Assembly: GCA_903813345.2 (NCBI GenBank)
Contig: CAIIXF020000006.1
Location: 5,878,989 to 5,942,988, forward strand
DNA: 64,000 nucleotides
DNA from: Owenia fusiformis
Taxonomy: Eukaryota; Annelida; Polychaeta; Sabellida; Oweniidae
Reading direction: 5' to 3'
Both the position numbers and the translations under genes were made by a program. The notes under the pieces were generated by a model, which was not told the DNA's origin, did not search any database, and worked only from the letters and a program-made list of their open reading frames with translations. Positions 1 to 64,000 of the stretch are shown piece by piece (positions within the stretch are counted from its first letter, which is position 1; the number at the start of each line of letters is the position of its first letter).

Positions 1-1
1 A

Positions 2-1180
2 GCCCATGGGCGTGGTAGTTTGATGAGTAAAATCGACCTAGCAGACGCTTTTAAACATATTCCAGTGAGACAAGCTGACTGGGAACTATTAGGTACGACA
101 TGGGAAATGATCGATATGGATAGCGGTGATAAAGTAATGGTGTATATAGTAGATTTAGTTTTGCCGTTCGGTTCCAGAAGTTCACCTAGAATATTCTCAG
201 ATTTTGCGGACGCTCTACAATATATTATGATAAACAATGGCGTTAGTTCGTGTATACATTACTTGGATGATTATTTTACGTGTGGACCCCCTGAATCGGA
301 TATGTGTAATAACAATTTGAATATTATGTTAGAAACATGTGAAGATGCCGGTTTCACAGTTAACAAAAAGAAAACTATTTTACCAACATCGAAGTTAGAG
401 TTTCTGGGAATCGAGATAGACTCGGAAGTTCTCGAGATGAGGATTACAAATAACAGATTGGTAGACATTTTAGATGAGCTTAAAGCGTGGCGATATCGTC
501 AAAAAGCGTCGAAAAGAGATATCCTGTCTTTGATAGGAAAACTTAACTTTATATGTAGACTAGTGCGCAGTGGTAGAACGTTTCTACGAAGAATGATCGA
601 TCTATCTACTTCAGCGAAATATCTGCATCATAAAATTAAACTGAATAAATCGTTCAGATCTGATATTCAATGGTGGCTGTATTATCTCCCAAGATGGAAT
701 GGGATTTCCGTATTCTACGAAGATCAATGGACCACGAACACACAGTTAAAGCTATTCACAGACGCATCTGAAAAATCCTATGGAGCATATTTCCAAGGAG
801 ATTGGCTTAAAGGATCGTTCGCCCAGGAAGATTCCCATCAAAATATCACATGGAAAGAACTTTACGCCATTGTTGTAGCAATAGCTACTTGGGGAAAACA
901 GCTTTGCCAGAAAAGGATTATAATCAGATGTGATAACGAAGCCATAGTATATGTGGTTAACTCAGGAACAAGCAGAAATAAACACTTAATGTCACTAGTC
1001 AGAGCTTTATTCTTCTATTGTGCCTCAGTCCAATGCGAATGTAGATGCGTGCATATAGAGGGACGAAAGAATATATTAGCCGATGCGTTAAGTAGAGACC
1101 AAATGGACAAGTTTTATAAGTTCGTGTCATCAAACGATACGAGGCAATGGGAACCAGTAAATATTAAAGTATTTTACTGA
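2..1180 (+). CDS. Reverse transcriptase-RNase H of the YR retrotransposon, 5' partial
   Basis: Copies element RNA into DNA and removes the RNA strand. Numbering residues from the TTG codon at 20, motif A is seen at 3-11 (SKIDLADAF) and the catalytic YLDD box at 81-84. The RNase H acidic residues follow at D248 (LFTDAS), E280 (WKE), D305 (CDN) and D355 (ILADALSR). The frame is open to the window edge, so the true start and any gag part lie upstream. It has no internal stop and ends at TGA 1178-1180. All visible catalytic residues are present, which suggests a young insertion. No methyltransferase domain follows. The family assignment to YR retroelements is firm because of the recombinase frame just downstream. 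Confidence 0.9.
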   Translation, partial: AHGRGSLMSKIDLADAFKHIPVRQADWELLGTTWEMIDMDSGDKVMVYIVDLVLPFGSRSSPRIFSDFADALQYIMINNGVSSCIHYLDDYFTCGPPESDMCNNNLNIMLETCEDAGFTVNKKKTILPTSKLEFLGIEIDSEVLEMRITNNRLVDILDELKAWRYRQKASKRDILSLIGKLNFICRLVRSGRTFLRRMIDLSTSAKYLHHKIKLNKSFRSDIQWWLYYLPRWNGISVFYEDQWTTNTQLKLFTDASEKSYGAYFQGDWLKGSFAQEDSHQNITWKELYAIVVAIATWGKQLCQKRIIIRCDNEAIVYVVNSGTSRNKHLMSLVRALFFYCASVQCECRCVHIEGRKNILADALSRDQMDKFYKFVSSNDTRQWEPVNIKVFY

Positions 1181-1398
1181 ATACAAATCATGAGAACAAA
1201 AGCTTACCATAGTATTTTATCATATCATATATACCAGTCACCTTTAGATTGATACAAAAATTCAATCGAATTTCACTGTACGCCATCAGGCAATATAAAC
1301 GAGTATTGTTGAATGTATGCTCATACTTGTAAATAGTTATTTTTATACATATGTAGAGATAGACTAGTTAATCGTATTAATGTTGATTAATATTTATT
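1181..1398 (+). other. Spacer between RT-RH and recombinase frames, with a 3'-splice-like tract
   Basis: Non-coding 218 bp. Its 3' end is a T-rich tract ending in TTTTGTCAG at 1397-1405, which looks like a splice acceptor. Some YR retroelements are reported to use introns, so a spliced recombinase message is possible, but no matching in-frame donor was found. Confidence 0.35.
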
Positions 1399-2355
1399 TT
1401 GTCAGGGTCTTTGGACTGTCAGGAACTAAAGAAAACGGCTCAAGATTTGGTAAGAAGAGGATTACGTCCTGCCACTAGAAAGACATATTCATCAGGTCAA
1501 AAATCTTTCATGGAATTTTGTGATAAAGCCAATTTAGAATGTCTTCCAGCATCAGAAGAATGTCTTTTAATGTACATAGCATATTCTTATGAAAAGAAAC
1601 TAAGGCATGGCACAATCCTCAATTACTTATATGCAGTGAGATCCATGCACCTTGAGCACGGGTTCAATGATCCTTTAGAAAAATCTTTTAAAATAAAAAG
1701 AGCACTACAAGCTGTTTTAATAGAACAAAATAATTCAGGAGATAGCGTTAATCAAAAAGATGCCATTACAGCTGATGTACTTTTTCAATTATTTCAAATA
1801 CATGATTTTAACAGCATAGATCAACTGATGTATTTTACTGCATTATCAATTGCATTTTTTGGACTTTTACGATGCTCTGAATTGATAAATCTGACATAAG
1901 ATGATATAAGTGTAGTAAGAAATGAAAATTGTGAGTCAGACAAACATATGGTAGTCAAAATACGAATTTCAAAAACAGACCCAATTGGGAAAGGTCTAGA
2001 AGCAGTTATAGCATGCACAAAGCAACCTATGTGTGCGGTGTGTTCTACTGAAATGTACATTAGTCGTCGTAAGTCAGATTCAAATGCACTTTTTGTTCTG
2101 AGTAATGGACAACAAATAGATAGAAAATGTTTCATATCCCATCTTAAGGTCTCCATGGCAGTTTTAGGGTATAACCCAGCAAAATTCTCTGGTCATTCTC
2201 TTCGTAGCAGGGGAGCGACCACAGGGGGTAATGTAGGCCTTAAAGATTGGGAAATAAAAGCTATCGGTAGATGGAAAAGTCAATGTTATCAGAGATACAT
2301 TAGAATACCCAAGGAAACCCTTTGCAAATTATCGGCAAAATTGACAGAACATTAA
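1399..2355 (+). pseudogene. Tyrosine recombinase of the YR retrotransposon, one internal stop
   Basis: Would integrate the circular DNA copy of the element by DNA strand exchange through a tyrosine. Seen: a single reading frame whose first codon may be the TTG at 1399. The first catalytic arginine sits in LLRCSEL (codon 1870-1872), the HxxR box in HSLRSRGAT (His 2194-2196, Arg 2203-2205), and the likely nucleophile in QRYIR (Tyr 2296-2298). The frame is interrupted only by TAA at 1897-1899, nine codons after the first catalytic arginine. The second half continues in the same frame to TAA 2353-2355. All four core residues survive, so the copy is recently broken, or the stop is an allele or an assembly error. 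The N-terminal half resembles the SAM-like DNA-binding domain of phage integrases and Cryptons. Confidence 0.85.
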
Positions 2356-3600
2356 TGTTTAATTACATGTTGTAGCCTTTAAATTGTATAGATATCCGTG
2401 GCTATGTATCTTAATATTTTGTACTTATGTTAGATCTATCAGTGGTGATTAGTGTTTACGCGTAAAACGCATAGTGTATAATGTTATATCGTCGTTTGGG
2501 CGGCTGTTGGGCGGTTTTTACAAGTTAAAATAAAACTGTTGAAATAAAGCATCCGCTCATTTTAGCCCAAACGACGTGTTTTTGTTTAATTTGTGTTTTG
2601 TTCCTGGTGATGGAGGAGGACATTAATGATTATTTACAAAGTAAATAGTTTTTAATAGCATAGCGACATCTTTATTATCTTACTATAACTGATTATTAGT
2701 GCATGCGTATGTACATTCGATCGATTTACACTTAGTCATAGTTGAGTAAAGCTTTTTAAAACAAACTTAGACGACATTTAATATTTAAAGAAAATAATTT
2801 GATAGATAACTTATGCATGTATAAGTCTCTAAGTAAAAAATTTAAGGGAAACTGGTTTCGTGATTTTACAGAGGACAGCAAGGTATCAATGTTGTTGTCT
2901 ACAATCCCGGACTCACGCTATTTATTTACAGTTTGTAGATTAACGATCCTTATTTAAAGACAACGTCGTCTTTATGAATTATTTAAGACATCAGTAGTCA
3001 CAGAAATTGATTATCCGAAGAGGATACCGAGTTCTGACCAGCAGACGAACAATTGCAGACATGGGCTAAGTTTGTTTATTTAACAGTTAGATTTGTTGAC
3101 TTACTGATCCGTATTGTAATCTCTGGGAAGACGTTATTTTTATTTATTCATACTTTGTATTTGCGTCCAATGTAATAAAGTTGATACTTTTATGAACAAG
3201 AATTTCATTTTAATGGCCATTTTGTATGCCTTTTATTTCCACACCATGTTTTGATTAGTGTTTTTGCTATAAAACTCAAGAAATGTCAACTTTTTAATTA
3301 AGGAATGTTGGTTACTCTCTTGTGGTAAATCAAATTGTTGATGATGTCAACAGATCATGAGATAACACATTGTCCGGGGAAAGATATCAATATCAGTTGT
3401 ATATCGGATACAAAAATAGATATTATAGTAAATGCTAATTGTTTGCTCTGAAATAATGTGACTAATGACTATTCCAGCGAATCAGGTAGATATTTCAACG
3501 GTTTTCGCGTAATGAAAGAATTTAGTTTTCGTTTCTATTAATTTGACAAGTAGGGTCGTTGATAAACACATATAACTGTAAAAGTATTTATTGGAAGTAC
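2356..3600. other. Non-coding stretch after the recombinase; probable 3' region of the retroelement
   Basis: No gene is visible. It holds a 12-bp palindrome at 2455-2466 (TTTACGCGTAAA), the inverted repeat listed separately, AATAAA-like signals near 2529, 2543 and 3174, and a short imperfect inverted repeat near 2954-2975. A 12-codon ATG frame starts near 2610 and stops at once. I saw no direct repeats of the B1/B2 kind, so the right terminus of the element is unresolved. Confidence 0.4.
2490..2576. repeat. 12-bp perfect inverted repeat downstream of the recombinase frame
   Basis: CGTCGTTTGGGC at 2490-2501 pairs with GCCCAAACGACG at 2565-2576 around a 63-base loop that contains two AATAAA-type signals. 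It could be part of the terminal structure of the YR element or a transcript 3'-end hairpin. The pairing is seen directly; the role is inferred. Confidence 0.6.
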
Positions 3601-3640
3601 TTGTTTTAACGCTTCTCTTTTTGTCTCTCGACAGGCATAT

Positions 3641-3857
3641 GCGTAGCCAGGGGGGGGGGGGGGTTGCGGTGCATAACCAATAAAATAGAACCAAGAAATA
3701 GAAGAAGAGATAGAAGCCTCAAGCTCAATTTTGAAGGAAGTTGCATCTTTTGGCTTGCTTTTGCCACGATCGCAACCCCCTCCCCCGACTGAAAACCGTT
3801 ATTGTTTTTTTTGGCGATCGCACCCCCCCCCCCCGACTGAAAGTTGGCTACGCCCCT
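3641..3857. mobile_element. Short TIR element, GCGTAGCC...GGCTACGC family, copy 1
   Basis: Ends are GCGTAGCCAGG (left) and GGCTACGCCCCTG (right), so the termini are inverted. Just inside each end are long G or C runs (14 G at 3650-3663). The right half contains two related blocks reading GATCGCA followed by C-rich sequence and GACTGAAA. A second copy lies at 5575-5754. The CAGGGGCGTAGCC type of end resembles hAT-like non-autonomous elements, but no clear 8-bp target duplication was seen. No protein is encoded. Confidence 0.65.
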
Positions 3858-3881
3858 GAACATGGATAATAGGGGCACTAT

Positions 3882-3966
3882 TACGCTGCGTGCAGAGTCT
3901 AATTATAAACTACGAGAAGACGAAACTCTCATTTAAGAAGTGAAGTCGAACAAATGCAAAAGGTAG
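3882..3966 (+). mobile_element. TACCCT-family short inverted-end repeat, copy A
   Basis: About 85 bp. It begins near CTGCGTGCAGAGTCTA and ends with AAGAAGTGAAGTCGAACAAA followed by TGCAAAAGGTA. The same two end modules recur at 7717-7774, 27933-28004, 34443-34600, 34862-34925, 35044-35130 and 35918-36113. The complete copies have inverted TACCCT/AGGGTA ends. It is non-coding. Confidence 0.7.
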
Positions 3967-5574
3967 GGTATTATAGAAGGGGATCATATACAAGCACGAT
4001 CTATTTCAAAACGCCTTTAACTTTTGTTCTTCAACTGTTGCCCTTTGTGCATTTCAAAAAGAAAATACCTTAATCTAATTTGTTCCACCTTTCTTTTCGT
4101 TCAGTTCTGCGATATTATCGTTATGTCCATATGTTGTTTAGGATAATGTCATTTGCGAAATAGCTTTAAGACATTATGAGAATGAAGATGGGAGTTTCCA
4201 CGATAATGTTGTTCACATGATTTTATACACATACCTGCATAACAATCGGAGACAGAAGTCTTAATATTGTCCAATCAAAAAATAAGAATCTAAAATTTAA
4301 TGATAACAAAAGGATTAATTGCTTAGTTCTCTTTGTCTTAGTCTTTGTTTTCTTAAATGCGGAAGTGTACCAACATCACCTAGATTACATAAGAGATTAA
4401 AATTAAAATTGCTTTTAATTGCAAGTTAATGCATTCCGATCTAAATGTGTATACCTGTAATTTGGGGGGGGGGGGCGATGTTACATCACATAACTACAAC
4501 GTTCATATAGAAATATACAATAAGCATGTCCGTATAAAAGCTAAAATTAGCGTCGAGTTATGAAAAACAATGCTAAACACTGAAACAAATCGACTTGATT
4601 ACCTTTGAAAACTTCTTGAGAGGAAATGGACAAATGTATTTTTCGAACTCATTAGCACCACGTCTGTCTGATTGAAATACTATTTTTTAAATACAAACAT
4701 AAATGATTTAATCTTGGTCAGAAGTCTGAACATTGTCCAACAAGATAATAAGAATCTAACATTTAATGATTACAAAATGATTAATTGCTATATAGTCTTT
4801 GTCTTAGTCTTTGTTTTTCTAACGGCGGAAGTGTACCAACATCACCTTGATTACAGAAGAGATCATCTAAGTCTAAAATTGCTTTTAATTCCCGGGTTTT
4901 AATTACTTTTTATGTCTAGACTTTTTGCCTCTATTCTCATTTTTAAACCTGTTTCTGTTTGCGTATTTAACAATTGTGATAAATTATTCAGTTAGTGTCG
5001 AAATCAAAACAATTTTCTACATTAATAGTCCCCTCCTCTTGCACTGACTAAATATTAAAATAAGCCAGTCTGATTGCGAATTTACAAATCCTGTAAAAGT
5101 AGCTTCAAACCGCTTTTTAATCAGAGAAAACAATAAGTTAATTCATCTGATTGCGAAAATACGAATCAATCTGATTATCTGATCTCCATGCTATTTGATT
5201 CGTGCATTATCTACAAGTCAGTCGGGCAAGGGTGAAATTATTTCATTTGAAAACAGAAATAAATATCAGAACCCCTCTAGCATAACTATTCGGAAGAGAT
5301 TCATACAAAAATAAGGTACACAACTGATGAAGAGTCGCACACAATGCACGCATCCCTCTCCTCCTCCTCCGTGTTTGCCCACACACGACCATATTTGACA
5401 ATTTTTCTAAAAGCGTTTCCCCGGGAATATAGGTGTAGCGGTTGCCAGGAGTCGCACAGCTTGGGAGTCAGGGTATCCTGATCCATGCCTCAACGCCTGA
5501 CGGGTCTGATATTTAGAGGGGGTGCAAAAATTATTAGGGGGCGGGGTAAACATGAAAGTTGCCAAAATATCCAT
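3967..5574. other. Non-coding stretch with a diverged direct duplication and a poly-G run
   Basis: No gene is recognised. A direct duplication pairs 4253-4420 with 4719-4890; the second copy has a short open frame with a hydrophobic stretch, but the first copy is broken by stops. A 12-G run lies at 4464-4475. A short CTGATTGCGAA motif recurs near 5070 and 5148. The rest looks like decayed repeat DNA. Confidence 0.5.
4253..4890 (+). repeat. Diverged direct duplication (4253-4420 and 4719-4890)
   Basis: Both copies begin at CAGAAGTCT and share blocks such as CTTTGTCTTAGTCTTTGTTT and GAAGTGTACCAACATCACCT. They are separated by about 300 bp, with substitutions and small indels between them. It is either an old duplication or two copies of one dispersed repeat. 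Confidence 0.7.
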
Positions 5575-5754
5575 AGGCGTAGCCAGGAGGGGGGGGGGTG
5601 CGATAGCAACCTCCCCCATAACAATAAAAATAAAACGCTGAGAAAGAAGAAGAAAGGAGCATTAAAATGCCACAATCATACCCTCCTGACTGAAAACCGA
5701 AATCTTTTTGGCGATCGCACCCCTCCCCCCTGACTGAAAGCTGGCTACGCCCTT
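5575..5754. mobile_element. Short TIR element, GCGTAGCC...GGCTACGC family, copy 2
   Basis: Left end TAGGCGTAGCCAGG and right end GGCTACGCCCTTG are inverted. It shares with copy 1 (3641-3857) the G-run after the left end and the internal GGCGATCGCACCCC...GACTGAAAG blocks near the right end. Short ATATC sequences flank both sides and may be a decayed target duplication. It is non-coding. Confidence 0.65.
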
Positions 5755-7716
5755 GATATCTGTTTTTGGTCATCAATAAAACTATATTTATATGGTGAGG
5801 ATTTATGGATTTTGATAAAAATAGGCTTTTATGTTTTATTTATCATGATGCTTTTATGTAGGCTATTAATTACAGTTCTTTTTGCAATAAAAACTGGTAT
5901 GTTTATGCAAATTCCGATTGGACTAATATAAAGGGATATTGTTTCATTATATGGACTTGAGAAAGTCCGACATACTCATTGCTTTCAACCCAAAACTTAA
6001 AATAGGAAGTTATCAAGATCCCAAGAACACCATCGCTACTTAAACAATACGTTTGTAAAATCCCGGCGATCGAAATGCAATCAAACTTTCGCAATCAGGT
6101 GCCTAATTAGTCGTTTGATCTCTAAAGTTTTACGACTGAACTTTTCAATGAACTCGTGAGAAGCAAACGCAATCATCATATAAACATTTTTCTAGTAAAT
6201 CTAAAATAGAGTAAAACCCAGGGAAAAAGATCGCGTGGTTATTTGATTATTTCATAGGAATTAGGCATATTTCAATTTTGAAATAACAAAAGTCAGTCTC
6301 GGAAGAATTTTCCAAGCATTCCCTGCTTTGATGCGTTTTTATTGCAGGGGCCGTTTAGCGCCGATATGAATTCATTAGGGCATTAGGGTTGTGCTTTATT
6401 TGTTTTATTTATATAAATGTTATGAAATGTGTACGACACTTTAATGAATTATTTTAAGGGTTACAATGCATATTTGACTTTTCCCTCTAAACGTTTAAAA
6501 TTCATCTTTATACTTTTCTTAGTTTGATTCAATAAAATTAACATTGGATCCCAGACAGTTATCAAATTCTCAGACATTTGATTAATATAGATATTTGTAC
6601 TTCCTTTGACCAGTGGCTGGTGTGACTGAGATTCGAATCTAATCTGTTTCATTTTTATGTAAATTGAGAGGAATAAAGTTTTATTTTAAGCGTTTTAACA
6701 ATCTTAACGTTTGGCGTGCAGCTCAACTTAATACACAATCAAAGGACTAAATACAGAAATAAGAACATGCCTTTTATTTGTTATTCAAACTCGAGCAATA
6801 TCCCAAAATAACTGCGGTAAGGTAGCATCTTGATTACAGTAAAGACAGGCCATCTTATTTCTAGGAATTATTTCTGCCTCTCATTCCTTAAACCAGCTTC
6901 GTTAAACAGTGCCAAAATATTTAAGTCGGAGCCAAAAACAAGACTATTTTTATATTTAAATCCCCTCACCTTGTCAATGTCTATGCCTGCATCTGGTTTC
7001 CCACCTTTGGGAGGGAGCCAATATGCCAATATACACATAGATTACTTACTGGCCATGGACAGGGGGGGGGGCACAGAAACGAACATTCTGGGGTCATACG
7101 GGATAACTGGGGAAGGGGGGGGGGGGGTGTGGTGAATAGTGAAGTCCGGGAGTGAAGTTAAGGGGTACTGAAATCTTTCTTTTGATATTTAGTGCTTGAA
7201 TGGAAACTTGTTTCCACTCCCCGCATTCTAGTAGAATTTAAATATTTGATCCAAAGGAGTTATTTTAAATCAAACTTGCATTCCGATTAATTAACACTCC
7301 CATGATTGTACTGCTTCACTATTGTCTTAGATAATTATAATGAATTCACGGGACACTATAGTCTTCCTTTTAAACTGTAGTGGTTGGATGGAGACTTGTT
7401 TCCCCACCCCGTACACTAGTAAATTTGTAAATTTAAATTATTTGATTTAGGAAGGTATTTGCAATCCAACTCTGATGATGCAAGACTAGTCAGCCAAGAC
7501 TTAATTATGAACTTATTATCATTTAGACTATTGAGTTCATTAAATTATAATTCTATAGATATCATATTTAATCCTGTCAACACAATAATGGTATTAATTG
7601 GCATGATATGTAATCAGAGACGGTTTAAAAAGTTGTTTAGATTAATGATAGTATTAGGAAAAATCCTAATTCAAAGTTTTTGTTCTCTCGCAATCCAGAG
7701 CAAACCACTCGCCGGG
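5755..7716. other. Non-coding stretch, poly-G runs and a decayed direct repeat
   Basis: No gene is recognised; the short open frames here have no family features. G runs lie at 7062-7071 (10 G) and 7115-7127 (13 G). Two diverged direct copies at 7190-7283 and 7376-7467 share TGGAAACTTGTTTCC-like and ACTAGTA/ATTTAAAT blocks. Confidence 0.5.
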
Positions 7717-7774
7717 TACCCTGCGTGCAGAGTCTAGCTCTTTTAAGAAGTGAAGTCAAACGAATGCAAAGGGT
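7717..7774 (+). mobile_element. TACCCT-family short repeat, copy B, with 10-bp target duplication
   Basis: The smallest intact copy: starts TACCCTGCGTGCAGAGTCTA and ends GAATGCAAAGGGT, with inverted ACCCT/AGGGT termini. It is flanked on both sides by the 10-bp sequence ACTCGCCGGG (7707-7716 and 7775-7784), a convincing target-site duplication. At 58 bp it cannot encode anything and must have been moved by another element's transposase. A 9-10 bp duplication is known for MULE-type and some other DNA transposons; that assignment is inferred. Confidence 0.75.
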
Positions 7775-7784
7775 ACTCGCCGGG

Positions 7785-8522
7785 CAAGCATTCTTTAAAA
7801 ACGTGAAGTTTTCACCATGTTGAGCAGTTTTGAAAGTTTTTATAACTGCCCCCCCCCCTTGACACTCGAGTGTAAGAATCCTTTCCACACTGTCAATGGT
7901 TTTACAAAATAGTTCATGTCAGGAAGGAGGAGGGGTGAGTGTGGAGAACAATCACTGACTGCGATTTGTATGTATTATTATATCTTGGTTACCCCCATAT
8001 CTGGCGAGCATTGAACATTATACACTTATCATCAATTCGTAAAGAATAGTTTTAAAGTTACTTGTAATTATCAGACCGATCTTTTATGGACAATATTATA
8101 TATCACTCTTTTATGGACAATATTATATATGCGAAGAATTATTAAACGCTTGCTGCATGCAAACATACAACACTTTTTAATTGGAATACTTTACTTAGTT
8201 AATTAACACAGTAGTCATATGACACACGGATAAGACGTAACTGGTCCAAGGATAAACTCTATCTATCTCTCAATAGAGTGAACTTTTTATTCCTGAGAAT
8301 TAGTAGTTAGTCGTGGTTATTACTTATGGATAACACATAAAGTATTCTTTCTTAGTAGTGCTTACAAAATAGTGTGTCCCGTTGTGTTAGTTCTATACTA
8401 AGTCCAAATATACCACCATAGAGGCAGAAATATAGGGACCATAAGGGTTACCTGACACAAAATAACGTCTCTCTGAAATATCAATTCTTGAAAAAACATA
8501 AATTTTTCTCAGGCACAAGTGA
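7785..8522. other. Non-coding stretch
   Basis: Contains a 10-C run at 7849-7858 and a two-copy tandem repeat of CTTTTATGGACAATATTATATAT at about 8079-8131. Nothing else is recognised. Confidence 0.5.
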
Positions 8523-9880
8523 AGCATTGTATTGTATTGTATCTTTTATTCCTCCACAAGGGAGAGCAAACATATACAATTACATCATTTTAATATACAA
8601 AAATTATAACTACAAAGGAACATATTTACAAAAAACAGTGCTTGAGTTCATTGCCAATATCATGATTATCGACATGTGATTTCTAATAGTGCAATTCTAG
8701 GTAAATACAAGGATCAGGATTTGATTACTTTAAAGTAACTGTCTAAATGATAGAGAGATGTAGCACACTCGATGATGAATTGATCGTAAATATCATCATT
8801 TATGAAAATATCTACTCTACTACCGAGTATAGTTTGTTCAAAAATATCTTCAGAAGCTGATAACAGCTTAACGCTATCATTGACTGGCAAAATGTCAACT
8901 AAATGTTCAAGAAAATCATTTCTTTCGTTTAACATGTATGAGCACCTAAGGAAGTGTGCAACTATATCTTTGCATAGGATATTGCATTTTTTGCATTGAA
9001 AGGATTTATAGTTTGGAATAGTTGAAAGGTAAACAAGGTTAGCCAGTTGCCACAAGTGTGTAGGATTTCGTTTGCCTATTATCCATGCAAAACTTGGTTC
9101 AATTTGAATTTGAATGTTGCTGAACATTACAAGATTACTATTTGCATTTATCCTTGCTAACCACATTTGCTCTTCTTGTGAATGTACCTGGTATTTTACC
9201 ATTTTTTTAAATAGTACTTTATGAATGGTTTTCCCTGTTTTAACAAAACTGTCTACATAATCACTGATAAGGTTCAACATCATAATTTCATGAATAAATC
9301 CTGATTGTGAACTCACACCCTTTAATAGAAATGAAGACAGCCTAAATAAAAACACTCGCCTTGTCATTACATGAAATGTTCTGCATAAGCGATCGAAAAA
9401 TAACAGTTTTGCATTATTGATGTAACATGATATAGGTAACAACCCAAGAGTATAAAGAACAACATCAGAAGACACGTTGTGTTCATAGCCTTGGATTATT
9501 TTTGCTATTTGACGATATGCAACATCTAAAGAGTATATATTTTCACATGATAAGTTGTTCCACAGTTCGCAACCAAACATAGCTGTTGGCAATATAACTG
9601 ACATTAGTATTTTGACTGCTACCATTGGATTTAGTCCTCCTTTTTGGGTGCCAATAGGTTTAACTGAATAAAAGCTACCATTCAATTTATTTTTTGCTTG
9701 GTGAACTGATTCATCATTCTTAAGTTGAGCGTGGAGTATGTTGCCAGCATAAGTGTGCGATCTTGTTTCTGGGACAGTATCGTTCTGAATTTCCCATTTA
9801 CGCATGCCCATTTTATTTTCAAATTGTTTTTTTGTTTCGTTAAAGATAACAATCAATGCTTCTAGGATTATTATGTTCAT
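8523..9880 (-). mobile_element. 5'-truncated LINE (non-LTR retrotransposon) 3' end
   Basis: On the minus strand, the C-terminal part of a LINE reverse transcriptase is followed by about 170 bp of 3' UTR. The UTR ends in GGAATAAAAGATACAATACAATACAAT, i.e. a short pentanucleotide tail at 8525-8540. Such repeat tails are typical of CR1/L2-like and related LINEs. Upstream the frame meets a stop a few codons before the first Met, so only the tail of the element is present, as expected for 5' truncation during target-primed reverse transcription. Confidence 0.8.
8714..9880 (-). pseudogene. C-terminal region of a LINE reverse transcriptase (truncated)
   Basis: A 388-residue frame matching the part of LINE ORF2 after the polymerase palm. 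It begins near the HTYAGNIL segment (residues 42-49), which corresponds to the YLG box. The thumb region contains PTAMFGCELWN (98-108), and a C-terminal Cys-His knuckle reads C296-x2-C299 ... H309-x3-C313. The YADD palm motif and endonuclease are missing, so this cannot be active. The remaining frame has no stop, so the insertion is not very old. The start is arbitrary: codons upstream of the Met are still LINE-like until a TGA. The clade (CR1/L2/Jockey-like) is not certain. Confidence 0.8.
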
Positions 9881-10191
9881 TCCTAAGCTCCTTACATAAA
9901 TTTGATGACCACCTCGTATTGCCTTTCAAAAAGGTTATATCAACAATTGTATAAAAACGGCTTATAATTTTGCCCCCTGGGGTACGCACTTTTTTTATAG
10001 TTAAGTTACATACGAACTATTTGTATAAATCTTTAAATGGTTTATTAGTGTTATTTCTATGTTTGTCATGAATGAAAATAAAAAATTCAACGATATCGAA
10101 GAAATAAAAAACTGACCAAATATGGGGGTGTCCTTATCTTAGGGGGGAGAGGGGGCGGATATAACCCCTAAATAACGTGCACCATGGGACA
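9881..10191. other. Non-coding stretch
   Basis: Apart from the last few LINE-like codons on the minus strand (to about 9930), nothing is recognised. Confidence 0.5.
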
Positions 10192-10937
10192 TGGGGTGGG
10201 AATGTTGTCATCCTCCTTGTTATCTGTAAATTGGAATCAAAAGGAGTGATATGGAGAACTGAATTCAACAATGTTTTTCTCTGAAACCAATCATTGAAAA
10301 CATACTGTAAAAATGACTGATTGACAACAATTTAATGCGAAAAGTATTTTAAAATATTTTATATAACTGTTTTTGTTAACATTTTTTGTTTTTTAGTGAT
10401 TTTGTTTTTGCTCGATTCTACCAATTCTTGAGAATGAAATAAAATGTCTTTCCGAACCTTGTTGGTACAAAATAGCATATACAACATGTTTTTAGACCTC
10501 TCAATATTATAGTTATACAATTTCTGGTTGATTTTAAAAAAGTATTCAAAAAATTAAAACAAAATCCCCCCAAAATAGATAAAAATCAAGATAAACATTA
10601 TTTCATTAACAAGATATTTTTTTAAATCAACCAAAATTTCCTTTGTAGAATTACAATATTGAGAGACCTAAACATGTTGTGTTTATGTCGTTTTGTTCCA
10701 ATGAGGTTCGGAAAGATGTTTCATTTCACTCTGGAAACATGATACCAAGAACAAAACAAGTGTTTGATGTGTTTTCTAAAACAATATAGATGAAAGTATA
10801 CATATTTTTTTCAAATTATATTGTTTCAAAAGATGACCATTGAATTGACAATGTGTAAAATATTCAGAATTTTTTTATGACTGGTTTAAGAGAAACGTGT
10901 GTTCAAAAAGGTCGCCATATCGATACCCACCCTTTGT
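10192..10937. mobile_element. Long foldback element (about 745 bp)
   Basis: The left part (10192-10545) and right part (10610-10937) are imperfect reverse complements. The best-matched segments are GAATGAAATAAAATGTCTTT at 10433-10452 against the GATGTTTCATTTCACTC segment near 10714-10730, and ACAACATGTTT...CCTCTCAATATT against AATATTGAGAGACC...AACATGTTGT. Homology is visible out to GGGTGGGAAT on the left and the complement of ATACCCACCC on the right. It has no coding frame and is a typical foldback/long-TIR non-autonomous DNA element. Confidence 0.7.
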
Positions 10938-11180
10938 TTAGCTAAGATGCATTGAAACCCTTCCTTCCTACTAAACTATAGTATTTATACAAAAAATGCC
11001 TCGATCCCCATATCATAGCTGACAAATCGTTCGATCAAATAAATGGCACTGTTTGGAGCATTGAACACCTCGCCATAACATGATTGACTCCCAAGGTGGT
11101 AATAAATATGAAGATGGAGTGACTGATCGAAATCCTGTATAAGTTCTGTGTATGAAGAGGTCTCGTGATCAACGTAAATA
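10938..11180. other. Non-coding spacer
   Basis: Nothing recognised. Confidence 0.4.
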
Positions 11181-11488
11181 TACACTGCACTGCTTGGTTG
11201 AGTCGAACGAAGCATTTTGTAATGAAGGTTAGCGAAAAAATTGTCTCCACACTGGCTTTATCCAACCCCAACGAAGCAATTTTTTGGTGTTACACTGCAC
11301 TTATAAAATGCTTCGTTGCGCGTGCACATTACTCATCTGCCCCGCCCACTTATATATTAATATTCTTATTATTTTAATATAATTCAATGATAATAACTTT
11401 TAAACTTTATTTTAACAATTCAACAAGTGTGGACACATTTCTTTGCTTACCTTCGTTACAAAAATACTCAGCTCAACCCAGCAGTGTA
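11181..11488. mobile_element. Short TIR element, TACACTGC...GCAGTGTA
   Basis: The left end TACACTGCACTGCTTGGTTG and the right end (complement reads TTACACTGCTGGGTTGAG) are inverted. Homology continues inward for about 75 bp to TCCACACT on both sides. Related GAAGCATTTTGT/AAAATGCTTCG pieces occur inside. No coding capacity; a MITE-like element just upstream of the ASMT-like gene. Confidence 0.65.
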
Positions 11489-12091
11489 ACAGGTACCACT
11501 GGCTCAAAATTGTCATTGAAACCCTAAAAATGTGCTGATAGGACAAGTAGGATATGTACTTTAAACAATTGTAATTCTATATCAGGGTCATAGGGTCATG
11601 TAATTTAGGACTAAAATATCTTGGGGACGCAATACGTTACCTTTTATACGTGCTCTCATATGATATATGAGCGGACAAGAAATGTTGTTTTTGGGTACAA
11701 GAATGAATTGCTTTCTAAACGTACCTCTCCACGTACGAGCAACATGATGTTGGTTTAAAAATGTTTTAAAGTTTTTGGCACTTTGCATTTACAGACAAAA
11801 TCAAAGTTCATAAAGATATCGTATCAATAAAACATTTAACACAATGAGTATCCTTGTTTTAGTCCAAAAAGTAATATAAGGACAGTTAGTCCACTACATT
11901 GTGCTGTCTCAGGGTCCTTGCAATAAATATGTAATTAATTAAATTGGGTCAAAGAGACTATACTTTTTAATGATAAAGTCACAAGTCAAATTTTACAGCC
12001 TTTTTAGCAAGAGAACGCAAGGTGCATAGGCCACTCTTAGGAGAACGTTGACAACTTGACTAAACCTTACTTTATAAGTATATCTATAACA
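11489..12091. other. Region upstream of the ASMT-like gene
   Basis: About 600 bp before the start codon should contain the promoter and 5' UTR. I see no clear TATA box, initiator or conserved site. TTTATAAGTATATC at about 12070-12083 is AT-rich but only about 10-20 bases from the ATG, so it is more likely leader. Confidence 0.35.
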
Positions 12092-12160
12092 ATGGCTGCC
12101 ACAAACACCGAATACCCGGAATTGTTATATGAATACCTCAATGGCTTCATCAAGACATGG
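12092..12160 (+). CDS. ASMT-like exon 1 (residues 1-23)
   Basis: ATG at 12092 in the context AACAATGG, ending ACATGG before the donor GTGAGT at 12161. Encodes the first N-terminal helix; YEYLNGFIKTW aligns with the YLNDYANGF region of ASMT. Too short to be found as a stand-alone gene. Ends in phase 0. Confidence 0.88.
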
Positions 12161-15100
12161 GTGAGTGATTTTCAATTATCATTTTTTATTATTTATTACT
12201 TTGAAAAATATTGTGATGGGGATGAGACGAACAGGCATACTGTCAGTGTCTGACTTGAAATCAGTCAATATCTATATTATTAAAGTTTTTACGAACAGGT
12301 GGAGGGTTGAGTAATTTGCTTCAATCCAATTTACTGTAATTTAAAGTAGCAAATACTTTTATACAACATCACTGAAAAGAATGAAACTTATGGAGGAAAG
12401 TAAATAACATACATGCAATACAAGTTATTACTTATTAATACTGGATTGACACAGCTCAATATTTGCCACACGAGGCTTGTGCATTTCAAACAAAATTGTT
12501 AGCATAACACAACTGGTATTATTTTGCATGGCATAAGTCAACTGGTACCATTTTGCAACCATAATTCAACTGGTACCATTGTGTAAGCCTCATTGAACTT
12601 GTACCATTTTCATTTTTAAGCATAATTCAACTATCAACTGGTACCATTTTGTAGGCTTAATTCAACTTGTACCATTTTGTAAGCATAATTCAACTATCAA
12701 CTGGTACCATTTTGTAGGCTTAATTCAACTTGTACCATTTTGTAAGCCAAATTCAACTTGTACCATTTTGTAAGCATAATTCAACTATCAACTGGTACCA
12801 TTTTGTAGGCTTAATTCAACTTGTACCATTTTGTAAGCCTAATTCAACTTGTACCATTTTGTAAGCATAATTCAACTATCAACTGGTACCATTTTGTAGG
12901 CTTAATTCAACTTGTACCATTTTGTAAGCATAATTCAACTATCAACTGGTACCATTTTGTAAGCGTAATTCAACTGGTACCATTTTGCAACCATAATTCA
13001 ACTGGTACCATTTTGCAAGCATAATTCAACTTGTACCATTTTGTAAGCATAATTCAACGTGTACCATTTTGCAAGCGTAATTCAACTGGTACCATTTTGT
13101 AAGCATAATTCAACGTGTACCATTTTGCAAGCGTAATTCAACTTGTACCATTTTGCAACCATAATTCAACTGGTACCATTTTGTAGGCTTAATTCAACGT
13201 GTACCATTTTGTAAGCCTAATTAAAAAGGTACCATTTTGAAAGCGTAATTCAACTGGTACCATTATGCAAGCATAATCAAACTGATATGATTTTGTAAGC
13301 ATAAAACAACTAGTACCATTATGCAAGCATAATTCAACTGGTACCATTTTGCAACCATAATTCAACTGGTACCATTTTGTAAGCGTAATTCAACTGGTAC
13401 CATTTTGTAAGCATAATTCAACGTGTACCATTTTGCAGCGTAATTCAGCTTGTACCATTTTGCAACCATAATTCAACTATCAACTGGTACCATTTTGTAA
13501 GCCTAATTCAACTGTTACCAATATGCAAGCATAATTCAACTGGTACCATTTGTAAGCCTTATTTAACTGGAATCATAATGCAAGCATAATTCAATTGATA
13601 TTATTTTGCAAGCATAATTCAACTGGTACCATTTGTAAGCCTTATTCAACTGGGATCATAATGCAAGCATAATTCAACTGATATCATTTTGCAAGCATAA
13701 ATCAACTTGTACCACTTTGTAAGCATAATTTAACTGGTACCATTTGCAAACAGGGAGATTTTCAGACAATTTGATTGAAAAGAATATTACTTTGATTCAC
13801 GAGCCAACAGTGAATTGTAGCAAATTATCAAATAATTTTTGTCTACATTCATTCTTCTCGTACAGGTCGAAATCGATGAACCGTACCGTGCGTGGATATT
13901 TTGGCTCATATTGATTTGTATGTCCTGGAATGTAAACAAATAAATTGCTTCCTAGTCATCTATGGGGAAGTGGTCTTCAATCGAGAGATCCTAGGGTTAT
14001 AAGAATGTGCTATGAAATCGCCCATAAGCACCCACACCCCAGAATATGATATAATGTTATTAATCATTCAAGGGGTACTTTGTACTTCGTAGTTCGTACT
14101 TGTGGAGGTTTCACTATCATTTCACTTCAAATAGAGATATACATCATCTTCTGACAATACAACAGTTTAAACTTAGACCTGGGAAATTTAAGACCACTAT
14201 TGGACAGTTTTCTATTGGTAAAAAGGGTCCTGATACCCTTGAATAATCTTTCGAATGATGCTGCTATCAACAAATTCAACTTATAAATACAAAAGTAAAT
14301 TGAAGAGACTTGAGGTCATGATGCCATATTATAAACCGTGTTACTTGTATATGCCATACAATAGGCTAAGTATGCTATACATTTTGAAACTTAACCATAA
14401 AATTATGTATGAAATTACGTACTTAGATTTGGGGGATTTTGATAAAGTTGATATTGGTATATTATCTTCATTCTGGCACAATGTAATTACTATTTTGAAA
14501 ATTCTTACCAAAGGGGAAGACAGGCTATCGACAGGGGGTATGGTAGGCGACTTGTATCAATTCATTTTGTAAATTCCTACTTTGTGGATAATTTCCACTT
14601 CGCCCTATCATGTTATGTTTATGGAAGATTCGCCAATTTTAGTATATCAGTCGACATTAGATAGAATGATTATGTGAAATAATCATGAAATAAGCTTTTC
14701 CCAAAGCTTTTCACAAAGTGATCAGGAACATGAAGGGCAGAAATAATATTATGAATGATTTCAATTTGTAAAATAACTCAATGTTCTTTAGATGTGACAA
14801 TGTCAGTAATGGACTGAGTAGTTTAGCATGACCTTAATACAATAAAGGTATGTACATGCAATACAATCAGCTGAACTGATAAAAACTGTGTTAAAGAACT
14901 CGTACAAGGTTAAATGGTCATCTGGAACTAAATGACTGATAACACAAGCGCGCATCATGCCATAAATAGCAACATATAACAAGATTACGATTCGCAAAAC
15001 TAATTAATTAAACTAGATCAAAAATTATGTTACAATTATAAATGACTATGTTGTCGTTACAAGTGTCATAACTGTCACAATTATCTCATCATATCTCTTT

Positions 15101-18100
15101 TTATCAATTTTTGAGACACTTAGGGCAGAAAGTCGAGATACTCTACACATCTTTTCTCAGGGTAATTATTAAGAATGTATTAGAACATCCAATTGGGTTA
15201 GTGTTAAAGTCGGTGTTAACGTGACGTAGTTATCATTGCTACACGGGTTCTCAACGCAATACACTGAATAGAACATACAAATACAATAGTGACCTAATTC
15301 CTCATACTTACTTTCAAAGTCGATACCAGCCAGATGCCCATACATACTCAACTAGACAATATAATCAAGGGGCAGTTAGTCCTATTTTTGATGATTCCCA
15401 TCTACCCGATTACCTTAATGAGTATTAGACACATACATTCTTGGTAGATATCACCACAAACAGGAACAGTACTGGAGTGAATGATGCTGTAGCATTTTAA
15501 TTCCATCTAGGCTCTCATACATTTAAACCAGGGATCCATTTGGGCATTTTTAAACGAATAGATGTTCGAGTAAATTCTTGAGAAGTGCGTAAGACTTTGC
15601 GTAAGACCTTGTGCTTATAATTTGTTTGACATGATGAATGACACATTTTATATCAGCTGAACTTGTCATGTGATGACAATTTATCACTTAGATCATATTG
15701 GTAATTTATTACTGCACTTACACGAAAAACTCTGCTAAAGTAACTTAAAAATCGTTTCTAAAGGGTCAAGTGTTTTACTTGTTTTTCGAAAAGGCTTTCA
15801 TGCACTTTCATGATTTTGATATAGAATATATACAGTGGAAGTGTACATGTGTCGGCGCATTTCGGATATACACGAACCTGTGTTCATTAAAAGTCTTTCG
15901 TCTATTGGTTGTCACAAACATGATTTGATATTTAAACGTGCTGCCAGGGAAGCACTTGATTGGGAAGTGTAAGATCGTTCCGGTAAAATGAAGATTTAAC
16001 TATTTTGCATGTTTCGAACAATGAGGACAGAACATACTATTTGGGATTGAAAAGATTTTGATTTCGCTCGGGAGAAATGGTATAAATCCGGTTAATGCGG
16101 TTTATTTTAATCCGTCACGATTAATTCAATTCAATTAATTTGAGTAAACATTTTTAAAATCATTCAAAATAGTAAGCTTTGAATTTAAAAAAAAAAAATT
16201 GCGTGAGACCCCCCACGGGGGGAGGGTGGGAACTTGATACGCAATATTGCCCTGGGATTAGGAATTTGGTGCAGAATTTCGTCCCGGGAGTGGGGAATTC
16301 GATTTACATGTACCTGCTGGGAGTGGGGAGCTGCTAAAATTAAGGTCTGTTGCCAGAGAATAATAAAGGATTGTTCCTCTGATTTTCGAAAAGTCTCAGT
16401 TCGAATGGGAAACTGTAGATTCAGTCACAGTATTCTGCATAAAGTAGAAGTTATATTTTCATGATATTTTGAACTTCTTAAATATTGGACTTGGATGAAC
16501 AGTTCTTTCAGAGTTTTTCATTATTCAATTTCTTTTGCAAAATGAAAAATCACCACACATGATTTCTGTTGCATTGCCCAATAGAATATTCCCATACGAT
16601 AGGAATTACTTTACAATAATAAGACAAGTTAACAAGGCAGTTAATGTTAATGTATGCCGAGTTTTAAATATCAATCCATTTGAATTTGAAATTTTGGTGC
16701 AGAGTGAATAAAAATGGTGAGCCCATTTTAACTTGGAATCAAAGATTACTCCAAGAACATTAACATGCTTTAGCTAGTTTACCATTTCTAAAAGTTAATC
16801 ATTTGATTTCATTTCAAAGTTGTAAATTTCGTTCACTTTTTTTGTCAAAAATCAGTAGTTTTTGGCTACATACGTCTTAATCTATCAAATGTCATAAACC
16901 CTATCTCGTATTTGTGCTCATAGACTTATGCCGGCTTTTAATGACAAGAGGTCAATGTGTTTCATGAAACACGTCTGTAGTGTTATGTTATGTCAAGTCA
17001 TGTCATGTCAAGTCAAGTCATGTCATGTCATGTCATGTTGTGGTATGTTATGTTATGATTGTTTTGCTATGTTATTTTATGTTTTGTCTTGCTATGTTAT
17101 GTTGTGTTTGTTATGTTGTGTTATGTTATGCTATGTTATGTTATGTTATGTTATGTTATGTTATGTTATGTTATGTTATGTTATGTTATGTTATGTTTGT
17201 TTTGACATGTTATGTTGTGTTATGTTTTGTTATGTTACAGTATGCTATGTTATGTTGTGTTGTGTTTGTTGTGTTATGCTTGTAATGTTACATTATGTTA
17301 TGTTATGTTATGTTATGTTATGCTTGCTATATTATGTTATGTTATGTTATGCTTGCTATGTTATGTTGTGTTATGTTATGTTTGTTATGTTATGTTATGT
17401 TTGTTATGTTATGTTTTAACCCCGTTCTTTTCCTTAATGTGTACATGTTTTGTTTGTGTTTTGTCTCGTATGTTTATTATCACTGTGGTTCCCTCAACCG
17501 CTCATTATTATCTTCATGCGTTGTGTGTTTGAATCTATCACTTACTGCAATAATTTCTACATTCCGTTATTCTTTACAGTCTCTTGTTGCGGCTGTTGAT
17601 TTGAAGATCTTTGACCACCTAGAGGGAGCTGGTAAACCTCTGAAGGCAACCGAAGTAGCCAAAAACCTTGAACTTAATGCACCTTACACAAAGCGCTTCC
17701 TTGACGTTCTCACAGCCATGAAACTTGTCAAGAAAAACTCAGAAGAAGGTAAAATCGTCAAAATCAGCATTAATATCTCCCCAGTTCAAATAACAATAGT
17801 TTGTTCAGTCAAGGCCAGTAAATACCATTTTGTCAAATCGAATTGATATTTACCTTTACTAATAGCCTAAAATGATCTCAGGTTTACAATTTGTGGTTTC
17901 AGAAACCTATACGAATGAGCCGTTAAGCTCTAAATATCTTGTCAGATCCAGTCCCGATTGTATGGCAGGGGCAGCAGTTTACGAGCGCACAATAGAGATA
18001 CCAACACAGGCTTGGCTCGCTAATGCTATCAGAACAGGTAATTTCAATAGCGCCATCTTCACACGAGAATACTATACTAGTATCCTGACAAGTCAGATAC

Positions 18101-21100
18101 CCTTGTCACAAATGGCGGCCAATTGCAAAATTGTTTACCGATACTGTAAACCTTGTTGAGGTATACACTTTTGCCAGTTGACCGAATAGAGAGGTTAACA
18201 ATTGTTTTGTTAGTCTGAAGAATATAATAATTGGAAGGATATACATTATTATCGAATATCACGTGAACATGTATTTGATAAGTGTAGGTATCATATTTTA
18301 GCAAAAAATTCCCCAAACCGTCGAATATTTGTAATTTTTTCACAACTTATTTTTTCAAATTCTTTCAAAATTAAAAAAAGTTCAACATTTAAAAAACATT
18401 TTTTTCAAAGGTAGCGGTCAACAGTACCTAGTAGCAGTCAACAGTACATATGTTTGACCGCTCATCAACCAATCAGAATTGAGTATTTAAATTGAGGTAC
18501 TAACAATTAAATATGTTCTACCATCGAAATAACGCCTTTAATTTTACCAATCAAAATATGACACGGGACAACGGATGCTGTATTTCAGATCTATCCTTTC
18601 TCTGTTAATGTTTTGAAATCCAGATTCCGTTGTCATTGACGATATGGAAGATGGTATATTGTAGCAATTCACGACCACATTTAATCAACATTGGCATTTC
18701 ATATAATATGTTATCACAAGAGCTTAATACATGCACAGAATTAGCGACAATAAAGTCCCATGAAATGAGAACCAGCAAGTGATTGAAGAGTCGAAGCGAT
18801 GGTTATGTCCACCATTTGTGACAATGGTATCTGACTTTACCGTCGCCAGGGTTTTCCGTTGTGATTTTGCATAGTCTCCTGTGTAACTCTACTGTGACTC
18901 ACTGAGTGAGTGGTGTCAATTAACCGCTTGAGCATTAACCGGTTAACCGGGGGTTTTTACCGGTTAAAGTCGGTTAACCGGCGGGAAATTTGAACTGATA
19001 ATTTCAAATGAAATCTTCATCTTCGATCTTGAAAGTTGAAAAAAATTGGAAAAATGATATATCGGCGTTTATTTTTTACGTTCGTCAAGCTTTACGCTAT
19101 TCTATGTAAGTAAGCGCGGGAAAGCAATGTGGCAGGGATTAAAGTTGCTGATTGGATGTTTGTAAGGAATTATCGAACCTATCACATGTATGAGTAGCTC
19201 ACATGAAACTGACCTTGAAAAACAAACAGATTAAAATGCAAAGTAAGCGCGGGAAAGCAATGTGGCAGGGATTAAAGTTGCTGATTGGATGTTTGTAAGG
19301 AGTTATGGGACTTATGACATGTATGAGTAGCTTACGTGAAACTGACACCATAAAACCAAACGGATTAGCATGCAAAATAAGCGCGGGAAATAACAGAATT
19401 ATACACGGTCAACTAACCGCCCTTAAAAACTCAGACCGGTCAAGGCATTATCGGCGGTTAACCGGTTAACCGGTTAATACTTGACACCTCTAGTTAAGTG
19501 ACTGTTGTGGTGGGGTTTCAAGGAAAGGAAAAACTATGATCTCGGTAGCAGGAAAGATTTAAGTAACTTGCACACGATTGTTTAAATGGTCCTGTACCAT
19601 ACCATTTTCGAAATGATTCTTTTAAGAGAGTGGAAATACTGATGGGGGTCATGGGGGGGGGGGCTTGAAAGACGTTTTAGGCGAGATTATCTTCAGTTCT
19701 ATATTTTGATTTTACTAATAACTTAACTTAAACTATAGCTTGTCAACCCCAATACATACATTAGCTAAATAATTGTGATCGTCCTCATACATACATAAGT
19801 TAAATATAGGTGGTCGTCCTCAATACATACAAAATTCAAATAACTAATAAGCTAAATATGGGAGGCTTTCCTAAATTAATGTAAGTATTATTGTCCTCTA
19901 TACATACAGAATTTAAATATGGGTCGTCTTCCTTAAAACACACAAAAGCTAAATATGGGTCATCGTCGTCTACACATACATAACTTTAATTTAGCTGCTC
20001 GTCCTCAATACATACATTATTACCACCTTACCGGGCCAGTTCTAGGGGTTTTAGTGCTAGTTTAGAAGGCATTCATTTTACTATATGTACCTGAGAAATG
20101 TGTGACGTCATAGTGGTGGTCCATATGGACCGGTCTAGAATATATTCTGGACCGGCAATCTTTCCCCGGGAAATTAGATATCGTTCAGTGCGTAAGATTT
20201 TCTTGCTATTTCAGACCTGGTCGTTAACGGTGGTAATAATACTAATAACGTCATTTCTGCGAGCAATATAGTGAAATATTGGACCTTGGGCCTTCGGCCC
20301 TTGGTCCAATATTTCACTATATTGCCCTTAGTACTATTAATTAAATATGAGTGGTCGTCTTCAATATATACATAAGTTGAATATGGGTGATTGTCCTCTA
20401 TACATATAGAAGTTAAATATGGGTCGGCTTCCTAGATACACACATAAGCTAAATATGTGTGATTGTCCTCTATACATACAGAAGTTAAATATGGGTCGTC
20501 TTCCTTAATACATACATTTAGCTTAATATGGGTCATTGTCCTCTATACAAGTCAAAGTTATACAATATAAGTTAAAGATAGCTGGTCACCCTCAATACGT
20601 ACGGAAGTTCAATATGGGTCGTCTTCCTAAAAACGTGCATAAGCAAAATATGGGTCATGGTCCTCTATACATCCAAAGCTTAAACATGCAAAAAATTACC
20701 ATATTCGTGAAGTGAGATGTTACATATCAAATATACAACTGCAAGTATCTCAATATGTATTTTACAACTTGTGTTCTTATAATTTGTACTTTTATATACT
20801 ATTTGTATTTTGATGATTTGTATCTATATTTGCATCATATATCATTAGGTGATAGCCAACTTGAGAATGCTATTGGTGTCCCAGCCGACAAAATCTTTGA
20901 TACGGAGATCGGTTGTTACAAAACTCCTCAGGAACAATATGAATTTATAGACGGACAGGAAGGCATAGCTATCGGTATGACCAATAAATGCCTAACTTCA
21001 TTTGATCTCAGTGAGTTCAAAACTGCAGTAGATGTTGGTGGTAAGTAAACTGATTATTGGCCTATCCAGTTGGAAATATGTTTTTTTAAATGTCTTATAA

Positions 21101-22565
21101 TCAAACGTGAGTTCTTCAAGGGTTGATTATTGTAAATGTTCATTGGTGTAAGTGGTGCATATGCTTAATTTACTGTAAAAATTAGTGTTTCTACGTCCTC
21201 CCTTTTCTGTAGGTATTTTTTTAAGAATTTAATCTCATAAGTCAAATTCTTCTATTCTATTTCACTAGTGATTCAATTTACCATTGCATCAATGTTATCT
21301 GAACTCATGGTGCCAATTATGCCCGAATTAAGAGTTATAAACTATAAGTTATTACTTTGAGTTGTAAATAATAGTGAGTAGCAAAATTTAATATAATATA
21401 TATATATCAACTAATAGGTGGCTCGGGAGTCAACACATGGGCACTCGCCAGACTCTACCCAGATATGGAAATCACACATTTCGACTTACCCGTGGTATTA
21501 CAGTACAGGGAAAAATTCATGCCAAAGAACGCTAAACAATACAAAGTCAAAACACATGAGGGTAACGTATTTCTATGATTTGAAAACCCCAACTATCAGT
21601 CTTATCCGATTGTTTTCATGATATAGCTAATGCCGTTTTCGCACATATCTGGTGGCGTCATATTGTCTTGATGTTAAAATGCAAACAGATGCAAAGTATA
21701 TTTCTGTACTTTGTCCGAGACTCTGAAGTATAACATAAACAAATTGCCGTAGTTAGGCATCATCCGTTTATTCATGTTTAGCACAGTGAAGCTTCTTTCT
21801 ATTTATCCATTATACAACCTTCTTAAATGTTTTATATTTAAACTCTATCGTAATCCGCAGGTAACTTCTTTGAGGATCCCATCCCATCTGCAGATCTTTA
21901 TCTTGTGTCTCATGTCTTCCACGACCATCCAGTTGCCAAAAGTGTCGGCCTTGTGAAGAAATTATTTGGCAGTCTCAATCCAGGTAAATGAAATGAGACA
22001 ATAATTAGACAGAATAAAGCATCATGTCATGTTCAGTATGTATTGTTTCAATCACATTAAACAGAGTCTAATGTGGATATCAATCAACTTTAGTTAAACG
22101 TCTCCATTCCACTCTCCAAAGAGAGTTGGAAATTCGAAGAACCCTAACAACATTACATTTACCTCTAAAGGCATTTTTAAGTCTTTAACATGATAACTTT
22201 ACACGCGGTGAATACACGATCGATACGTAATATGATGCAGATACGATTGCATTAAAGTCTGTGTTGTCTCTTTTGTTTTCTGTCTATTCCTAGATCCACA
22301 TATCGTTTTGTGCTTTCTAACTTTCAAATTATTAATAGGTGGCGCCATTGTGATTCTTGAAACATTCTGGAACAACGAGAAAACAGGGCCTCTAAAGGCT
22401 GCAATGGATGAGGCTAGATTCCTTGCCTTGTTAAGAGATAGCTACATCAGATCACCGAACGATTTCAGCGATATTCTTAAGCAGGCTGGCTTTGTTGATG
22501 TCCAAGTGTCTTGGGTTGAAGGAGAGGCCTGGTCAGATACCATCATGGCGAGAAAACCAAAATAA
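12092..22565 (+). CDS. Acetylserotonin O-methyltransferase-like protein, 7 exons, 352 aa
   Basis: A class I SAM-dependent O-methyltransferase of the ASMT/HIOMT type (Methyltransf_2 family). The vertebrate enzyme methylates N-acetylserotonin to melatonin. Exons: 12092-12160, 17580-17748, 17903-18037, 20849-21040, 21418-21561, 21861-21983, 22339-22565. Phases match throughout (0,1,1,1,1,1), and 352 aa is close to human ASMT (345). Seen: a dimerisation/winged-helix N-terminus (NGF...IFDHL), the SAM loop DVGGGSG (186-192), THFDLP after it, GNFFEDPIPSADLYLVSHV and the H257-D258 pair. The glutamate expected in the GxERT-like motif is replaced (YIRSP, I314), and HDW has become HDH. Invertebrates have many ASMT-like paralogues, so the substrate is unknown and I give no symbol. 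The gene is intact. Intron 1 is 5.4 kb and repeat-filled. Confidence 0.93.
12501..13748 (+). repeat. 28-bp minisatellite with GGTACC core, ASMT-like intron 1
   Basis: About 40 imperfect units, each built on CATAATTCAACTGGTACCAT followed by TTTG(C/T)AAG. Longer units contain an extra CAACTAT, giving a higher-order pattern of about 60 bp between 12600 and 12980. Most units carry the palindromic KpnI site GGTACC. Units at both edges are more diverged, as is usual when homogenisation is strongest in the middle. It can be translated in part but is not coding. Confidence 0.95.
13749..16977. other. Rest of ASMT-like intron 1, first part
   Basis: About 3.2 kb without a recognisable gene. The 105-codon open frame at 14255-14572 has no family features. 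A short G/C-rich patch with CCCCCCACGGGGGG lies near 16208-16222. No element ends were identified. Confidence 0.45.
16978..17416 (+). repeat. TATGT pentanucleotide microsatellite
   Basis: A long run of TTATG/TATGT units, with one perfect block near 17140-17195 and edges changed to TCATG, TTGTG and TTTGT. It opens three long artificial frames of Cys, Tyr, Val, Met and Leu that are not genes. It ends about 160 bp before exon 2. Confidence 0.95.
17580..17748 (+). CDS. ASMT-like exon 2 (residues 24-80)
   Basis: Acceptor TTCTTTACAG at 17570-17579 and donor GTAAAA at 17749. Encodes SLVAAVDLKIFDHLE, then the winged-helix part ending KLVKKNSEEG. Ends after the first base of a codon. Confidence 0.93.
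17903..18037 (+). CDS. ASMT-like exon 3 (residues 80-125)
   Basis: Acceptor TGGTTTCAG at 17894-17902 and donor GTAATT at 18038. Encodes TYTNEPLSSKYLV (the NTELSSDYL equivalent) and the WLANAIRTG helix that precedes the SAM domain. Confidence 0.93.
18908..19492. mobile_element. hAT-like non-autonomous element, GGTGTCAA...TTGACACC
   Basis: The left end (T)GAGTGGTGTCAATTAACCG and the complement of the right end, TAGAGGTGTCAAGTATTAACC, are inverted. Both are followed by runs of AACCGGTTAACCGG. The AGAGGTGTCAA type of end is common in hAT transposons. About 585 bp, no transposase. Inside it carries two tandem units of about 133 bp. The target duplication is not clear. Confidence 0.7.
19111..19389 (+). 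repeat. Tandem repeat of about 133 bp inside the hAT-like element
   Basis: TAAGCGCGGGAAAGCAATGT starts at 19111 and again at 19244, and TAAGCGCGGGAAA starts a third partial unit at 19378. Units one and two differ at only a few positions. Confidence 0.9.
20016..20240. mobile_element. TIR element ATTATTACCACC...GGTGGTAATAAT
   Basis: 12-bp perfect inverted ends at 20016-20027 and 20229-20240, continuing imperfectly inward (ACCGGGCCAG against the complement of CCTGGTCGTTAACGG). The middle holds two palindromes: GGTCCATATGGACC at 20118-20131 and an almost perfect 26-mer at 20130-20155 around AGAATATATTCT. About 225 bp, non-coding, inside the tandem array. Confidence 0.7.
20263..20335. repeat. 73-bp strong hairpin
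   Basis: GCAATATAGTGAAATATTGG then ACC (20263-20285) pairs perfectly with 20313-20335. The apex GGACC-TT-GGGCC-TTC-GGCCC-TT-GGTCC has one symmetrical internal loop. The perfect 23-bp arms suggest recent origin or selection. It may be the terminal hairpin of the adjacent TIR element. Confidence 0.85.
20849..21040 (+). CDS. ASMT-like exon 4 (residues 125-189)
   Basis: Acceptor ATATCATTAG ending at 20848 and donor GTAAGT at 21041. Encodes the GVPADKIFD segment, LTSFDLSEFKTAVDVGG, and the first half of the SAM-binding glycine loop. Confidence 0.95.
21418..21561 (+). CDS. ASMT-like exon 5 (residues 189-237)
   Basis: Acceptor CTAATAG ending at 21417 and donor GTAACG at 21562. Completes the glycine loop (GGSG) and encodes THFDLPVV, which contains the acidic residue expected to hold the SAM ribose. 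Confidence 0.95.
21861..21983 (+). CDS. ASMT-like exon 6 (residues 237-278)
   Basis: Acceptor AATCCGCAG ending at 21860 and donor GTAAAT at 21984. Encodes GNFFEDPIPSADLYLV and the active-site VFHDHP segment (H257, D258). Confidence 0.95.
22339..22565 (+). CDS. ASMT-like exon 7 (residues 278-352, stop)
   Basis: Acceptor TTATTAATAG ending at 22338; stop TAA at 22563-22565. Encodes GGAIVILETFW, the substrate-site helix with the unusual SYIRSPNDF segment, and the last strand ending DTIMARKPK. Confidence 0.95.
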
Positions 22566-22883
22566 ATGCAAACATGAACAGTCTTTGCTATATTGTTATA
22601 ACAATGTTGTAACATTGCTCAATTTTTGGTTTTATGATTGTTAGATGTGTATTGAGGATTTTTATGCTTTTGTAACTTATGTAAAAAGATCAAATTGACA
22701 TATGCCAAGATGAGTGTGAAATCTAGTTTGTAGTTTTAAATACTGGTGAATTGACCAGATGCTTTTTGGTAAATGTTCGAAGCATTTTTCTATATTATTA
22801 ATCCTTGTTCCTTCATAATCCATCTTATACTTAAGAAAAATACTTACGTCGTCTTTAAGAGTTAATGTTTGTGTTTTCAATGA

Positions 22884-22889
22884 AATAAA
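22884..22889 (+). terminator. Polyadenylation signal of the ASMT-like gene
   Basis: AATAAA about 320 bases after the stop codon, in AT-rich 3' sequence; the first canonical signal after the stop. Confidence 0.6.
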
Positions 22890-24027
22890 TATATTTTCTT
22901 ATCTGTCCATCCTTGTATTTTCTTTCTACTAACAATCGCAAGCGCTTGAAGCAGACCGACATAAAAACTATATGCAAAGAGGATTTTAGTCATATTCATA
23001 TCCTTACAAGGATTATTATCAAAAAGCAACACACATACTCTGTAAATCACCGGTGATTCACTCGATTACGCTGGTACCGTTTCGGTAACCAGCGTAATCG
23101 AGCGGATCACCAGTGTAAATGTAGTCATGCATCTAGCACGTGGTCATGGATGTTGTTGGTAGGCGCAGTATTAGTGTTACCCGTGCTTCAACTGCATGTT
23201 TTCTTTACTTTCTTTCCAAACATGCCTTTATGTATCCCCTCCCCATACTTAGTAATGTCCATTTAATTATGAGTCGTTCAGTAAACATCAAGCAATCATA
23301 TAAGAATTTGTATCGTTGTTCAATAACTGTTGTCGACATTGATCAAACAAGATTTTCCCACTAACTACTAATCTTCATCCTGCTTTGAATCCCTCTATCC
23401 ACTTTCTTCTTTTTGTCTGGTTTAGCTTTGTTCATATTATCACGCATACGCACATATATGAGAGAGAGAGAACAGGAAAGGGGATCTTATCACAACATTT
23501 TCAATATTTTGGATTTTTGTTTATCTTAAAAAGCACAAGAGACTTTTCAAATGAGCCATGGTTTATATGTCTTTATCATGGATTTGAATTTAGCACATTT
23601 CCTCTTAAATCTTGGGCACATTTTGGCTATGTAGCACAATTTCATATGTATGATGAGACCGGTTTTTCCGTATTGAGGCTCATATATCATTAAGGCAATG
23701 CATGAGTGGTTTGTAAAGAGATATTTTATCCCTTAACAAGGTATATTCCAAATATGTAATAGTGAATAGTTTAGTAAAACCAGATCAACGTGTCTAATTC
23801 AGCCACTTTCTGTTCAGGTTGTACCTGAATATGGAAATTTGAGGGATGTGGCTTCAAAAGAATGACGCGTTATGTGTAGGACACATTGCTATTCAGATAC
23901 AGCCCATGAAGGATATAAATTGAATATACCGTTTTAAATAGATTTGTCACAGTGATATACATCTCAGACAAATGCATTTGAATGAACATAGGCTATACAG
24001 ATGAAATAGATGCTATATTACCACACC
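22890..24027. other. Intergenic stretch after the ASMT-like gene
   Basis: Apart from the hairpin at 23046-23115 and an (AG)-rich run near 23459-23471, nothing is recognised. The 102-codon frame at 23385-23693 has no family features. Confidence 0.45.
23046..23115. repeat. Hairpin with 32-bp arms
   Basis: Left arm 23047-23078 (CACTCGATTACGCTGGTACC at its inner end) pairs with 23084-23115 (GGTAACCAGCGTAATCGAG at its inner start) around a 5-base loop, with a few mismatches. It looks like a tiny foldback element. Confidence 0.8.
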
Positions 24028-24733
24028 ATGCAGACAGGTCGCTTAAAATTACATTCGTATGATGTGAGACTCGACATTCACCAGGAAATATTTGTGGATT
24101 TCTTTGAAAAACTAAGAAATATATTTCTCATATTAAATTTTTCAAAACAGAAAACACATGTATAAATAATGAGGCATGTAGGTCCGATTCCCATTGGTAG
24201 CATTAACATTGGTCTCATATAAGTCATACAATTAATATTTGAACATTATTCAAACTTATGATCGGACATAAGTATGGTGTGAATTACAATGTAATATTAT
24301 AAAGTAACATCATACTACTCGATCATAAGTTCGAATGATAGGTGTATTTCAAATATCAATTAATGACATGTCATGTTAATGCTACCAGGGGGAATCTAAC
24401 CTGCAGGCCTTACATTTTATACATGTTTTTTCTGTTTTGAAAAATTCGATATGTGATGTATATTTCTTAGTTTTTCAAAGAAATCTACAAATATTTTATT
24501 ACGGTTTTATCGTTACATCGTAATTTCGATCACCGCTATCACTTTTCGAACGAGGTACCTTGAAATATCAAGACATCATGCCATTCTCATACTTACAAAA
24601 CTCAATGTACCTGTCCTTGACCATTTATTAAACAGTAAAAAATTTACTTCATGGGTGACAAAATGTTTCTACTTTCCTTGTGAATGTCGAGACTCGCATC
24701 ATACGAATGGAATTTTAGGCGATCTATCTGCAT
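24028..24733. mobile_element. Foldback element with long inverted arms (706 bp)
   Basis: The left arm starts ATGCAGACAGGTCGCTTAAA, and the complement of the right end reads ATGCAGATAGATCGCCTAAA. The arms match inward for about 240 bp to a centre near 24277-24305. The right arm carries an extra block of about 160 bp (24500-24665) that is absent from the left arm. No coding frame; a long-TIR non-autonomous DNA element. Confidence 0.8.
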
Positions 24734-26101
24734 TGGGTGATAGTAGAAGTACCATTATATAAAATGTCTTATTATGATAAGCTACCATAAATAATCCATT
24801 CATTCAATTTCGAATAGCATTGTTGCTGTAAGTCCTATATTGTTCTGTTCATAAATCATATTTCGTATTAAAGTGAGTTTATGAATAAAGATAAACCCTG
24901 AAAACATGCCAAGTAAAATAGTATTGTTATTGTTATTAATTTTGTCATCTAATGCATCGTGTGATTAATCTATTTTGCAAATGATTTTATTGGTCTCACC
25001 GATCTTATTGTAGCAGCCTCTATGAAATAATGACAACTGATACTGCTCTAACCCGATTGGAATAAGTATTCACTTATTCCAAAATTACCTCATATCAGCC
25101 ATTAACGAGACATTAACTTACACAATGTCACCGGCTACCATTTGTTACATATGTCAAGGCTGACCATGGAATACTTACTGCCGTACACCGTCCACAAAAA
25201 AGTTGGAGAATATAACAATATGTGATGACACAAAAAGGACACATTCGACGATATGATCAAGTACGGCCATTCTAAAAGCCTTTGTGCGTACGTGTTCAGC
25301 GCGCTTCAGACCAGAATTCGCTTATTTTGGCGGCTTCAAGTCAGTCACTGTTCCACAACTATAGTTACGAGTACTTTGACGGAACGTCAATGTAACAAGA
25401 TGGCTCAACTTCCGGTGTTCGAAATTGTTGTTTTTTCGATCTGAACCTCAATATTGCCCGTACAGCCGCGAATGATGTCTTTAAACGAAGTTGACACAAG
25501 CTGCTACACGACCCATATGTTTTACGGACCAACTAGGTCCGGACATTCCACAGGTGTTCTTTGCACGTATGTGTTTCAGCCATAACACATAAGAAAACGA
25601 AGCTAAGAGACCGTGTAGCCGACCAGGTATAGCCCCGAAGGATATAGTGGCCTAAGCGGGGGCCTGGGGCCGTCAAGCTATACCGTCATATGCATGATTT
25701 TTCGGTCGTAATGGAAGAATTGCCTTATTTTGTGGCTTTAGAATGAGTCATGCGATCGAATTATAAGTCGCATGATATCGCCCGTACAGCCGCAAATGAT
25801 GTCTCTAAATAAAGCTTATACAAGTAGGTACACGACCCAACTCCATATTCTAAAGACCGACCAGGTTTTGACATTCCACATAGTCCCTAATCTGGTCTCT
25901 CTGAAAACAAGTTTTGTTGTCTGGTACTTTCCCATCAAAAACGATTGTACCGTTTGAAAGAACAGACTTCCCTCATAAGAAAACACCTCTTATATTGATA
26001 GAAACAGGGGGTTAGACAAGGTGGCATTCTGAAGTCTCACTTTCTAGTCATCACGATTCCAGGAAACCCACAAGATGGATTTACTCCAAATTTTCACACA
26101 T
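24734..26101. other. Intergenic stretch with a diverged tandem duplication
   Basis: A region around 25303-25560 recurs at 25710-25890 (ATTCGCTTATTTTG against ATTGCCTTATTTTG; GCCCGTACAGCCGC(G/A)AATGATGTCT; GACATTCCACA). A 40-bp piece at 25190-25228 (AAGTTGGAGAATATAACAAT) recurs at 29308-29348. No gene is recognised. Confidence 0.55.
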
Positions 26102-26176
26102 GGTAGGGTTAGGGTTAGGGTTAGGGTTAGGGTTAGGGTTGGGGTTGGGGTTGGGGTTGGGGTTAGGGTTGGGGTT
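26102..26176 (+). repeat. Telomere-like TTAGGG/TTGGGG array at the assembly gap
   Basis: About 12 hexamer units: first TTAGGG, then four TTGGGG variants, then one more TTAGGG and a final TTGGGG, running straight into the run of N. TTAGGG is the usual animal telomere repeat. Ordinary single-copy sequence lies on both sides, so it is probably an interstitial array or a misjoined contig end. The Arg-Val or Gly-Leu frames across it are artefacts. Confidence 0.9.
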
Positions 26177-26676
26177 NNNNNNNNNNNNNNNNNNNNNNNN
26201 NNNNNNNNNNNNNNNNNNNNNNNNNNNNNNNNNNNNNNNNNNNNNNNNNNNNNNNNNNNNNNNNNNNNNNNNNNNNNNNNNNNNNNNNNNNNNNNNNNNN
26301 NNNNNNNNNNNNNNNNNNNNNNNNNNNNNNNNNNNNNNNNNNNNNNNNNNNNNNNNNNNNNNNNNNNNNNNNNNNNNNNNNNNNNNNNNNNNNNNNNNNN
26401 NNNNNNNNNNNNNNNNNNNNNNNNNNNNNNNNNNNNNNNNNNNNNNNNNNNNNNNNNNNNNNNNNNNNNNNNNNNNNNNNNNNNNNNNNNNNNNNNNNNN
26501 NNNNNNNNNNNNNNNNNNNNNNNNNNNNNNNNNNNNNNNNNNNNNNNNNNNNNNNNNNNNNNNNNNNNNNNNNNNNNNNNNNNNNNNNNNNNNNNNNNNN
26601 NNNNNNNNNNNNNNNNNNNNNNNNNNNNNNNNNNNNNNNNNNNNNNNNNNNNNNNNNNNNNNNNNNNNNNNNNNNN
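26177..26676. other. Assembly gap, 500 N
   Basis: Exactly 500 unknown bases, probably a placeholder length. The bordering sequence on both sides is repetitive (TTAGGG-like on the left, GGTACCGTACGG-like on the right). Confidence 1.
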
Positions 26677-26728
26677 CATACAGTACCGTATGGTACCATT
26701 TGCACGGTACCGTACGGTTCATTAAGGA

Positions 26729-27239
26729 TGGAGAGGTTAAGCTAACGATGTTTTTCACAACGTAACCGTGAACGCAAAGTGCAAAAATTAACAAAGGAAT
26801 GTATCGAGCGCTCATAGTTTTATGCGCGCTTAGTCTACTTCAGATACTCTTTCAGCTTCAGAGTTTCGGGTTTAGAACGGGAGATTTGAATATTTGACGT
26901 TGGGTCAACGGGAACCATTTTACTCGTGTCTATTGAACACTATGCTGTCAATTTTGATTTCGATGTACAGTTGAATTCTTGCTGAACACGATGATGTATG
27001 TCATGCATGATTTAGCGCCAAAAATCTTACGAAATGAGCTCGTTTAAAATATGTATTAGAAAACCAGCTATAAAACCGCATCAATGACATACTATAGAAT
27101 CATTACACGCTATGGTGTAGTCTAAACAAACACTGGATTTGAACGGCTATTTATATGAGAAGGCTACATGAATTTGTATATGGTCGAGTGATACGTACAG
27201 GTTCAGTTTCGATTATATATGCAAAGCTTAACCTCTCCA
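26729..27239. mobile_element. TIR element TGGAGAGGTTAAGCT...AGCTTAACCTCTCCA (511 bp)
   Basis: 15-bp perfect inverted ends at 26729-26743 and 27225-27239. Both outer flanks are made of GGTACCGTACGG-type palindromic repeats (26680-26719 and 27243-27262), so the element sits in, or carries with it, a GTACC/GTACGG repeat that probably continues into the gap. No coding frame. Confidence 0.65.
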
Positions 27240-27932
27240 GTATGGTACCGTACGGTACCGTTTGAGATTGGCTGTGTAAAGCTATCTTAATGTTGCTTTT
27301 CATTTCAGAACTGCATTGACATCCTTACAAAAAACAGCAACGAGACCTTGAAGATAAGCGGAAAACAATAAATAAATAAGCAATGTAATCAACAACAGCA
27401 AAAATAAAGTTGATTTCAAAAACGTTATTATACTGTAAATTCTTAAATTATTCGCTATCAGTTCATTTTCAGCACTTTTTATTTCAATGGGTTAATTTAT
27501 TGAATATGTCTTTTAGTTAATTGACGAAGTAAAGAAGGTATAAAACAACACATATCACATATTGCATTCTGGCAAGTGTCACAATTTGATCGAAATAAAT
27601 TACACTTTACCCAACCATTCTATTAGTATAAGGAAATGAACCAAAATAATGAAAAATCTAGAAACAGTTGTCAACACACGTTTAACGCAAAAATGCATGA
27701 TAATGCCAACAAAACGATATAAAATGGACACGATTTCAAAATTAGCTTTCCAGCAGTATTTGTTATCACGTAGAGAATATGCGTATAAAATATTCGTGTT
27801 ATTGCCCGGACAGACGGACGAATGCGTTCTCTGTATCGCCCGAACTTCATTCGATGGGGTTACTAATAATGTACTAGGTCTCAACATCAGGTTGCATACA
27901 TTTAACTTCTTTCCACGATTCCTGACTTGTTT
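27240..27932. other. Intergenic stretch
   Basis: Open frames overlap here on both strands (27600-27993), but neither shows a recognisable domain, and the end of one lies in a repeat copy (27933-28004). Nothing else is supported. Confidence 0.45.
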
Positions 27933-28004
27933 AACCTTTGCATTCGTACAACTTTGCTTCTCAAAAGAGAGCTTGCAATTGTCTTACAACTAGACTCTGG
28001 ACAC
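27933..28004 (-). mobile_element. TACCCT-family short repeat, reversed copy
   Basis: The complement reads AGAGTCTAGTTGTAAGACAA ... AAGCTCTCTTTTGAGAAGCA ... CGAATGCAAAGG, matching the modules of the copies at 3882 and 7717. More diverged than copy B. Confidence 0.65.
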
Positions 28005-28026
28005 ACTGTATGGCTTGTTCTTTAGC

Positions 28027-28294
28027 ACATTAAAATTAGACTCCATGGAGCAACTCGTTAAGACATGTGTGCAGTTTAACAAGCCTCCAAACGATAGAAC
28101 ACCTGGTGAGATCACCAAAAAGATCATGGCCATTTCTGTGGAGGAATGTATTAGGGTGTCAATAACTTTGCCCATACAATCCCGGTGTGCCGGACATTAA
28201 AGAGCACATTATAACGCTCACAACAGAACATCTAGCTAAGCTAATCATCTGAAATTACTTGTGGAGTTGCTCCATAGAATCTAGTTTTAATATT
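28027..28294. mobile_element. Short inverted-repeat element (about 268 bp)
   Basis: Left arm 28027-28056 (TAGACTCCATGGAGCAACTC) pairs with 28264-28294 (GAGTTGCTCCATAGAATCTA), 30-bp arms with a few mismatches. It lies directly after the TACCCT-family copy and may be part of the same compound insertion. Confidence 0.65.
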
Positions 28295-29606
28295 CTGAAG
28301 ATCAAGTCAGAAAGCATGCAGACAAAATAGTTAAGCAACATTATTTGGGTGCCAGTTTTTAATGTGTTCAGTGTATCAGATCTGAAAAGGCTAATTTGTA
28401 ATGTCCAGAATATGTTTTAAGTAGAAATAAGTCAGCATAAAATGGGTTTATATACTGTCAGAACACCTCGCACAAAATGAATACTATACAGGGCGTATCA
28501 AAAAAACGCAACAAGTAGTTATCTCGTAAAATAACAAAACTAGTGATGACTACATCAATTAACTTCATTCAATGTACCATAAAGCCATGTCTCTCCTCTT
28601 TGCAATGATATGTCATTCATTCACATGTGGTGATGGTTGAGTGAGAAATCCTTCCATTGCACAGTGGGAACGACGGTCTCATTTTCACGATAACTTTTAT
28701 TTAGTAGTTCTAACATATAAGATCTATTTTTCCCCATCAAGGTAGGATGTAAATGACATGCTATTTACATCTTGTGAGTTTCAATGACGCGCGTTTGATT
28801 TTATAAAAAATGCCAAACTTTGTGACAAAGAATTTCATCCTGCTTGCAGCGAGAAGTCGTTCCTGAGAGAAAAAGAGCATAAATGCGCATTTAGAGAGTT
28901 TTGGTACGTTTAAAAATCTGTAAAAAATTGGGGTACTTAAAAGCATCGGGAGGCATCATATATTTCAAATTAGACACGAGGAAGTCAATATTGAGCAAGT
29001 TATGGCTGTTTTAAATTCAAATAAAACCGTTAACCTGTACCGGTCCAGCTTTTGACCCGTACCGGTCAATTTTCGTTAGCTGCGTATACCAAGGGTGATA
29101 GTGAAATATGAGAAAATTGACCAGCTTTGTGAAAATATCAAAAAATACAGTTATTTTGGCTGTTCAATTTGTCTGCCTCCTATTTATACCCCACGTCCCT
29201 CTTTAATAGGAATTTAATTGGAGACCACTAAGTTTAACTTCAAATATCTAGTAAATTTCTGGACAAAATGTCGGAACCTGTCGATTGTTAGACACCAACT
29301 CCGACCCACCGCCGTCCAAAATAAAGTTGGAGACTGTAACAATATGTCAGCAAATTAAAAGTAACTTTTGATTCTCCATTTAATTCATTTTACTAGTGTA
29401 ATTGCCGCCAATCGAATCATGAAGTCCCTTCTCAATTATTTTCTTCCAGAAGCCGACTGATATTTGTTGGTTTTATTCAACCTGCATCTTCTGATTATAT
29501 TATCAGATTATTGCTCGTCTAATCTCCATATCTATACAGCTGTAGTGGTTATTCATTGGGGATAATTATGATATAAATAATAAAACATTTTAGGTTTTTT
29601 CTATTT
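28295..29606. other. Intergenic stretch before the RPL12 3' end
   Basis: Sequence at 28490-28510 (CAGGGCGTATCAAAAAAACG) looks like one end of a mariner-type element, but no partner end was found. TACCGGTC is repeated near 29039 and 29060. 29308-29348 repeats the 25190 segment. No gene is seen. Confidence 0.4.
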
Positions 29607-29612
29607 TTTATT
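29607..29612 (-). terminator. Polyadenylation signal of RPL12
   Basis: AATAAA on the minus strand about 100 bases after the RPL12 stop codon, a normal distance for a short ribosomal-protein 3' UTR. Confidence 0.65.
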
Positions 29613-29708
29613 TTTCAGACCTTTCATGAACGTATATACATTGAATTATGTATTAAGTTCTCTTTTAGTGTTCTTAGTTCGTATGGTCTGTTGAAGAGCA
29701 GCTTTCAT

Positions 29709-29714
29709 TTACTC
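29709..29714 (-). CDS. RPL12: RPL12 exon 4 coding part (residue 165 and stop)
   Basis: Acceptor TGTATTTTCAG before 29714, then GAG TAA. The first good acceptor after exon 3 in the right phase gives the family's exact length. The rest of the exon is 3' UTR. Confidence 0.75.
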   Translation of the reverse strand, partial: E

Positions 29715-32700
29715 CTGAAAATACAAAAGTATTTTTTAAATATTTTTTCTTGAACATTAGATAACATACTACATCTAGTATAGCAGTAACAATGGAAGAT
29801 AAGCAAAAGTTATTAATAAATGAAAGTTTTAGAGCAAAATTATTATGCAACACCCAATTTGTGTACATACCAGACTGACCAAAAATAATTATGTTCAGCA
29901 TTCTTCAGTTTAGTGATTTTGATCAGGTTTTGCAGTTTACTTGAAATATATTTTCTATACTACCATTTATAGTAACAACTTTACTCAAAATTATTTATCT
30001 GAATAGGTTCAGTGTTCACAAATTGTAGCAACAACATTTTTAAAAGAAGCTGACTAAAGCAAATCTGCATGTTGAGAACATCCATTATCTTTCACAAGGA
30101 TTATTTCAAACCCAAGTTTACTTACTTCAGGAATTTCTACTTCTCCGTCATCAATCTCCTCAATAACAGTATGTGGGTCCTTGCCATCTACAGTACAGCC
30201 AACAGACTGGGCTGTGCCCAAGATCTCCTTGCAGGTTCCAGCGAGTGAACGAGCCAAACTGCGGGGACGCATGATTCTGGCGGTGTTGATGATGTCATCA
30301 AGAGTGATATTTCCACTGTGCTTTACTAAAGGCAAGATTCAAAATCATCTTAATTTTTAGAACATGAAATGTATCAAATAACTGAAATTCAATACTTAGA
30401 ACAGATTTTGAAATAGTGGTACTCTTCTTTTACCCTGCCTGGGTAACTGACATATTGACAAACATGTATTGTTTCATATATTGACATTAAGAAAAAATTT
30501 GAGTAAAACTATATTGTAGCAGGGCTCTCACCAGGAAATAATTAGGATCTGGTGGAAACATCTTCAGCATGACCATTCAATTGTGAATTCAGTCAAGTTT
30601 AGCCTGTGGAAACGATCATTATTTGCCAATAGGTTGTGATGGGAGCTAAATAGACTGGGGTGCAGCAGCACAGTCTAAAAGCCTAGCAAGAGCCCTGACT
30701 ACAGCCCATTTCACTGATTTATCGCGTCAGTAGAACCCCAAAAATAAAAAATCAGGAGACCATTGTCCAATTATATATGGAAAAGTATATTCATTTGTAC
30801 ATGATAGATGACATTTGTATTTTTCAGATTATTTAGTTTTTTGCGCAATAAGCCTATGCCCTCTTGTAATTTAAAGAATTCCAGCCATGTTAATCTTTTT
30901 GAAAATACTATGGCAGAAAAGCATCAAAATATAAGAGGCCACATACTTTATTAGCCAAACTAGAAGCAATCCAAGATAAACAAATATCATTTATGAACAA
31001 TAGAAATATATCTTTCCATACATTATTGCATAATGATCCTTTGATTTCTGGTTTTTTAAAGTTTTACTGACGCAATAAAACAGTGAAATGGGCTGTACCA
31101 TGTCTACTAGTATTCAAGTTATTATCTGGACTGATAGGTGAAAGGCTTCACTATATCCCTATCAAACTATATTGATAGGGAAATTAAATAGCCTGGGGAA
31201 ACTATTGTACTTTGTACATACCATGTTTCACCTTCTTTCTGTCCCTTGGGGGTTCTTTCAGGGCTTTGATGATGAGAGCAGAAGCACTTGGTACAACGCT
31301 GACCTTAGCCTGACGATTCTGGATAGTCAACTGTACTGTAATCTTGAGTCCCTTCCACTCTTGGGTTCCCTTGGCAATATCGTCACCAACCTTTTTGGGT
31401 GACAAACCGAGGGGACCAATCTTGGGAGCAAGTGATGAGGTAGCACCAACCTCTCCTCCTACGGCTCTCAAGTACACTGAATGTAGAATAGAAGAATAGA
31501 TAAAAGAAGAACAACAATTATAATTATAATAAAAAGATCAAGAGTTTTGACTTGCATTCAACAGTCCCAAAAATCGCAGATATATTATATAGGATTTTGG
31601 ATAGAACTTGTCCTGCTAGAGTCCCCATTCCTTCACCTATGCCTATAATCACATCCCTTCAGAAGTTTCTTCCAGAGGAGATAGGGGCATTATCAGCCAC
31701 GGGGCATTCCCGGACAAACCCTTGGTATCAGGTGAAAATCCGGGGCATTGTTAGACTTTTTACAATATATAGCACCACATCGATAATATAATGTGTCAAG
31801 TTTCAATAAAGAAACCCTACTGTATGTCCTCTAAGAGTTGATTGAACCTCTGCAATTGACTAATAAAAAGACTAGATTATCTAAATGCAACTCGTTGGCC
31901 AAGGGAAAAGTAATAGTAAGCCTTATATAGAAGAGACAGTCTCTTCTATATAGGCTACAGCTTACGATTACTTTTCCCTTGGCCTATGAATACTGTGTGA
32001 TGCAACTTACAAGTAAAAAATTCTTAACTAGAAAACTCAATATAAGCAAGTACCCAAGAACTTCTAGGTACAGCTGGAAAGTAACATTTTGGTAAAAAAT
32101 TGCTATACCTGCACATGTTATTTTCTGGTACAAAATAAAGTATGAAGGCATGTGTCAATTTCATTGCTTTTTTCAGGGAAGTATCAGAAAATTCTGATAT
32201 TTCATTACCTTCTTCTAAGGCCACTGTATCGTGGCCTTCCAGTTAAGATATATTCCTGCATGAACAACTGGTCATGTCGTAATCATAAAATTTGAAATCC
32301 TATGTCCGCCATTTTTCCACATCACAATTTGAATTGCGAGTTTTGGTCTTATTATCTCACCAAAAATTCCAAAACACAAACAAAGTGATCAGTGTATTAG
32401 TTCACATCTTCTGGATCGCTATCTTAGAATTTACAGCCAGTTACTAATGTCAGACGTTAACGACATTTCGTCCAGTTTTCATGTCATATCTCATCAAGGA
32501 GCCGAGCAGGGTCCGTTTTGATTAATGATTTATTTATCTGGCGATTTTTAAAATATTCAATATATTTATGACATGGCAGCCAGGTTTTTTCAAATGGAGT
32601 TCACAGTATTCCAGATGAAATCCCCTCTAAAAGTATTGGCTAGAGACTCGAGTACACAGTCAGAGAGAATGTTTCTGGCGAAAGGAGCTTCTGGGATTTT

Positions 32701-33718
32701 AAATTTATGAAGTTGGGAAACCGGAAGGGCTTACCTTTTTTAATTCCCGAATCTCACCGAATCTCTCCGAAATTAGCTCATCTTGGTGACTGTAAATTGC
32801 ACAGCTGTATTCAATGGAGTCTTGTCATATTCAATCAGCCTCAATTTTAAAGTGTATATTTTATTTTCAACGTGATTTCATCGTTTTTTTGTCGACTGGT
32901 AAGAATATGCTGGGCAAATGGCAAGATGGATGACTTTTGACCTGACCTACACCGATGGCGGTGACGTCATCAATTTTATCTATACAAATTCTATTTGGTC
33001 ATGTGACCTTGTGCCAGAAGTCCGACTTTTTGGTCAGTCGACCTGTTCAAAGTATATTTAGTAATAATTATCGCTTTTCAGAATAATTTAGGAAACAATA
33101 TTTTCTATCTACGTCGATTATAAAGCATCTAAGGTACGTAAATTTATATGAACAACTGAGTCAATAGGGATAAATAGCCCAACGAGAGTCGGCGGTCTTA
33201 AAAAATACTTGGATCTGGATGCCAGTCCTGGTATAGATATAGTTCCAGGGCAGTTCGAAGAACGTATTAGATGTCCGTGCTCGAGTAAATATTTCACACT
33301 TTCTATTTTTCCAAATTTTCTTTTAAAGTTTCTAGACAACACAGGAGCTATCATTGACCTGTTTCCAGGTTTACTAAAAGTAGACAGTGTACTATTTCCT
33401 GAAAAAAGCAAGGAAATACACACATGCCTTCATACTTAATTTTGTACCAGAAAATAACATCTGACATTGCAGGTATAGCAAAATGTTACTTTCCAGCTGA
33501 GACTTATTGTATTACCTTATTATTTTTCTTAATACTATGTGATTAAATGTGAAGTAACTGTCAGTGTATACGTTGAGACCCTACCATCCTACCCCGAACC
33601 ATTAATTTTCCAAAGCAACCAGGATCCCATTTCAACATGTTTATTTTACTGCTCTAATTACGATGTGAAAATTATACTTACCGATCTTGATTTCATTGGG
33701 ATCAAATTTGGGAGGCAT
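29709..33718 (-). CDS. RPL12: Cytosolic ribosomal protein L12 (uL11), 4 exons, 165 aa
   Basis: A component of the large-subunit stalk base, where it binds 28S rRNA and helps place translation factors. Exons on the minus strand: 33718-33682, 31476-31222, 30325-30126, 29714-29709. Phases agree (1,1,0), and the total of 165 aa equals human RPL12. Seen: [11 protein letters not shown] at the start, [20 protein letters not shown] (residues 19-38, the conserved rRNA-binding uL11 segment), [27 protein letters not shown] and [16 protein letters not shown]. The last exon supplies only one glutamate codon and TAA. Introns are 2205, 896 and 411 bp and contain two TIR elements. Intact and clearly functional. 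Confidence 0.96.
30126..30325 (-). CDS. RPL12: RPL12 exon 3 (residues 98-164)
   Basis: Acceptor TTGCCTTTAG before 30325 and donor GTAAGT at 30125. Encodes the rRNA-binding C-terminal domain ([12 protein letters not shown] to EVEIPE). Translation past the donor gives a false extension that is not part of the protein. Confidence 0.95.
30700..31097. mobile_element. TIR element TACAGCCCATTTCACTG...GGGCTGTA in RPL12 intron 2
   Basis: Inverted ends of about 32 bp: ACAGCCCATTTCACTGATTT at 30701 and the complement of 31065-31096, both continuing to GCGTCAGTA with two or three mismatches. TA borders on both sides fit a Tc1/mariner-like non-autonomous element of about 400 bp. No coding frame. Confidence 0.75.
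31222..31476 (-). CDS. RPL12: RPL12 exon 2 (residues 13-98)
   Basis: Acceptor TCTACATTCAG before 31476 and donor GTATGT at 31221. Encodes the whole N-terminal uL11 domain ([12 protein letters not shown] to RDRKKVKH). Confidence 0.96.
31897..31984. repeat. 88-bp hairpin in RPL12 intron 1
   Basis: GGCCAAGGGAAAAGTAAT at 31897 pairs with ATTACTTTTCCCTTGGCC ending at 31984. An inner stem, TATATAGAAGAGAC against GTCTCTTCTATATA, adds a nested arm. ATGCAACT occurs near both flanks. Confidence 0.8.
32071..33499. mobile_element. 1.43-kb element with ~110-bp inverted ends in RPL12 intron 1
   Basis: The left arm, 32071-32185, starts CAGCTGGAAAGTAACATTTT. The right arm, 33393-33499, is its imperfect complement, including TGTTATTTTCTGGTACAAAA, GTATGAAGGCATGTGT and TTGCTTTTTTCAGG. 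The interior (about 1.2 kb) has open frames on both strands at 33118-33439 without a recognisable transposase. GGCCACTGTATCGTGGCC lies just inside the left arm. Non-autonomous or decayed DNA element. Confidence 0.75.
33682..33718 (-). CDS. RPL12: RPL12 exon 1 (residues 1-12, start codon)
   Basis: ATG at 33718 in the context AGAAAAATGCC. Encodes [12 protein letters not shown] and one further base before the donor GTAAGT (33681 downward). The first 12 residues match the family exactly in character and length. Confidence 0.93.
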
Positions 33719-33828
33719 TTTTCTTTGATTTGAAGTAGTATAAAACTAATATAGAACGGTATTGGTGTTGGATGAGTCTTGATAGACACTACCAAAATTG
33801 TTGCACCAGACCGTCAATGGAGGTAAGG

Positions 33829-33853
33829 TAAAAAGGAAGTAGAAAGGAGAAAA
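33829..33853 (-). promoter_or_regulatory. RPL12: Candidate TOP-like pyrimidine tract, RPL12 transcription start
   Basis: On the minus strand the sequence reads TTTTCTCCTTTCTACTTCCT and a few more pyrimidines, 110-135 bases before the ATG. Animal ribosomal protein mRNAs normally begin with C in such a 5' terminal oligopyrimidine tract, which gives mTOR-dependent translation. The tract is seen; its use as the start site is inferred. Confidence 0.35.
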
Positions 33854-34061
33854 TAGGTCAAAACAATGCGCAAAAATAGTTCCATCGATCGTTATTAATT
33901 GTTCTTGTTTATGGTAGCCAAATCAAAAAAATGATAAGATTTGATATCTCAAAGTGTTTCTCATGGTATATGATTATTTTGAAGATATATACATACCATT
34001 CAATATAATGCAAGATGATGTTTATTTTATCGCGTAAACATTTCCGCTGTTACGTGGCACT

Positions 34062-34072
34062 TCCGGGTTGCT
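34062..34072 (-). promoter_or_regulatory. RPL12: ETS/GABP-type motif upstream of RPL12
   Basis: CCCGGAAGTGC on the minus strand, with ACGT next to it, about 350 bases before the RPL12 ATG. ETS-type CCGGAAGT sites are common in housekeeping and ribosomal-protein promoters. One isolated match, so only suggestive. Confidence 0.35.
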
Positions 34073-34442
34073 GAAATTTGGAGGTTTGTTTGAATTTTTC
34101 TAATTTTAACAAGTTTTCTCTTCATTCATGAGAGTCTGTGTGTAAATCTGATGTAAATAGATTTTATTATGTAGTTCCCAATGTTTATTCATTAAAACTG
34201 AAATGGCGGTATTTGTGCAGTCACAATCATGTAAATACAAATTCGACTCTTCGCCCAAAGACAACCTGCAACACAACAGCAAATATTCAATACTTGAATT
34301 ATTAGCCTATATTCTGGCTTACTTACAATATAATTGTTCTGTATGTAAATGAAATACTGAAATCAGGTGTTCACTTTATATCCCATAATGTTTCCTACAT
34401 CACTGGCCTCATTGATGGGCCACACCGATCCTGAAGTGTGAT
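34073..34442. other. Intergenic stretch upstream of RPL12
   Basis: AT-rich, with no gene or further regulatory signal that I can support. Confidence 0.4.
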
Positions 34443-36113
34443 CTGCCCTTTGAATTCGTTTGACTTCACTTCTTATAAGAGAGCTTCGTCTTCACTCTTT
34501 CAGTGTACAATAAATCACTGAGCAAATCAGACTAAGTTGTCGAAATATGGACGACCCTCTATATATGGTCATTTCCTCTGATGTCATCAGATATAGTTAA
34601 TTTCATTAATGAGCATGGATTTAGCACAAGATTCTTCCAGTTTACTGACTGGTTGAGAAAAGGTCATTTTTAAATGTTAAGGTTTTAAATTATATTCTAT
34701 TCAAATTCTATCACTGTTAAATTATATATCTGCTATATATGGACTTATTAGCCTCTTGCAGATTATTGACATAGACATACATGTAGGAGTAATAGGTTTT
34801 GATTGATTTATGACTCGGGCTGTCACAGGTATAGGTCAACCCAACCGGGGCGGTGCTGCTGAACTGTAAAATAGGCAGAGGGCAGTTTATAACTAGACTG
34901 CATGCGCGTACAAATGTGATTGGGAAGAACCTTGAAACAGTTAATTATTATTTTTAAAAGAATCTATCTCTTAATGAGACTCCATAAGAATGTAGGACTT
35001 TGTCCTATTAATAGAGTGCATATGTAATATGTTAGTCAAGGATTACCCTGCGCGGAGACTACAACAGAGTCTAGTTATAAACTACCCTCTGCCTAATAAA
35101 GACCTTATTACAGTTTAGTAGTCCTGTGCCCTTGTCCTATGCCTATGACAGTCTCGCTCATAAATCATTTCAAACCTACCACGCTGATCTTTTCTCAACC
35201 AATCAGCAAGCTGGAACATTCTAAATGTGTGCTCATTAACTAAGCTCTTCAACATTTAAAAAGTTACTCGACTTTTTTGCAAAAAAACTTCCAAAAAGTA
35301 ACAGTCGCATGAATTCACATTGTCGTACTTATAAAACGATCCACTGCCTAACTTATGCACCATCAAACTCGGTAATATTGTACACGTAACTATTAATAAT
35401 GGTATATTCCCATAGAAAACTGGGCTTGCTTTTCAACATTACATGCGAAAATTCTCTATGGAGCTTTTGTTTTTCTGACGTAATTGCTTCTTAGAAATTG
35501 GTCACGTCACGGTTCAGTTCATCTTATTTTGAAAGGGGTGTCATCTATTTAGAATATTTATTTTCATCTTGTCCAGTCCTATATACAACCTGCCCTTATC
35601 TTTTTTGCTCGTAAAACTGCATAGTAATGTTGAAATTTTGGAATAGATTCTCTGAGAGTGGCGACATGTCTTCATCTTTACCATCTTGCGTTTGACACAC
35701 CTCGTTTTGGGCGAGTCCAAGTAAACCATACATCCGGGTGATTAGAAAAGGGACTTTTTCAAAAAAAATCGAGCGGCAACAAAGATACTTCTGGTCAAAC
35801 TGAGTTTATGACAAAACTTAGGAAAGAATCAATAAAAGGTAAGTGGTAAACATTAGGCGAATGCCAAAAATTAAGCATAGGGCCAATTTGAAACTTCAGA
35901 ATGCTTTCTGTGATTCAAAATCACAAAAAAGTCAAGTAACTTTTTAAATGTCGAAGAGCTTATGCAACTATGCGATGACGTCAGAAGATATTACCACATT
36001 TAGAAAGTTGTCTATATCTCAACGATGAAGAGTTCAGAGATTTATTGTAAACTGAAAAAGTGAAGATGAAGCTCTCTTTTAAGAAGCAAAGTCAAATGAA
36101 TGCAAAGGGTAGT
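34443..36113. mobile_element. Inverted-repeat element with ~200-bp arms (TACCCT family), carrying a nested element
   Basis: The right arm, 35918-36113, ends GAATGCAAAGGGTA. The left arm is 34443-34605 and resumes at 35240-35283. The two arms are complementary through CTTTGAATTCGTTTGACTTC, GAGAGCTTCGTCTTCACT, ACAATAAATC and, after the interruption, AAGCTCTTCAACATTTAAAA. When the nested element at 34606-35239 is taken out, the left arm reads on continuously against the right arm. The remaining element is about 1.04 kb with no coding frame. Its ends match the short copies at 3882, 7717 and 27933. Confidence 0.8.
34606..35239. mobile_element. Nested foldback element, TTAATGAGCA...TGCTCATTAA
   Basis: Inserted in the left arm of the larger element. 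10-bp perfect inverted ends at 34606-34615 and 35230-35239, with homology continuing through the ACTGGTTGAGAAAAGGTCA segment on the left against the complement of 35190-35215. A second matched block pairs 34795-34925 (with AGGCAGAGGGCAGTTTATAA) and 35044-35185 (with TTATAAACTACCCTCTGCCT). 34669-34794 is present only in the left arm. The inner blocks carry the same CAGAGTCTAG end module as the TACCCT family, so the element is itself compound. Non-coding. Confidence 0.75.
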
Positions 36114-36539
36114 CTTGGATCAACCTTAACCCTCATTTAGATTTGAAATGGCTTCTGCATTGTCTTATATTTGTCCGATATTATCTTCAGGTGCATATTA
36201 CCCTCTACGTAGTCTAGATATTTCAGTATTGCATGAAGAGTGCATAAATATACATTATAAGTTGAGCATTAATAACTGAGAGAGTTAATGAGTTAATTCT
36301 TAATAGTGACACTGGGGTTCATTAGGTTAATATTAGGCATGTCATAGTTTATCAAAGCTTCCTGTATGGAGCATCCCCTTAAGGTGTCACTGGAGGTTCT
36401 TGACAGTGAAAATGCATGATCCAAAATCTCCAAGAAAAGTTAGGTGGGCTTTAATTTGAAGTGTTCAATAAAAGGGTGTTCAGACAACATCAAGATTCAC
36501 AAAGAAAATACTTGTTAAGTGAAAAACATACCCTCAGGT
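36114..36539. other. Intergenic stretch
   Basis: Nothing recognised. Confidence 0.4.
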
Positions 36540-38081
36540 ACCGTATAATATCAAAGGTCTAAATTTACTCTATATGTGGTTCAGTCAGGAAGGTCTGACC
36601 ATTAAAAACTATGAAAATCTGCTTTGAAGAGATTTTGTTCTGCTGTCCCTTTCAGCATTTTTTGCTTGAGCTGTAATATTCATAGATTTTTGACTAAACT
36701 AAAAGTTCCAAATTCCAAAGGCATGTTCCAAAATCTATTCTCTTCGTCACCAGTTTTAATGTTCAGTATAGCTGAGTTCATGACCATAGAACACAACAAA
36801 ATATTGTTGGAGATTGTGCATGTTTTGCTGAAAAGTAAACAAATCTGCAAGATTTTTTTAAGGAATTTGATTACAATATGGTAAAATATCTCAATTATAG
36901 TCTGAACTTTTTTCAACTGCTGCACTTCAAAGGTAGAAGTGTTCGCGTGTGCCAAAGATAAAGTTCATTATAAATCATGCAATCATGGTCTTATGTGACC
37001 TGTTATAAATACTTTAATGTGAGATTATCATATATTACAAAATAGGTGGCTAAATAACTCCTTTTCAAAGTACCCAATGATTCTTACTGAAAAATAATTT
37101 AAAAATACATTGAAATGTGATATAGCCACACATTTTTGCTCGACAGCCATAAATCTTGTGCCTACATTGGGGCAAGACATCTGATAGTGTTTATAGCTTT
37201 AAATTGCAAAATTGCCAGTAAACAATATTAGAGACATTGAGTTATAGTTCTGTTGCAACTGCAATAAATCTATAAATAATAGTATAATAAAAGGTGTTTG
37301 CTGATAGATTATTCAATGCACATACAGTCAAACCTGTATTCAAGAACACTCCTAAAATCTGATAACACCTCTTAATGTGAACACATGTTCCCAGTTTGCT
37401 CTCACCTAATATTAAAAAAAACTTGAAATGTGAACACCTGTTATCCGAACACTTTTGACTGATCCCAATGGTATTCAGATTAGACAGGTTTTATTGTACA
37501 ATTCATTGTTATCTTACCATAGGGATAATAACTAGAAATACTGGCCATCCTTAATATGATTTACAACAGTAGTAATACATTTTGCCAATTTATCCTTCCA
37601 AAATAGCATCTGCTGCTCACATGGAAAATCTCAATTTTACTTGATTCTTTCTTTAATTAATTATTATATGGCTCCATTATTAGCAAACCTCTTAGTAAAA
37701 GAATCATTTGCACCCCAAAAAACATTGGCATATGTGAATTTTGCACCCACTTGAGAAAAAGTCCTATGGAGAACACTGGGATATAGAAATATTGACATTC
37801 AGCATCAAATGGGTAGGATTTGACAATTATGGACATTTTTATTTCAATGGCTCATTAGCTTAAAGGCACACTATACTTAATTTAGAAGAAAACATAAAAA
37901 AAATAATCATTGAAACATGTTACTCACACTTGCTCAAATATGACACAAAGTTTGGTTTGCTTTAATATTGAACCAAGAAAAAAATAACTCATATAGGAAA
38001 AAGCATTTGAAGTTCAGAGATCATTAGACATGCATGCACATGTTAAACAAAGTGCATGTTTTCAATTACAATTGATTTAAA
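36540..38081 (+). repeat. 1.54-kb direct repeat, copy 1
   Basis: From ACCGTATAATATCAAAGGTC to CAATTACAATTGATTTAAA. The same sequence recurs at 38230-39771 with a constant offset of 1690 bp. I found no difference between the copies in the segments compared, including the open frames on both strands. The content is non-coding and includes a small TIR element at 37325-37496. The 86- and 91-codon frames in it have no family features. Confidence 0.95.
37325..37496. mobile_element. Short pogo-like TIR element in repeat copy 1
   Basis: Starts CAGTCAAACCTGTATTCAAG and ends ATTAGACAGGTTTTATTG, with TA on both sides. The same type of ends as the larger element at 39854-41120; 172 bp, non-coding. TA duplication and CAGTxAAACCTG ends are typical of pogo/Tigger-like elements. 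Confidence 0.7.
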
Positions 38082-38229
38082 CCCCCCAGTTGGCACCCAG
38101 TTGGCATCTGCACTTCAACTTCTGATTTAAAGAATGAGTGAAGTAAGCACCTACACTGAGATATTGTGAGCGTAGCGAGTGCTGATTTTTTTAGACTTGA
38201 AATCTTGCACCCAGTTGAAAATTTTAAAA
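38082..38229. other. 148-bp unique spacer between the two repeat copies
   Basis: Contains TTGGCACCCAGTTGGCA and CTTGCACCCAGTTGAAA near its two ends, echoing TTTTGCACCCACTTGAGAAA inside the repeat copies. This could mark the breakpoint homology of the duplication. Confidence 0.6.
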
Positions 38230-39771
38230 ACCGTATAATATCAAAGGTCTAAATTTACTCTATATGTGGTTCAGTCAGGAAGGTCTGACCATTAAAAACT
38301 ATGAAAATCTGCTTTGAAGAGATTTTGTTCTGCTGTCCCTTTCAGCATTTTTTGCTTGAGCTGTAATATTCATAGATTTTTGACTAAACTAAAAGTTCCA
38401 AATTCCAAAGGCATGTTCCAAAATCTATTCTCTTCGTCACCAGTTTTAATGTTCAGTATAGCTGAGTTCATGACCATAGAACACAACAAAATATTGTTGG
38501 AGATTGTGCATGTTTTGCTGAAAAGTAAACAAATCTGCAAGATTTTTTTAAGGAATTTGATTACAATATGGTAAAATATCTCAATTATAGTCTGAACTTT
38601 TTTCAACTGCTGCACTTCAAAGGTAGAAGTGTTCGCGTGTGCCAAAGATAAAGTTCATTATAAATCATGCAATCATGGTCTTATGTGACCTGTTATAAAT
38701 ACTTTAATGTGAGATTATCATATATTACAAAATAGGTGGCTAAATAACTCCTTTTCAAAGTACCCAATGATTCTTACTGAAAAATAATTTAAAAATACAT
38801 TGAAATGTGATATAGCCACACATTTTTGCTCGACAGCCATAAATCTTGTGCCTACATTGGGGCAAGACATCTGATAGTGTTTATAGCTTTAAATTGCAAA
38901 ATTGCCAGTAAACAATATTAGAGACATTGAGTTATAGTTCTGTTGCAACTGCAATAAATCTATAAATAATAGTATAATAAAAGGTGTTTGCTGATAGATT
39001 ATTCAATGCACATACAGTCAAACCTGTATTCAAGAACACTCCTAAAATCTGATAACACCTCTTAATGTGAACACATGTTCCCAGTTTGCTCTCACCTAAT
39101 ATTAAAAAAAACTTGAAATGTGAACACCTGTTATCCGAACACTTTTGACTGATCCCAATGGTATTCAGATTAGACAGGTTTTATTGTACAATTCATTGTT
39201 ATCTTACCATAGGGATAATAACTAGAAATACTGGCCATCCTTAATATGATTTACAACAGTAGTAATACATTTTGCCAATTTATCCTTCCAAAATAGCATC
39301 TGCTGCTCACATGGAAAATCTCAATTTTACTTGATTCTTTCTTTAATTAATTATTATATGGCTCCATTATTAGCAAACCTCTTAGTAAAAGAATCATTTG
39401 CACCCCAAAAAACATTGGCATATGTGAATTTTGCACCCACTTGAGAAAAAGTCCTATGGAGAACACTGGGATATAGAAATATTGACATTCAGCATCAAAT
39501 GGGTAGGATTTGACAATTATGGACATTTTTATTTCAATGGCTCATTAGCTTAAAGGCACACTATACTTAATTTAGAAGAAAACATAAAAAAAATAATCAT
39601 TGAAACATGTTACTCACACTTGCTCAAATATGACACAAAGTTTGGTTTGCTTTAATATTGAACCAAGAAAAAAATAACTCATATAGGAAAAAGCATTTGA
39701 AGTTCAGAGATCATTAGACATGCATGCACATGTTAAACAAAGTGCATGTTTTCAATTACAATTGATTTAAA
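38230..39771 (+). repeat. 1.54-kb direct repeat, copy 2
   Basis: Second copy of 36540-38081. It ends at the same TTGATTTAAA, after which the two flanks differ (AGATGGCGA here, CCCCCCAGT in copy 1). Near-perfect identity of non-coding DNA means either a very recent duplication or an artefact from joining two haplotypes. Confidence 0.95.
39015..39186. mobile_element. Short pogo-like TIR element in repeat copy 2
   Basis: Identical duplicate of 37325-37496 carried inside the second 1.54-kb copy; not an independent insertion. Confidence 0.7.
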
Positions 39772-39853
39772 AGATGGCGACACTTCTATAAAAATGAATC
39801 ATGTAATACAAACAACTTCGCCATCTTTCAATGACATTGATAAAAACTTGATA

Positions 39854-41120
39854 CAGTAAAACCTGTCTAATCCGAACACCCATGGGACCAGCTAAAAGCG
39901 TTCAAATTGGCAGGTGTTCAAATTTCGAGGATTTTGTTGGTCGGGGGGGGGGGGATTTTCATTGTTCAGTGCACTATATTGAACGCTTAATACTAAGTCA
40001 GAAAACAATACATGTTGTTGATGAGTTAATTCTACAATAGACCTATAGCCTATATGCTATGTTTTATTTATATTTTGAACAATTTCATCATTTTAGTAAA
40101 CATAACTCTTATATTTTGGCAAAAACTTTGTAATACACTGTAAAAGTATATGATAGTCTCGTACGAAATCTTATGCTTATCAAATGGCTTATCCCATATT
40201 ATGGTTATATAGCACTGCTTTACTTTTGCTTGGAAAAGTCCTTCATTGTTGTTTGTTTCATGGCACTTTTAGCATTAGCAATATTTGAGTAGATATCCTC
40301 TTCAAGTAAAAATAATTTTTCATGAGTGTTCATTCGAGATGATGTATAATCCTTCAAAATATCAAGGGCATTCAGGATGACAGATGTATGCGAATATTAC
40401 GAAGTTGGATTTTTTCTCCTTCTCGTGATATAATCGTGTCTGCAAATGGCGTCTGTGTTGTCTTTGTGATTATAAAACATTTACTGATTGAATCTTAGCT
40501 ATCATAACAGACCCATGGGATATAAAACAGTTAAGACCTGTTCATAATCCAAATCAAAAACATCCAGTTAATTTACAATAAGGATAAACCAATTATCTCC
40601 CAGACTCTCACATTTCTCTTAATCCAAATCAAAAACATCCAGGTAATTTCCAATAATTATAAATCAATTATCTTCTTGATTCACACCTTTCTCTTAATCC
40701 AAAAATAAAACATTCAGTTCTTTTCTAATAGGATAAACCAATTAACTCCTGTATTCACACCTTTCCAAAACATCCTGTTGTTTTCCACAAATTAGGGATG
40801 TCACTGAGACTAAATAAGTTAATTAGGACGATTGGTTCTTTGATTGCATTTGTATATATGTAGATAAATAACAACTATAACACTGACTCAATATGTGGCT
40901 TTAATTGAAATGTCCAGACATTTGATTTCTGATAAAAATGTTCAGATTAGACATGTCACTTTTTCAAATCTGGTTGTTCACTGTTCAAATTAGGAGGTGT
41001 TCAGATTTCAAGGTTTTTTTAACATGGGAGTCAATGGGAGGAAAAAATGGGACCGAAAAAAAGTGTTCAAATTGGAAGGTGTTCGGATTAGCCAGGTGTT
41101 CAGATATACAGGTTTTACTG
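39854..41120. mobile_element. pogo/Tigger-like non-autonomous element (1267 bp)
   Basis: Left end CAGTAAAACCTGTCTAATCC, right end CAGGTTTTACTG, flanked by TA on both sides (39852-39853 and 41121-41122). Subterminal GGTGTTC(A/G)(A/G)ATT motifs are repeated near both ends, as is common for transposase-binding regions. No transposase frame is present. It contains a 12-G run at 39943-39954 and a three-unit tandem repeat. Confidence 0.8.
40546..40780 (+). repeat. ~75-bp tandem repeat, three units, inside the pogo-like element
   Basis: Units begin near AATCCAAATCAAAAACATCC at 40546 and 40621 and at a diverged third start near 40697. They share ATAAACCAATTA and TTCACACCTTTC. Confidence 0.75.
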
Positions 41121-43400
41121 TATACATAAAGCTTGATAGATCAAAACTTTTGATAATCTATTGTAAGCTTTGATGTGGTCCAATTGAGCTGTTGTCGGTG
41201 TCAAATGAAAGATGAGGTTCTTATCAATACATTGGCCATACTATGAAATTTAAATATAAGTCTTTATTTTGCCCATGAATGTTGAAAATTCCCAAAGTGG
41301 GCCTTTAATTCTCATAAATATGGGAGGAATAACCCTTAGGCTAAATATTTTTTTTATTTTTTAAATTCCATATTTATGTAAACACATGTACATATTTAAA
41401 GAATTGGAATGTGTTCACAGAATTACTTTATATAAAGGGACACAATATTTATTGAAAATATATATATTGCTTCCATAATTTTACACTCCATGTCCCTTAT
41501 TGGCTGATACTTCATATATTTGATCAATATCAAGTTCCCACACATGAAATCAGCAAGATGCCCTCTTCATAAGTTATTTACAGGTTGCCCCTATTCATGT
41601 GTAATATCCACGCCCCACTTATATATTTAATTACAGGTTGGCCCTATTCATATGTAATATCAATGCCCCACTTATAAATTTAATTACCTCATTTAATTTA
41701 TGGTACGATTGGGGAATATCTACAACCTGTGATTGGTTTAAAACACATCTCAATCATCATTTTCAGTTTGTTCAAATCCAGTTGAGACCTTTAGAGCAAT
41801 GTGACATGACATGCTCCTTATCTTAGTTTTATCTTGTAACTGCATGGTTACAAAGAAATGGCACTTTCTTTTTTTACAGTTTCTTATTGATTTTACGTTT
41901 AACCTTGATATGCTGATCTTCATGATATCCTTCAGCAATACAGTATGACATCATCAGAATATTGATTAATTAAGATTAAATTGATGAACCTAATTATTAA
42001 AAGCAAATATATACCATATATTAAAAGGATGATGTTTCAATAAACTGTAGAAGTAAATAAAACACATGTACCCCTCTTAACCCAACAACAATCCATGTAT
42101 TACAATATGTCAGCTGGAATACATAAATAAATGTATATATTTGATGTATAATCTATGACTATGGTTATCAAGATGTCCCTAGTTCAGTAGATTACCTATT
42201 CCATACAAAACTCCATATGTTTCTATCATTATCATTCCATCAACAGTTGTAAAAATAAAAGGAAACATGAAAATATTTTTTGAGTATCAGAGCATGTGAG
42301 AAAAAAAATTCATAATGAAAATACTTGATAAAGTTCATCAAATAAGTTGCTGCTTAACTATTGTTTTATAGCATTATACTAGTAACATATGTTTTGTACA
42401 ATTTATTTATTTTAATGGGTTATTATATTACGATAGATGCATTAAAATACTTATTGTATACCAGTACTTATACTTATTGTTTACTAGTCAAGTGCACAAC
42501 ATCTCTCATTAGTGTTTTAAAACATGTTATGTTTCATATCTAACTGAATGCCGCCTATTGAAGACCAATCATGAACTTAAAAGTTTTATGGAAGAAATAC
42601 TTTATAGAAGAAATATTTTATAATTATGTAATAAGTCATTCTACTGGCATTCAACTTAATGCAGAACACCTATATTTACAACCGAACCTTAAACTTTATT
42701 GACGTAAAGAATTTTTAATGCAAACAAACTTATGACTGTGTGGCCATGTTTATTAAAGCATATTGATCAAGCACTTTATACTTAATGTGATTTTAAATTA
42801 AGCTTTTTGTTTAATTTCAGGATTCCGTTTAGCATCTACAGTGGGTGTGGATTGAACAAGTGCCAGGGATAAGTGCTCAACACTGATCAGTAGACATTGT
42901 ACCATGTACAGTAGTTTGTTACACACATGTAGTATCACCTACTCATACACATCCACATATTATAAGTTCATTTAACGCTCAACTCTAAGAAGGACTTAAT
43001 CAATTCTTCGCAATCCCACATGTTGCAAATTATTAACAGAAAGCCAGCTGTTACATTCTATTGGTTAAAATTCATTGAACATTTGATGAATATTAATTTA
43101 CAATTGGGAACTTATACTGTGTATCAGCTGGTAGTGCCAATGAAGTAGACTATACCACACAGAAGCAGAGTAGACTGATACCATACAGTAGCAAAAGGTT
43201 GAGATAATTATAAAACATATAAGTAATAGCCGGACAGTGATCATGCTGATAAGCCAGTTGTTTTTTACTACAAAGTTTGTTTAATGTGAACATATTACAC
43301 CTTCAGGCATAGTACACGTCAAAAGTGTGATACAACTTACAGTAAAGACATTGACAGCGGGTCCAGTCTGACAACTTACCATTAAGATAATCTCATCACC
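41121..43400. other. Region upstream of UAP1
   Basis: 2.3 kb without a recognised gene. A two-unit 53-bp tandem repeat lies at about 41582-41687 (GGTTG(C/G)CCCTATTCATxTGTAA). A good splice-acceptor-like TTTAATTTCAG ends at 42820 and could precede a 5' non-coding exon of UAP1, but no donor partner can be assigned. No clear core promoter motif. Confidence 0.4.
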
Positions 43401-58616
<15,216 letters not shown>

Positions 58617-59223
58617 GTTGGCTAAAGCACACATGTAATCAGATAATCGCACAAACCAAATCAGCTGACCTTTATGTGATATTCAGAACTCAGTATAAGT
58701 AATATATATGGATTAAAAGATGCTAGGATTAATGCATGCAGCTATTAGTGAATGAAAAGTGAACCTCTCTAAAGAGCCAAATGCTCATTACTAAAGCAAA
58801 ATAGTACAATCGCATTGGCATATAGCAATATGATAATATCAGACATTATGTTATAATTCTGCTTATCAAAATATCACCATGTATTTGTTTATGTTATTCC
58901 AGGGATCATTGATTTTTTATCTGTATTTTCTGAAAATAAGTATAAGTCTCAAAACCAGTTGTCACCAGATATTGTGCTGTGTTCAACTAAATCCATGAGA
59001 AATTAAAATCATAATTTATTGCAATTTTAAGTATTAATGAGTGCTCAAAATATAAACTGTAGATTCAGTAAGCCTTTAGACATATACATTGCATGTAACA
59101 AAAGCATGAGCTTCAAGCTTACATCATCTATGAACAATTATAGGGACCAATTCAATTGTTATGTCTTATTTTTTAATATCACTGTGATATAATACATATG
59201 AAAAAACATTTCACTCTCTTTTC

Positions 59224-59229
59224 AATAAA
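59224..59229 (+). terminator. UAP1: Candidate polyadenylation signal of UAP1
   Basis: AATAAA about 610 bases after the stop, the first canonical signal I found. A second AATAAA-type site lies near 59320. Confidence 0.45.
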
Positions 59230-59570
59230 TACCTGTGACACTGTCACAATGTGATTTTGCATTTCAACAGGTGTCATGGGATACCAGTTCTGAAATATAT
59301 GGTATCTCCCTCTCTGAAATAAATAATTATTTGTTAAATAGCTGTTTTTATGATTTTCTTCCCACTATGTTATTTTAGTATGTGTCCTTTGCATTGTGCA
59401 TTATATTAATGTACTAGATGTGAATTGTAAGTATAAAATGAATTTAAGAGATGATTACACATCATGTAGATTTAAATGTATAATGTGTGAATGAATGTAT
59501 TTATATGTGATGATTTTAATCAGGATCTTTGGGAGTACATGTGTATGTTGTCTATTAGTCTGGGTACATA

Positions 59571-59676
59571 TTTTGATGTCAGATTTATAGAATTTGATGT
59601 CAGATGTACAGAATTTGATGTCAAATACACAGAATTTGATGTCAAATTTACAGAATTTGATGTCAAATTAACACAA
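59571..59676 (+). repeat. 21-bp tandem repeat, five units
   Basis: Units of AGAATTTGATGTCAAATxxAC (first two with GTCAGAT), lying after the UAP1 polyadenylation signal. Because 21 is a multiple of three, both strands stay open, giving a seven-residue repeat (xxEFDVK). Probably non-coding simple sequence. Confidence 0.85.
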
Positions 59677-59787
59677 TGTCTCATTGAGGGGAACCAGGGA
59701 AAATATAAATTACAGTATATCAAAAAATACATAATATATTTTTGTGTTGTCAGTATACACTTGTATAATTACATTTGTATATAGTCC

Positions 59788-59960
59788 ATGGGTGTAGCCA
59801 GTATCTAAAAATTGGGGAGGTAAATATAGCTGAAAGATGAGGCAAAGCTGAAGTCAAAGAGCAACATTAAACTGACTCAACTTTCAGAGTTTCAGTTGAA
59901 GAGACATCTTAAAAGAATTTTCAGTAGAATAGGTGAGGCTCTTGCCTCCCCTCCCTCATA
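59788..59960. mobile_element. Dispersed repeat fragment, GTGTAGCCAG...GGGGAGGT
   Basis: GGGTGTAGCCAGTATCTAAA then AATTGGGGAGGT resembles the fragment at 50215-50270. It ends near GCCTCCCCTCCCTCA, the approximate complement of its G-rich start, so it may be a small foldback element. Family unknown. Confidence 0.45.
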
Positions 59961-62108
59961 GTTAGGTTTTACCTGTCTTTGCCATTATTTAAGTAATTTT
60001 GGTCATACAATCAATGTTATCGCCTATTTACACACTTTATTGGAAGACTTTGTTACATGTAATAATGATTATTTGCTCCATACAGACAAATAATATTGTA
60101 TGCATGTAGATTTACATGTGGTATCACATATACTACTACTGCTTGTTTTACAACTACATTGTACCTTAGCAACCAGTTTTCAGCACTTGTATTCTGTAAA
60201 ACTTTTAGGTACTGTAAATGGCTCAATGGGCAACCAGAATTTTCTTCCAAAATGAATACATAAAACAGTATAAAGACAGCCTATACACTCTACAAAGCTG
60301 CAGTCAAAGAGAGTTAACATCACATAAGGAATTATATCTGTGCCCATGTACCTTGCAATATGTTGAAATGAGTTCATAACTAATTTTAGTTAATACTATA
60401 ATAATCAAATCAAATATTGTAATTAATAGTATTATGCACACAATTAGTTGGATTTAGAATTGGGAGATTGTCAATTGAGATGTGCAAGGACGTCTATCTG
60501 AGATAGACGTCAGTAATAAGGGTGAGGTGAGGTGCCCCCTTCTCACCTCCAGTAATGTAATGTTCTCTTATTGTAAATGTCTGCTTTAATTGTACATTGC
60601 TCTATGTTATTGGACATTAGCTTTACAGTCACATAACAAGCAAATACATTCCTTCTTGCTTCTTTATTGTATTGTAATGTTATTTGTTTATTTATTATAC
60701 ATCCTAGATTGACAGAAATGAAAATATTACAATAAGCATCTGAAGCTAGCAAATCTGAAATTGTTCATATTAGTATTAGATAAATCTCAACCCTTGGTCT
60801 GATTTCTTTCTTTTGTAAAGTGGTGTATGCATATTTTTGATTTATCAGGATCCTATTAGAGGTTAAGGTTAAATATCAATCTGGGACTGTAAGGTTGCCT
60901 TTAGTCAATTTTTTCATGCATTGGCATTTGAATAATGTAACTGTATTCCATGCAGTAATATTTGAATTATATAACTTAATAAAAAAGATCTATATAATAT
61001 TCATATGAAATCCTATATGTTTTGTGAATATATTGACAGTACTGCAACTTTATTGGAGCAGTTTCTGAGATAAAGCCCACCTCTTTTTGTGAACAATTCA
61101 ATTTGACACTTCCTATCTCCATCATAACTGAGCGATTACCTTGCTGTTGTAGTAGTGACGCTATATTTTGTACATGTGTTGTTAATCACTGAAAGTCAGA
61201 ATAAATGAATTAATAAAACAGACAATATATAAAAGATTGGAATACACACACATTTGGTGGTGATGTATTTAACAAAAAGTTGTACTTGATATTGATTGGG
61301 CACATCGTCCATGTCATTCTGGTACTAGTGCTGTCCAAATAATCTTGAAATTTTTGTCTTATTCTAATTTGGTTCCTTTGACTTCAAGTTTCACATAGTA
61401 ATGATCTTCAAACATTTATTGTAAAGTTTGAAAGAATAACAATAGTTTTGTTTCGGGCATTTTTCAGGAGACTAAAATCAAGACATTGTCTAACATTTTT
61501 GAATTTAAGGGCCTGTAGATCTGCAATATCTCGGCGACAAAAAGTGCTAGGACATTCTAGTTTGCATCAATTGATGGTGTTTTGTTGGATTCCAAAATGC
61601 TTATAATAGGAAAATTGGTTCCAAACTTTCCCGCCAAATGAGCAACTAAGAAGTGCGAAACAAGGTTTTCCATTGAAAAGTGGGCGTCGCCTGCAATTTA
61701 ATCCAATGGGACGGCAGTAATGGCCGACCGACCAGTTTTGGCGTTATCTGATTTTGTTGAAAAAACAGTGTACTTCAACCACCGTTTGCAAACCCGTGTT
61801 AAAGACATTTTGTGATCTGAGAACATATGTCTTGTAATTGATTTTGTGAGGAAGCCAATTGTTTTGGCTTGAAACACAATAAAATCTTGAATCTACCTTC
61901 TTCCAAATTTTGAATATATTTTTTTAATCTCCCCCAGGCCCCTATTCCGATTTTTCAATATCACTATTTCGATGTTAGTGCTGTTGCTAGGTGGTTGCTA
62001 GGTAACATCATGGACCGAAATTATATTGGAACAATACCAGCGAGTGATACATTCATACATCTGTATACTAAATCGCTGATTGGCATTTGTTGTACATCTT
62101 GCAATATA
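59961..62108. other. Intergenic stretch after UAP1
   Basis: No gene is recognised. A 23-bp near-perfect palindrome (GACGTCTATCTGAGATAGAC and GTC) lies at 60489-60511. GTTGCTAGGTGGTTGCTAGG at 61983-62002 is a short direct repeat. 61530-61870 is less AT-rich and looks repeat-derived, but I found no partner copy. Confidence 0.45.
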
Positions 62109-63393
62109 CGGTGTATAACCCAAACGCTCCTACATGCACGACGGAGCGTTTCATTACTGAAATTAAACAAAGAAACGCTCCGGAGTAGGAAAACTGGCTG
62201 GCGGGAATGATGAGCCGTCTGACGATTTCCCCAATAATGGGAATAAGAGGCATGAGTCACATATTTCGAGTATACCATTCGATGGGTGTGATATTCATGT
62301 TGTACGTGGCTGGCTGTTGACGTTTGAAGCAATTAGGAAGAGCTATACGAAGCAGTATAGTTATCAAAATTCAAAAACGTATTTGTCATTCTACCGGTCA
62401 AAACCCCTTTTGTCGATACATGTGATTAGTTGAGCCAAGATTAGAGCACCAACGTATATTTTAGTCAAATTCCATTGCTTCAACGCACCATACATTATTG
62501 TAATAGTGATTTGATGACCGAAAATCCAGTCTTAAAAATGATGACATTCTCATATTCAAGAAACGCTCCGATCTGATTAACACAGTGAACTGGAAACGCT
62601 CCGGTAGTCTAGATCAGTTAAGGAAATATATAGCTTTCCTTTTCAGGAAGAGAAAGGAAAGATCTATTATACCCCTTGGCATCCATAGAAGAAAGATTAA
62701 TTCACATATAAATTTTCGTTTTTTTCTATAGTTTTATGATTTAGCACATATGTAGGCATGACATCATCTAATGTATAGGCTTAAATCAGCTAGTTGCACG
62801 TTAAGCACCACCAGGTTCAGATGTTTCAATTTGCCTAACAAGTACAACACGTTTTTAAGAGATAGATTCGATTCGGGACTCTTCTCTAATAATCTGAAAA
62901 TGATATCAAAACAAAATGGTAAGAGCGTTTCTAAAATTGTGTTCTAAATCGACGGAGCGTTTCGAGGAAAACAAGCGATTTCTCGAGAACAAGTAATGGA
63001 TTTGGACTGGGATTTTAGGAAATGAGAATATACGAGTTTGTGATCTACTACTTTAACAGAAAGATTAACGTTTTCATAGAAATACTAGTTTAATTCGTAA
63101 TTTGTGGTCAAAACGTCATCTTCAGATTCGTTCGATCTACACTACGGTGCTTTGATCAAGCAAATAACAGTTTACCACCAGAAGTTGAATAAATAAGATC
63201 TTTGCTCACGGTATTGTTCATCGAATGGTACATAATATTTCACCATAACATATGATATGTAAGAGAAACGAGAGAAACAATACTTACGGTCATAGTGGAA
63301 TCTTCATTAGCCGCCATTTTATTTCGCTCCGGAGCGTTTCCGCGTAAATGTAACGCTCCGTCGTGCATGTAGGAGCGTTTGGGGTATACACCG
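62109..63393. mobile_element. 1.28-kb element with 42-bp inverted ends and a GGAGCGTTT motif array
   Basis: Left end 62109-62150 starts CGGTGTATAACCCAAACGCT; the complement of the right end (63352-63393) starts CGGTGTATACCCCAAACGCT. The two match for about 42 bp through CTACATGCACGACGGAGCGT. The 9-mer GGAGCGTTT or its complement occurs 8 times exactly and twice with one mismatch between 62121 and 63380, including inside both ends. No transposase frame and no clear target duplication. A short candidate exon lies on the minus strand near the right end. It could be a transposon that carries binding sites, or a promoter region flanked by an inverted repeat. Confidence 0.7.
63288..63317 (-). CDS. 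Candidate first coding exon (10 codons) within the motif element
   Basis: On the minus strand, ATGGCGGCTAATG starts at 63317 and ten codons (MAANEDSTMT) end exactly at a strong donor, GTAAGT (63287 downward). GGAGCG motifs lie just upstream, as a promoter might be arranged. No downstream exon could be assigned with confidence. It may be the start of a gene transcribed leftward, or chance. Confidence 0.25.
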
Positions 63394-64000
63394 TGTGAAT
63401 GCTAGACAAAAACGAGTTGAAATCAATTTTACGTTACATTGATTTCAATGGGATTTTGTGATACATGCTATCTTTGAAAGTGTGTAACTTCAGTTCTAGA
63501 AAAGCTTTTACCCTTTTACCATGACTAGTTTCTGGCAAAGCATTTTTGCACAAAAAATGTTTAAGAAATTTGACAATTTATCACAAAATATCAAAAATGT
63601 TCACCACCTACGTTGACCTGTGTTGACCTACTTTTTAAAACCAGAACAATGGCAACGCCAAAGCGTAGCGAATCCCATCGAACAGAAATGGCTGGCATTT
63701 TTACAAACGAAATATATAGCAAACATCATAAAACAACACACCAGAAAGGCCACCATTTTCAAAATGGTTGCTCACTAGCCAAGTTGTCATCAGAAGAAAT
63801 AATATGCTTTTAAGTAGCCACCTATAAAATCTTTGAAAAATCGCATACATGTACTTGTAAAATAACACACATAAAAATGGTGGCCATTTTTCAAAATGAC
63901 TGACTACTCCCCAAAGTTTTATTAGACAATGTGCCATGCTTAAAGTATTCACATATCAAATATGAACAAAATTGCTCCACTACTTTTCGAGTTATAGTAA
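63394..64000. other. Right edge of the window
   Basis: No gene is recognised. Two diverged direct copies of about 40 bp (AAACAACACACCAGAAAGGC at 63740 and AAATAACACACATAAAAATG at 63860, both running into ATTTTxCAAAATG) lie about 120 bp apart. Confidence 0.4.

Follow-up and report, generated by a model that had tools for sequence, protein, structure and literature searches.

A 64,000-bp stretch of the Owenia fusiformis genome (contig CAIIXF020000006.1, positions 5,878,989 to 5,942,988; hereafter the window) carries near its right-hand edge ten copies of a 9-bp motif, GGAGCGTTT, enclosed by inverted ends. An earlier note took this arrangement for an element or a promoter, perhaps a mobile promoter. 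Which of these is it, and what might the array of motifs do? When the whole window was scanned for GGAGCGTTT on both strands with at most one mismatch, 13 matches were found; shuffling, a check that the note had proposed, gave an expectation of 5.3 +/- 2.25, and none of 100 shuffles reached 13. Ten of the 13 matches fall within the 1.29 kb of the element and agree within 1 base with the sites originally listed (eight exact, two with one mismatch). All eight exact matches in the window lie inside the element and none outside it.

Three of the sites are at the left end (62122–62130, minus strand, AAACGCTCC on the plus strand; 62143–62151, plus strand, GGAGCGTTT; 62173–62181, minus strand, in the long form GAAACGCTCCGG) and three at the right (63331–63339, plus; 63351–63359, minus, reading TAACGCTCC on the plus strand with one mismatch; 63372–63380, plus). 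Four inner sites lie between them (62561–62569 and 62594–62602, both minus; 62922–62930, plus, AGAGCGTTT with one mismatch; 62954–62962, plus). Each inverted end thus contains the pair of oppositely oriented motifs that had been described, with a third site just inside it. The ends themselves, given as 42 bp in the note, are real and a little longer: the arms at 62108–62155 and 63347–63394 span 48 nt with 96% complementarity in the window sequence, and the family consensus described below extends the TIRs to 49 bp (62107–62155 and 63347–63395; TIR identity 96–98%). Further inside, TACCATTCGATG at 62273–62284 and CATCGAATGGTA at 63219–63230 form a perfect 12-bp inverted pair, each arm roughly 166 bp from its end, and are possibly a second binding motif.

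We searched the genome (498 Mb in 525 contigs) for other copies. When the right-end TIR was used exactly as it stands in the window, it matched only itself, this copy being mutated, and the consensus TIR was used instead. Forty full-length copies, the window's own included, were scored (the best 40 of 634 first-look candidates); they are 96–98% identical and sit on most large contigs. A consensus built from 31 copies is 1294 bp long, with a mean divergence of 1.5% to the consensus and 2.6% between pairs. Together with the full-length matches it delimits the window copy, a member of the young subfamily, to 62107–63395 (1,289 bp). The left TIR (plus strand, consensus CACGGTGTATAACCCAAACGCTCCTACATGCACGACGGAGCGTTTCATT) begins in this copy with T instead of C, and the right TIR (minus strand), CACGGTGTATACCCC, differs from the consensus by one change.

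The note had suggested a search for the ends. The young TIR core CACGGTGTATAACCCAAACGCTCC, with at most one mismatch, occurs 241 times in forward and 249 times in reverse orientation, i.e. 490 ends, against 0 for a reversed-pattern control, and an older TIR variant, CACGGTGTCCAACCCAAACG (CACGGTGTCC...), accounts for a further 282 ends (137 + 145). If ends pair, there would be about 385 elements across both subfamilies, which is an estimate and not an element count. Elements with older TIRs are mostly 85–92% identical to the young consensus, and many are rearranged or carry other insertions. All consensus ends, young and older, read CACGGTG...CACCGTG. Unpaired ends and over-long pairs were MITEs with one mutated end, truncated, or carrying insertions. 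One 70-bp element (L068, G000:C1:37568537-37568606) consists of little beyond a facing pair of older-subfamily TIRs.

Among 47 copies with both ends readable, 35 are flanked by a target-site duplication of exactly 5 bp, and 41 match at four or more of the five duplicated bases; no other length is supported. Among the first copies compared, 17 had shown a 5-bp duplication. The window copy, flanked by CAATA and TGAAT, has none and is probably immobile. The duplicated bases are 19–20% GC, versus 39% in the 10-bp flanks. Reconstruction of the empty sites revealed a palindromic target, CC-WWWWW-GG, i.e. CC(A/T)5GG; in 34 of 70 half-sites the base immediately flanking the duplication is C (P about 1e-7 to 1e-9, the half-sites of one insertion being treated as independent). 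The element contains no open frame over about 100 aa, and an Rfam search with it gave no match. The many copies and their target-site duplications bear out the proposal of a mobile element with inverted ends. With TIRs, dispersed copies, a duplication of fixed length, and no transposase gene inside, the element is almost certainly a MITE-like non-autonomous DNA transposon.

To which branch of DNA transposons does it belong? The CAC-starting, RSS-heptamer-like ends and the 5-bp duplications lead us to place it, tentatively, in the Transib/RAG branch, the lineage from which RAG, the recombinase of vertebrate antibody genes, arose; on these two features we hold the placement to be more likely than not. 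Transib target duplications are 5 bp long (PMC3276498; PMC1852546), and protostome RAG-like TIRs start with CAC and generate 5-bp duplications, the CAC triplet being invariant in Transib/RAG-like ends (PMC7204232). The likeness to Transib (HzTransib, hopper/transib2, and non-autonomous derivatives) covers the heptamer-like termini, the length of the duplication, and a palindromic target that extends beyond it. The targets themselves differ: Drosophila hopper and transib2 favor CCANTGG with 5-bp duplications (PMC3276498), whereas that of the element has a longer AT core, with CC/GG outside it, and yields an AT-rich duplication. A GC-rich duplicated target is typical of, though not strictly defining for, Transib/RAG elements, and ProtoRAG performs better when the duplication is GC-rich; here the duplicated bases are about 20% GC. 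No A-rich nonamer of the RSS kind stands 12 or 23 bp away from the heptamer (consensus positions 20–28 read GCTCCTACA and 31–39 CACGACGGA). Against the placement stand the AT-rich duplications and the failure of the searches described below to find a matching enzyme. None of the papers searched ties CACGGTG to a Transib element.

RAG-like (RAGL) transposons offer a second comparison. ProtoRAG/RAGL elements share with the MITE the CAC ends, the 5-bp duplications, a YY1-type motif near both ends, and inward-facing genes (PMC7481187, PMC7204232), and non-autonomous RAGL elements have been reported in pearl oyster (PMC7204232). The protostome RAGL consensus CACTWMCAAAC, however, differs from the CACGGTGTATAACC of the element, the YY1-type site is located about 80 bp from the end and not inside the first 47 bp, and no RAG1L with the ends of the element was found by the Pfam RAG1 model.

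Looking for copies with a transposase, as the note had advised, yielded none: among the ends listed (100 of the 490 young and 100 of the 282 older), in an assembly that may have gaps, no Transib or RAG1-like transposase with MITE ends was found. Looking for ends with non-MITE DNA behind them gave one truncated mini-element, and looking directly behind the first 24 bp of ends gave none. The Pfam RAG1 model had no match in the genome at E ≤ 0.001, nor did two HzTransib stretches, 51 and 202 aa long, that were taken from PDB 6pqn via phmmer. Matches to a degenerate Transib motif pattern were due to chance only.

At E ≤ 10, the Pfam RAG1 model did pick up a RAG1-like family, with ends unlike those of the MITE; the model can therefore detect remote members in this genome. 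The family is a 5.4-kb repeat with ends CATATCGAGATTTT... (CATATCGAG...), copies of which lie at L058 (G000:C1:15858500-15865500) and L059 (G000:C8:5757300-5764000). It encodes an intact protein of roughly 726 aa that bears a weak resemblance to the C-terminal core of RAG1 (Pfam E 0.0035), and has at least five long copies as well as more distant paralogues at 26–39% identity. Its CATATCGAG... ends are unrelated to those of the MITE, with which it has no sequence similarity, and no 5-bp target duplication was visible in two copies. The repeat may be a CMCT-group transposon.

The main rival to the Transib/RAG placement is a non-autonomous transposon of another superfamily with 5-bp duplications, e.g. 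of the hAT5 type, whose array would represent subterminal repeats bound by a hAT transposase. We consider this rather unlikely. It would accommodate the AT-rich duplications, a misfit to the usual Transib preference, and the failure to find a Transib transposase among the searches made, and the subterminal AAACG-type repeats recall the AAACGG repeats of maize Ac. On the other hand, the end CACGG has one mismatch to the hAT consensus YARNG, with C where hAT elements have A or G, and its CAC triplet is the invariant one of Transib/RAG-like ends. Families of hAT elements with 5-bp duplications do exist (PMC12730594).

The MITE could also have arisen by deletion from some other CMCT-group element with CA..TG ends (EnSpm, Chapaev, Mirage, Plavaka, or ESTA-like), and the 5.4-kb RAG1-like element might then mobilize it in trans; we regard this as quite unlikely. 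CMCT lineages share CA..TG ends and duplications of 2–5 bp (PMC12730594), and the genome does contain a family of RAG1-like transposases whose frames are intact. The TIRs of the 5.4-kb element, CATATCGAGATTTT, are nevertheless unlike CACGGTGTATAACCC, two of its copies lack a visible 5-bp duplication, and the CMCT lineage for which a length of 5 bp is reported is Transib (PMC1852546; PMC3276498). If the Transib/RAG placement is correct, the genome holds numerous, fairly young RAG-like substrates for which the searches made did not find a RAG1 or Transib gene that matches, a family useful for asking how recombinase recognition sites evolved beyond the heptamer. If it is not, this is still a clear MITE family with a phased array of putative binding sites, an inward start codon, and a splice donor.

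We then turned to the array itself. In the consensus its sites start at 16−, 37+, 67−, 455−, 488−, 821+, 853+, 1230+, 1250−, and 1271+ (sign, strand), so that order and orientation are mirror-symmetric, with three sites per end and two per inner half. Neighboring sites lie 20–33 bp apart by these coordinates, near two or three helical turns. Across the 90 motif positions, young copies have 17 substitutions where random windows would predict 44 (P 0.014); variable columns are also fewer (P 0.008). In older copies, the first site is often AAACGCTCT, and the sites are no better conserved than their flanks, which makes the conservation argument a moderate one. The suggestion of an array of binding sites fits these data: since the array is family-wide and, in young copies, varies less than the remaining sequence, we favor reading it as putative binding sites for a transposase or a host factor. 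A literature search with AAACGCTCC returned incidental matches only. Outside the sites the two halves show no detectable homology, and their descent from one long, old inverted repeat was rejected (inner alignment score 153.8; shuffles 130 +/- 11).

The opinion that no known family has this arrangement is not supported. In end sequence and in its 5-bp duplication the element agrees with the Transib/RAG type, and other cut-and-paste transposons are known to carry arrays of short subterminal sites in either orientation. In CACTA elements such as En/Spm and in the hAT element Ac, many short subterminal repeats in both orientations are bound by an element-encoded protein, and the MITE likewise bears numerous short repeats close to its two ends, in either orientation. 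It differs from them in its 5-bp duplication (3 bp for CACTA, 8 bp for Ac) and in its end sequences. To our knowledge, a dense GGAGCGTTT-type array has no counterpart in Transib. A plausible mode of action is that a transposase made elsewhere would recognize the element by its CACGGTG ends, cut it out, and place it into a CC(A/T)5GG target, whose five central bases become duplicated. The array would most likely be bound by the transposase's own DNA-binding domain or by a host factor, and could help to bring the two ends together, drive transcription inward from each end, or both. Such transcription would have run into what were once two convergent genes.

Traces of genes of this kind may be preserved at the ends. 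At the right end, a YY1-type site, CGCCATTTT (63312–63320, plus strand; AAAATGGCG on the minus strand), overlaps an inward start codon and matches CGCCATNTT of the ProtoRAG TIRs (PMC7481187). The start codon would open a putative 10-codon first exon, MAANEDSTMT (63288–63317, minus strand), directly followed by a putative 5' splice donor, GTAAGT (63282–63287, minus strand); this ATG plus nine codons and the GTAAGT are conserved in nearly all copies read. An alignment of old and young copies reveals a decayed counterpart at the left end (62194–62255, plus strand): in several older copies an ATG (MAGGNDEPSDDFPNNGNK...) opens about 19 codons that lead to GTATGT, whereas young copies, the window's included, have CTG; in the window copy GCATGA stands where others have GTATGA/GTATGT. 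A start-codon context that doubles as a YY1-type site, AAAATGGCG, lies about 80 bp from each end. A start codon, mini-exon, and splice donor at each end are suggestive of inward-facing gene remnants. Peptides from the left end had no significant match in Pfam or PDB, and the two-gene reading remains suggestive.

In ProtoRAG, YY1 binds the TIRs and drives or regulates two inward genes (PMC7481187; RAG-like transposons are also treated in PMC7204232). From the layout we infer that the ends of the MITE may likewise have promoter activity, and the putative inward start codons, YY1-type site, and splice donors lend indirect support to the idea of a mobile promoter. That the locus is instead a host gene's promoter or regulatory region is highly improbable despite its dense conserved sites, YY1-type motif, and right-end start codon, being refuted by the hundreds of copies scattered through the genome, with their precise ends and 5-bp duplications; domestication of the single window copy as a promoter is possible. 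A bolder scenario, which we offer as speculative and doubtful, is that an annelid RAG-type family with two convergent genes lost its RAG1-like gene and survives as hundreds of mini-elements. Its promoters would be the phased GGAGCGTTT sites plus the YY1-type site in or next to the inverted ends, and the array would be a new, multi-site replacement for the nonamer, the distal binding element of RAG signal sequences.

Two other features of the window were noted. Two adjacent open frames at 1387–2355 resemble a tyrosine recombinase (...GHSLRSRGATTG...) and possibly come from another mobile element. An open frame at 17286–17846, adjoining simple repeats, resembles an acetylserotonin O-methyltransferase-like gene in its N-terminal part.
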